Source: Eucommia ulmoides (Eukaryota; Streptophyta; Magnoliopsida; Garryales; Eucommiaceae). From it: a stretch of DNA of 64,000 nt. The stretch spans positions 33,336,474-33,400,473 of the forward strand of contig CM028325.1 in the NCBI GenBank assembly GCA_016647705.1, written 5' to 3'. Position 1 is the first letter of the stretch. Each line of letters begins with the position of its first letter. Positions 1 through 64,000 of this stretch are shown piece by piece. A program made the translations under genes and the position numbers. The notes beneath the pieces were generated by a model. That model was given only the letters and a program-made list of their open reading frames with translations, ran no database searches and had not been told where the DNA came from.

Positions 1-770
1 CTGTTTCCAGATTTCAGTTTCATTTGCATTTGAATAATAGATTTTTGCTATTTTATTGCCTGAGTTTGCTATTTTATTTCTTGTGAATGAATATGTGCAC
101 TTCATAATTAGATTTTGGAAGGCTTCCAATGTCTTTTCCTCTGGTTGATGAACCAATTGTTGATTTGTTTTTGGTCCAAACCCGTTGATTCAACCAACGC
201 CAATGCCACTTTCTCCGTCTCCTATTTAATTTTAAACAAAATCAAGTATTAGTGTTTTAAAGGCAGTGTTTTGGAGCATAGTCGGCTCTGTTTGTTGTCT
301 TTTGTTCCCAAATTTCTATTTTTGTTCCCAGAAAATTGGAAATGGAAACAGAAATCGAGCAAAACATCTGTTTCTGTTCTGCCCCCATATTTTTAGAGAA
401 AATTTCTAGGAACTGAATATATTTGTTCCCAGATTTCTGTTTCGTTTCTAGGAATATAGATCAAATTGTGTGTTGTTCACAAATTTCAGAGTAAACTTCT
501 AGGAACAAAACAAAAACAATAGTGTGGTTCACAGATTTCTATTATAATAATTTATTTTATTTTTTATGTTTGAATATTCTCTATTTCACTTTTATTTTTA
601 TTTATTGGTCATTTCAATACCACAAATGCTTTTTGTCACCAAACGTAGAAATGGTAATGGCCATTTCAATACCATGTTTAATCCCTTTTGTCACCAAACA
701 TTGGAATGGTAATGGTCATTCCATTCCAATACCACTCATTTCATTCTATTCCGGCGTACTAAACGTAGCG
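1..770. mobile_element. PIF/Harbinger-like non-autonomous element, right end (left end unclear)
   Basis: The right end at 745-770 reads as the reverse complement of CGCTACGTTTAGTACGCC. This closely resembles the left terminus of the element at 61439 (CGCTACGTTTGGTATGC). It is followed by TAA (771-773), the 3-bp target preference of PIF/Harbinger elements. Inside, 290-520 carries repeats of a 'tttgttcccagatttct' type motif, also as in the 61-62 kb element. I found no left terminus, so it may start before the window or be composite. No transposase is visible. Confidence 0.5.
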
Positions 771-933
771 TAACAGAAAATGAAATATGGATAATAAGAA
801 TACCCTTTTTTTTTAAGCAAAATCATAGATTATCGAGATATATATATACAATATTCATGGACAAGAACCCAAAAAAAAATGATCAAATCGCAATGAAAGA
901 AAAAGAAGATAGAATTTGCCTGTGGGAAAATCA

Positions 934-1697
934 TCAGTCATCATAGGAAGAATGAGGAGCGGCAGTGCACCCAGTGTCGAAAGGATCCTCAGAACCACAG
1001 CAATGCCAGTACTGTAAAACTTTACCGGAATCCGGCGTGTTCATGGTGCCTCCGGTGTGTACACTCTCAAACTTCCTCTTCGTTTCTCCTGGACAATAGT
1101 AAAACAAGAGAATATGAATATCAAGAGCTTTGGGTAGTTAAAATTCAACCCGCTGTTTCGAATTTTAAGTCTCTTCTTGAATTTGCAGACTGTTTTTAGA
1201 ACAAAAGTAGTCACTTCTTCTCATTTTTATTTTCTTACATTCAGGCAATCGATTGGACTTCTGACCTAATTGAGCTTATCTACAGTTTTTTTTTATTCTT
1301 CAAAATGGATAATCTAAGATACTGATAATGCTTGAATAAGCTTGAGTATGGAAGAATTATCACACCAAACGATCGGCCACACAAGAAGAACTCCTAATTC
1401 AATGATAGCATGATTGCTGAAATGCTTACCGCCAAAATGGGCAGTGTGGTAACGGCAAGCGCGGGGGTGATTGAGAGAAGGATCGAACTGGTTTTTGCAA
1501 TTCTTGCAGGTTCTGAGCGCCGGAGCCGGATTCTCCGAGCATCGAATCGAGAGTTTTCCGTCACGCCATATTTCGAGATCAACAATGCGGTTCGGTCTGT
1601 AAAAGAGCTGAAATCGGCCATGAATTTTCGAACAGTGAAGGCGGAAGGGACCATTTATCGCCGGATACAACGAATTTGTACAGAGCTGGGCTACCAT
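934..1697 (-). CDS. Small CHORD-like Cys/His-rich protein (140 aa, two exons)
   Basis: Model: complement(join(934..1088,1430..1697)). Exon 1 starts at the first ATG after an in-frame TAA and ends G|gtaagc. Exon 2 follows tgtccag, and the split codon is Gly. The product is 140 residues. Its C-terminal half has an ordered metal-ligand pattern: C64-x2-C67, F71, H77, C81, YH at 83-84, then WHCC at about 120-123 and a GC...H pair near the end. This spacing resembles the CHORD zinc-binding module (C-x-C, C-x-YH, WSCC, C, H). I also believe this small protein is conserved across land plants as an uncharacterised, possibly organellar protein, but I cannot name it. The N-terminal 60 residues are basic and aromatic and could be a targeting region. 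Splice sites and open frame are clean, so it looks functional. A PIF-like element lies about 140 bp upstream. Confidence 0.82.
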
Positions 1698-1834
1698 CTC
1701 GCCTTATCGAGAAAAAACTAGGGTTTCGCCACTTGAGATTTTGATGAACAGAAGAGAAGAACAGCTGGGGGTGACTGGTGAAGTTAACCAAGGCAGACGT
1801 TGTACGCTGTACGCCCCCAACGAGTACTATACTA

Positions 1835-2046
1835 GGCCCGTTTTGTTACTGTTTTTATTCCCTGATTCGTGTTTTCGTTCCTAAAATTTTGTGATTAACG
1901 TATAAAAACAGATATAAATTTTAAGCAACTTCCAGGAATTGAACTTCGAAGAGTTTGTGTATAGGAGAGGTGTCCGTTTCTGTGTCCGACAATACCTCGA
2001 GAGATTAGTCTCCGCTGACAGGGTTACTCTGAAAAAAATAAAAAAA

Positions 2047-2092
<46 letters not shown>

Positions 2093-2460
2093 TTTAAGAA
2101 TAATTTAAAATTATTTTTTGAATTTCATAAAAAAAATTGAGAAACAGAAAATGTTAATTCCTATTTATTCCCACAAAATTATTTTTATTGCCACTCCGCT
2201 AACCTGCACCATTTAGTCGGTCATCACTATCCACTAGCTACCATTATCCCACCGATTACTATATATTTAAAGAAAAAAAATGTTACAACGAAGTATGTTT
2301 TTTGTTTCTGTTTTTATAAATTAACAATTTCAGAATAATGATCGTTACCAAATATATTTTTATTTTCGGAATAATACAAAAGAAACATTATTACACTTCA
2401 TTACATCTCAGTTTATTGAAAATAGAAACAGAAAAATAAACACACTAATCAAACGCCACC
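1835..2460. mobile_element. Small PIF-like TIR element (MITE)
   Basis: The left end GGCCCGTTTTGTTACTGTTT (1835) pairs with the reverse complement of the right end, GGTGGCGTTTGATTAGTG (2460). The 3-bp CTA flanks both sides (1832-1834 and 2461-2463). The interior is AT-rich with a (TA)n run near 2050-2088 and has no coding capacity. It lies just upstream of the CHORD-like gene's start, so it may overlap that promoter region. The CTA duplication differs from the usual TWA of PIF elements, so the class is uncertain. Confidence 0.5.
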
Positions 2461-2463
2461 CTA

Positions 2464-3473
2464 GTATCCCGCGCTAACATACACACGCCGATTTGTGAAA
2501 AATGCAATTTTAATTGGGTACCCAAAACCCACTATTTTTTATTTTTATACCCACTTTTACTTTTTTTTTTTAATGAAAACTAAAAATATTTTTTTATCAC
2601 GAAAATGCCCCTAATTAATTTTTAGATAATAAATACTAGTCACCACAGTAAATATTTATTAATCACCGTCAACACCAAAGCAAATATTTACTACCATAAT
2701 CGTCACCACTACAACAAATACTCTTATCACTGTCATCACCATAACAAATATTTCTATTACCACCGCCGCCACCACAATAAAAAATTTACTAGCATCATTG
2801 TCACAAACACAATAAATATTTCATCACAAACACAATAAATATTCTCATTACCACCACTAGTACAGCAAAAAATCGCAATCACTGCCGCCAACCAACAACA
2901 AATATTCGTTATCACTATTGCCACTACCACAATAAACATTTCATATCATCATTGCTATCACGACAAAAAAAAAAAAAAAAAATCATTGCTATTATTATCA
3001 CTACCAAATAAAACAATTTACTACCATCACCACTGCTACCACAGTAAATATTCATCGGCACCACCACCACAATCACTATCAATATTTACTGTCATCGCTA
3101 CAAACAAAATAGATATTCATCATCCACCGCCTCATCAAATATTTATCACAACTATTACATTAATTCATATCACAGCTACTACCACAGTAAATGTGCATCA
3201 CAACATCAAATAATAAAAAATCAACAACAAATTTCAATAAATTACAATCAAATATTACCGTAAATTTCAAAATCAAAATTAATATTAACAGTAAATTTTA
3301 GATAATGTAGTGGCCTTGATTAGTCTAAATAGAGAAAGGGGGGGGGGAAGAAATGGCGTGGTGGCGGCTGTGATTTGTTTAGAGAGAAAAAGAAAGACGT
3401 GATCTAGGCATTCAATAACAGTATCGCCGATGGCCACCATCGATATGTGGTGGTCGTCGTGATTTGAGAGAGA

Positions 3474-3511
<38 letters not shown>

Positions 3512-4252
3512 TGACAATCTGGCCTTAAATGTCCAGATCAGAGTCGTGCACTGCCAGATCTGGTGGCAGCAGCCTAGATCTGATCATTCAAGGCCAAATC
3601 ATCGATAGGCTCCACTAAATATATGGTGGTGGCCATGATTTTTTTAGAGAGAGAAAAAAATGAGAGAGGGCCAATGATCTGACCTTGAACGACCAAATCT
3701 AGGTTATTCACGGTTAGATCGCCAATGGCCACCCTCGGACCTGTGTTGGTGGCCGTGATTTGTCAAACGGAGAGAGAGAAACATTGTTTCAACTACATCG
3801 AAGATTCATCAGATAGTGATGGTGGTGCGAGAGTGACGTAATGTGGTGGTAACATTTTTTCTTTTCACCGGACGTAGTCCATTGACAACCACCATCGGCA
3901 TTGTGGTGTCACCGTAGAGAGAGAGCAAAAGTGAATCGGTGATGTAATTTATCCTTTATTCTACTCCTTTCGGGAGGGTAATTCAGGAATTAAAATTTTA
4001 TATTTTTTTTTATATAAATAGTGTTTCGTTAAAAAATAAATAAAGACTGGTCAATTCTAATTTTTCTTTTGAAAATATCTTCAGATATTCCTTGTGAAAA
4101 TACCGAACTACCCGCCGAATAGAATTCCCCGTCCGTACTTACTGTCGTCTTTTTCAAAGCCCTAGATTTGTTGAGAGTGTTTCGTCTTAATCAACTTCCG
4201 ATCACTTCTTCCCGGAAGAAGAAAGCGATCGAATTTGACGAACAGTGATTGA
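2464..4252. other. Non-coding low-complexity stretch with microsatellites
   Basis: 2640-3240 is a degenerate array of 'accatcaccacaaaatatt'-like CAC/CAT-rich units. Short open frames here are low-complexity artefacts. 3330-3930 repeats variants of 'ggtggccgtgatttg' and 'gatctgg..' with a (GA)n tract at about 3465-3507. It may be a decayed transposon, but I found no convincing termini. About 4100-4252 should hold the EAF promoter and 5' UTR; I see no confident TATA box. Confidence 0.5.
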
Positions 4253-4380
4253 ATGATGGTTGGCAGCAACAGCACCAAAGAGCCGAGCACTGCTCCTAAG
4301 GCGGATCGATGGTACAACCTAACCCTAGGTTCTTCCTTCAAGGATCACCATTCCTCCTCCAAATTCTGCACCTTACGATG

Positions 4381-4422
<42 letters not shown>

Positions 4423-5690
4423 AATACAGATGTAGAATTGCTCGGTACTTGGTTGTGGTTTTATCGTTGTTTTTTGCTGTTTTGCAGATGAATTTAAGCC
4501 TGCTTCAATCGATAAGAATCAGCCTGGAACATTGCACAAGAACAAGGACAACAGAGTCACCGTCGAATTCCACAACAACCAGCCTGGAAAACCTAAGGTG
4601 ACATTTCAAGGTAGTAGCGAGGATTACAAGGAAAACGATGCTGTTCTGTTCTTCGACGGTGAGAAATTCCGACTGGAGCGTTTGCACCGCGCCGTCAAGA
4701 GCTTGAGGCATGTTCGGGAAACCGGTGAATCTGTGGCCGGCGCTGCATCAGCCGGACCGAGTGCGGAGGCCAGTTCGCCGCCGGTAGGGAAGGGACCTAA
4801 GTTCCCGTCATCGAATAAAGCCCTTCATCCTGCGATGCAGGTGAGTTTTTGATTTCAACAAGCTAATTTCAATTCTATATTTTCCATACTTCGAGCAGGA
4901 TATCAACTCAATTGGAATAATTTGATCTTTCGTATCAGAGTGCCTTCAAATTGTTTGGATTTCATATTCAGCAATTGATTCACCAGAACTTCATAAATGA
5001 ATCATAAATCTCATTTAGGTCACTCCAATCTTCCTCAACCTTTATGTGCCTGTGCAGGTCGAGGTGGAGCGAATTGAAATTGGCGATTTCAAAACTGCAG
5101 GTTCATTTCATTGGCTTTTGCCCATTCACATCTTGTAATTTCATAACGATGATCATCTACTAATCTTTAAAATTCTTCATCTTCCTCCAGATCCAAAACC
5201 TAGAAATGAGAAGGTGATCGACTATCCTCCATCAGTTCCTCCAAACCCACCTAATTCGTCGCCAGACCTAAAAAACGACGAGTTGGAAGAACAATTGGAT
5301 ATCATGAATGATGACATGGACATGGACGATATTGGCGAGGCACCACCACCACCACAACCCCCCATTAACGTGAATCATTTTGAGAGAGAGCACAACAATA
5401 CCGGTATTGACATTAACATCCCACATCAAGATGATATGGACGATGAGATTGCTGATGTGGATGTAAGCGATGATGAAGCTGATAAAGGCCCTAATGCTGC
5501 CGAGGCCCTTAGGGCACAGGTGAATGCAGAGGAGGGAAGAGAGGAGCAAACTTCAAGCTCGAGCGATAGCAGCGGCAGCGAGAGCAGCGGTGGCAGCAGC
5601 AGCAGCGCGAGTGGCAGCAGCAGTGATAGCGAAAGCAGTGAGGGCGAGGGTGAGGGCGATGGCGATGGCGATTCAGTAAATTCGATATGA
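4253..5690 (+). CDS. EAF: EAF-type RNA polymerase II transcription elongation factor (340 aa, four exons)
   Basis: Model: join(4253..4379,4488..4840,5058..5100,5191..5690), all GT-AG, with codons split cleanly at junctions 1 and 3. Two in-frame ATGs open the frame; the first is used here. Residues about 18-125 form the EAF N-terminal domain: WYNLTLGSSF, then YEFKPASID across the first junction, then VTVEF, KPKVTFQG, DAVLFFDGE, FRLERLHRAVKSLRH. In animals this domain binds ELL and stimulates elongation within the super elongation complex; plants keep an EAF homolog. The C-terminus is acidic and serine-rich (DEIADVDVSDDEADKG, then long Ser/Gly/Asp/Glu runs), like EAF transactivation tails. It ends tail to tail with ClpP3-A. 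Its last 260 coding bases recur as a broken copy at 13216. Intron 1 begins with a (CT)n microsatellite right after the donor. Confidence 0.93.
4383..4421. repeat. (CT)n microsatellite directly after the EAF intron-1 donor
   Basis: About 19 CT dinucleotides begin 3 bp after the GT of the intron-1 donor (4380), inside a 108-bp intron. Length changes here would alter a very short intron close to the donor. Confidence 0.95.
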
Positions 5691-5735
5691 TAAATTAAGA
5701 TTTTTTTCCCACTTGGGTAGCGTTTGGCAGCGCAA

Positions 5736-6010
5736 AATTCAAACCTCGAAATTGAAATTGAAAGTGAATGCATGCGTTCATTTGTAATTCCAATTCCAAT
5801 GCTCCAATTTCACAAAACCAAATGCTGCTGTAAGGTAAACCCCTATTGGGAAGGAACAATTGTTATTTTATGTCTAAATTCAAACCTCGGAATTGGAATT
5901 GAAAGTGAATGCATGCGTTCATTTGTAATTCCAATTCCGATGCTCCAATTTCACAAAAACCAAATGCTGCTGTAAGGTAAAACCCTATTGGGAAGGAGCC
6001 ATTGTTTTTT
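5736..6010. repeat. Tandem duplication of about 140 bp in the EAF 3' flank
   Basis: Two near-identical units, about 5736-5876 and 5877-6010, share landmarks such as 'aattcaaacctcg', 'gaatgcatgcgttcattt' and 'ccctattgggaagga'. The corresponding flank of the broken EAF copy (13490-13630) has a single, shortened unit. The second unit therefore probably arose on the left side after the larger duplication, or was lost on the right. Confidence 0.85.
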
Positions 6011-6150
6011 AATGTAGAAGAATTGGAACAGAGAAATTTAACTATTGATAATAAAGACTCAGGAAATTCCAATTCACATTTTTTCACATGTTTCTTGTTG
6101 GACAAAAATTCTTTATATTTTGGCCAGTGGGAGAAAAAAGGGGGAATGTC

Positions 6151-6312
6151 TTAATCTAGAGCGGTTTTTTCCTCTTGCTGTTCATCGCCAATTTTAGAAA
6201 CATTACTTTAGAGGGACGGTCCTCTATGTTGTACTTCTTAGGACTTCATGAATGCGTAATCCTCTAGCCGGCGGTGGAACTGCAGGTTCAAAAATGGGTG
6301 CAACTAATCTTG
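6151..6312 (-). pseudogene. Broken 3' end of a ClpP3 gene (duplicate of ClpP3-A exon 5)
   Basis: On the minus strand this matches the last part of ClpP3-A exon 5 (13767-13957), including the stop, the Glu/Lys-rich tail and the segment encoding LVAPI. It has several substitutions and a deletion of about 14 bp relative to ClpP3-A. The match ends abruptly at 'aatcttg', where the LTR element starts. It lacks all catalytic exons and cannot encode a protease. Confidence 0.88.
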
Positions 6313-6315
6313 TAT

Positions 6316-6980
6316 TGGTTCGAATCACTGTCACATGGCCCTCATCATCAATCATGCGCCCTATGCGTGACACCGAATAGACCACACCTTCGATGGTCAG
6401 TCATAAAAGTGAACTTAGGCACAAAGATTGGTGCACGTGAAGCTGCACCCAAGACCCGACCAAGCAACTATGTCGGGTGCTACTACTCCTGAATTGAAGG
6501 ACGACCGCCTTCCCAACTCGGGACACCAAGTTGGAGGACCCAGCCACACTATCACGAGTGTGGTCATAGACCCCGAGCTGTGCTTGGCAACCACTACGTC
6601 CGCTCGGGAACAGTTGTAACAGCCGGCTCTTATTTAGAAAAAAGCAATTACGGTTCTGGAAATAATGGTCCATTACTCCATATTCGACAATATCAGCAAC
6701 ATTAATGGGAATGAACAGAGATTTATGGGAAACTTGCCAAACAAGTCTCTCATCTTCTATAAAATACTACATGGGAGGCTTAGTTAGGTACGCACATTTT
6801 TTTTCTAGTCAATATTTTGCCAAATTTTTAACGAAAAAAATACTATGGATTCTCACATCGAAGGTGTAATGACTGTGGATCTACCCGCGATGTATTGTTT
6901 TGCAGGAACAAAATAGGAAGATCATCCATTCTGAATTCCAAAGCACCAGTCTTGATGAACTTGATTTTGGTTTCATCAGA
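6316..6980 (+). repeat. Left LTR of the gypsy-like element
   Basis: About 665 bp, matching 10425-13211 after removal of the nested insertion. It includes 'cttctataaaatactacatggg' near 6753, a plausible TATA region, and ends at 'catcaga' just before the TTGGCACC leader. Exact 5' and 3' ends are uncertain by a few bases. Confidence 0.65.
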
Positions 6981-7079
6981 TTGGCACCGTATGTGGAAAA
7001 TCGGTTAATTTCTCAAAGCTTGAAAAAATTATTTTGAGATCAGGGATAACGACGAATGAGTAAGAAGATGAAAGGTAGT

Positions 7080-8700
7080 CACTCAGTACGTCCGAACCTG
7101 ATATTTGTGCATCCGGAGAATCGTGCTCACTTATTATGGAGTTAATGAGTGAGATATATGACTTTTCATAGAACGTACAAAAGTTGGCCAGCCAAAACCA
7201 ATTGCCTTAGTCACCGCCAGTCCTATGGGAGTATGTACTGCCCTACAACGAGGTGCAAGCAATTGTGGACGAAGGACGAAGGTTGCAGCTGGAATGACGC
7301 TTTGAAGAGGAGCAACGCGACCTCCGATGTGAGTTGGAAAGGATGAGAAGAAAAAGAGATGAATTGCGGTGCGAGGACTTGCACAGTCGTTGAGAGCTTG
7401 AGGCACCACCGTTTGGGAGGGCGCCTAGTGTGCACTTGCGACTCAAACCCCCCATTCCGTGTGCTCGAACAGAAGAAAGAAGAAGCAATAGGAAGAGAAA
7501 AATGGGCCGGACTCACCGTCTTTCTTGGTCTCATCACCTTTAGACTCTTGTACGATCGCCTCGGGAACATAGTTGTTGATATCTTGCTCAAGCTCAGGAT
7601 CGGCGTTGAAAACTCGGTCCTCATTAATAGGAGACTCTAGAATGGGCGCTTCAAAATAAAGATAAAACGAGCCCATTAAGAGGAAATCAATATGCCTCTT
7701 AGCCGCTAGAATCTCCGATAGAGTTTCAATGTCGACCGATTTGATTGGGCTCAACTTTGGAGCTTTATTCGGGATAACTGTTAGAAGAAGAGAAGCAATG
7801 AAGAAATAAAGTTTCGTTAAAAATGAATGTCGGTACAATGATCAAAGAGACAACAATCAAAATAAAAAAGGAAAGATTGGGATGAGTCAGGCCTACCAGG
7901 AACTCTACACCAGGTAGGGACTGGAAAGACCATCTCTTCCCAGACAGGAAGCTCCCAGTCCCCGCTTACGTGCAGCCATCGGTTCTTCCACCCTTGTTGT
8001 TGTCGGGGCAGTCAAGCACTAACTTTATGCACTTTTGCCTCGTCCAAAAGTACCACCAGCTATAGTTGGGCTTCACGATCTTTCTACACATGTAGAAGTA
8101 AAGTAAAGGATCAAAGAGACTATGGGGGTAATACCATTCTTAAGGCACAAATATAAACCCAACCATTGACTTACAAGAGTTGGGGACTCGCTGGATAGGG
8201 GCAGAAGTTCATCCTATGAATAATCTCTCTGAGAAAAAAGTGAAGGGTGAACAGAACCCCACCAATGAGGGCATCCGTGTAAGAGGATATTTTACCCAGT
8301 ACATTTCGGTGAGCCCAAACTCTCGGATCAAGGAGAGATAACTACACCTCAGGGAATGGAATAGAGTCTTTCTCATACATCTTAAGGAGATTATCCTTGT
8401 CGATGTAGCTACTAGTCATCTAATTGACTTCAGCTCGGGCTGGAAGGCAACCCCAACGGGGATCAGGCTTTATCAGCATTACAAGCTGGAGGAATCGGAG
8501 AAGGCCCTCCAACTGTGGCTGAGGCCATTCTGTAGAAGCCTCGGGGTTAGGTCTAACGGTGGTCCTAACCCCCCCCCCCCACCCCACCCCCACCCTAGAA
8601 TGAGACATCAAAATGTTCACCCTGGCACCCAAAATGGGAAACCAGTGTCGGAGATCCTGCCAGATCATTATCGTCACTAGGGACACTACTAAACCAATTG
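7080..8700. pseudogene. Gag-like (sense) and Transposase_28-like (antisense) remnants in the gypsy interior
   Basis: In sense, about 7270-7480 gives FEEEQRDLRCELERMRRKRD, a charged coiled-coil like the gag start of Tat-lineage elements, with stops. In antisense, about 8100-7880 gives WWYFWTRQKCIKLVLDCP, and after a frameshift GWKNRWLHVSGDWELP. This is the pattern of the plant 'putative gypsy-type transposon' domain (Transposase_28) often encoded as an additional ORF. Both are broken by frameshifts. Opposite orientation of an additional ORF to gag is known in some Tat-lineage elements. Confidence 0.5.
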
Positions 8701-9126
8701 GCCAATTTTGATGAACTATGGCGTTTGGACATCACCTGAGAAAATATCAAAAAATGAGAAGGAAAGACAAAAGATTTGACTGAAACCCACTACAACGTTA
8801 AGGCGCTCAATCCAGAAAACGCAACTACAAGGGTGAAGTGAGCTACTGCAATGATAGAATCAACGTAAATAAAAATTGAAACATAATTTCTGGATTAAAG
8901 ACATTGAAAGCACTCCATGTGAAGTGAAGGGTCATTGGAATAAACGAAGCTCAAAAGGAACCAACAAAAAAACATCGTAGGAAATGGAAAATGTTGAGGT
9001 ATCAGGGGTAACCCAAATGTAAGGCAACCCTGTTATTTATATAGGGCGCATCCACGTGACGATCATGCTAATTGTTGCCTAGGTAGACAAGGTGATGTGC
9101 CTTGTCAAATCATCCCAAAACATTAA

Positions 9127-10228
9127 CGGCATGTTTGGTTGGATGGAATCGAGGGCGGAATGGAATCGCATTCCGCCCTCGATTCCTATTCCGTTGTTTG
9201 GTTCTCTAATGGAATCACTTTTGGAATGAAATTGGATGGAATGTGATTCCATTTGAGATGGGATGGAATGAGATTCCAACCCAATGGAATCAATATCTTA
9301 AATTACATGATAGTCCTTGTAATTAAGCCTTTGAAAATTGAGAACAAAAACAGAAATTAGAGAACATAAATTGAAATTAGAGAACGGAAAGTTGGGAATA
9401 GAAATAGAAAATTGAGAACAAAAAATTGAGAACAGAAACTGAAAATTGAGAATAGAAACAGAAAATTGAAAACATAAACTGAAAATTGAGAACAAAAATA
9501 GAAAATTAGAGAACAAGAAATTGAGAATATAAACTAAAAATTGAGAACAAAAACATAAAATTAAAGAATAGAAAATTGAGAATATAAACTGAAAATTGAG
9601 AACAAAAACATAAAATTAGAGAACTGAAAATTGAAAACGAAAATTGAAAATTGAGAACAAAAACATAAAATTAGATAATAAAAATTGAAAATTGAGAACA
9701 AAAATAGAAAATTGAGAATAAAAATATAAAATTAGATAATAGAAAATTGAGAACAGAAACCGAAAATTGAGAATAAAAACAGAAAATTGAGAACAAAAAT
9801 AAAAAATTGAGAACAAAAAATAGAAAATTAGAGAACGAAAAATTGAAAAAGGAAACTGAAAATTGAGAACAAAAACAGAAATTAAATAATAGAAACTGAA
9901 AATTGAGAACAAAAATAGAAATTATAGAACAAAAACTTAAAATTGAGTTGAATAGTGAAATATAATAAAATGAGGAAGTGAATAGAATAGTAAAATATAA
10001 TAAAATTTTATTATAACCAACCAAGAAAATAATGGAATAATAATTTTATAAGGGCAAATGAAAATTTTACTATATTTCACTATTCTATTCTTTCTTTCAT
10101 TCCATACCAATCAAACAAGATAATGGAATAGTGATTCCATTCACAATTCCATTCCATTCTTTTTCTCATTCCATTACTTCTTCCATTCCATTCCACCCTC
10201 ATTCCATTCCGTCCAACCAAACATGCCG
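9127..10228. mobile_element. PIF/Harbinger-like non-autonomous element, copy 1 (1102 bp)
   Basis: Termini CGGCATGTTTGGTTGGATGG and, as reverse complement, CGGCATGTTTGGTTGGACGG form near-perfect TIRs. A TAA 3-bp duplication flanks it exactly (9124-9126 and 10229-10231). The interior (9340-9950) is an array of 'gaacaaaaacagaaaattga' units. Open frames through the array (Phe/Ser/Leu/Cys-rich) are repeat artefacts. A second copy with the same TIRs is at 57246-58332. It is nested in the gypsy-like element. Confidence 0.88.
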
Positions 10229-10786
10229 TAAATATCTGACGTGCTTTAGGCACGAAATACAAAGCGTCATATATTTAAAATTCTAATTGGGCGCTATATT
10301 CGAGAAGAGACCATTTTGGTTCTACGCTGAGCTAGAATCCCAAGAGTGACATTCCTGCTCGTATTCCTGAATATATTGTCTTGTATGCACGGGAATAGAG
10401 GGTATCTGATAAGGAGGAATCAAGTTGGGTTTGAATCTATGCCACGTGCCCCTTATCATTAGTCATACACCTCATGAGTGACACCAAACATACCATACCT
10501 GTGATGGTTAGTCATAAATGTTAACCTTGGCGCAAAGATTAGTGCCCGGAATGTTTTACGCAAGACCCAACCAAGTGCCTATGCCGAGTGCTACTACTCC
10601 GAGCCGAAGGACCACGACCGTCATCCCAAATCGAGACAACAAGTTAAAGGCCTAAACCACATTATCCCAAGTGTGGTCATCAACGCTCGAGGTGCGATTG
10701 CCCATCATCGCTTCCACTCGTGAATAGTTGTAACGACCTCATCTTATTTAGGAAAGAGCAGTAACTGCCCATTACTCTAAATCCTA

Positions 10787-12917
10787 TATTGGCCCAAAGA
10801 GTTACTCAAGAGGGAGGATGAATTGGATAGTTACAAAAATTTAAACAATTAAATACTTAAACAAATTACTAATTTCCCTAAATCGACTATCATCTTGTTA
10901 CGCTGCGAAAATATGTTTATCTAGATCCATACCCAAACAATCAGAAATAAAATAATGCAATATACAACAATATATTCTGATTCGGTAAGCTACTCTTACT
11001 TGCATCCAGTCTCCCAAGCTCTACAGAGATTTGCAATCCATTAAACCCTGATTCTTTTCACATATAAGAGCCAAACCCTTACAATTTTTTTTTTTTTCAT
11101 AGGTTGAAGACTAACTTATTTATTTTCCTAGGCTCAGAATCAAACTCTAACTATCCTGATTCTTTTCGCATGTTTAGAATCAACCTTTACATATCTGATT
11201 CTTTTACAACTTAAGAATTAATCTATCACTATTACACTTATTCTTTTCACAGGCTTAGGAATAACCTTTTTTCTCTTTAATTTTATTACAAGAAGAATCA
11301 TAACTTAATCTTTTCAAGGAAAAAAATTAACTTAATCTTTTTACAGGATAAAATCGAACCTTAATTTTTTTCATTGAAACCTAATTACCCTGATTAGGCA
11401 CTGACCCAAACGTGTCTAATCCGCTCAAACTCGCAATTACAAAAAAATGGCAAGTTTCTTCCCACAAGGAATTTTTACCACATTAATACAGATATACTCA
11501 ATTAATGTCCCGAATAATAACTATGTGATAGATACAATGTGAGACAAATAAATGTGATTATAAAAAACAATGGGTAGCACACAAGAAGCACGTAATTAAA
11601 TTTCTCAAATAAAAAATCATTTAAAAGATTTTTAAGAATTAAGTTCGAAAATAATTTTTCTCAAATATCTTATCCAAACAATTAATCAAAATAATATAAG
11701 AAAATAAAATCAATAACTTGGAACAATCTCACCGAGATCCGTCGAAAATGATTAGAACAACTCGATAGCAAAACCTAGACCAGTGACACGAACGATGAGC
11801 GCCTTAGATCAAGAACTCAATGAATAATCTCATTTATAATTTTCAGCAACAAAATTTGTTTTAGAAAGTACAAATCTGATTGTTTTTTATATCTAAAACT
11901 CAATCCCGCATGCCTCTTTAAATACACCTCTAACGGTTAATTTTCAAACGTTATGACTCATGACTAGAAATGATATCCCAAGACCCCATATATTAAATAT
12001 ATTCAAGATTGATATTTTTCATTTAAAAAATATTCTTAGAAAAATTCATTTGTTCTTTAAAAATTTTTAAAATCGAAATAGAAGTATTTAATCACTTTAA
12101 TTAAAAGAACATTTAATTAAATAGACCAATTAAATAGGAATTATATACATCATAATATATTTTGAAAATACTTCAAATTACCTTAAAATCCTCCCTTGGA
12201 ATCATCAAAACCGAAATAGCTTGACGAAAAACAAATCATTCAACATGTTGATTGACCATGTCGGTCGATTGGCCCTTCGTCGCTGGTTGACCGACTCCTC
12301 ACAACAGTCATTAATTCGACTGTTGTGCTGGTCCGGTTGATTGACCGATTGGACCAGAAGGTCCCTATTTCTTCCTATTTTAGATACTGTATTCGATAAT
12401 CGACCTACCCATCTTGCTGGTTGGCCGAATGGACTAGTAGGTCACCCATTCTACTTCCAAAACACACTGTTTTGATTAGTCGACTTACCCCTTTTGTCGA
12501 TTGGCCGAATTGACCCGAAAACTTATCATTTTAAGCATTAAAACCAATTTTTCACTTAGTTCCTTAACCAAAAGCATTTCACACATTTAGCACATTATAA
12601 AACACACTTTAAACCCCTAAAGTAACATACATAAGATTAATTCATTTTAAAGTGTTGTGCATGATCTTAATTTGGATTGCATTAAGAGTATATAAGTAAA
12701 GAGTTGTTTTCAACTAATTATCTTCAACGACTTTAAAACTCTTCTCGTCTTTATCATTTTCATTTTGCACCCGTCACATTTTCTTCAACGATTCATCTTC
12801 GACAATTCATCTTCTTAATCAAATTACATGGAACTATAAATGTAAAATTACTCAATGAAAACATTAGTTCTATAAAATATCAATGTTTAATTGTTCATCA
12901 AAACATTCGATTCAACA
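10787..12917. mobile_element. 2.1-kb non-coding LTR-like insertion inside the right gypsy LTR (probable solo LTR)
   Basis: It splits the right LTR of the gypsy-like element. A 5-bp TSD TCCTA is exact (10782-10786 and 12918-12922), and removing the insert restores alignment with the left LTR. It starts TATTGGCC and ends TTCAACA, matching degenerate TG...CA LTR ends. No reading frame of note occurs in 2131 bp. Motifs include 'gttactcaagagggaggatgaattgg' near the start (10802), several 'ctgattcttttcacat' units (11049-11350) and a 'gactgaccgattgg'-like set near 12250-12500. A solo LTR fits best; a large non-autonomous element is the alternative. Confidence 0.6.
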
Positions 12918-13215
12918 TCCTACAATATCTGCAATATTAATGGGAACAAATTGATATTTACAGGAGACTTGTCAAACAAGTCTTCCGTACCCTATAAATA
13001 CTACATGAGAGATCTAGTCAAGTACACACTTTTTCCCATGTAATATTCTATCAAATTTCAACGAGAAAAACACTACTAATTCTCACACCTGAGGTGCAAT
13101 GCCGACAAACCCACCCTCAGTGTATTGTTTTGCAGAAACCAACGCTAGAAAAATCATTCATTCTGAATTGCAAAATACCATTCCTGACGAACCAAATTTT
13201 GCCTTCATCAACTTG

Positions 13216-13475
13216 TATTGACATTAATATCCCACAAGAAGATATGGACGACAGGATTGCTGGCGTGGATGTGAGCAATGATGAAGCTAATAAAGGCCCT
13301 AACGCGGCCGAGGTCCTTAGGGCACAAGTGAACGTAGGGGAGGGAAGAGAGAAGCAAATTTCGAGCTCGAGCAATAGTAGTGGCAGCGAGAGCAGCGGTG
13401 GTAGAAGCAGGCAGAAACAATGATAGCAAAAGCAATAAGGGTAAAGGCGATGGTGATGCAATAAATTCGGTCTAA
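13216..13475 (+). pseudogene. Broken EAF 3' end (duplicate of EAF exon 4)
   Basis: It begins within exon 4 at the segment corresponding to 5405. It keeps DINIPQEDMDD, GVDVSNDEANKGPNAAEVLR and the Ser-rich run, but has lost sequence in the Ser/Gly tract, shifting the frame early. The 5' three quarters of the gene, including the EAF domain, are absent. It lies directly after the gypsy-like element. Confidence 0.9.
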
Positions 13476-13766
13476 TAAATTCAGATTTTTTCCCACTTCG
13501 GTAGCATTTGGCAGCATGAAATTGAATATATGCGTTCATTTGTAATTCCAATTCCGATGCTCCAATATCATGAAACCAAATGTTACCTAAATTTAAAACC
13601 CTATTGGGAAAGAACCATTGTTATTCAATGCAGAAGAATTCGAACAGAGAAATTTAACTATTGATACAAACTCGAAAATTCCAATTTCCACTTTTTAATG
13701 TGTTTCTCATCGTACAAAAATTCTTTATATTTCGGACAATAGTAAGGGGAAAGAAAGGGGAATGTC

Positions 13767-16216
13767 TTAATCTAGAGCAGGTTTTTCCTCTTGAGCAGGT
13801 TTTTCCTCTTGTTGTTCATCGCAAATGTATCCGTTTAATTTTAGAAACCTTTCTTCGGAGGGACGGTCCTCTATGTTGTACTTCTTGGGACTCCATAAAT
13901 GCGAAATCCTAGCCGGTGGTGGATCTACAGGTTCAGAAATTGGTGCAACTAATCTTGGATGGTCTTCATTTATAATAGCATCCACCAACCCATATTCCTT
14001 TGCCTCCCACGGATTCATGAATTTATCTTTTCGAGTGTCTGATTCAATCTGCCAAAAAAAAAATCTTTAAGGTGGCGTTTGCAAGCAAGGAATTGGAATT
14101 GAAAATTAACACGTAAATTTTACATTTTTATCTGCGTTCATTTCTAAGACTCCAATTCCATGTAAGCAAACACTCTAAAGAGAAAAGGGAAGGAAAGAAG
14201 AAAAGATAATATAAGGGCCCCTTTGGTTACTGTTTCTGTTCCTTGATTCTTGTTTCTGCTCCCAAAATTTTTCAGTTTTGTCCCAGTTTTCTCTTCTCTT
14301 CTCTCCACTTCCCTCAATCCAAACAGACCATAAGAGTTGAAAAAGTTTGTCTAAAAGAAAAGGGAAAGGCATCCAAACAAAACCTGCTTCTCTGGCTTCC
14401 CCGTGATTCTTGAGAGTATCTTGTTCACCTTCATCTCCTGGTACATATGTTCTTTTACACGCCTAGTCACGTCCTCCAACTGGAATAATTGCATTCACCA
14501 CTTTTAAGTAATATAAAGGTGGATGAAGAGCAGCAGGAGGAGGAGGAGGAGGAGGACTTACATCACCCCTAGCGGATGCAGAAGGATGATGGATCATCAC
14601 CTTACTATTAGGCATACAAAATCTCTTCCCTTTACAGCCGGAAGCAAGGAGAAAAGCACCAAAGGATCCAGCATAACCCAAGCATATGGTTGAAATATCT
14701 GCTTTGCACGTCTTCATCGCGTCGTATATTCCCATGCCTAAAATCAGGAGATAGAGACACGTAATGAAGATGAAAACTTGATTACTTACTCTAGACAGGA
14801 AAAAACATAAATGGATTAGTAACAAGGGCACTTATAAACACCAAAAAGGGCTTTGATTGGATAAACAAAATTGAGAAGAGAACAAAAAGAATATGGTTTC
14901 TTCCCATTTCTGTCGTTTGGTAAATTTCGTGTGGAGAAAAGAGAAGAGCAGTAAGGAAAAACGGAGGGAAAGTTTCTTTACAAAATTGAAGCGTTCTTTC
15001 TCCCCCAACTTGGGCAGATTTTGAGAAGGTAAATGGGTGTGAAAAGACAAATCAATAGACTCAACATTGTATAAGTTCTACCCTTTGCTAATCGAATACA
15101 AGTCATTATTTTTAAAAGTTATCGGTTTATGTTAGAGCAACTCCAACAGCATAACCATCCCTTGTGCCATCCCAAATTTTGGCAATTTTGATGCCAAAAT
15201 GAGGCAAATGAGCTCGACCAGCTCACTCATCATCTGTGCCATTTTAGCACAGATGCCCTGTATGTGCAAAATATGGCCTAATAGTAAGAATCAACAGTGT
15301 GTGTGTCAGTGTGTATAAAAGAAAGTAGCTCTAACCCATTTTCTAAAGTTAAAAGTGATGCACCAAACAAGGAACAAAGCTAAAGCATGAGAGCAAAATA
15401 GGCTTACTAGCAGTACTAGAACCACCGGCCGAGTTTATGAAGAATCTTATGTCTTTATTCCGATCTTCCGCATCCAGAAATAAGAGCTGACTAATCAGAT
15501 AATCCGCCGTCATATCGTCTATCTGCTCATCACCAATTCATGCCCATTAACAGAAAAAGAACAACATAAAATTAGTGTCATCTCCTGAAATTTGCACATC
15601 TCATAAGCTTGTAAAAGCAATGAATAAGATCAATCACTTACATAAACATCACACACACACACATATATATATACACCTCAATCTGCATCCATTAAACTAC
15701 AAAGATTATATGCAACAGTAAGATAAACGAATTTCAAAATCAAAACCCAATTTTCCTAACATTTCAACCACCAAACTTTGGTCATTTCATTTGATTATAA
15801 CTAGCATACTTCTCCAATTTCACATATTTTCACACACACACGGAGAGAGAGAGAGAGAGAGAGAGGACCATGGAACACAAGAAGACGATTCTCTGTTTAA
15901 GCAGCATTTCGGTGGTATCGAGGTCTTCGAATTGAGGCATCAAAGCAGGCGAAGGCGCGGCATCGGAGACATCCCAATTGCAGGATAAGGTCCATTTTCC
16001 GTCAGTAGAGAAACTATTATTAAATGCTTTCGCCGGAGACCCTATTCTTCTGCTATGAATACTGCTACTGATGCCGGTAGTCATCGGAATTGATTGACAG
16101 AACACGGGGTTAGCCTTGGCCATGAACTGTTTAGAACCATCGCCTCCATGGCAGAATAAGCTAAGAGTTGAAGTGGGTCTTGAAGGCGCTGATGAGGCCA
16201 AACAACCCATCTCCAT
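13767..16216 (-). CDS. ClpP3-type plastid Clp protease subunit, copy A (338 aa, five exons, triad kept)
   Basis: Model: complement(join(13767..14048,14384..14479,14562..14737,15408..15522,15869..16216)). All introns are GT-AG with consistent phases. The start is the ATG matching the start of copy B (CLASSAPSR follows in both); an upstream in-frame ATG at 16330 would add 38 residues. Residues 1-80 resemble a chloroplast transit peptide. The fold markers follow: [88 protein letters not shown]. Residues aligned with the ClpP triad are Ser179 (GSFGA), His204 (VMIH) and Asp253 (TRKDKF). The usual NSPGGS is NSAGGS, and the handle region after His (usually QPLGTAGGKATEM) is PSASARGD-like, so it is a divergent ClpP3 paralog. 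It would act in the stromal Clp core. Intron 2 carries a MITE fragment. Confidence 0.85.
15134..15300. mobile_element. MITE fragment in ClpP3-A intron 2
   Basis: Starts AGAGCAACTCCAACAGC and continues 'tgccatcccaaattttggcaattttgatgcc'. This matches the start of the element at 28806 in ClpP3-B intron 1. Only one end is clear. The two copies are in different introns, so they are independent insertions, not inherited with the gene duplication. Confidence 0.6.
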
Positions 16217-18008
16217 AGCTGTTGCTTTCTTCAACTGCGTCTCGACTCGTTTACAGTATGCAGCGGGTTTGGGTGGCGAAGGGGGGAGAATGGAGGCGAG
16301 GCGGGGCGGAGCGGGGAGGATTTGCTTCACCCTTTTTTCTGGGGTTTTAGTGGGGAAGTAAGTGTTTACTCAAACACCCCCTTAATTTTGGGAAAAAATT
16401 AATTTTAGGCCAAATTATATAATTGCCGGGCCTTTAACGTAACAATTAAGTCCTATTATTAACGGAATATTTTTTATGCTGTTAAATATTAACGATAATT
16501 TGGATGGAAGTATAACATGCAATTTCAATATTTCTACTCCTAAATTCTTGTTCCTATTCTTAGAAATTCGAAATTTAACAACAAAATATGTTATTTCTAC
16601 TCACCAAATATTTCTAAAATTTGAGATTGATCCCAAAATTCTTAAAATTTTAAGAGAAAAAAATGTTTCTATTCCTTTTCCGAACAAATGTTTCCAACTA
16701 ATTCTCATTTAAAGGAATAAGGTCGGTATTTTTTAATATTTAATAAGATCTCCCATCAATTCTTATTAGCTTTAAATATAGAGAAGATTCCAAGACTTGT
16801 AACCTAATGGATATATATCTAATCTCTCTTGTAAAAAGTTTAGAGTTCAACTATTTTTTCCAACATATGTGCCCAAAAAAATATATATATAGAAAAGTGA
16901 TATTTATCTATTTTATTTTATTCATCAATTTAGGTCATGGAAAACACAATAAATTGCTTTATTATGATTACTTTATTTGGTTGTAATTAATTTTATTGAT
17001 GTATTTTTATTTTGCTAAAAAATTATAGAAAAATCTATAAATTATCGTAACAAAATAGGCAAACCTACAAATCATCCCACTAATAAAAAAATTATCCATT
17101 TTTAAACCTTTAACACAAATTTCGTGTTTAAATTAATCTCCTTTTTTTAAGTTCAATTTTCTGGATGACATATCTACCCCCCACCAAAGAGACCCCTATG
17201 TTTTAGAAAATCAAAATATATCATTAATCCTTAGTATGCGATATAATTTCCGAATATATTGAAATATATAATCAGTATATATTACAAATTTTCAGTTTAG
17301 GAAAGTCTAGAATTCGAAATTCAAAACTCAACTATATTTTTATTAAACAGTTTCGGCATTATTTAAGAAAATTTTCTGAGTTTATTCGAGGAATTGGGTC
17401 TTGAGACACTGTTTTTTTGCATATTGAGGAGTGTAGATTAAGGAATTAGGGAGATCAAAGAATAATTGTTGGTATTTCGAGGTTTTTTTTTTTGGTTATT
17501 ATTCGCAAATGATGAACGGATTTTTTTTTTTTTTTTTTAAAAGTAAACAAATAAGTGTTCATATACTCACAATTCAATGTTGAAATCAATGACATGAACT
17601 TCAAATAGGATTCCTTAAAATAATGTAGGAATGTAGCTCTTTTTCATGTTATTATTCTTTCATGCATGTTGATTTCAACACATATTCAATCCAGTTTACA
17701 AATTTTTATAACAAAGTAATACGATTTTATTATTTTCAATTGTATATATATATATATATTTTTTTTTTCATTTTAAGTCATAAAAAATATTGCAAAATCA
17801 TTGACATTGTTATGAAAATAGGAGGACGTTACTGTCGGACTTCAGTAGCAATCTTGTTGGCATTGTTCCCAATATCATATCAAAATAGAACAAGCTAGCA
17901 AACGGTCGTTTTGATATGTTTTATTCAATAGACGGACATCCAAATTGAATGCTCACAAAACAGAATGACTTTGAGGAGATGCAAATATTTGAGAGCATAT
18001 GAAGATTG
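16217..18008. other. AT-rich spacer upstream of ClpP3-A; nothing coding seen
   Basis: The first few hundred bases should contain the ClpP3-A promoter. The rest is AT-rich with poly-T tracts (17482-17540) and a (TA)n run near 17742. Short frames at 16476 and 17662 have no recognisable motif or splice context. I see no terminal repeats. Confidence 0.5.
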
Positions 18009-18759
18009 TGTTAGGAAAATAATTTAAAATTAAATATTTTATTATATATAAATTATATTATTTTATTTAATAAAATTATTATTAATAATATATTTATAAT
18101 TGTTATAATTATGTGTTTAAATTACAAGTTCATTACACATTATTAATGTGAATAACTAATAAATTTATTAAAATGACACTATGAATTCTATATATTATAA
18201 ATATATATGTTACAATAGTATTTATGTGTACAATTAGTGATTTTATTAATTATAGTATTATGAGTACTTATTATTATATAAAAGTTGCATACTTCATGCA
18301 CTATATATAGGTGTGTGAAGATGAAAGAAAACATATATAGAGAAAATTAGAGAAAAGAGTATGATACTACATAAAATAATGAGTATGTTTATATTAAAAT
18401 ATATAAATAGAGAGAAGTGATGTTTTGTGATATTTTACATATATATACTTGATAATTTACGGGCAATAAAGTTTGCGATCGGTTTAATATAGGATGTCAT
18501 ACTTGCACCTTGACACTCTGGATCGTTGTATCTTGGGAAGGGCTCGTCATTCAACCCTGTGCATAGAGGAAGCGTATCTCTTCTTGGAACAATGTTTATA
18601 TGCCTCAATTCACCAAAGATGTATTTTCTCTCTATTCTATTCTTTATTTTATTTATTTAACTGTTGATGTTCTTAGTTATTTAACGAGATTGTAATTGCA
18701 TGTGAAATATGTTTATTATTTAATTTATATTTATATAATTATGTTAAATTTCTCCAACA
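18009..18759 (-). mobile_element. Solo LTR (copia-like family of the 39870 element), minus orientation
   Basis: Ends TGTTAGGAAAATAATTT and ...AAATTTCTCCAACA are flanked by an exact 5-bp TSD GATTG (18004-18008 and 18760-18764). Read on the minus strand it aligns with the LTRs at 39870 and 44740, including 'ataataatttcattaaataaaataatata' and the 'gatacgcctcctttgtgcatagggttgaacgacgagcccttcccaagatg'-like block. No internal region is attached, so it is a solo LTR left by recombination. It lies at the 5' edge of a decayed Mutator element. Confidence 0.85.
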
Positions 18760-18779
18760 GATTGAATTACTTGATGTTA

Positions 18780-20620
18780 ATATTAGGAGGTGTGATAGGG
18801 ATAACACTCAATCGAGTGGGACGCCACTGAGTGCATCAATGATACAAGCGAAGATTTAGAAGATGAAAGGGATTACATTGAAAGCTATGGCAATTTGTTG
18901 CAAACAAACAATAATAGGGTGCACATTTGAAACAATGGTAAGAAGGAAATGAGAGAAAAACTTAGAAATTTTGTGATGGGTCACAGGAGTTCAAGGAGTA
19001 TGATTAAATTTATTCTACATTAAAAACAACAAGGTACGTGTTACTGTTGCTTGTTCATTGAGGCAAACACGAGAATGCATGTGTTTTGTTCATAGTCGTG
19101 TGGGAAAAAAAAAAAACAAAAAAACAATTTTTTTTCCATTACTTAATTGATAAACAAACAAACTTGGTATGTGTTGGTGTCGGACATTGGTGCTCCTCAG
19201 CAGTATATTCCGGTCAGGACACGTGGACGTTTCTTTGCTGAGGTGGAGGTATGACATGCTGGAGATCCTTACAATCTGAACTAAGTTCCCGAGCTGTACC
19301 TGCATAAAGACTCGTCGGGGTTGTGCCCGATGAATTCCTTTCGGCGTGAGAGTAAGAGTTTGGGAGAAAAGACTAAATATGCTTTCAAATAAATGAGCAA
19401 CAACACTTGGGGCATTGGGATGCCTGAGTATTTATAGGAGATGGGCTCGATTAGCAGTGCAGGATTATGGGCCTGAGCTTGGTTAATTACCCTAATCCGA
19501 CGCGTAACCAGTGAGCTGGCGAGTGGAGCTGTTAACTTTCTGAACAAGGGCTTTAGGCCCATCAAGAAGAGTCCATTGGCTGGTCTAGTAGTGGGAGGAG
19601 AAGGGGCCTGACCCATTGCGTCGAAAGTGTAGAAATGAGTCATCATACCCCCCGGCGTTGACCCCAAGACAAACATTTCTGAACGAAAGTCATGCAAACG
19701 TTGAGGGAGCATGGCAGAGGAGAACAACCGTGTCGAGGGCGTTCGGGGAACAGGGCCCGAACCCCCGGTGCCTTGTCCGGAGTCTCTAGGCTTCTGTAGG
19801 AGAGGAACTGAGCAGTGGCCGTGGCGGCGTACCCCTATGTAGTAAATGATTCGCCCACTTGGAGGATGTCGAGCAAGGCGTGTTCGGGGGACCCTATTCG
19901 GCAGTTTTTTCACACTTGTTGTGATACCTTCCATGTGGTGATTTTTGTGCGTTTGACAAAATTCCTCACATCATTATGCATCTAAAACTACTATTTTTTT
20001 TTTTTTTAAAGGAATGTGTAGTAAACCGGAGATAAATCATGTGGATGTAGTAGATATTATTTTAAGGCAATATGGGATGGAAATCACTTGCAATCACGCA
20101 TAATTGGAGGTAAGTGTATGGGGGAATCATTCGTCATCATGCAACCAGCTTTGACAGTATGTGGATGTGTCACACAACCAACCCTGACAATGATTTGGTT
20201 TTAGAGTACGACTAGTTGACTCGACACTTTAAACGCATTTTTATAGCATTTAATGCATGCATCGAAAAGTTCAAATTCTTTTGACCATTGGTTTTCCTTG
20301 GTGGAACATTTTTTTACTGGAAGATATAAGGGTATTTTGTTTGCAGCATGTGTTAAGGATAGTAATTAAGGTAAAGTCTAAAATGATTCAGTTTATATAT
20401 CAAATGTTAATATCAACACAACTATTCAACATTTGAAATTAGCAACGGTTTGTTTTTTTGACTTTCATGGACAGAACATGTTCCCCGAAGCATACAATAC
20501 GTTTTGTCTTCATTATCTGAAGTTGAAATTATTGCACGTTTTTTTTTTTTATCAAAATCAAAATAATGAGTTTTCTATGAGGCACATCTATCACTTCGGT
20601 ATAATTTATATATAAATAAC
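18780..20620 (+). pseudogene. Mutator-like (MULE) transposase remnant, split by an LTR
   Basis: Pieces in order on the plus strand. About 18985-19100: QEFKEY and VRVTVACSLRQ, like the zinc-knuckle/MuDR region. 20035-20105: INHVDVVDIILRQYGMEIT, like the 'I...I...YGV.I.Y..AW' segment. 20185-20330: NPDNDLVLEYD, then HFKRIFIAFNACIEKFKF, then PLVFLGGTFF, equivalent to the 'RPVIFLDGT' block around the first catalytic Asp. 20475-20530: MFPEAYNTFCLHYLKLKLLH, like 'FP.A.H.FC..HL..N'. The catalytic Asp of DGT is Gly here. There are many stops and frameshifts, and an LTR interrupts it at 19172-19973. It is dead but clearly MULE-derived. Confidence 0.78.
19172..19973 (-). mobile_element. Solo LTR of a gypsy-like element inside the MULE transposase remnant
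   Basis: On the minus strand it starts TGATGTGAGGAATTTTGTC and ends CCGACACCAACA. It holds a promoter-like 'ctcctataaatactcagg', then 'ctcacgccgaaagg', then 'cacgtgtcc', in the same order as the LTRs at 50224-51034 and 52865-53418 (a related family). Putative TSD GTATG/TTATG has one mismatch. The 217-residue frame through it (19281-19934) is a chance frame in GC-richer LTR DNA. It splits the transposase remnant between its MuDR-like and YGV-like pieces. Confidence 0.65.
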
Positions 20621-21228
20621 GTGTTTGATTTTATATTGAAATTATAAAATTCATATTTGATTAAGAAATCGTTGACAATTTAAAAATCTCAAACTTAATC
20701 AATTATGAATCATACAACTATATTTTAAGAATGCAATTTTAATTAACTTTCTACAATAAAAATTGGGATTTAGATTGACATCTTACAAAATAAACTTTTA
20801 ACTACTTTGAATAAATTATTGAGACCGCACAAAATTTTAGCAAATGGTCCTTAACTTATGCCCTTTCATTTTTGCTCTATTTATATTCCATGTCACTGAA
20901 TGCTCTACAAAAAACAGCGAACAATATATGGGAAGTGACAGTTCCCAAAATTACTCCATAGCTCAGGAAAACAGACGATTCACCGCGATTTATTGTTCCA
21001 AAATCGATAACAAAAAAACCAATTTAATCGTAAAAAATTCTCTTTCTAACGATGTAGTTTTCATTTTCTGGAGTGAGAAATGAGCACTTAAGAACATTCA
21101 TCGTAGCACTTCCAGTCGACGACAATTTTCCTAAAATAGCGCACATGAAAACTCGCTAACCAGTCGCTCCTACCATATAGGGCTTCGCGTTTCTAGATAA
21201 GTGCTCATTGTGAAAAAACACTCGCCCC

Positions 21229-21790
21229 TCAAAACCTAGAGCATTCGACAGAAACCCTAAAAATCGAGTTTGCAAACGGCGCTCCACCGCCTAGAAAAAT
21301 TGACGAAAAAGTTTGATACGCAGCCCTCGCCGTCGTGAAAGCAAAAGAATCTAGAACATTTGCAAGGTCAGTGGGCATTTTGTTCCGACGAGTACGTTGA
21401 TTTGGACTGTGAACAACCACTCTGAGGGTGCCCCGATCCGATAGCAATGCTTTTTGTGACAATGGGCAAAAAATCGGCAATAAATCACCGTCTCTGGATT
21501 CGTCTCCCTCGTTGTCCCAACACTTTGAGGGTTCAATCATCATTATGGGTGTGTTGTTCTCCGATCCACTCCCGCTGCCGCACACTTTGATGTCGACGCA
21601 GATATATTCGAATTTCAAAATCCGACTAATGCTGCAAATAACTTCAAAGTCAGCTTGGGAGGACAGTATACACTTGTTGTGTCTGGGGATAGAGTAGTAT
21701 AGCTCAAAAGCGTCACGCCGCAGTGTCTCCCCCCTTGCTATTATTTTTTGAAGCAACGTGTCAAACGTAAGATGATCCGTTAACTTTATT
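21229..21790 (-). pseudogene. Unrecognised frame, possibly the N-terminal PB1-like part of a MULE protein
   Basis: An open frame of 175 codons, extendable upstream without a Met as TDHLTFDTLLQKI then LRRDAFELYYSIP and SQADFEVICSISR. This arrangement resembles the N-terminal PB1-like domain of plant MULE transposases ('tf..L...i...l......el.Y......'). The rest, with GSGSGSENN and an acidic stretch, matches the variable linker of such proteins, but there is no zinc knuckle or catalytic part. It is opposite in orientation to the remnant at 18780-20620. I would not annotate it as a host gene. Confidence 0.35.
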
Positions 21791-21802
21791 CCGTATGAAT
21801 AT

Positions 21803-23038
21803 TGATAGGTTTAAAATACCTATCTACTTCCAAGCCGAATTTGTCAGTTTTCGAGTGTTTTATTAATGTTTTAATTGCGTTTTAGTTGTTTTTATATAAA
21901 TCAGGTGTAGGGACGTGAACAATTGACAAACCGAGTGAAACGGTGTTAGGTGGAAATCAGTTAGAATGTAAGATGCTAGCCCTCCGCCTAGGCGAAGAAA
22001 CTACCGCCTAGGCGGAAATCTCTGTTCAGACATAAATATATTTTTAGATCTTTTTGAAACCTTAGGCCTATAAATACCCTTTTCCCACGTCTGAAAGTTG
22101 TTGTTCAAGGTTCCTAACCCCAATATAGTGTTCTTAAGCCGTTTTTGAGAGATCAAGGAGAAGGTTCATTATTCGGATAAAGAGGAATCATTTACAGAGC
22201 TATCTTTAGCGACAGTGGACCATTTCATTCTCAAATTTGATCATTCTTCTCTTATTTTTATCTTCGTAACTACTTTTCCATAACTAATGATGTTGAATCA
22301 CTTTTGTTTTGTATTGTATATGGCTAAGATCATGTAGTATTAGTTAAATATTACATAGATGTTGTTGAAATCATGTAAATGCTAGTTTGAATGAATTAAT
22401 GTTACTCTAATTGATGTTTGTCTAAATTCGATTGTGTTTACTGTTATTCTTGATATTATGCTTGTATTGATAAACCGAGAATACGAGATTTGACACTCGG
22501 GAGAGGTAACCCCGGATTCGGATTAGGGTAAACTCAACGTGACGTTCTAATGACCTGGGAGGGCGTTAGAACGTGTTCAATCCATGACGTTGGCTCAAGA
22601 CTCACACGACCTAGGGTTGTTAAGGCGTTGAGGGGGACTTTTACGTTGACACAAAGTCGTGTAATCTCCTATCTTACACTTGGGAGAGGTAGCAGAGGAG
22701 TTGTAGATACAAAAATTGTCGGAATGGATAAACACCGTTATAGCTAACTAAACGAAGTCAAATATGTATTACATGAAAAAAATCAATAATTAGGTAATTA
22801 ATGTAATTAAAACTAACCTAATAGTAGTCATTTATCTTAGTTGATTAATTAGAATACAAACAATTCTTGAAAAGTCGGGATAATATGAGACTATTGCAAT
22901 CACCATATTCAACTAAATTATACCATTCCCAGTGGAACGATATCCGATCTCAAGATTATTATATTAAAACTAGACCTCGTATACTTGCGAGTACTCAATA
23001 TGCGAGAGATGAAATCATCGCCGTACAAATACCCATCA
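21803..23038 (+). mobile_element. LTR-like block (possible solo LTR)
   Basis: Termini TGATAGG and CCCATCA are inverted. It contains 'ggcctataaataccc' (TATA-like, 22064) and ends with 'ccagtggaacgatatccgatct' and 'cttgcgagtactca'. That combination is seen at the 3' ends of Athila/Tat-like LTRs. An inverted 'ccgcctaggcgaa..ctaccgcctaggcgg' lies at about 21984-22018. No clean TSD (AATAT versus AACTT). No coding sequence. Confidence 0.4.
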
Positions 23039-25452
23039 AACTTGCACATCAACACTAATTCGTATGCAATATCTATTTAGTTTGTTATTTGCCCATTTAG
23101 AAACTAAGGCTTACAAAAACATGGTAGTATGTGCGAAAACATTCAATCAATGCAATTTAGAGTTTCTCTGTTTTTTTGAAGCACAATAGTTTGGCAAGAA
23201 AAAAATTAATTTTTTTTTTTTCGTCGAATAGATAGAGTAATGTGTGCCAAAAACTAGAATGTTCAAAACAAAAGCTAGATTGTTCTTTAACCACACAGTA
23301 ATTTATGAAACCCACTCACTATGTGCTATCATTACAAGGTTTTTTCTTGTTCGTTTCAGCACAAAAATATTTTTGGATGTTTACAAAAATCAGCAACATG
23401 ATACCATTTCACATCATATGTTCATCTTGTGTGTAAGAAAATATAACATTTTCATAGCATTATGAATGTTCTCAAAAGGTTTTTGAACATTCCCATATAC
23501 TTTGTCTTTAGGTGACTTTTGTTCAAATGCACAAAACTATGGAATTGAGCAAACAACGAACTGTTTTTTTTTTTTTGCGGATTGAACAACTATTTATGTG
23601 AAAAAATATCAAAACGGGTAACTTTGCCAATAGAAAATAACTTAGTATATTCACCACACCACACGAGAGCTTACTATGTGTCGATACAACAAACGAATTC
23701 GAGAGATAAGAGAAATCACGACTACAATCCAATGTTCCACCTATTCTCTCTACTGGATTCGAAAATTGTTTGGGTAGTCTCTTCGTTTACCAAAAATATA
23801 GTTTTGATTGAAAATGAGGAGAATGCCATAAATAAGTTGAATTAAATGAAGTTACCTAATTAATCTGAGAATGAAGCTTACCATATTCATATGTTCGGTG
23901 GATGGGAAGGGTATCGACATCCATGCAACGGTTGTTTCCAACTGTCGGGGTTCATATTATAAGAACGTTCATGAAAAGTTTAAATAATAACTTCTTTTTT
24001 ATAATAATTTGTTGAGGAGAGTGTATAATTTGGTTTAAAGAATAAAAATCTCATAAAAATAAGGAATAAGTAATAATTTATGAACCCAAATCACAAGTGA
24101 CTTCAAATAGTTCACCCAATTAAATGCATCATTAATTTCTTTTATCAAACCGAACTAATGTTTTTGAGTCGCATATGAATTTACATTTTTCATAAAATTT
24201 TACAGAATGTTAAAAAGAATAAAATGCTTTGAAACGCAAATTGATTATTCAAACAAAATCCGTTTTGGATGATTTATATATTTAGGAATTTGTCTCAAAA
24301 AATATTACACCTTGAAATGGAGAATTTAACAAAAATGTTAACATTTTAACACCTAAATTTCTTATTCCTTTCAAAAAAAAAAATTTGCTTATTTTACTTA
24401 TAAATTTAAATTTTTGAAACATGAAATTGATTTCATTTTTATCCATTTTAATAATTTATATAATGCATATGCTTCTCTATTTTTCAAGAGTGAAGAATAA
24501 AAAATTTTAATCAATTTTGAATGAAGATTTTAAATCAAAATTAGTTTCTTGTAAAGACTTTAAAATATAATTTTTTAATACACATTTGTCCAAATTGATT
24601 GGAAATTTTGATTTTTACCCTTGAAAATATTGAAAAACATTAATAGATTATTAAAAAAAAAAAGAGAGAGAGAGAGAGAAAGAAAGAGATAAAAAATGAA
24701 ATCAATTTCATGTTTTAAAAATTTAAAATTTTGTGTAAAAAAAAAATTAAATGGAGTAAGTGATTTAGGTATCAAAACTTAATATTTTTATTAATTTTTT
24801 TATTTTATTTTTTTTAATTTCAATTGTAATGTTCTCTGAGACGAATATAATACAAAAAAATGAATTTGTTTGAATAATTAAATTATACTACAAAGTTGTT
24901 ATGGATCTGATATGCGTCATGGGTAATTCAATTTTTGTGTCAATTTTGTTAGATTTAACGAAAAAGTGTAAGGTTTTTAAAGGACGAGGGGATAAAACAA
25001 AAGTAGGTTTAATTACAATGCAATAGACTGTAAGTACCTCATTTTATGTCAAGTTCAATAAGTGTATGATTTCGATTCTAAATCAATGGTTGAAAATAGA
25101 TATTGTCGATTCTAAATCAATGGTTGAAAATGTCTCCGACTATCCGATTGTCAAAAATATACACTTCCATCAACATTTTCGCTTAATAAACTTTCTTAGG
25201 CATCTTCATTACAAAAAGAGAAAAAAAAGATAAAAATCAGAACACATAAATCCAAACTGTTGAATCTTTGTATAGTTAGTAATTCCCTAGTGTTTATTCC
25301 ACAGGAGAAATATAACAAGAAATTTGACTGCAGCTTTGTCACTTGTGTGTGTTACATATAGGCACAGTTGAGCAATTCCCATTTACCGGTTTGATCCGGC
25401 TCAATTTTCTTTACATTCTGATGCAGCAAAAACCCAATCCCAAACAGTCCCT
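23039..25452. other. AT-rich intergenic DNA downstream of ClpP3-B
   Basis: No gene recognised. Short frames at 23244 and 23582 lack motifs. A 26-bp unit 'tcgattctaaatcaatggttgaaaa' is repeated at about 25073 and 25106. A (GA)n tract lies at 24664-24690. The last 150 bases should be the ClpP3-B 3' UTR and terminator region. Confidence 0.5.
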
Positions 25453-28400
25453 TTACACTGGTTCCGGGATTTCCTTTTTCTCTCCTTCTTCAGGCTCGCC
25501 AATATAGCCATTATTTCCCTTCGGTAAAAGCAGTTTTTCTTCTGAGGGCAAATCATCGATCTCTTTCCATTCGGGATCCCACAAGTGCCAAACACTAGGC
25601 ATTGTGGGCGTTGGATCGACAAGTGGCGCTATTAATCCGGGCTTCCCATCGTCAATAACAGCATCAAGCAACCCATAGTCTCTCGCCTCCCACGGGTTCA
25701 TGTATTTTTCACCCTGTATGTCTGATTCAACCTGCCAGAAAACAAGGATTAATCGCACTTTGCATCCTTGAAATTCGGGTGCAGTCTGAATTTGATCCCT
25801 GATGATTTATGTTTTGGGGGCAAATTGCTTGATTCTGACCAATTTTATCGCCAGATGACTAGAAGATGAGAAAAAATAATGGAATAAGAGCACATATTAT
25901 ATTACACTTTTCACACTTAAAGTTTTTTTGTTGCACTTTACCCCCTAGTTCGCGAACAATTGGTTGAAATCAATCAATTGGACCAAATAGATACAAAAAA
26001 CAAACTTCATGCAGCCAACTGCGAAAAATAAAATATGAAATGGACAAAGTACAACCGCAGCTAAACTTTGTGGGTATAAAGTGCAATTTCACTAAAAAAA
26101 CCATATAGTTCAGTCTTTTTAAGATTTTTTTTTTGGGGTGGGGGGGTGGGAATCAAATAGAAAGTAGAAACAAAACCTGCTCGACCGGCTTCCCCGTGAT
26201 TCTTGAAAGTATCTTGTTCACCTTCTTAATATTTAAATTATGTTCTCTAAGGCGTATACCCCGATCAATCAACTGAAAGTGGAAACAAAAAAAAAAGGAA
26301 TGGGAATTATGCATAGTATAGTGTAACAGAGGAGAGTTTTTGTTTGTGTTCTTGTTCCCAAATAAGAAGAAGAACTTACGCTGCCCTCAAAACCGAAAGG
26401 AGTCTCTTGGAAGAACACCCTGCTATTAGGCATGCAAAACCTCTTTCCTTTGGAGCCAGAGGCAAGGAGAAAGGCACCGATGGATCCAGCCACACCCAGG
26501 CATAGGGTAGAAACATCTGCTTTGCATGTTTTCATAGCATCATATATTGCCATGCCTAATTCCAAAGTACAGTGGGGTTAAGTGCCTAATTCCAAAGTAC
26601 ATGGGAGTAAAGTAAAAATGAGTTTAAGAACAGGGAGTAGAATGCAATTATCCCATCTATTTATATGGGAAAAAAAATAATTTGAAAATATTATGAGAAA
26701 AAAAAATAGATTAGTTACCCTAAACCTGAAAAGTGAAGAGGAAGAATCGTTCCCAATATTGAAAAATAGAAAAATATAATTAGACTTTCTACAACATATT
26801 TTAACCGATTCAAATGGGACTATACACACAACAAAAACCCGCAAAAGCGCATTAGTATTGGGTTTATTGCTGCTTCATTTGTTTGTTGTGAGGCGAGCGA
26901 GTTATTTCAAAACCGAGCTCAACCTCTCGGGGCAAATATGTTTTTAAAAAGGGGGGTTTGTTTTATTGTTCTTTTTTTTTTTTTTTTTTTTTAAATGATA
27001 GAGAATTTACTTTTTAGTACCTATCAACTTATTTTTTAGTCTGTACCCATATTTTAGTTAACCTTAACTACGATATCAAATACAAATTCAACACTAACTA
27101 ATATCAACTCAATAGATTTAATTTGATTGATGTTAACTAAAGAATTAGAAAACAAAGAGGAAAAAATCAGGGACAAAAAATTACAAGTAACTTATTTCAA
27201 GGACAATGTAATAATTTCCCATCTAAAAAACCGCCCTTCTCTAGACGGCGTGGACAGGGTACCAGACAGGTTTATCATGCTCAATTTAAACCAAAAATGG
27301 GGTTAACATGCTCGATTTCAGTCTAAAATGCTGATTAGGATTGAAGAGACCATAACAACATAAAACAATTTCTACCTTAGTTTTAGGCAAAGTCAACATC
27401 AACCGAGTTTTTCTTAATTGTCCTTCCCAAGTTTTCTTTATTGCACATCTCCCCCTTACGGCATCTTCTAGCATAACCAAATTACACTTTCTAACTTGTG
27501 CAGCTATAGGTTTTCTATGTGCATGTTTGAACTTCTAATCATCTTAGGCTCCATTTGGATATATAGATTTGAAATCAAGGGATTTGCATGTTTTCATTTG
27601 AAAAGAATATGTTAGTCATCAGTATCAAATGGGCCCCAAAAAAACTACTGGCAGGATTAGATTTCTATTAACTTCTTTCAAAAAGTGATTTCAAATCTTT
27701 TTATTCAGACCACAGTTGCAAAAGGCTTAATTATTGTTGTTGTTGTGTTGTTGCAAAAGGCATTTTCCAGGTGAGCCTAGAGTAGGGGCATATAGTGGAA
27801 ATGCCCCTACGTTATGTTTGGGGCAAAATGCTCATTGGGCATACGCTCCAGGCTTTTGGCCCGAGCCCTAGGCATCAATTGGGTGAAGCCCAGGGCATAG
27901 GGTCTAAGCCCAATGACCTTTTTCATTTTTTTTAATTTAATTCCAGCGAATTAAATAATAATTAAAATTAGCTTATTTTAAGTTTTTAACTGACATTGGC
28001 ATCTAAAATAACTCAAGTAACTACTAGAAAATAAACTTGAAATATGGTCAAACATCTTCATCTTCCCCATCTTATATTTTTGCATATTATTCTTTTTTTA
28101 TATTATTTGTAGGTAGTTTTTAATTATTATATATTTTAAAAATATTAAATAACCATATTTCATATGGCTTACACCGACGCCTCAGGACTTACACGCAACA
28201 CGGGACAGGTTAAAACGCCCCATCTCATGCCCAAGCCTTTTACAACACTGATTCAAACTCATAAATGTATGGATTCAATTTGTTGCTATTCATCTCTTAG
28301 TATATATTTAAACTTCAAGTTATAATTTTTCATTGTAAATCCATTCATTTCAAATCCACCAATCCAAACGCAACCATAGACAGGTTTCTCACCCCTTATA

Positions 28401-30518
28401 CTCAACGTGTGCTACTCTTAACGTCTTTTCTATGTGCTCCTTCCTTATTCTATCCAACCACCTTAGCATTCTTCTTCTAGCTACACTTAATTTCTTGACA
28501 TACTTTTCATATAAGCAGCATAGGTAAAAAGTAGATTCTAAATATAAATGGAATGGGTGAAGCATATGAAGTATGAATACATAGGCTTCATACCAGAATA
28601 GCTAGAACCACCAGGTGTGTTAATGAACAATCTGATGTCCTTTTTCTGATCTTCAGCGTCAAGAAATAGGAGCTGACTGACCACAAAATCTGCAGTTACA
28701 TCGTCTATCTGCTCATTACCAATTTACTTCCCATTAATACAATAAACCACCTTCTGTTTTTGTACATGAAAAATTTAACCGAAAACAGACAATAAGAATA
28801 GAATAAGAGCAACTCCAACAGCTCAACCATCCTATGTGTCATCCCAAATGTTGGCAATTTTGATGCCAAATGACTTTCAACAACTCGGCTATCATTTGTG
28901 CCATATTGGCACAGCTACTCTGCGTGTGTCATATTTGGCATAGGCAGTATCCTGTGCCATATTTAGATGAGGGTTTAATTAAGGTTGGGTTAATTTAGGG
29001 TTTTACTTTTATTTTTAAATTTAAATTATTGTTATAATTTAATTTAAGTTAAAAAAAATCAAACTACATAAAAACATACATGATATTACATATTTTTAAG
29101 TTGATTTTGACTTTTAATTTTAATAAAAAAAATATATTTAAAAACTATAGTTAATTCTAAGTGAATTTTTATTTTTAGTTTTAATAAAAAAAAAAATCTT
29201 TTAACAAAATGACACACAGATTTTGGCATACCTGTTGGAGCACTCACTCTAAATTAGGTGTGCCATAGCAACATTCATGTACCATATTTGATAAATGGCA
29301 CACAAAATTTAGCCTAACTGTTGGCCAATATGCATAGTCCACAAGTCTTTCACTAAACGAGGAATGTCATGGCTCACATCAACAAAAAAAAAAACAATTT
29401 CACAGCTATAATATTGCTATATCAAGCATGAAGAAATTTGAATAGGTTAATAAGTGCATGTACGCTACCCCAAAAAGATCAAAACCAAATTTCTTGGCCT
29501 TTTAACTACCAAAAATGCTTTAATTTAAATTCTCAATTTTGGGCAATTTTCATAGTCCGTTAGTTTTAAATTTTTCATTAGCAAAGGATTATCATCAGGA
29601 TATTTATACTTCTTTTGACATCCGGAAATATGAAATTAAGATTCCTGTGACAAAACAAGGCCCTAAAAGGGAGTTCGGTCCATCTCCGGTGTGGGTGTTA
29701 GAGCATTGAGAGGATCTTTTTCTAGTACAAGAGGACCAGGAAGGATGCACCTCTGGTGTACCAGTTATAATGCCCACGGAAAATGGTAAACACTGGGTAG
29801 CCAAGTGCAGAGTCGTTATCCACCGAATAAAGTAGCTAGGCATATCTATTCATATTGTGGCTCCTATGAAGTTTCTTTCTTTGCTACAGATGATCAAACC
29901 TCACATAAACAGCTATCTAAATCTTCAAATTTATAGGGCATCAACAAAATAAACCAATTCCACCACTAAAATATTACTACACGATTCAGGAATTTGAAAT
30001 TTGAATAAGGTTAATATGTGCATATACGCATCGAACTCGTTTCAGCAATCGGGCTATACCCCCACCAAAGATCAGATCCCTCTTTCTCGGCATTTCAAAC
30101 ACCGAATCGCGATTATAATTAGCAGACTACACACACACACACACACACACAGAGTGAGAGAGAGAGGGGGGACCGGAGAACTCAAGAAGACGATTCTCTG
30201 GCGAAGAAGCATGTTGGTGGGATCGAGTTCGTCAATTCGCGGCAGCCGCGTAGGCGTAGATGCGTGACTAGAGACATCCCAATTGCTGGATAAGGTCGGT
30301 CTTCCACCTGTAGGCGGACTATGCTTCAATGCTTTCACGGAAACCCCTCTCCTTCTGCTCCAAATGCTACCGGCGCCGGATGTAATTGGAAGAATCGACG
30401 ATTGGCAGACATGGTCGACCATGAACTGATTAGAAGCATCGCCTCCACCATGGCTGAATAAGGCGAGAGATGAAGTGAGTCTCGAAGGTGCCGATGAGGC
30501 TAAACAACCCATCTTCAT
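25453..30518 (-). CDS. ClpP3-type plastid Clp subunit, copy B (336 aa, five exons, His and Asp of the triad replaced)
   Basis: Model: complement(join(25453..25731,26177..26272,26380..26555,28594..28708,30174..30518)). Exon lengths 345/115/176/96/279 mirror copy A (348/115/176/96/282), with the same phases and GT-AG sites. A transit-peptide-like N-terminus ends before LSSNWDVSS; then [77 protein letters not shown] and [26 protein letters not shown]. Ser178 aligns with the nucleophile. The position of the catalytic His is Gln203 (RVFFQE instead of RVMIHQ), and that of the Asp is Glu252 (QGEKY instead of DRDNF). Plastid ClpR subunits are Clp-fold proteins without a full triad, so this looks like an independent ClpR-like state in a ClpP3 paralog. 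The frame is intact over five exons, arguing against a simple pseudogene. Introns 1 and 2 are swollen by transposons and plastid DNA. Confidence 0.82.
27286..28510 (-). pseudogene. LINE reverse-transcriptase C-terminal remnant in ClpP3-B intron 2, split by a TIR element
   Basis: On the minus strand 28510-28381 gives [19 protein letters not shown], like the plant LINE 'sv.emrmLRWm.g.tr.d.iRn' block. After the TIR insertion, 27540-27430 gives [19 protein letters not shown] then [17 protein letters not shown], like 'H..RRp...PVr......g..RGRGRPkkTW'. Together they are one degraded LINE tail, antisense-free within the intron of a gene on the same strand. Confidence 0.6.
27547..28375. mobile_element. 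TIR element inside the intronic LINE remnant
   Basis: Left GGCTCCATTTGGATATATAG and, as reverse complement, right GGTTGCGTTTGGATTGGTGG form imperfect TIRs of the 'cgTTTGGAT' type. Subterminal 'gatttgaaatc' and 'atttgaaatg' are also inverted. It may contain a further nested piece (27770-28240, 'ggcccgagccctaggc'). TSD is not clean. No coding content. Confidence 0.45.
28806..29250. mobile_element. MITE in ClpP3-B intron 1
   Basis: Starts AGAGCAACTCCAACAGC, and its right end reads AGAGTGAGTGCTCCAACAG in reverse complement. The interior is AT-rich with 'tttggcatag'-type units. A fragment of the same family is in ClpP3-A intron 2 (15134). No exact TSD seen. Confidence 0.6.
29671..29840 (+). pseudogene. 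Plastid 23S rRNA gene fragment in the nucleus (NUPT) within ClpP3-B intron 1
   Basis: Matches the 3' part of chloroplast 23S rRNA: 'agttcggtccat.tccggtgtggg', 'gttagagcattgagagga', 'ctagtac.agaggacc', 'gcacctctggtgtaccagtta', 'gggtagccaagtgc'. It covers the region around the sarcin/ricin loop (agtacaagaggacc here, agtacgagaggacc in the functional gene). Scattered C-to-T and G-to-A changes and a short insertion (acggaaaatggtaaac) show it is an old, non-functional nuclear copy. It lies in antisense to ClpP3-B. Confidence 0.88.
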
Positions 30519-31920
30519 ATATGTCGCCTTCTGGACTCAGATTGAGGTATTTGGACTTTGGAGTTGTCTACTGGTGTGGGTTGGGGGAGGTGTTGCATCT
30601 CCGCACCACGAGTTCGTCCCACAGAAAAGGTGTGGCCAATTTTTTAATTTTATACTACAAATTAATAATTAGGATAGTTAGCGATTAGTTACAAATAACA
30701 CATATAATCTGTTATTAATCTCATAAATATTGATTTAATTTATTAAATTAAATTAATTTTTATTTACATATTAATTTAACATGTGTTTACGCCTATATAA
30801 TATTAGTTACATGTTATAAATTCATTATATTATATGTACATATAAATTAAATATATGTAATTATAAAAGTACAATATGTATATTGGGTCTTTTATTTTTT
30901 TTTAAGGCGTGAGATGGAAATATAAGTTATAAATTTTTTTTAAAATTAAAGATAAAATAAGAAATTAACATATCCAATAATAATTTTTTTTTTGTTGTGC
31001 ATTTGATACTAATTTTCATATGGTTTGGATTGTTGATTTGAAGTTTCCAACATTATTTGACTAAATGCCTTATTGTGTTTATTTGAAAAAAAAAAAAAAA
31101 TTAATTAATAAATTAAAATATTGTTAATTGTAAATTAATTATTTTGAAGATAATATAATATTTTTAAGGATATATTATCTTAAAATTTAGCCAAAAATAT
31201 ACAAAAAAAATAAAATAAAATATGTAGGTAAAATAATTTATAATCGAGAGAAAAAGTATTATTGGCTTAATAGTTAGGACAAATTTTGTTTCTCTTTTCA
31301 TGTTCCTTTGAAATTCATTCAACCGCTCTCTTCTTCGAGATCTCTTCTAATTAATTATTAATTATTGTTAGTTCCTATCGATGAAAAATATTAAGAGCTA
31401 TTTTGGCCATTCTTTTAGTTAAAATTATTGTTTGTGAGAATCAATTTAAAAGTGTTGATTGCAAAATCAATTAAAAAAATTATATATATATATATACACA
31501 CACACTGAATATGTTGTTCGATTGTGTTGTTTGTAAGAATTAATTCATTTTGTATGTATTTGGATTTTGGGTAATTCAATATGTACACCCATTATTTCAC
31601 ACACACTGAATATACACACTGAATATGTTGTTCGATTGTGTTGTTTGTAAGAATTAATTCATTTTGTATGTATTTGGATTTTGGGTAATTCAATATGTAC
31701 ACCCATTATTTCTAAATATACATCCCTACTTAAAAAAAAATTAAATAATTTTGAAATTATTATTTTATGCTTTTTAAAGTATTTGTAATTTTTTTTCTCC
31801 CTTTGTTTTCTAAGACATTTACTAACCCTCGCCCGTAACACTAAAACACCCCTAACCCTATCCCCCACCTTGCCAGCCCCATCCCCTATTCTCCCACATT
31901 GCCATCGATCCTCTCTCCCC

Positions 31921-31953
<33 letters not shown>

Positions 31954-32819
31954 AACACACACACACTTATCTTCCCACATCTCTATATATTTGTGAGTTA
32001 GATTTTTTTTTTTTCAATAAGCGGTTAAAAATATTAATAAGGGAAATCCCTTGCTACACACATTTCAAACACACAATCTTACATACACAGTTGGACCAAC
32101 CTAACACTACACACTTCTTGCCTGCCAAATTAAGCAAAACATGGCAAGGCTCCGAAAAGACAAGACACAAATACACATTCAGCATAGAAGACCAGATACC
32201 TTCTACCTTCAACCTTAGAAGCTTTCACCCCATACTAGAGTTAGCGTGAGTCTTAAAAGATGGGGAAAATGCCATCACTGCTCTACTTCCCAAGCCTCTC
32301 CAAACAACAAGGATACTCTACTGATTTGAGGATAACACCACTCCACAACAGCCTTGTTGCAAGTCTTCAAACACTAGGCCTCCATACCCTGCGACTCTCT
32401 CATAGATTTAATCGTTATACAACTCGTTTTTATTGAAATCAATATGAATTAATATGATAAATTATAATCAGGGATTGATTCACCGTAAATTAGAAAGAAT
32501 CGAATTCCTAAGACAATCTAGCCGATAACATGGTTGATTATAATGCATTTGATAATATGAACTATACTTAGGAATTGGTTAACCGTAAATTAGTAACAAA
32601 ATCCCAAAGATAATCTATATCGATTAAATAGTCAAACTTTCGTTATAATCTCGCCTATAGATTAGATTATTTCACTACACATAGAATTAAAATAGATAAA
32701 GTGTAAAACTTATCGGTATAATCGAAAAACAAATACATGACCCTAACCCGGCCATTTCAATATTTTATTTTTTTTTGCATTTTCATAATTAAAAACTCAA
32801 AAATCAATTCTGTTAAATT

Positions 32820-32850
<31 letters not shown>

Positions 32851-33397
32851 AAGAAGATAAAATTAATAATTATAATTCAATCCCTACGGTTTGACACTCT
32901 TACCAGACAGACTGCACTATACTATAATACTTTGCGCTTAACTCTAGGTTTAAATTTGAGCGATGAATCGTCACCACCGGCTCTGGTATAGCCACCACCA
33001 TAACAATCAGCTCTTTGGTGGCTATAGAATTAATTAGAGAGCTAGGTTTGGAAATGAACAAGAACCATTGGATCTGAGAATTGAAATAATAGAGCATTCT
33101 TAAAACAAAATATGGTAGTAGAAGAACAAATCGTACACGGCCACTACAATATCTGGTTGTGGTCGTCGTATTTTCGTTAAACAAAGAGGCATCGACAGAC
33201 AAAGAGAGAGAAAAATGTGGTTGTTTCAGCGAAATAGAGCGGTATCATTCACTGGTTGTCTTGGTGGCCATGCAAGAAAGATTGAAATCACCATGTAGTG
33301 GCGTTCGCAAGGCGGTGGCTTGTTGGTGGTAGTGTAATTGTGATAGTCATAGACACTGAAAATAAAGAGAGAGAGAGAGTTTTTAGAATAGGTTTAA
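30519..33397. other. AT-rich intergenic DNA with simple repeats
   Basis: Holds the ClpP3-B promoter region (30519-30800) and long AT-rich DNA. Tracts include (CT)n/(CA)n at 31919-31967 and (AC)n at 32819-32846. 31800-31910 is C-rich ('cccctaaccctatccccc') but not a telomeric array. No gene recognised; short frames are low complexity. Confidence 0.5.
31500..31712. repeat. Direct duplication of about 100 bp
   Basis: The segment from 'acacactgaatatgttgttcg' to 'gtacacccattatttc' occurs at 31500-31597 and again, essentially unchanged, at 31613-31712, joined by a short 'acacactgaatat' bridge. The near identity indicates a recent tandem duplication. Confidence 0.9.
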
Positions 33398-33772
33398 TAG
33401 GGGTGGTCATGGGCCGGGCCGGGCTTAGACTAGGATATTACAAAAAATTGTTAGGCCCAAGCCTGGCCCTAGGGCACTTGGCCCTATATTGTTTTTAATT
33501 AAAAAAGTAAATACAAAAATTACAATACCATACTCACAATAAATATTAAAATTAGGGTTGTCTTGTGTGTGTGTGTATTTTAATTATTCTTTGGGTTGGG
33601 CCGGGTTGGTCCTAAATTTTTTTGGTCTTGCCCAAGTCCGGTCCTAAAATTGATCGGACCCTAACACCTAGGCCTGGGCCTTGCCCATGAGCTCAAAGTC
33701 TAAACCCAAGCCCTAAAAAAATAAGGTCAGACCGTTTGGGTTAGGCAGGCCCCAGGCCCATGACCACTCCTA
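33398..33772. mobile_element. hAT-type MITE (375 bp)
   Basis: TIRs TAGGGGTGGTCATGGGCC and, as reverse complement, TAGGAGTGGTCATGGGCC; exact 8-bp TSD AGGTTTAA (33390-33397 and 33773-33780), diagnostic of hAT insertion. The interior is rich in 'ggcccaagcctggccc'-type inverted pieces. Non-coding. Confidence 0.92.
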
Positions 33773-34047
33773 AGGTTTAATGATATAATTTTTATTGTTT
33801 TAGAAAGAAAAAAGAGAGTAATTCGAAAATTTTAATTTTAATTTATATATATTTGTATATTTTTTAAATAGTGTTTTGATCAATTTTTTTAGCCATATAA
33901 CTTATTTTAATTATTTTTCTAAAGGGTAAATTGGCTTTTACCCCCCCCCCCCCTTTGCCTTAGTATCATTTTATCTCTCTCTACTTAAAAAATATATATA
34001 CTTTACCCCTTACAACTTTCAGTAAAATGAGAAACTAAAGTTCTATT

Positions 34048-34904
34048 CAATGTTTTAAAAGTTGGACCGGCCGCTCGGTTTAATTGGTTGAACCACCCCT
34101 TGAGCCTATTTTCGGTCTGGTAAACCACTAAAAACTGTTTTAACCCAAAAACCGCCGATTCGACCGATTCGGACCGGGTCAATTGCCGAACCATCGAACA
34201 AGAATGGTTCATAGGAAACCGGCTGGGTTTCTTCCATTTAACATTTGTATAAATTGTTTTGCAAAAAAGACTTAAATCCCAAGTCCCAGTCGTTGCCTCG
34301 CCTCCTTGTCTATTTCTCTCCCTCGTACAGTATCGTTCAACACTTTCGATCTCTCTCTCTGTGTCATCTCTAATCTCACTCTCTCATCTCTAATATCTCT
34401 GTAGAAGATGGTAGGCTTCGGCGTTTCCATGATCTCTACCATCTTTTCCAGCATCTTAGCCACGTTCGCCATTAACGACCTCCCTTTGATCTGTTCTTGG
34501 AGACACCACATCATCATTTTCACCATCCGATTCACTGCATCAAAGTGCACCCTATTATTGTGCTCCCCCTTGATACATTTGTCCAAAATCTCCTCCACCC
34601 TCATCTCCCCAATCACCTTCTCGAACACCCACCTCGGAAAATACCAGTCCTCATTGTTCACCTCCGACGTCGGCACTTGGTTGTTCCTTACCCCCATAGA
34701 CGGAATGAGGTGAGTAAGTGTATTTTAATTTTGTGAAATTTATATGTTGTTTGGTTAATAATTATTAATTGTTAATGTGTTTACAAATTATAGTTTTATT
34801 CTTGAGTTCTTTATTGTTATTTATTTAATTTGTTTAATTTAATGTAATTGATATTTAATTTGCAAAAAATATAGTTTTCTTCCTGTATTCTTGATGAAAA
34901 TTGT

Positions 34905-34952
<48 letters not shown>

Positions 34953-35133
34953 GTTAAAAAAAATACATACATTTGAAGAAAAAATAAAACATAAAAAATA
35001 GCAATCACCGAATTTTATTTACTTTAAAAATTCAAACTCAAATTATCACTTATCAACTTATAATTCATAATTCATAAACAAAGACAAATATGAACAAATT
35101 TATTAAACAAAAATTAAACATGTACTTTACAAC

Positions 35134-35179
<46 letters not shown>

Positions 35180-35280
35180 CGTAATTATGACATCACGGTT
35201 CAGCCGCAGTTTGCCTCTCGGTTGAACCAGTGACCAATGACTTTTTCGGTTCGATGTTCGATCTGGTTTTTAAAACATTG
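34048..35280. mobile_element. TIR element with captured receptor-kinase fragment
   Basis: Ends CAATGTTTTAAAAG and TTTTTAAAACATTG form a TIR, followed on both sides by 'ggaccgg'/'tcggttcgat'-type subterminal sequence. It sits inside the dispersed repeat at 33920. Two (TA)n tracts (34912-34946 and 35138-35172) flank its right half. It contains a kinase C-terminal fragment on the minus strand. TSD is ambiguous (TTCT-like). Superfamily not assigned. Confidence 0.6.
34272..34712 (-). pseudogene. Receptor-like kinase C-terminal fragment captured by a TIR element
   Basis: An open frame of about 140 codons gives NNEDWYFPRWVFEKVI, EEILDKCIKG, AVNRMVKMMMWCLQEQ, GRSLMANVAKMLEKMVEI and PKPTIF. This is the C-lobe end of a plant receptor kinase, closest in pattern to G-type lectin S-receptor-like kinases ('RMVK.SFWCIQEQP..RP.M..VV.MLEG..EI..P..P'). 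The invariant Arg-Pro is Arg-Ser (GRSLM), and no upstream kinase motifs (DFG, HRD) are present. It may still be transcribed with the element. Confidence 0.7.
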
Positions 35281-35284
35281 ATTC

Positions 35285-36014
35285 TAGGGGTGTGCAAGTG
35301 ATCCAGATACCCGACCCACCCGACTGGCCCACATAAAATTGGATGTTTCATGTTTAGGGTCAAATGCGGGTGTAACTATATCAAATTATCAGATGTAGGG
35401 TCGGATAACGAGTTTTTATACCCCAAACCCATGCAATCCGACCCGACTGACCAGCCTTCACTTAAATAGGATTTTAGGGATTTTTTTGCTCATTTTGCAT
35501 TTTGCCTCAGTCCTTATCGCTCGTTCTTCTTCGTCTGGTTCTCCTCATCTCTGCCGATTTTTCGCTTCTCTACTCTCTCTATCTGACTTTGCGTGTGTGT
35601 GAATGAAATGAATGATGACAATGCTCTTCAAATATCAGCAGCAACGGCACAATCGACCAGCACTGCCACATCCGCAATTTCGAAGAAGGAAACCTTAGAT
35701 TCAAGCTTATTCGGCAGAGGTCGCTACAAGTTTTGGGCATTGGCCACCATATTACTGTGAGTAGATATTATTTTTTCAACTTTTTGTTTTAATTTTTTCT
35801 ATTTATGTGAGTAGATTTGCTTTGTGATTTTTATGTTTAATTGATTTGATTCCAAATCCGACCGTCTTCGATTGACATTCGAAACCACCCGCCAATATCG
35901 GACTCTTCATCATCGTCGGTCGAAAACGGGTGATGAAAATCTTAACCCGATAATTTTCGGGTGGGGTCTTGGATTTGCCCAAAACACCCCCTACAGGACC
36001 CGTGCACATCCCTA
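35285..36014. mobile_element. hAT-type non-autonomous element (730 bp)
   Basis: Starts TAGGGGTGTGCAAGTG and ends GTGCACATCCCTA. The 8-bp TSD is ATTGATTC (35277-35284) versus ACTGATTC (36015-36022), one mismatch. Contains 'gacccacccgac' and 'aacccgataattttcgggtgggg' subterminal inverted pieces. It is inserted at the right edge of the kinase-bearing TIR element. Non-coding, apart from chance frames. Confidence 0.82.
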
Positions 36015-37608
36015 ACTGATTCTGTTTAATTTTTTTTTTATAAAAAGACTTAATTGTCTTTTTAATTGGAAGTGAAAAGACAATTTTATCCCTAATTTAA
36101 TTATTCTATATTTTTTCTTTCTTTTCATTATTTCTTTTTTACTTTCTTTTTTCTTTTTCTCTTTCTCTCTCCTGAAATTCCTTCCAATGGCGACAGCGAC
36201 TGGACGATGAGGGGAAGGCCACAACTCCATCCTCTCTCTCTCCCTTCCTCTCAAATTTGGGCTGCGCATGTATCTGGGAAAGCAATAGAGAAAGCAACGA
36301 CGAAGGATTTATAAATCGACGGTCGTGGTTCTTCTTCAACTTCTTATCATCCCCCTTCTTTGCTTTGTCATGGTAGCGTGTCGGCCAACTTTCTTAATCA
36401 CCTCACCTCTACGATCCTTGAATCCAAGATTTGCGACTCACCTCATTGAAACTCAAAATACTACATTGAAGAACAATAAATATAATTCAAAATTTGTTCT
36501 TGACATTTCTTCATGAATCTGACTAGAAAGATTTGGGGTTGGAAGGGGTGTTTGGCGGAGAGTAGAGGAGGCATTGGGGGGCTTGTTAGGCAACAAACAG
36601 AGGAGGGATTGGAGGGGAGTAGTTCGGCGGTGAGCAGGTGAAAAAAGGAAGAAGAAAGAAATTAGAGAGTCTAATTCATAATTTATCAAATCTTAATTTT
36701 AAGTATAAATCCCTTAATTATGTTTTGATTTTGTTTTAGTCTCATATCAATATTCTCTTATATCTTCAATTCAATTAAGGTATGCATCGCTAACTGCCAC
36801 TGCCATCCTCCGTGGCCACCCATCGTTACCGCGCATCGAACCTCAAGCCTTCGGTCGTCGAAGTTCAGCTATCGAATTTTTTTTTTTTTTAGTGTATCTT
36901 TTACTTATATGCAACTATTTTTTGAATGCAGTTTTTAGTTATATTTTAATATATTTTTCTAGTTAACCGTTTTAGTGTAATTTTTTGACGATTAACATTT
37001 GAAAATTTAGTTGAATTTAACTAAAAAAAATATAAATAAAAAGTATATTAAAAGATGTTACTAAAAATTAGTTGAATATAACTAAAAAAAATCTAACAAC
37101 TTGTGACTGGAGTTTTAGTGATCAATAACCGACGATAGCCTAAATTTGGTGGACGATGACGCAACCTTAATTGGAACTTAATGTTTCCATTAACACTTGA
37201 AATTTTTTATTAATTTAGTGTCATTATTAAAATCTCGCACTAACTATCTCTATAAAAGAAACACAAAGAAAAAAAAAAGGAAAAAAAAAATTCAAAAAAG
37301 AAATTTTGTTTACTTGTTAAAAAAAAAAATGAAAATTTTAATTTTATATTCTAATAAATTAAATAAAAAATATTAATTTTATATTAATTTAATATTTAAA
37401 ATATTAAAAAATAAATTAATCCGTCAAAAGTAGAAGAAGATACGTATCTTTTGTAAGTGAAATGGAGCGAGTCAAACGGAGTAACAGAAGGGGTAAAAGA
37501 TAATTTATTTGCCCTTTATAAAAACTAGGGCTAACTCGAAATTATTGAACTTGCAAAGCAACCCATATTCGCTTCGCTGCCACTTCTTACGATCCACAGG
37601 TTGGAAAG

Positions 37609-39276
37609 ATGGTGAGGTTTTCACTGGGCGGAGAAGACGACAACCAAGGACCCAGCAGTTACAGTTCCAAGAGGCGGCGGATCTTGCAAAGCATTCAACA
37701 AGCAGCGCTTGAACGCCGCCGCAACCGCGGCGTTGACCTAGTCGTACCCGGACGTGGAGGTGGAGGTGGACAAGAGCAATCAGAACCCGAGTCTTCGGCG
37801 GGAGCAGAAGAAGAGGATTTGGGTGTCCATGAAGTAGAAGATTTATCATCTGACAATGAAGGAGGAGAATATGGACACGAGTGCGAGGGGGAGGAAGAGG
37901 AGGAGAACGGGAGAAATCAGGGCGAAGATCGGAGAAGAACGGTCGAGACGCAGTCATCGAGAGACGGCGGCGAGGGCAGCGCGGAGAAGAATTGCGATTT
38001 GGCTGGATACAGTGGATCCGGATCCGCCTATTTGATCGTAAGCGATCCGGAGGTGTTCGATTGCCCTATCTGTCTCGAACACCTGACCATCCCCGTTTTT
38101 CAGGTATTTTCCCCTCGCCGATAACTCCCTATCTATGCTGTTCGGATCATCTGAAAGTGGTATAAAATAATTACCATCACAACGATTTTGATACTATGTT
38201 TTGCATCATTGAAGTTGAAATGATTTTAATTAGCTTCCATGTAACGGGGCATCACTAGTTTTTCATAAACGAGGGAATTATGATTATGTTCTATGAAGAT
38301 CCAAACAGCCCTATACGTAAGAAATCATCTTAGGTTGCAGACAACTAGTATAATCTGGTTTCTAGCATTGCTTATTTTCTGTGTTTCTGCGCCCAATTTT
38401 CTATTTTTGTTCCATTTTTTTTCTTTTTATTGGGTTCCTTGAAAACATGAAATAGAATCCGAAATCTGGGTACAATTCCATTATGTTCCCTAAAATTTGT
38501 TCTAAAAGTCAAGGAAGAGAACACAACCCCCCCCCCAACACCACATGTTTATGTTTGTCTTCCCAGTTCTTTTGGTACAGAAACTAAAAACACACTTAGC
38601 ATTAATACTAATATCTTCTGTTTTGCATTAGTGTGACAACGGGCATATAGCCTGCTCTTCATGCTGCGTCAAAATCAGGAACAAATGTGCCTCTTGCTCT
38701 TGGCCCATTGGCTATAACCGTTGCCGCGCCATGGAGATGATTCTCGAGTCGTTAGCCGCCCCGTGCCCAAATCTCAAGCACGGCTGCACCCTGAAAATCC
38801 CCTGCAGCAGGAGACGTTCCCATATGGAGATGTGCACCTACTCCCCATGTTCCTGCCCGTTCCCTGCCTGTAACTTCATCGGCTTCTCCAAGCACTTGTA
38901 CTCCCACTTTGCTGCCCACCACAGTGCATCCACTAAGCAGTTCTCTTTCGGCAGCCTCTTCTCCGTCACGCTCTCAGTAGATCAAAACTACCAGTTTCTC
39001 CAGGAGAAGGGCGAATCAGTAATTTTCGTCCTGAATCGGGGCGTTGACCGTTTGGGGAGCTTGGTCAACGTCGTGTGCTTGGGACCCACATCTTTTAGTA
39101 AGAAATTCGAGTACAATTTGGTGGCGAAAAGCGGGGATGGGCTTCTTAAACTTCGGTCTCCGGTGGAGAGCTTCCAGGCATGGAGTGAAAGATGCCCGGA
39201 GAAGGGGTATCTTCTGGTTCCGGGGGGGGTATCTCAACCATTGAAAACGGGAGTATGCATAAGGAGGTTACCCTAA
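37609..39276 (+). CDS. SINA-like RING-type E3 ubiquitin ligase (379 aa, two exons)
   Basis: Model: join(37609..38103,38632..39276), GT-AG, phase 0. Residues 1-140 are charged: a basic KRRRIL patch and long Glu/Gly runs, as in plant SINA-like proteins. The C3HC4 RING spans both exons: C152, C155, then C166, H170, C173, C176, C184, C187 with PIGYNRC after it. A SINA zinc-finger follows (CPNLKHGC at about 210, then C-x6-H and CPFPACNF with H...H), and then a TRAF-like substrate-binding domain to the C-terminus. The family transfers ubiquitin from an E2 to substrates bound by the SINA domain, usually as dimers. The frame is intact. It stands alone between transposon blocks; the upstream end of a dispersed repeat lies less than 150 bp from the start codon. 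Confidence 0.92.
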
Positions 39277-40443
39277 TGATCTCTTGGAAATATCTATTGT
39301 GATGTTAGATTATAACCCAATAAGGCTTATTTTTGCCAACTCTATTTTATTAAATTTGGTTTTTTTAAGGCTTATTTTTGTTAACTCTGTTTTAGTAAAT
39401 TTGGTTTTTTTATGTAAATAAATAAGCCCCCATTGTTGGACCTATAGGTCGGGACGACTAGAAGCATCATTTACAATTTACTTTAGGGAATATTTGGTCG
39501 TACGAAAATTGGATCTTTAATATTAAAATTAGTAATGGACCCAGTTTGAAATCACTTTTATTTCAAAAAGATTAATTTTGTATGGATATTGTATTTCGTA
39601 ATATGTTTTTTATTGATAAGTAATTTATTATAATTGGGGGTGGAAGATTTGATCTCACAACCCCTCATTAAAGAGTCATTACCGGCTGGGAACCTACTTG
39701 GTATCCCCCTCAACCATGGTAGACAAAAGTAAAAATCACTATAATGAAATACTTAACAAAATTCATAAAAGACTTTCCTCCTGGAAAGCAAAAATGTTTT
39801 CTACGAAGGGAAGGGTTACCCTCATTAAAGTTGTCACCTCCTCGATCCCGAATTATACCATCCAAATATTGTTGGGAAAATTCACATAATTATATAAATT
39901 CAAAATAAATAAATAAATATTACATACAATATCAAACTCTTTAAATAACTAAGAATATCAACAATTAAATAAATAAAATAAATAATAGAATAGAGAGAAA
40001 AAACATATCGAGCGGATCGAGATGTGAAAACATTGTCCTAGAAGAGATACGCCTCCTTTGTGCATAGGGTTGAACGACGAGCCCTTCCCAAGATGTAACG
40101 ATCTAGGGCGTCAAGGTAACAGCAGGATATCCTAATATTGAACTAATTGCGAACCTTATTGCCCGTAAATTATCAATTATATAATATACACGAAATATCA
40201 CAAAACATCACTTCTCTCTATTTATATATCTCAATAAAATCATGCTCACTATTTTATATATTATCATATAGTATCATACTATTTTCTTCTATATTTTTCT
40301 ATGTCACTCTACTACATCTCATTCCATATTTTCTTTCATCCTTACATACACATATATAGTGTATAGATTATGTAACTCTTATTATCATATTAAATACTCA
40401 TAATATTATAATAAATAAAATCGCTAATTATATACATAAATAT

Positions 40444-40796
40444 TGTTAGATTCTTGTCCCACATCACTTATTTGAGAGTTTCTAAACTACTATATAAATC
40501 AAATGAATTAATCAATTTAGAACCATATGGTTTTAAGTTGGAACCTTCTAACATAGTATCAAAGTCAAGGTTATGGGTTTCTCATTCCCTCGTAGTTAAA
40601 TCATCCGTGCAAGTCGGGAGTTGCACATTTCTTATCATTTCCTCATAGTCAAATCATTCATGCAAACCGGGGGTTGCTAAGGGCTTGTGTTAGATTCATG
40701 TCCCACATTTTTATTTTAAACTTTCCAAACCACTATATAAATCAAATGAGTTACTCCACTTAGAACTATATGATTTTAAGTTGGAACCTCCTAACA
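40444..40796 (+). mobile_element. TRIM (terminal-repeat retrotransposon in miniature), complete, 353 bp
   Basis: Two direct repeats, 40444-40553 and 40688-40796, begin TGTTAGATTC and end CTAACA. After the first comes TAGTATCAAAGTCAAGG, close to the tRNA-iMet primer-binding consensus TGGTATCAGAGC. Before the second is a purine-rich GGGGGTTGCTAAGGGC. The exact 5-bp TSD AATAT is at 40439-40443 and 40797-40801. No coding capacity, as expected; mobilised in trans. It sits in the left LTR of the copia-like element. Confidence 0.95.
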
Positions 40797-42663
40797 AATA
40801 TTATTGTAACATATATATTTATAATGAAATTATACTTTAATCACAACAATAATGTTTAATAAACATGTAATTAAAACACATAATAGTAACTATTATATAT
40901 ATATATATATATTTAATTTTGAATTATTTTTCTAACAATCCCCCACATAATTTAAAATTAAAATAAAATAATAAATAAAAATAATGGACAATATAATACT
41001 ATGTAATAGGTGGAAGTGTCTTCAGGACTTGAATCTCATTTAGTGTAACAAACATTTATCCAAATGAACCATAGTGAATTATGTCTTGAATTAGGCCATT
41101 TTAGCCGAACTTCAGTAAGCACAACACAGTACGGGTATTAGATCATGTTCACGATTTTGCGCTTTTATGACCATGCGCATGTATCTTGATTCTCATGAGA
41201 GTTACTAGGGAAAGCCCAATCTCATTGTCGCTGTCTCACAACAACTCTCACTTATGTGAGTTCTCCAAGGGAATATGTGATCTATACCTTGCAAGAGTTT
41301 TCTTGTCTTGGTCTCATTAAGGGTTAAACCCATCCTCAACATCATAATATTATATGATACTAGCGCCTTAGGGATGAGTAAGAGAATTTTTTAAATGATT
41401 TCTCTAAATTATATAGTATTGTTTTATAAGTCACGCAGTATAGATTGTTGCTACCCATTGAACCTCCTTCATGGGATTCCGAATCATAGAGGTTAGGTTA
41501 CCTTCCTAGGTAACTTCCTTACGGGCTAACCTCATATCCCTCAACAATTTTAAGATCCAATCACTACTAGTCTTTGAGGTAAATTGTCCCACCTCGTGGG
41601 AATATAAAGCATAATTGTCTCACCTCATGGAAATATATAGTATGAATATTAAGTCTCAAAATTTTAAATTTTATTTATTCCATCAATTCTCATTTAGTAC
41701 CAATAAATATTTTGGCTCAATTTTTAATATTTTTTATGCAACATTTAGATTTTTTTAGTTCTAATAATAATATCAAATAAATTTATTATTAAACGCAACT
41801 TTTTATCAAATCAACATTATGTACAGTCTCATATTTCATCATGTAAACTAAAATGGAACATGTACTAAAACAACAATTTCCGAGACAATATTTATATTCC
41901 CAATTTCAAAATTATATAAATAATTTGAGAATTCTCAAAGCAATCAATTCGACACTTTATATGGAGGCAACATATTTATCAATAAATCATATTTTCTACT
42001 TTACCATCATAAAAACCTTCTAAAAATATAAGTTGAAGTGACATATATTTTATTCCAATACAACAAGCAACTATAAAAAAAAAATAAAAAAAATTCATGA
42101 AAATGGAATTTAATTTCACATTATTTTCCGTCAATTTTTGAAAAATCTATATCTGCGAAAAATATTTGAACATCTATATTTCAGGGCAATTGAATAATGA
42201 AAATTCTCTAGGCACCATTATATCTTAAATACAATAGGAATGTCAATTTATTGATGTAAAATATTATTTTATTTAAAAAGTTTTCAATTTTTCTTGAAAT
42301 CACGTGATAATTCCAATAATTAAAATTTAATTTTCAATGATTCAATTTTCTCTTTCAGAATAACTTAATAATTTTATACAACGATAATAAAAAATTCTCA
42401 ATATGTTATCGCGTAATTAAAATTTAATCATAATATTAAAAATCTCGCTTAAAATTATTATTTTAGTAGTCAATAGTTTTACTACTAGGAATCACAAATT
42501 TTGTGACCAGTAGTCTACTACTAAGAATTACTTAATCGTAATGACCAACTGTGTTATTATATACTAGAAGTCATTTTAAAATGAGAAATTGGTTACCAGT
42601 CTAATACCTATTAGGAACCAATTTTCAAACGAGAAACTTATTACTATTATAATAAAAAAAATA

Positions 42664-43870
42664 AGGACAAAATACATTTTAAACCCTCTAATTATTGACG
42701 TTTTTCTATAACCCAATAAGTTTATTTGTTTCACTTTAAAACCCTCTAAGTATGTAACCGGTTTTAATTAGTGCTTCTGTTAGTTTTTCCATCTAAAGTA
42801 ATAGAAAACTGTCTTGTTTAAGGGTTTTTTAGTCTTTTTATTTTTTTCTTTTTTCTTCTTCACCAAAGGATATCTCTAGTCTCTCTCTTCTTTCTCTCTC
42901 TAAAGAGATCAATGATGAATCCAAACCCAAACCCATCTCTCATACCATAAATCCCCGCTTTTGGTTAGTTGAATAACTAGGTTTTATAGAAATGGGAGTT
43001 CCGACAAGTTCGAATTATCCATGGATCGCTCAGAAAACCCAGGCCATATCAATCCACTTTTGCAAGCGTTTGGCTTCTAAAGGATTCAAAGTCACTCTAG
43101 CCTTGGTCAGATTCAGTTAAAAATGATTTTTTTTCACCAGAACGAAAAAAATGAGGGCCAATGCATCATGTGGTGTCCAATGCAGTTGCTCCCCCAAACA
43201 AAAACCCAATTATGTATGCAGTGTGAAAACCTTGATAAAACATCTTGCACCTCAAGTTACAGTATGCATTTCAATTCGCAAATCAAATCATCGTTTCTCC
43301 ATTAAAAGTCCAAATTTCACATGCATGCAACACTTCAGCTGATCTACCACAACAAACAGATGATATATCGAAATTCCGAACTCTTGTTAGATACAAATAA
43401 ATGATAGCAAATTGATTCTCAAAATGAAGAAACTTCATCATCTATTTCTCCATCTCCACCAACTTCTGCACCTTCCAGCGACTTCCACCGCATCAGGAAA
43501 TTCATCCGATTTCAAGAGTTTTCTCCGGCGATTCCGTATCAAAATCCCAGAGAAATCGTCATCCCTGCTCCCGGAAGAATAGATCGCCAGGCTGTTGCTG
43601 GATGATTTTGGCAAATTTCTTGATTTCAGCGATGATGATGGGGGAAGAAGAATGAAAAAAGAAAATAAGAACATTAAAAAGACTATTTTACCACTAAAAA
43701 AGGGCGTGTGCAGCAAACATGATATGTTTTCGGTTAGTTTGAATGGAAAAACTAACAGAATCACCAATTAAAATCGGTTACATACTTAGAGAATTTAAAA
43801 TGAAACAAACAAATTTATTGAATTATATAGAAACGCATCAATAGGTAGAAGGTTTAAAATGTATTTTGCC
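42664..43870. mobile_element. Pack-MULE with long TIRs carrying a glycosyltransferase fragment (1207 bp)
   Basis: Long TIRs (about 190 bp): left AGGACAAAATACATTTTAAACC and right, in reverse complement, GGCAAAATACATTTTAAACC, continuing with 'aattattgacgtttttctat' and inverted 'gttagtttttccat' pieces. The 9-bp TSD AAAAAAATA is exact (42655-42663 and 43871-43879), the length typical of Mutator elements, although the target is A-rich. Inside is a host-gene fragment (UGT, 43038-43110). No transposase. It is nested in the copia-like element. Confidence 0.82.
43038..43110 (+). pseudogene. UDP-glycosyltransferase N-terminal fragment, captured
   Basis: Reads PGHINPLLQ then, after a one-base frameshift, KRLASKGFKVTLAL. 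This is the N-terminal 'GHinP.lqfakrLaskGlkVTl.tT' acceptor-pocket motif of plant family-1 UGTs. The fragment is flanked by unrelated sequence and lacks the C-terminal PSPG donor-binding box. The catalytic His of 'QGH' is present in the fragment. Confidence 0.72.
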
Positions 43871-46342
43871 AAAAAAATAATGATATATTTTTTTTTCAAA
43901 GAATAAAAACATTTCATATTTTTTTTTTCTTTTCATAAATAATAAAACCTTTCGTGTTTTTTTTTTTTTCCTTAAATCAAGAACATATTCAAATCTAAAA
44001 TAAAATTTTTTGTCTTCACAAAATGAAAAATATTTGGTTTTCCTTTATTAAAAGGGTCAAAATATTTTATTCTAAAAAATTTAATCCTCCTAATTCAATA
44101 TATATAAACACTCTTAATTTATAAATTTTACTAATTCTTAAAATTTATGTTAGTTTGATGATGGTAGACTACTAAAATAATATTTAAAAATATCTAACAT
44201 TTTATTTTTATAACAAATGATATCACATTTCAAAGTGGAAAGATTTGGTCTTCATCATATAAACAAACTATTATAATAAATTAATTTGTGAGATTAAAAT
44301 GAAAATAAATCATTTTTTTCCATCAAATATATATTCATATATAACCTTCACATTTTCAAAGTATCTCTAATTCAAGATAGAAAATAAGATAAATGTCACT
44401 ATCAACAAATACAATTAGAATACTAATCAATAATATAAATTTGCATATAAAACATCACAATAAAATATAAATCAATGTATGCAAATTCATATAACAAATA
44501 AAATTTTAAAAATAATATTTTGTAAGATTATTTCAATAGGAAAAATAAAATAAGATGAATCACACAATATAAGATAGAATATTATCATAACAAAATACTA
44601 AATTTAATTTCTCTTGCGTCTGTCATAAATTTAAGATTAAAACAAAAATGTATCGATCATCAAATACATTAAAACAATATTAGAAACAAATTCACGCAAA
44701 ATTGAACTTTCACAAAAATTATGTCTCTTCTTAGATTGTTGGAGAAATTCACATCATTATATAAACTCAAATTAAATAAATAAATATCACATACAATATG
44801 AATCTCTTTAAATAGCTAAGAACATTAACAATTAAATAAATAAAATAAAGTCATTTTAATAAATTCATAATGGAATTCATAAAGTCATTTTTAATAAATT
44901 TTATACTTTAATTACAATAATAATATGTAATAAACATGTAATCAGAACACATAATAATAACTATTATAAATATATTATTAATAATAATTTCATTAAATAA
45001 AATAATATAATTTATATATAATAAAATATTTAATTTTGAATTATTTTTCTAACAAATCTTCCCCCTTCCTAAGAAGTTCTATAAAGGAACTCGACAAAAT
45101 CAATAGAAACTTTCTTTGAGGGGGACACCCAAAGAACTAAAAAGTATCATCTTGTTAATTGGAATATTGTCTGTAAGCTTAAGGACTTGGGAGGTCTTGG
45201 TATTAATAATGCAAAACGTAATAATGAGGCCTTCCTCGCCAATTTAGGATGGAATATGATTAAGGGAGATAACAGATCATGGACTGTAGTAATGACTGAG
45301 AAATATAAGATAGACTGAAGCTTATCTAATTGGCAGGTTAAACCAACTCAATCCTTCATCTGGAAAAGAATTATCAAAACTAAAGATATCCTCACATCAG
45401 GAATCAAATGGAAGATTGACAATGGGTGTAATATTAATATTTGGACTGATTGGTAGTGTAGGGATGTCCCTCTGGGAGATGGGAGTATCCAAAAGGATTA
45501 ATTATGGTCTCAAAGTGGCTGATATTGTCAATGATGAGAGGGATTGGAACCTTAATCCCATTCTGCACCTTTAAAGTGATAATCAAAGAAACTTAATCAT
45601 AAGTTTGTTCCATCTCTCCCGATCCCCACTGAGACGGATTAACCTTTTTGATCTCCGAATACTTTGGGGAGTTTCTCTGTGTAAACAACTTACGAATTAT
45701 CGAATGAGGATGAGATTCCTAATACCATCTTGAAATGGAGTCGGATGTGGAAAATCAAACTTCCTCAAAATCTCAGATTCTTCTTGGGGATTTTATTTCA
45801 TTGGTTAATAACAAATTTCGGGCAATCCGAAGCAAAGATGCAATCAACATCTGCCAAAGGCGTTTGGATGGTGTTGATACTTTAAATAACGTGTTTAGGG
45901 AAGGCCCGAAGGCTAACCTGATTTGGTCATCCTTCGCTGGTTTATTTCCTGAACTGAACGATCAAGATCTGTTCCTTCAGAGATAGCTAAAAAGATAGAA
46001 TAAAAAAGAGTTCTATTAACCTTTCTCTTTATAGTACTTTCATTTATATCATTTGGGAGAAATGGAAAGACCGAAACAAAGAGGTGATAGAGGGTACTAA
46101 AATGTATCCTATTGTTATAATTAAAAGAATTACTAGACTTAGCTAGAAAATCTATGGTGTCTTTCATGAAAAGTACCTCCCAAATGGATTTGGTACTTGT
46201 ACCCCTACTATTTGGTGTCCTCCTATGAGAGGCTTCTTCAAACTTAATATCGACAGAAGTGCTCTGGAAACCCTGGCGAAGGTGAAATGGGAGAAGTGAT
46301 TCAAGGCAGTATGGGGGTCTGGATTGTACTTTCTTTTTCTTT

Positions 46343-47895
46343 ATGGTAAATTGACTTTTACCCCCTCCCCCTCTATTTTATCTAAGTATCACTTTATCTC
46401 TCTCCATTGAAAAAAATATACTTTACCATTTTTTACTTTCAGTCAAATGAGAAATTAGCATTCTGTTAAAAATATATATAAAAGGACTTAATTATCCTTT
46501 TAATTGGAAGGGAAAAGACAAATTTATTCGTAATTTAATTACTCTCTCTCTATATATTTTTTCTTTCTTTCTTTTCTTTATTTATTTTTTGCTTTTTTTT
46601 TTTTTCTTCCCTTTTTACTCTCTTTTTCTCTATCTTGCCAATTCCATCCAATGGCGACGGCAACGAGATGACGAGGGGAAGGCCACAACTTTTCTGTCTC
46701 TCTCATTTCTCTCAAATATGGGTCGCGTAGGTACCAAGGAGAGCAGCTTGTCAGCCGACTTTCATTATCACTTCACCTTTGCGATCCTTGGATCCAAGAT
46801 TTGCGACTCACCTCACTCGAACTGAAATACTACATTGAAGAACAATAAATAGAATTCAAAATTTGTTTTGAAATTTGTTCTTGAAATTTAAAAATTTCTA
46901 AAATTTGTTCCGAAATTTCTTCATGAATCTGACTGGAAACATTTGGGGTTGGAAGGGGTGTTCGGCGGTGAGTAGAGGAGGCATTGGGGGTTGTTCGACA
47001 ACAAACAGAGGAGGGATTGGAGAGGAGTTGTTTGGCAGTGAGCAGGTGAAAAAATGAAGCAGAAAGAAACATAAAAATAAGGGATGATTCGTGAACAATG
47101 CTAATTAGAGTCTAATTCATAATTTATCAAATCTTAATTTTAAATTGAGTATAAATCCCTTAATTATGTTTTGACTTGTGTTTTAGTCCCATATCAATGT
47201 TCTCTTATATCTTCATTCAAATACTTCCAATTAAGGTATGCATCGTTGACTGTCGCGGCCATCCTCCGTGGCCACCCATCGTCGCCCGTGAGTATGACCT
47301 CAAGCCTTTAGTCGTCGAAGCTCAGCCGCCAAAAATTTGTTCAGTTACATGTAATTATATCTTTAGTGTATCTCTTACTTACATGTTACTATTTTTTAAA
47401 TGCATTTTTTAGTTACATTTTTTGTTATATTTTAGCATATTTTTTTACTTACATTTTTTAGTGTAATTTTTCAGCGATTGATATCTGAAAAATTAGTTGA
47501 ATATAACTAAAAATGTAAATAAAAAGTATATTTAAAGATATTACTAAAAAAATTAGTTGAATATAATTAAAAAAATTCAGACGATTCGTGATCGGAGTCT
47601 CAGTGACCGACGACTGACGATAACCGAAATCCAAAGGCCAGAGTTTGGTGGATGGCGGCAGGTGACGACACAACCCTAATTGGAACTTAATGTTTCCATT
47701 AACTCTAATAAATTAAATTGAAAGTTTTTATTAATTTAGTGTCATTATTAAGATCTTACACCAATTATCTCTAAAAAGAGAAAAACAAAGAAAAAAAAAA
47801 TAAAGATTTTAAAAAGTAATTTTGTTTACTTGTCAAAAAATTTAAATAAAAATTCTCATTTCATATTTTAATAAATTAAATAAAATTATCAGCTT
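46343..47895. repeat. Dispersed repeat family, copy 2 (uninterrupted)
   Basis: Collinear with 33920-37400 once that copy's insertions are removed, so it gives the pre-insertion state. Starts 'ggtaaattgacttttacccc', has 'ccaatggcgacggcaacgag' and ends near 'tttcatattttaataaattaaataaaa'. The right boundary is not clean. It abuts the end of the LINE remnant. Small GC-richer islands (46645-46770, 46925-47050) could be captured gene pieces, but I do not recognise them. Confidence 0.6.
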
Positions 47896-49659
47896 TTCAT
47901 TTCGTTAAGAGTAAACAAAAGATAGAGTGTATATTTTCTGAGTGACTAGGAAGAAAGCACTGACTTCGTCTGTGTCTGTCTTCAATATAATTTTGATAAC
48001 TAAATATAAATTTTTAGAAAATTAATAAAAAATAAATAATTTTCACTTACAAGTAGGGACCCATTTAAAAATATGGCACTCAAAACTATAAAATAAGTCA
48101 TATATATTGTAATGATAGTAGCGCTACATGAAAGTGTTAGTGAAATAATGATATTGATTTTCTTTTTTTAGTGTGCTGTGATGAAAAATAAAATGATTTA
48201 TTCTATAAATTTATAAAAAAAAAAAAAAAGTATTGAGATTGAAACATTGAGTTAAAAAAAAAGTCTAAGCACATTTAAAAAAAAAAAAGTAAAAATAATT
48301 GGGTGGTTTCATTAGGAGAGTCAAACTTACAAAATGTCCCGCAACTTCATAATTAATTGAACCAATTAATCCTCAAATTTACATTAATCAGTATTGTTTA
48401 GTCTATATTTCAAATATTGACCAAATGAATTGATGATAATGCCCTACAAATTTAGAATCATATATTTGACAACATATTTTTCCATGTCATAAAAGTGGGA
48501 ATGATTACTAAATTAAAACTAAATTACTTTCATACTCTTAAAGAATCAATTATGCATTTTTTATATTTCGGTTGCTTGATTTGATTAGATTTATGATCGA
48601 TGGATCATTGACTTTAAAATAACATCAATTTGTATATATTTTGTAGTATAATTTAATATTTATTGAATTCAATACGATGACGAATCCCGTGTTGAATTCA
48701 ACAACATGCATTAGTATTCTATCTAATTTTTTATTCAATTACATTCAACATTTTTTTACAATAACAATAAAATAGATTTATAAAATTTTATAGAAGTACT
48801 ATATTTAATTCAACACGAATTTGAAAAATTTTGAAAATTCGAAAGTACCATGCTGAATTCAACACGAGTCTGAAAATTGATAAAAAGATGGTGAATGTAT
48901 ATTATTTTAAAGATCTTATTCAGACGAATCTTATTAGATGATTAGATCATTAAAAAATGTGTAAAACAATAATTATGTTATATATCAAGTGGTTGTAGGG
49001 GCAAATATGACCGAATTATCATAAAGGACTCGTCTGGTAACCCGCAAAAAAAATATTTTATTAGGTAATTTTATCTTCTTAATAGGATTATCTGGTAACT
49101 GCCCCTTAAAAATATTGCATCCAAGATAACCAAATAAATCATAAGTATAATAATAATAGAGCGAAATGAATTTCAATGACAATTAGGTATCGCGGTTAAT
49201 TTATTTTTTATTTTTTGTTACGATTATCAAATATTAAATTTAATTATGTTAATTCTCACCAAACCAATAAAAATACAAATAAAATCTATAACTATCAAAT
49301 TATAAAATTAAATTAAATTTTATTCTAAATCAACTAAAAATTATCCTCCAATTTTTCAACATGCATTTTTATACTTAATAAATAAAAGTAGTGGAATCGC
49401 GTAGAGTTTAGTTGAGTCACCTTAATTCATGAAACTCCTAATTTCACCTTCATATTTATTGTATATTGTTTGAATTTGAAATAATTGATGTTAGTGATAT
49501 AACTAATTATAATAAATAAAATATCCATACCGACCCACATATTTTGTGGTTAAATGTGTGACATTAATTATATTTTAAGTGTAATATAGTAAAAAATAAA
49601 TATTTAATATCTTTAATATATAAAATTATGATTGATAATTTGAGTCAAATTATACACAC

Positions 49660-49729
<70 letters not shown>

Positions 49730-50040
49730 TGTTATCACTCACAAAGATATTGCATGTAATATGTATAGCACGTTGAATAGTGTTTTTATTATTATTTTTT
49801 TTTTTTTATAAATATCGAGATAAAAAAAATAATTATTTTTCCGAATTGAATGTACTTAAAAAACCCTAATTCTAATAAAATTACTTAAATTAATTATCTA
49901 TATATATTTTTTGGTAGTTACATATTTATTTAATTATTTTCACTTTTTATTTTTTGTTAAATAGTTTAAGTATTTTCTTTTACATCAAATACTATTGTTT
50001 TTAAGTGAACAATACAAAACTTGGTATATTAATATTTTTT
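47896..50040. other. AT-rich spacer, no gene seen
   Basis: Contains several 'gaattcaacacga' units at 48660-48860 (similar in kind to the motif array near 63.4 kb) and a long (TA)n tract at 49663-49724. No frame with recognisable motifs. Confidence 0.5.
49663..49724. repeat. (TA)n microsatellite, about 31 units
   Basis: An uninterrupted TA dinucleotide run of about 60 bp, the longest in the window. Confidence 0.95.
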
Positions 50041-50223
50041 TGTTAATTACACTTTGTCCCACCTGTGGTTCGACCTAATTGCACTTTGACTTTTGTATTA
50101 TTTTGGTTAGCACTTTGACCCCCAGTGCTGGTGGACTAAAGTGCAACGGTTATGTTTTCTATTAATTTAACGATCAAAAGCAAAAATCAACATTTCTTCT
50201 GTCAATTAATGCTAAATGACATT

Positions 50224-53200
50224 TGATGATAACAAAATTTCATCACCCCTAAATCACCTACTGAAGGCCTACACGTGGACCGACGTTTTGACCAAGTTTG
50301 ACTCAATAGCCGACCAGGGGGTGGCCATATAGGGGACAACCGAGCTCAGACCTCAAGACCCGGCCAAGCTTAGATCTCAAGACCTAGATGAACTCAGACT
50401 TCAAGATTTGGCCGAACTTAGACCTCAAGATTTGATCACCATAGATTGCTGACCAGGGCGTGTCGACTAGGGGACAGTTGATCAAGGGATGACCGATTAG
50501 GGGTGGCCGACTAGGGGATGGTCGAGCTCAGACCTCAAGACCTGACAGAGCTCAAACCTCAAGATTCGATTGCCGACCAGGGCATGTCGACCAAAGATTG
50601 CTGACTAGAGTCTGCTAACTAGAGTTCATCGGACATAATTCCTCAAATGCAAATGGGCTATCCTAATGGGCTAAAAAGCCCAAGCCTAAGCCCATCACTT
50701 TGCACCCTCAATTTCCATAAATACCGGAGCATTTTAATGCCCAAATGTTATACACAATATCTAATTTGAAGCATAACAACCCTTCTCCCCTGAGCGCTTA
50801 CTCTTATACTAGAGGGACTTCACCGAGCCAAACCCCGATGGGTCCTTATACCGGTACAAGCTTAAAACTAAGCTCGGATTGGAAGAACAACGACATCAAA
50901 CCTCTAGAAATTTCTAACTATTTGACTCAAAAGGACTAAGTCTTTGGACTTCTCCACCTCGACTTTAACAAGGAATATCCACGTGTCCTTTAATCGGACC
51001 AACTGAAGGTGTTAACCAATTTTTGACACCAACAGTTTAGTACCGTCTGTGAGAAGCGCACAAGAAGCTTTCCCCTGGTCATCAAATCTCTGCTCGGCTA
51101 AGACTTTATAATCACAAAGTCTGGTTAGATCATTCGATGAAGAGATCAAACTCCTACGGTGAATAGCAACCCAAACACTCTATCCTTCAGAGATATGTCG
51201 AAGGCCATGAGATCGGGCGCTAGGGCCCTTTGTCCCCACCGAGGAAGACAACCTACCTCCCACAGGCCAGACAGGCCCTTCAACGTTACCCCTAGAGCCT
51301 TTGTGGGGCCGACCTCCGAAGCTATAGAAGCTTCCTGGATCGACAATTTGGAATGCTAGCTTGGCGAGTTCCAAAGCTATTTCTAAGTCTTTCTCTCCCA
51401 CCTACCGTCAACCCCCGCTCAGAGGGGACCGGCTCTCCAGACCGCAGGGTAGGAAGGGAAACCTCAAGAATTCGGGGATCGTGTAATCCACTCTAATGGA
51501 CACGCTCCGAGGGTTCGACCTCAGCCCCGCGACTAAGGAGCAAATGAGCGTGACTTAGCTCTCCCCGCTACCTCAGAATCACCATCGTCGCCTTCATAGG
51601 AGCATGAGTAAGAAGGCCGTTCAGAGTCACTGTCGGGCAAAGCTCCCAACCATGCAATAAGGTTCGATCTAAGGGCTCGTCGTGAGTGCGAGGTGGGCTC
51701 CTATTCGTCGTTCTCACACCACCACAACATTTCTAAGCAGTGGTCAGTCGTGGGTGAGTATCGCCCAGGAGAAAAGTCATCATTGAACATTACCTCGCCA
51801 ATGTGGAAATACTCCTGCAAAATATGTGTAGCAGAAGAGGAGCAACTTAGCTTCCTGTCTAGGTAAGGTCTCCTTTCGTGGAAGAGGTCTTGGCTGAGGT
51901 AGCACGTAGACCTTCGCACACCCTTAGATGAGCCCTTACAACGGGACCTCAGACCTTGTAGATGACTTATCAATCTTTAAGTCCCACATAGACATGTACA
52001 TGGCCTCAATGGTATTAAGGTGCAAGTCTTTCTTACTCACCTTTTAGGGGTGGCGAGGTCCTGGTTCCAAGGTTTGAGACCAGCCTCCATATCCATCTTC
52101 GGCGAGCTCGAGAAACTCTTTCTTAAACGGTTTAACCGCTCTCGCTGAAGGCCAAAGACCATGACTCACATCCTCACACTCTAGTAGGAGCTCAGCGAGA
52201 ACCTTGGCGACGACGTTGATAGATTTGAGAGAGAGTTCATCGCATGTGAGGACCTCTCAGACATCGTAGCCCTGAACTCTTTTATCGAGGTTGAATCAGG
52301 CTAGGTAGTATCAGACCGAGAAAAAAAGAATGTAAAACTCAGGTGCTAACCTGAGCACAATCTTACCAACCAAGGCTGATTGCCCGTACCGAGCTTAGGA
52401 CCCCTTTCCTAGCTGGACACTCTTTGTGCAGTACCAACGCATGGGGGAATCTCTAAGAATATGCCTAAGAAGAACAAAAATGAATTCTAAAAACCTCCAA
52501 GTGGTTGGAATTAGCCGGTTAGAGCTCAACACTGTCGAGTTCTGAGGCCGGTCAAAGCTCATACAACAAAACCATGGGATAAGAAGTTGGTCGGCTGAGC
52601 CAGGCTGAGGCTCACTGAAATCGGGAACCAAACAAGACCTGGCGATACAAAAGGAAAGGGTGATCCTCTCCTAAAGGCCCATCTAAACGAAAATCAAAAC
52701 TCAAAAGGGTCGTAACGAGCTCAGAGGCCGTGCCGAGCTCAAAGCCCTTGTCGAGCTCAGGAATAGGCCTATTGAGGATTTCTCAAGCTCAGTTCACTAA
52801 AGCAGGGACCGAGTTTGATACCTAAGGCGAACTTGAAGGACTCCCGCCCTCATTCATCTAAGCTGATGTGAGAGACTCATCTTATTTTGGGAGGCAATCA
52901 TGCAAACAAGCAAAGGAAAAAAACGTTTAGCACTTGGGAATTCACCGACCAGAAACAAACATATAAGAGCCAAGAAGGACAAACCAGGGCTTGCCAACCA
53001 AAGGTGGCCGACCAGAGTTCGCCGGACAAACCTCTTCAAAGGCAAATGACTCTCCTAATGGGCTAAAAAGACCAAGCCCATCATTGTGTACGCTCCATTT
53101 CTATAAATAACGGAGCATTTCAATACCCAAAGGTAATGCTCAATCCCTAATTTGAAGCATATCATCATTTTTCTATCGAGCGCGTATTCTCACGCCGAAG

Positions 53201-53418
53201 GGACTTTACCGAGCCAAGCCTGAGGAGGGGGGGTCCTTGTGTTAGTACAAGTTTGAAGTTTAGCTCGGATTGGAAGGATAACGACCTTGGACCTCTGGAC
53301 ATTTCTAACTATTTGACTCAAAAGGACTAAAACTTCTCCACCTCCACCTGAGCAAGGAATATCTACACGTCCTCTGGGTGGACCAACTGAATGTGTTAAC
53401 CAATTTTTGACACCAATA
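50224..53418 (+). mobile_element. Non-autonomous gypsy-like LTR element (3.2 kb)
   Basis: Left LTR 50224-51034 (TGATGATAAC ... GACACCAACA) and right LTR about 52865-53418 (ending GACACCAATA) share 'ccataaataccggagcattt', 'ctaatttgaagcata', 'gggactt.accgagcca' and 'aggaatat..acacgtcct'. An exact TSD ACATT lies at 50219-50223 and 53419-53423. After the left LTR comes GTTTAGTACCGTCTGTGAG, the gypsy leader motif. The 1.8-kb interior has no gag-pol domains; GC-richer frames at 51146-51401 are fragmentary. Tandem 25-bp-like units ('gagctcagacctcaagacc') occupy 50338-50580. Confidence 0.85.
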
Positions 53419-53627
53419 ACATTTATATCCTTCAAATTAAATAAATCACATTCTATTAATTTAGTAAATTCAATAGGACCTATCTAAAAATGTTTCCAAA
53501 ACTTTAAGGGTCAACATGTCTTTCCGTTTCTTCCATTCCCCACTCCGTTCAGCTCTTCCACTCCCCATGTTCAGTTTCTCCTACTCCTAACCCCCACCTA
53601 GTTCTGGCGACCCTTAACTTACCGGCG

Positions 53628-53830
53628 ATGGCGACCCTTCTTTTTCTCTCTATCCCCTCTCTCTCTCTTCTCTGTTCTGCTCCCCTTCCGTTCCACTCCC
53701 CAACCCACCCACCCACCTTCTACACCCCCAACGCAATCTCCACCTCCATCGGAAACTCCATTTCCCATTGCCCGTTGCCGGACTTAAGGCTCTTTACCAC
53801 CACCTATTTACCTTCTGACAATTCTCAACA
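53628..53830 (+). other. GC-richer insert in the long-TIR element; possible captured 5' gene fragment
   Basis: Begins ATGGCGACCCTTC and gives MATLLFLSIPSLSLLCSAP followed by Ser/Thr/Pro-rich sequence ending near TTTYLPSDNSQ. The composition (Met-Ala, hydroxylated, few acidic residues) resembles a plastid transit peptide exon. Base composition differs from the AT-rich TIRs on either side. I do not recognise the gene. It could also be chance coding potential. Confidence 0.3.
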
Positions 53831-54959
53831 AATAAAAATAGCACATGTGGAGGAATATCAATTCAACAGTAAAAAAAAAAAAAAGAACAAAACTCTTGGG
53901 ACTTTTGATAAGCATTCCAAGAAGTCAATTTAAAATAAGGGAAAATGGTAAATGGCAACAGAGAATCAAAGAACATCAGATCTGGACGGTTGAAACATAA
54001 TAAGATATTCTAAGAAAAATTCAGTGCAAGATAATTCAACCACCATAGATCTGATTATAATTTGCTCAGATTAGTAAAAATAATTATAATCTAATTAAAC
54101 TACCATAGATCTGATTCTACGAACCCAAGTCTCCGACATTCATCATTGTCATCCTCTGCAAGTTATTACCCCTCCGTTGTCATCTACAATCCTCTACAAA
54201 TCATCAACCTTCCTTCACAGCCGAACTAACTAGCCAACCACCACCACCACTACTCTTACGACGAACGACCACCAGCGCCGATCTAATGCACATTGTTCTG
54301 CAAAACTCAACTTCTCCGTCCTTCTATTTCTATATATATGCTCGTATCTAACAGATCCAACGTAGATATGTTAGATCTGTACTCGGATCTGTAGATCCAT
54401 AGCTAATCTACAAATCCGAACACATTCATATATATGTGTGTGTGTGTGTGTGTTCGTGTATATCTCGTGTATATATGTATATACTATATATAAAGAGAGA
54501 AGAAGATAGATGGAGAGAGAGAGAGAGAGAAGATGAGAAACCACGAACAAAAATTGAACCGCGACTGGAAAATTTGGCTGAAAAAATTCGCCGGAGAATT
54601 TGTTACTGGAGAGAGCTTCACGGTTGTGGGTGACGGTGGCGGCAAAGATGGGGAAGGGTTCGTTGAACAAGAGGGAAAAGGGTTGGGACTTGGGAGATAT
54701 TGCGGGTTATAAAAAATACATTTTGACCCTTTTAATTTTGAAAACATTTGTAAATAGAACCTCTTGAGTTATTTACAACAAAATAACAAAATTACCATTA
54801 ATTTCAAAGCAAAATGACACAATTACGCCTAATTTTGTTAAATTTTAACCATTCCACTTTAATCCACCAGCATAGAGGGACAAAGTGCTGACCGAAATAG
54901 CACAAGGGCAAATTACAATTAGGCCTAACCACACGGAGACAAAGAATAATTAACCCTTT

Positions 54960-55763
54960 AATTGATTAAATGTAATTTGAAAATTTACTCTGTGTATAAT
55001 TTTTTTCAAAAGATATATTTATATTACTCATATATCTATGTAATAAAATAGCTCAACATCTATCTTCTAAATATATATATTTTCAAGTAAATTTTTCTTT
55101 AATATTTTAAGAAAATATTTAAGGAAAAAATGTATCATTGTACGTGGATCTCTCTCAATTCATTCAAAAAAAAAATCCCAAAATTTTCCTTTATATTTCA
55201 ATTTTTAACTATGAAAATCTCCTCTATTAAAACCCAAGTTCACTTTCTCTCTCAATCCCTAACCCGTTGTCTCTCTCACAAACCCAATTACCAATGCACT
55301 AATTAAACACATCTATTAACACCATCATAACCCATCTCATAACAATAATTCTTCACTCCACTATTTGATTTGTTAAAATCTAAAATTTGTGAATTTTATA
55401 ATCCAAGTTTGATTTTTTAGGGTTAATTACACCCGGCACCCTTGTGGTTAGACATAATTGTACTTTGTACTCTCTATGATATTTTTATCACCACTTCAAC
55501 CCATGTGTTTAAGATTTAAGTGCAACAATTAAGTTTGTTGTTAACTTTAACAGTCAACGGGTAAAAGTCAACTAAAATCTATTAATTAATGGAAAATGAC
55601 ATACATACCCTTCAATTTTCTTAATATAGACTGTTTTTATACAATTCAAAGGGCTATTGTGTATTTTATAAGAATAAATTTATAATTTTTCTTATACAGA
55701 TGAATAAGAAAAAGAAGTTTGACTTTTTATAAAAGCTAATAGGTGTGGAATAATTATAAATAA
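54960..55763. other. Spacer with a second long-TIR fragment
   Basis: 55423-55640 repeats the left TIR of the element at 50041 ('gggttaattacac', 'tgtggttagacataattgtactttgta', 'aagtgcaacaatt'). Its inverted partner could be 56555-56720 inside the neighbouring Pack-MULE, so the order of insertion is unclear. 54960-55420 is AT-rich with no gene. Confidence 0.45.
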
Positions 55764-56859
55764 ATGGTATATGTTATTTACCTCTCCTATTTTTTGCACT
55801 AAACCAGATAATTCCCTTGTTCTTTTGCAAATACCAATCACCCCCTTTAACCCATTTTTAAGGTTAAAAAACGTAAATACCCCCATCTTATTATACAATT
55901 AAAAAGGTTCTAAACAAAATTACTAATTTACCCTCCTGATTTTTCTTCTCTCACGATGGTGCACAACTCTTTACCCTTTTCATTTCATCCATTCGTTGCA
56001 TGAGTGTGTGTGTGTGTGTGTGTGTGTGAGGAAGAGACTGCCAGAGGCGTTGAAGATCATCAGAGAATGCTTGGTTTGGTCGTCGTCGTCGAAGAGTGGA
56101 AACATCATCGGGGTTGTCGGAGGATTGTCGGAGGAACATTGATTGATTGGAGGATCATCAGAGGATCATCGAGATTGAAGGTCCCTCCCTCCCAGATCTG
56201 TTGCCGCCGCGACGGATCTAGGAGGGATGGAGTGATGTTGCGTGTCTCCGACACGATCCACTTCTGATTCAGTTTGCGTATATTATGTAATACAATTAAG
56301 GAAAGTGATCGAGGTGGAACCGCTAAGTCCATTGAGGTACATAATCGGAGTGGATGTGTCAAACTATTTTTGGTTGTTAGAGGTGGTGGTCGTGTGTTGG
56401 TGGTGGTGGTCATGTGTTGGTAGTGGACAGAAGTGTGGTGTCCATGTGTTCATGGCCGAAGGTAGTGGCCATGTGTTGATGGTCGGAGGTGGTGGCCGAT
56501 CAATTCGCCGGAGTGCTACAGAACATGTGGAAAACAAAAACAGAAATGGGTTATAAAACATACATTTTGACCCTTTTAGTTTTGAAAATTTTTACAAATA
56601 GATCCCAGTGAATTAATTAGAACAAAATAACTAAATTACCCTTAATTTCAAAGTGAATGACACAATTTTACCACTAATTGTAATGGTTAAAATTAGGGAC
56701 AACTTTGTCCTTCCACTTAGAAATTAAAAGTAATTTAGTCATTTTACTCTAATAAATTCTATAGGATTTATTTAAAATTCATCCAAAGTTGTGAGATGCA
56801 AAATATATTTTTACTTTCAATTTTTTTTGCCATCCCCTGTTTCTCTCTCTCTCCCTATA

Positions 56860-58525
56860 TTTCTCTCTCTAGCGGTTCGTCATTGGAGCGGCAAAGACTG
56901 AGAGCCAATCGGAACAACCTGAAATCGGAAACCTTTGTGTTCATCTTCAAATCGATCAATATGTTGTTGGATTTCACCTCCTGATGGTAGATCGGCTGAT
57001 CGACGAAGAAATAGAGGTAGGCCAGTCCCTCGGCAGTGGCGTGGGCGATTCCTAGTCGGTGGTTCCAGTTAAGGGATCCCCTGTGGTGGCCGTAAAGATG
57101 GTCGAAGAGGATTCCATTGGGGATGTACTCGTAGACCATAAGGGGTTGTTCCAATTCGACGTAGCAGCTGAGGAGACGGACGAGGGTCCTGTGGTTGACT
57201 TGGCGGAGAATCCATACCTCGTTGAGAACTTGATCGGTGCCCTTACGGCATGTTTGGTTAGATGGAATCGAGGGTGGAATGGAATCGCATTCCGCCCTCG
57301 ATTCTTATTCCGTTGTTTGGTTTTCCAATGGAATCACTTTTGTGATTCCATTTGAATGAAATTCGATGGAATGTGATTCCATTTGAAATGAGGTGGAATG
57401 AGATTCTAACCCAATGGAATCAATATCTTAAATTACATGATAGCCCTTATAATTAAACCCTTGAAAATTGAGAACAAAAATAGAAATTAGAAAACATAAA
57501 TTGAAATTAGAGAACAGAAAGTTGAGAATAGAAATAGAAAATTGAGAACAGAACTGGAAAATTGAGAACAGAAACTTAAAACTGAGAATAGAAACAGAAA
57601 ATTGAGAACATAAACCGAAAATTGAGAATAAAAATAGAAAATTAGATAACAGGAAATTGAGAACATAAACTAAAAATTGAGAATAAAAATATAAAATTAG
57701 AGAACAGAAAATTGAGAACATAAACTGAAAATTGAGAACAAAAATATAAAATTAGAGAACGAAAACTGAAAATTGAGAACAAAAACATAAAATTAGATAA
57801 TAGAAACAGAAAATTGAGAACAAAAATAGAAAATTGAGAACAAAAACATAAAATTAGATAATAGAAAATTGAGAATAAAAATAAAAAATTGAGAACAAAA
57901 ACAAAAAATTGAGAACAAAAAAATAGAAAATTAGAGAACGAAAAATTGAAAAAGGAAACTGAAAATTGAGAACAAAAACAGAAATTAAAGAATAGAAACT
58001 GAAAATTGAGAACAAAAATAGAAATTAGAGAACAAAAACTTAAAATTGAGTTGAATAGTGAAATATAATAAAATGAGGAAAGTAATAGAGTAGTGAAATA
58101 TAATAAAATTTTATTATAACCAACCAAGAAAAGAATGGAATAATAATTTTATAGGGGCAAAATAGAAATTTTACTATATTTCACTATTCCATTCTTTCTT
58201 TCATTTCATACCAACCAGACAAGAGAATAGAATAGTGATTTCATTCACAATTTCATTCCATTCCTTCTCTCATTCCATTATTTCTTCCATTCCATTCCAC
58301 CCGCATTCCATTCCGTCCAACCAAACATGTCGTTAGTGTTGTCGAGCTTCGCGCACTTGACGGCGACAGTTGTGCTATCGTCAAGGACCCCCTTTTTAAA
58401 CTTTGCAGGAAAAATTGTTGGTGGCTCTCTTTATCTCTTTGCCGGTGAAGATCTTGGCGGACCTACCACCGCCAGCGTTGAGCAGGTCCTCGCGTTCCCG
58501 CTTGACGCCGTCGGAGCATGAACCC
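56860..58525 (-). pseudogene. Wall-associated-kinase-like (WAKL) fragment, split by a PIF/Harbinger-like element
   Basis: Minus strand, 58520-58336: EDLLNAGGGRSAKIFTGKE, IKRATNNFS, then a stop and loss of the Gly-loop, then DDSTTVAVKCAKLDNT with the ATP-binding Lys (VAVK). After the insertion, 57242-56870: GTDQVLNEVWILRQVNHR, LVRLL, LEQPLMVYEYIPNG, FDHLYGHHRG, GLAYLY, HQEVKSNNILID, KVSDFRLFRLA. The HRD loop is HQE and DFG is DFR, so catalysis would be lost even without the stop. N-terminal galacturonan-binding and EGF parts and the C-lobe end are missing. The flanks belong to the Pack-MULE. Confidence 0.85.
57246..58332. mobile_element. PIF/Harbinger-like non-autonomous element, copy 2 (1087 bp)
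   Basis: TIRs CGGCATGTTTGGTTAGATGG and, in reverse complement, CGACATGTTTGGTTGGACGG. TSD TTA is exact (57243-57245 and 58333-58335). Collinear with 9127-10228, with the same 'gagaacaaaaacagaaaatt' internal array. Removing it and one TTA restores the kinase codons for AsnThrLysGlyThrAsp, which confirms boundaries and TSD. Confidence 0.95.
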
Positions 58526-59574
58526 ACCATTTTCTAGTTGAAACTCCCAGTAAATACTCGAACCTGTGATCCAAAAATCTTCATCAATTGGCTCCCCACC
58601 CTCCGACGACCTCTCTCTTCACTCTCTCTTTAAATCTCTATTTCTCTCTCTTTAAAATCTTTTTCTCTCTATTCTCTCTCTAAAGTGATGAGTGGAGGTG
58701 GTTGATACCATGATGAGGTGACTGCATTCGGTGAAGAAGATGATGTGTTCGATGACTGCCATGGTGAGGTGGCTGTAAAAGAAAATAGAAAAATGCAGGG
58801 AGGATAAGGAAGAAGAGAAATAAGGGGTATATTTGTCCAATAAATTAAATTAAGAAAAGGCATTTATGTTATTTTATTGAAGTCAAATTATTTTAAGGGT
58901 ATTTTAGTCACTAACAATATTGTGTTAGCAATTATTCACTAATAGGGAAGGTAAGTGGTTTAAATTATAAACTATAGGAGGTGATTGGTATTTGTAAAAA
59001 GACATGGGAGATATCTGGATTAATGCAAAAGGACATGGGAGGTCATTGGTATAAATCCTTATAAATAATAGTTAATAGTTAAAAAAATAAAATAAAATAA
59101 AATAAATTCTAGGTGAATGGATCTTTAGTTTTCAAAAAATTTGACGGCAATTATGTAATTCTACATATACAAATGAATAGCAACCCAAAGTTTGCTTCAC
59201 AGATAAACTAGGTAGAGAGCACGTGCGAGACATGTGCTTGCTATCTCTTTTATTTGATATATTGTAACCTTTTATATTATTTGTTCATTAAAAATCATAT
59301 TGGAAATATGTATATTATTATTATTTTTTTTTTAAATCAATGAAGAAATATGGTATATAAAAATTTCTAATTTCTTATAATGTTAAATGTTGAACCTTGA
59401 TTAAAACAATTAATGGAAGTCACTTCATGTAAAGAAATGACAAGGTTATAGTTAGTTAAAAAATTGAAATTATGTTTAATAAAAACATTATGTTCTAGAT
59501 TAAATGACGATAAGGAAAAAAAAACATAACGACAATGCAAGTGGAATTTATCATATTTACTAATTAGGGGCATA

Positions 59575-60425
59575 AGTGTTACTAAAAAACTTGGCCCGCT
59601 CGACCTGATAGCAGATCAGTCGGTTATGAGTAGGTTTTTTTCTTCCACCCAAACCCGTCCCATTTGAACCCCAAAACACTTTGGCTTGGGTGCCCATCCA
59701 CCCATACCTAATGCACCCGGAGCTGCCCGAACTGAAACACTAATAATATATACACCCCCCCCCCCCAAATACCCTCATAAAATATGACATATTACGAAAA
59801 GACCCCATATATAAATATAAATCTAATCAGATCAATTTAATTCCATTTCCAAATTCCAACCCTATTGCCACTCTTTTCCTCATCTATATTTTTTTTCTCA
59901 ATACCAGAGTCGTCATCGATCAAACACTCATAGATGATTTCTCAATTATTTGTGTCGATGATTCTTGTGATGATGATTCTTGCGTTGTCTAATAATCCCA
60001 TCGTCTACTATTCCTGCGTCTATCAAACCCTAATAATCTCGTCATCCATGATTCCTACGACATTGTTGTTTATTGTCTTACGACATTGTTGTTCGTTGGC
60101 GTCGATGACCTCTTCTCATTCTCCGTCTTCTGCTGCAATCTAATGATCTGTAAGTTTTTTTTTTTAATTCTTTAATATGTTTCTTGATTGTTTCTCCATC
60201 TCCGTCTCAAATCTACAAATTTTTTAGATATACAAATTTTTAGTATTTTATTTTTGTTGTTTTTGTTCTTGTTACCCGACACCCGACCGACCAGACTAAC
60301 TCCGAATTAGATCGGGGTAATGAGGCCACGTGGTTGACTTCAGTCGGGGGAGTTGCCTAATTTTTTTTTCTAGTTGGCTGATTGAAATCCTCCAACTCCG
60401 ATCCGAATGACCGATTTACATCCCT
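59575..60425. mobile_element. hAT-type element (about 850 bp)
   Basis: Starts TAGGGGCATAAGTG and ends TTTACATCCCTA, typical hAT-MITE ends. The interior has inverted 'cccgctcgacctga' and 'tccgatccgaatgaccga' subterminal pieces. Possible 8-bp TSD TTACTAAT versus ATACGAAT (6 of 8), so the insertion is old. The short frame at 59934 is repeat-derived. Confidence 0.6.
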
Positions 60426-61438
60426 ATACGAATAATAAGCATGTGCTCATGACATGATCAAAAGATGAATGATACTTCCATAGACAAGGACAACGATTTT
60501 GAAGTTGTTTACGACGTATGCTCTTGTATATATTGTTCTTTTTTTTTTTCTTTTCTTTTTTTTTATGTGTTATGATTAAAAAAAAAATTGTCGTGAAATA
60601 AATTTAGTAACAAAGTATTGAAATCGTAATTTTCAGTAAACGAAATAATTAAAATGTCACAACAAAAATAACCAAATAAGTCATATAATAGTAGTAGATC
60701 ACATCAATTTCAATCATAGTTAGACAACATTGTTGATTTATTTTATATGTTTTAATTAAGAAAATAAATGATTTATGCTAATAATCTCACCATCTGTATG
60801 AAAGTATAAAAATTAAAATCTATAACTATTACGAAAATGGAAAAATAAAATCTATAACTATTATGAAAGAACAAAAATAAAATCTATGACTATAAAAGTA
60901 TCAAATTATGATAAATTTTGTTCTAAATAGAGTGAAAAATACAATTTATTATTTTCAACATGTGTTTTAAAACTACTTTAAAAATTCTTAAATTAAATAT
61001 CCATACTTATGTTTGTGGTCATATATATTTTTTTTAAGGGACACACCAGGAGGTCCCTTTTTGTTTTTTCATGAACCAATCAAACCTAATTGTTTTTTTT
61101 TTTTTTTTTTGCAACAACAACTCATTTTTATTTTTTTGACCAAAATACCCCTTATCTAATTTTCACAGCCGCCTAATTTCATATTCATTTTCACAGCTGC
61201 GAAGGAACTAAAATCGGTCGTTGTTCACCATCCCCATCGCCGTACGACTTTGCAATCGCCATCGTTGTTCGCATTCGCCGTCGTCTTCATCGTTGCCATC
61301 GCAGTTCGCCGTCGCCATTTTGCCTTTGCCGTTCGCATCTGAACATTTAGGGTTTTTAGATCTGAACATTTAGGGTTCTAGCTCCCTTCACCTTCGATAC
61401 AACCGCTTGTAGTTCATATTTATGGATTTGAACATTTA
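60426..61438. other. AT-rich spacer
   Basis: At 61035-61135 'aagggacacaccaggaggtccctttttg' looks like a transposon terminus, but its partner is not in view. 61200-61330 is a degenerate 'gccgtcgccatcgttgttcgc' trinucleotide stretch. No gene. Confidence 0.4.
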
Positions 61439-62496
61439 CGCTACGTTTGGTATGCTGGAATTGAATGGAATAGAATGTAATGAGTGTGGTATTAGAATGA
61501 ATTTGGTACTGGAATGGAATGACTATTGTCATTCCTATGTTTGGTGACAAATGGGATTAAATATGGTATTGAAATGGTCATTATTATTCCTACGTTTGGT
61601 TACAAAATACATTAAATATAATATTAAAATGACTGATAAAAACATAAATATGGGAACAAAATCTGGGAACAAAAACAAAAATAGAAATTTGGGAACAAAA
61701 CAAAAACAGAAATATGGGAACAAAACTGAAACTGAAATATGGGAACAAAAATAGAAATCTGGGAACAAAAACAGAAATCGGGAAAAAAAAAATATGAGAA
61801 CAAAAACAGAAATATGGGAACAAAAACAAAAACCAAAATCTGGGAACATATTTCTGTTTTTGTTCCCATATTTCTGTTTTTGTTCCCATATTTCTGTTTT
61901 TGTTTTGTTCCTAGATTTCTGTTTTTGTTTTGTTCCCAGATTTCTGTTTTTGTTTTTGTTCCTAGTTTTTGTTCCCATATTTCGATTTTTGTTTTTGTTC
62001 TCATATTTCTGTTTTTGTTCCCGATTTCTGTTTTTGTTCCCAGATTTCTGTTTTTATTCTTGTTCTCATATTTCTATTTTTGTTTTGTTCCCAGATTTCT
62101 ATTTTTGTTCCCAAATTTATGTTTTTGTTTTTATTCCTAGATTTCGTTCCCATATTTTTGTTTCCGTTCCATGTTTTCTGGGAATAGAAATATAAAAGCA
62201 ACATAACCATATTTTTGTTTTTGTTCTCAGAATTTTATTTCCTATTGTGAAAAATATGGAAACACAAGTATAAGTCATTGTTTTTACCTAATACTTCATT
62301 TCATTTGGAATTAGGTAATTTCGGGATTACCAAATACCTCATTTCATTTGGATTTGACTAATCCCAAGAATTGTGGGATTAGTTATTAGTTGGGAATGAG
62401 AATGAAAATCAATCCCACTAACCAAACATAGGAATTGAATGACCATTCCAATGGTAATTCCAATCCCATCTTGAATCCCGCGTACCAAACGCCACC
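61439..62496. mobile_element. PIF/Harbinger-like fold-back element (1058 bp)
   Basis: TIR-like ends CGCTACGTTTGGTATGC and, in reverse complement, GGTGGCGTTTGGTACGC. TSD TTA is exact (61436-61438 and 62497-62499). The left interior (61640-61840) is an array of 'gggaacaaaaacagaaat' units and the right interior (61846-62180) an array of their reverse complement, so the element could fold into a long hairpin. Frames of 100-150 codons (for example 61535-61978) only translate this repeat. Confidence 0.82.
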
Positions 62497-62935
62497 TTAG
62501 GGTTTAATTCGACGAATAGCTCCAGAATGTAGAGACACCCGTCGATTCATCGATACGTTGACATCATCCCTCTTGGTACATGTTCTTACAACCAAGCACT
62601 GCCTAACGAAATCGAAATTCTAGATCAAAATTCAAAAATCACAAATCTTCGTTTCTATTGGTTCTGTGGGCATCAATCAACAGCAATCAGTATCAAAATG
62701 GTTGCCTATGAACTGTTCTTGAGAAAACAAAGCTGAAATTAAAGATTGAATCATGCTTCAATTGCATTTTGCAGGTAGAACTAGGTTAGTTATACTGTCA
62801 ATTATCTGATTTCTTTCACAACTCAATTATCTGATTTTCCTTTTATGTTCAACAAATTCTCAATTAGATGAACACCCATGAAATTCAAGCTGATTATGAA
62901 GTAATTAAAGCTTAGGGATTACAAGAAAACATTAC

Positions 62936-63180
62936 CACATGAGATTGATTTGAAGACGAAGGCTTAATTCGACGGATAGCTCAAACATCTAGCCCAAATC
63001 GGCGGCATTACCGTGAGAGTAGAGCAAGGTCGTCGTCACCTTCAGGTGCTTGACATGAACCGCCGCGATTTCGTTGCCCCTTCGAGTCTGGAGCTTCCGA
63101 ACGTCGACATCATCCCTCCTAGGAACCTTCAGACTGTAGAGACACCTATCACCGATCGAAGTGGTTCAAGATTATTGTTT
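62936..63180 (-). pseudogene. ABHD17-type alpha/beta-hydrolase exon fragment
   Basis: Minus strand: PRRDDVDVRKLQTRRGNEI, AAVHVKHLKVTTTLLYSHG, NAADLG, then a stop in place of Gln, MFELSVELSLRLQINLM and a GT donor at the position where the plant gene family has an intron (after VNLMG). The HGNAADLG oxyanion region is intact, but the Ser nucleophile exon and the rest of the fold are absent. One in-frame stop. 62510-62600 repeats parts of its upstream DNA ('gtagagacacc', 'gacatcatccctc'), so a partial duplication is likely. Confidence 0.75.
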
Positions 63181-63339
63181 TCCTGATTGATAAGAAAAGA
63201 GACACCTCAGATCTCATCGTTTTCTTCTTCGAATCTCGCCTGTACGATTGTGATCCGTTGGCTTCATCGATTCAATTATTGATAGATTTGCAAACATCAC
63301 TCCTTGTTGATATCTTGAAATTCTTGAATGTTTGCTTAG

Positions 63340-63890
63340 ATATGATATTTGAATGTTACATTCAACACATACAAATTTGCAACGGCTATGATTTATTAGA
63401 CAATATTACATTTAACACGCATGTTGTTTGATTATCAGCAGTTAGATGATGTTACATTCAACACACACGGATTTACAACGACTGCGATTTATTAGACAAT
63501 GTTACATTCAATACGCATATTATTTTTGAATTTGATAAGATTATATAGTGTTACATTCAACACGCACATTAAAATTTGAATTTTGACAATATTAGACAGT
63601 GTTACATTCAACTCACACATTTAAAGAGGCGGCATAAAAAGGGGTAAATCAGATGTATCGTTCAACACGCATATTCTTTTTCCGTAGTTCACGATGTCAT
63701 AAAATTATTATTTTTTGGACGTATGAATTGTATTATGTGTGGATGTTACATGTAACATTTAAGGCAATGTTGAATGTAAAATATCATTTTTTTAGATGTG
63801 CTAATCATATCTTTTGGATGTTTGAATGGTATTATGTTTGGATGTTACATGTAACATCCAGGGCAATGTTGAATGTAACATCCAAGTGAA
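63340..63890. repeat. Degenerate array of a 'tgttacattcaacacgca' motif
   Basis: At least eight units of (t/a)gttacattcaacacgca-like sequence at about 63352, 63405, 63450, 63502, 63550, 63600 and, inverted, at 63770 and 63860, spaced about 45-50 bp. The last two include the palindrome 'gttacatgtaacat'. The function is unknown; it may be a subterminal repeat cluster of a transposon that continues beyond the window. Confidence 0.6.
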
Positions 63891-64000
63891 CAGTCAATTG
63901 TATTTTTTTTTTATCTAATATTACAATCAAATCTAAACTAGATCCGAACTATTTAAGATCACATCTAAGCAAATATTCAAGAAAATCGTTAAAATTGACC

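Follow-up and report, generated by a model that had tools for sequence, protein, structure and literature searches.

Does a plastid-type ClpP3 gene that has kept its reading frame and lost two of its three catalytic residues still encode a working subunit? This question is raised by two neighbouring genes, here termed copy A and copy B, in a window of 64,000 nucleotides from Eucommia ulmoides. In the stromal Clp core of plastids, ClpP3 is present as one copy per P-ring, and ClpR1-4 are inactive subunits of ClpP fold established in the R-ring. Copy B is probably a paralogue of plastid ClpP3 that still functions but no longer cleaves proteins, serving as a structural subunit of the P-ring. This reading is based on (i) an open frame with GT-AG borders, (ii) the loss of His and Asp, (iii) purifying selection outside the His-strand/handle stretch, and (iv) the concentration of amino acid changes within this stretch, with the same contrast recurring among ClpP5-like paralogues.

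Copy B is encoded on the minus strand (30518-25453) and, according to a hand-made gene model, comprises five exons, all with GT-AG borders, which together form a stop-free coding sequence for 336 amino acids:

30174..30518, minus strand: copy B exon 1, encoding what is presumed to be the transit peptide and N-terminus, with the weak donor GTCCCC
28594..28708, minus strand: copy B exon 2 (gene model; PF00574 match)
26380..26555, minus strand: copy B exon 3, containing Ser178 and Gln203 (gene model; PF00574 match)
26482..26484, minus strand: copy B Ser178 codon TCC, nucleophile retained
26407..26409, minus strand: copy B Gln203 codon CAA at the catalytic His site (alignment and codon reading)
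26177..26272, minus strand: copy B exon 4, handle helix (gene model)
25453..25731, minus strand: copy B exon 5 with stop codon (gene model)
25708..25710, minus strand: copy B Glu252 codon GAA at the catalytic Asp site (alignment and codon reading)

The exon matches to PF00574 exceed the cut-off and the profile match spans the ClpP domain, which places copy B among the ClpP proteins; its match to the ClpP profile NF001368 (E=4e-57) lies below the curated cut-off of that model, a threshold chosen for bacterial and archaeal proteins. Of the Ser-His-Asp triad of active ClpP, Ser178 is kept, while His is replaced by Gln203 and Asp by Glu252; when 11 ClpP-type proteins are aligned, these two residues occupy the columns that hold His and Asp in the reference ClpPs. 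A base-calling error at these two positions is unlikely, since both codons are surrounded by many other local changes and neither lies in a homopolymer.

The neighbouring copy A (minus strand, 16216-13767) has five exons with the same phases and encodes 338 amino acids:

15869..16216, minus strand: copy A exon 1 (gene model)
15408..15522, minus strand: copy A exon 2 (gene model)
14562..14737, minus strand: copy A exon 3, containing Ser179 and His204 (gene model, codon reading)
14384..14479, minus strand: copy A exon 4 (gene model)
13767..14048, minus strand: copy A exon 5 with stop codon, containing Asp253 (gene model, codon reading)

Its triad is intact (Ser179 TCC, His204 CAT, Asp253 GAT), and its match to NF001368 (E=8e-63) is likewise below the curated cut-off of this bacterial/archaeal model. 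The exon-1 donors are weak in both copies (GTCCTC in A, GTCCCC in B) and identically placed. An earlier note had described copy B as a five-exon ClpP of 336 residues with Ser178, Gln203, Glu252 and a retained frame, next to a copy with His204 and Asp253; gene models and codons agree with this description, the frame of copy B being stop-free with GT-AG borders and constrained over most of the core.

Copy B is closest to copy A, with 119 of 190 residues identical in the core stretch and the same five exon phases. Summed over the exon pieces of copy B, tblastn yields 380 bits for copy A, 163 for a ClpP4-like and 151 for a ClpP2-like gene, as compared to 81 bits for the gene at C6:24.68 Mb (which we take to be a ClpR, seemingly closer to ClpR4 than to ClpR3) and 56 for that at C8:72.68 Mb (presumably a ClpR). 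By best match, copy B would stand outside the ClpR clade instead of descending from ClpR1-4. The name ClpP3 is suggested by the lengths and sites of tea ClpP3, by elimination and by sequence features; the labels ClpP1, P2, P4, P5, P6, R2, R3 and R4 on genes discussed here are our assumptions. As to whether a canonical third ClpP3 exists elsewhere, as the earlier note had asked, no third full or canonical ClpP3 was found in the 947-Mb genome with PF00574, copy A and copy B as queries, in a search confined to the best candidates and scored exon by exon, which could miss fragments or very divergent copies and did not list a broken remnant in the window itself. Copy A, itself altered around His, is the sole triad-bearing ClpP3 seen in the genome searches. 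The remnant and nearby sequences related to EAF (a transcription elongation factor) are located as follows:

6154..6310, minus strand: broken third ClpP3 remnant, last exon only, frame disrupted
4532..4852, plus strand: part of an EAF gene near the remnant (PF09816; partial model)
13215..13625, plus strand: EAF 3' remnant adjoining copy A, similar to 5404-5867

Outside the handle stretch, comparison of the two cores (145 codons) yields dN 0.16, dS 0.74 and dN/dS 0.22 (bootstrap 0.12-0.36), a pairwise count that applies to the two branches jointly and not to that of B by itself. Assuming copy A to be without amino acid change and dS to be split evenly, dN/dS of copy B outside the handle amounts to at most 0.43 (upper bound 0.72). 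Inside the 30-codon His-strand/handle stretch, a window first chosen after viewing the A/B alignment, dN/dS is 1.65 with a bootstrap range (0.59-6.4) that includes 1; the N-terminal 100 residues yield 0.62 (interval 0.32-1.18). The poorest 26-residue window between the copies lies around His and contains 6 identities, a value reached by 7 of 10000 shuffles; divergence in this region exceeds chance placement. Of 36 columns invariant in five reference ClpPs, those outside the active-site/handle cluster are kept to 24/27 in B and 25/27 in A, those inside to 1/9 in B and 6/9 in A. The earlier claim of handle changes in both copies is borne out, while the relaxation then suggested applies to the handle stretch only (the bootstrap including 1) and not to the rest of the core. 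For sites outside the cluster, relative-rate counts reveal no significant difference between the two copies, whichever of six outgroups is used (largest chi-square 1.0). When all sites are considered, B is faster with the 7eko chain as outgroup (A-unique 8, B-unique 19, chi-square 4.48), the difference being not significant with the other five. We take the 7eko chain to be Chlamydomonas ClpP5 and the 6wr2 chain to be E. coli ClpP.

Since dN/dS is 0.22 in the core outside the His-strand/handle stretch, copy B appears unlike a neutrally decaying copy. Neither frame or splice damage nor a uniform loss of constraint, the marks of a pseudogene, is found in copy B. A plain pseudogene is not favoured in view of open frame, splice borders and selection, the weak exon-1 donor being common to copy A. 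In a neutral simulation starting from the copy A coding sequence (substitutions only, indels excluded), 0 of 4000 runs were stop-free at 0.37 substitutions/site (half of the A/B dS). At 0.05 substitutions/site, 16 % of the runs kept their frame, which would suit a young pseudogene, i.e., a gene long functional and only recently unselected, in which decay began at the catalytic residues and has yet to reach the frame. The weak exon-1 donor of copy B, and the broken ClpP3 remnant as a sign that copies do decay here, also point in this direction. However, the clustering of the changes in B is not expected of recent uniform decay and a similar local contrast exists among the ClpP5-like paralogues, rendering a young pseudogene rather unlikely.

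In the ClpP5-like trio, the handle window, set as for A/B, shows dN/dS point values of 1.01, 1.25 and 1.03, compared to 0.29, 0.16 and 0.25 in the rest of the core. One of these ClpP5-like genes has Arg in place of the catalytic His. The ClpP6-like gene at C7:46.47 Mb, which we take to be ClpP6 from its ends (ClpR4 being the alternative considered), has Tyr in place of His and Met in place of Asp. Its middle exon is a candidate with a score of 3.25, exceeded in 4 of 20 shuffles, and is favoured for its length, splice borders and resemblance to Arabidopsis ClpP6. Among seven genes that appear to be nuclear and to encode plastid ClpP-type proteins, three are without one or two residues of the triad (2/6 if the ClpP6-like gene is a ClpR), and Ser is kept in all seven.

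The clpP1 gene appears to be very divergent in the host lineage. Single-exon clpP1-like frames or fragments occur in several large contigs, share 81-98 % DNA identity with the longest of them (six compared) and have neither N-terminal extension nor introns; the last of the 31 PF00574 matches (C10:45.85 Mb) is another such fragment. Considering this identity range and the absent extension, plastid insertions seem likelier than a nuclear transfer of clpP1. An accD-like gene in two pieces was observed on C17 (272 bits, under the cut-off of the model). In Campanulaceae, a fast clpP1 and a nuclear accD are reported (PMC13315176), and introns are described for clpP of Campanulastrum (PMC4300152).

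As an inactive structural subunit, copy B would most likely fold as a ClpP protomer and enter the chloroplast, its splicing, expression, import and assembly being predicted. It would probably take the place of ClpP3 in the P-ring, either by turns with copy A or in only some of the cores, and supply structure and a remodelled ring-ring contact without an active site. The handle helix contributes to the contacts between the rings and adjoins the active site (PMC8182300); its changes may have arisen in response to the strongly diverged ClpP1 of the opposing R-ring. The earlier proposal of a ClpR-like subunit made from a ClpP3 duplicate agrees with the loss of two triad residues, the open frame, the constraint and copy A as paralogue, but membership of the ClpR family is not supported, given the best match to copy A and the retained Ser. 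The best reading may be that copy B works like a ClpR without being a member of the ClpR clade.

Alternatively, copy B could act outside the core as a ClpP-like protein without activity, either a decoy or a regulator, e.g., in a single tissue or in a compartment other than the plastid. Such a separate job would accord with the joint loss of His and Asp amid strong local change and with the maintenance of A and B side by side to dS ~0.74, but is improbable considering that the two copies retain conserved columns outside the cluster to a similar extent and that the first residues of copy B resemble those of copy A. Activity via another nearby residue is highly improbable despite the kept Ser178 and the chemical nearness of Glu to Asp, as the copy B protein sequence has no His within ten residues of Gln203, Ser-to-Ala exchange inactivates those ClpPs for which PMC6508832 mentions it, and Asp mutation abolishes bacterial ClpP activity (PMC4425659).

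Beyond the structural role preferred for copy B, one may tentatively speculate that the P-ring of the host lineage is becoming a ring of mixed, R-like character: in step with the very divergent ClpP1, the ClpP3 and ClpP5 duplicates and the ClpP6-like gene would remodel the strand and helix facing the R-ring and in doing so give up catalytic residues, with cleavage remaining the task of ClpP1, ClpP4 and the intact ClpP5/ClpP3 copies. In 2018, the number of dispensable active sites among the ten of the chloroplast Clp core was posed as unknown and probed by engineered CLPP3 and CLPP5 (PMC6508832). If true, natural residue loss in copies of ClpP3, ClpP5 and perhaps ClpP6 would represent an evolutionary-time test of spare active sites, reveal a renewed origin of a dead ClpR-like subunit, and localise the response of the nuclear genes to fast clpP1 evolution to a single part of the protein, the handle.

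ClpR1-4 and, as proposed, copy B are catalytically inactive subunits of ClpP fold in the same core; ClpR1-4 belong to the R-ring, while copy B, with two of three triad residues lost and Ser retained, has copy A as best match. The catalytically dead CLPP3(S164A) of Arabidopsis assembles and fully complements the clpp3 null mutant (PMC6508832); it is, as proposed for copy B, a ClpP3 without catalysis that serves the plant. CLPP3(S164A) is engineered with one Ser change, while copy B is natural, keeps Ser, lacks both His and Asp, and differs in its remodelled handle. Tea CsClpP3 (PMC8831552) is of similar length (344 versus 336 amino acids), has its triad at S182/H206/D255 as printed (S178/Q203/E252 in copy B) with a Ser-His spacing of 24 (25 in copy B), and in both genes the third exon starts shortly before Ser; the tea gene is reported as single copy with triad, in contrast to the two copies here, of which B lacks His and Asp. 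Natural loss of the catalytic Asp is also described for ClpP1 of Acacia ligulata (Asp178Val), the gene being transcribed and spliced, though plastid-encoded and with one residue lost (PMC4425659). Silene, where clpP1 evolves fast, likewise has duplicated nuclear genes for the Clp core (CLPP5A/B and triplicated CLPR2), and the available text mentions no loss of catalytic residues there (PMC8496259).

The window, C1:33336474-33400473 in an E. ulmoides genome of 947 Mb and 391 contigs, contains two tandem ClpP genes 9.2 kb apart, for which gene models were built by hand (5 exons each, matching phases, GT-AG borders):

16216-13767, minus strand: copy A, product of 338 aa with Ser179, His204, Asp253
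30518-25453, minus strand: copy B, product of 336 aa with Ser178, Gln203 (CAA), Glu252 (GAA)
15859-15868: weak exon-1 splice donor of copy A (GTCCTC)
30164-30173: weak exon-1 splice donor of copy B (GTCCCC), at the identical position
6154-6310: remnant of a third ClpP3, its last exon in broken form with the frame lost, beside the fuller EAF gene

Copy B fails the catalytic triad test of an active ClpP, and its coordinates, length and residues are those reported in the earlier note. ClpP profile models match both copies, which also yield PF00574 exon matches; among solved structures, copy B comes closest to chain C of PDB 7eko (E=1e-50), presumably a Chlamydomonas plastid Clp subunit. The window also holds one EAF gene and one SINA-type gene, and we assume that a SINA-like cluster flanks ClpP3 in Arabidopsis as well. 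The remaining genome matches resemble ClpP1, P2, P4, P5, P6 and ClpR genes, putative labels based on sequence features. The name ClpP3 follows from this elimination and from agreement with tea ClpP3 (344 aa, S182-H206-D255) in length, triad sites and third-exon start (PMC8831552). An exon-wise, genome-wide search for further ClpP3 genes, including the third canonical one considered in the earlier note, found none, and missed the broken remnant at 6154-6310. With copy A as its closest match and an incomplete triad, copy B is, judged by sequence, best called a non-catalytic ClpP3 paralogue.

Triad sites (Ser-His-Asp) in the alignment of Clp proteins of this genome:

Copy A: S-H-D
Copy B: S-Q-E
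P5 at C14: S-H-D
P5 at C5:61.257 Mb: S-H-D
P5-like, third copy, C5:61264371-61266111 (61.264 Mb; L014, L029): S-R-D, His replaced by Arg (CGT)
P4: S-H-D
Mitochondrial-type P2: S-H-D
P6-like, C7:46467090-46478247 (46.47 Mb; L009, L028, L069, L070): S-Y-M
clpP1-like: S-H-D

Of the 7 nuclear genes that appear to be of the plastid ClpP type, 3 have one or two triad residues missing and all 7 retain Ser; the count excludes another ClpP5-like fragment, located at C4:29.01 Mb. The C7 gene, which we take to be ClpP6-like and which is the sole one found, has a retrotransposon between its exons and was read exon by exon, one middle exon being only a candidate; if it were really a ClpR, S-Y-M would be nothing unusual and the count would fall to 2 of 6. 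The Arg preceding the catalytic Asp, presumably part of the bacterial ring-contact sensor, is retained in P4, P2, the P1-like protein and the C14 ClpP5; the position is occupied by Lys in copy A, Gly in copy B, Asn in the ClpP6-like gene and, in two of the ClpP5 copies, by Thr and Phe.

Pairwise dN/dS of copies A and B (simple counting method) is 0.41 over 330 codons (dN 0.31, dS 0.75; bootstrap 0.30-0.55); a ratio specific to the copy-B branch lies beyond pairwise counts, the own ratio of copy B being bounded at 0.43 (upper 0.72). The core is sharply divided, with 0.17 at residues 101-199 and 0.34 at 230-275 (combined 0.22). At residues 200-229, presumably the catalytic-His strand and handle start as mapped through E. 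coli numbering, dN/dS is 1.65 (39.5 nonsynonymous vs 7.5 synonymous differences), in a stretch picked after inspection of the alignment and with a bootstrap range of 0.59-6.4, so that a ratio >1 is not established. In a location-free shuffle test of this divergence cluster, 7 of 10000 shuffles reached the observed value. Positioned relative to His, the stretch was then transferred to three ClpP5-like genes, yielding handle ratios of 1.01, 1.25 and 1.03 against 0.29, 0.16 and 0.25 for the rest (132 codons per comparison, dS 0.73-1.03, ratios without bootstrap interval). Of 36 columns invariant in reference ClpPs, copy A retains 31 and copy B 25; of the 9 columns in the active-site/handle cluster copy B lost 8 and copy A 3, and of the 27 elsewhere copy B lost 3 and copy A 2. 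As a point against a maintained copy B, it evolved faster with the 7eko chain as outgroup (19 vs 8 unique changes, all sites); none of the other 5 outgroups gives a significant difference.

The fuller EAF gene (4.5-5.7 kb) adjoins the broken ClpP3 exon, and copy A is adjoined by a truncated EAF 3' end; 5404-5867 matches 13215-13625 (76%) and 5900-6315 matches 13517-13960 (78%). The EAF-ClpP3 segment (5404-6315 / 13215-13960) is duplicated and seems to have degenerated reciprocally, one segment keeping the fuller EAF with a broken ClpP3, the other a truncated EAF with a retained ClpP3. Frame loss in the remnant exemplifies local ClpP3 decay. An inverted repeat pair (18219-18759 / 39870-40442; 578 aligned positions, 78% identity) brackets the copy-B region.

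Very divergent clpP1-like single-exon frames or fragments, probably plastid insertions in large contigs:

C2:30.63 Mb
C17:12.07 Mb
C8:40.19 Mb
C8:4.45 Mb
C8:4.53 Mb
C6:53.8 Mb
C12:7.05 Mb
C10:45.85 Mb

One copy (L003; 257 aa from TTG, 251 aa from ATG) encodes a protein retaining 19 of the 36 invariant columns; if that frame mirrors the plastid gene, clpP1 has diverged strongly in this lineage. An accD-like match in two stop-free pieces (C17:7158883-7160575) is such as might be expected from accD transfer to the nucleus.

The handle helix of bacterial ClpP makes the inter-ring contacts, with the active site at the handle/body junction (PMC8182300). In the plastid core, the P-ring (P3:P4:P5:P6 = 1:2:3:1) stacks onto an R-ring that contains three ClpP1 subunits encoded in the plastid (PMC6508832; PMC7966870), and ClpP1 and the nuclear Clp subunits show a tight correlation of their substitution rates (PMC7966870, citing Williams 2019). 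The P-ring subunits of E. ulmoides may have been remodelled at the face toward a fast ClpP1, during which subunits with dispensable catalysis of their own could have dropped catalytic residues. In Arabidopsis, CLPP3 catalysis is dispensable, since the S164A form of CLPP3 is assembled and gives full complementation of the clpp3 null, whereas clpp5 plants are not rescued by an inactive CLPP5 (PMC6508832); this difference fits one ClpP5-like gene with a canonical site and extra copies that vary.

Within the open-licence literature covered, no precedent was found for a ClpP3 duplicate that is catalytically dead and has a fast handle, and an earlier report may exist elsewhere. Already known are an Acacia ClpP1 that has naturally lost a catalytic Asp (PMC4425659) and, from Silene, duplicated nuclear Clp genes in a lineage with accelerated clpP1 (PMC8496259). 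Copy B is predicted to work like a ClpR, as the earlier note had proposed, but differs from ClpR in that its nearest sequence is copy A, making it a ClpP3 paralogue.
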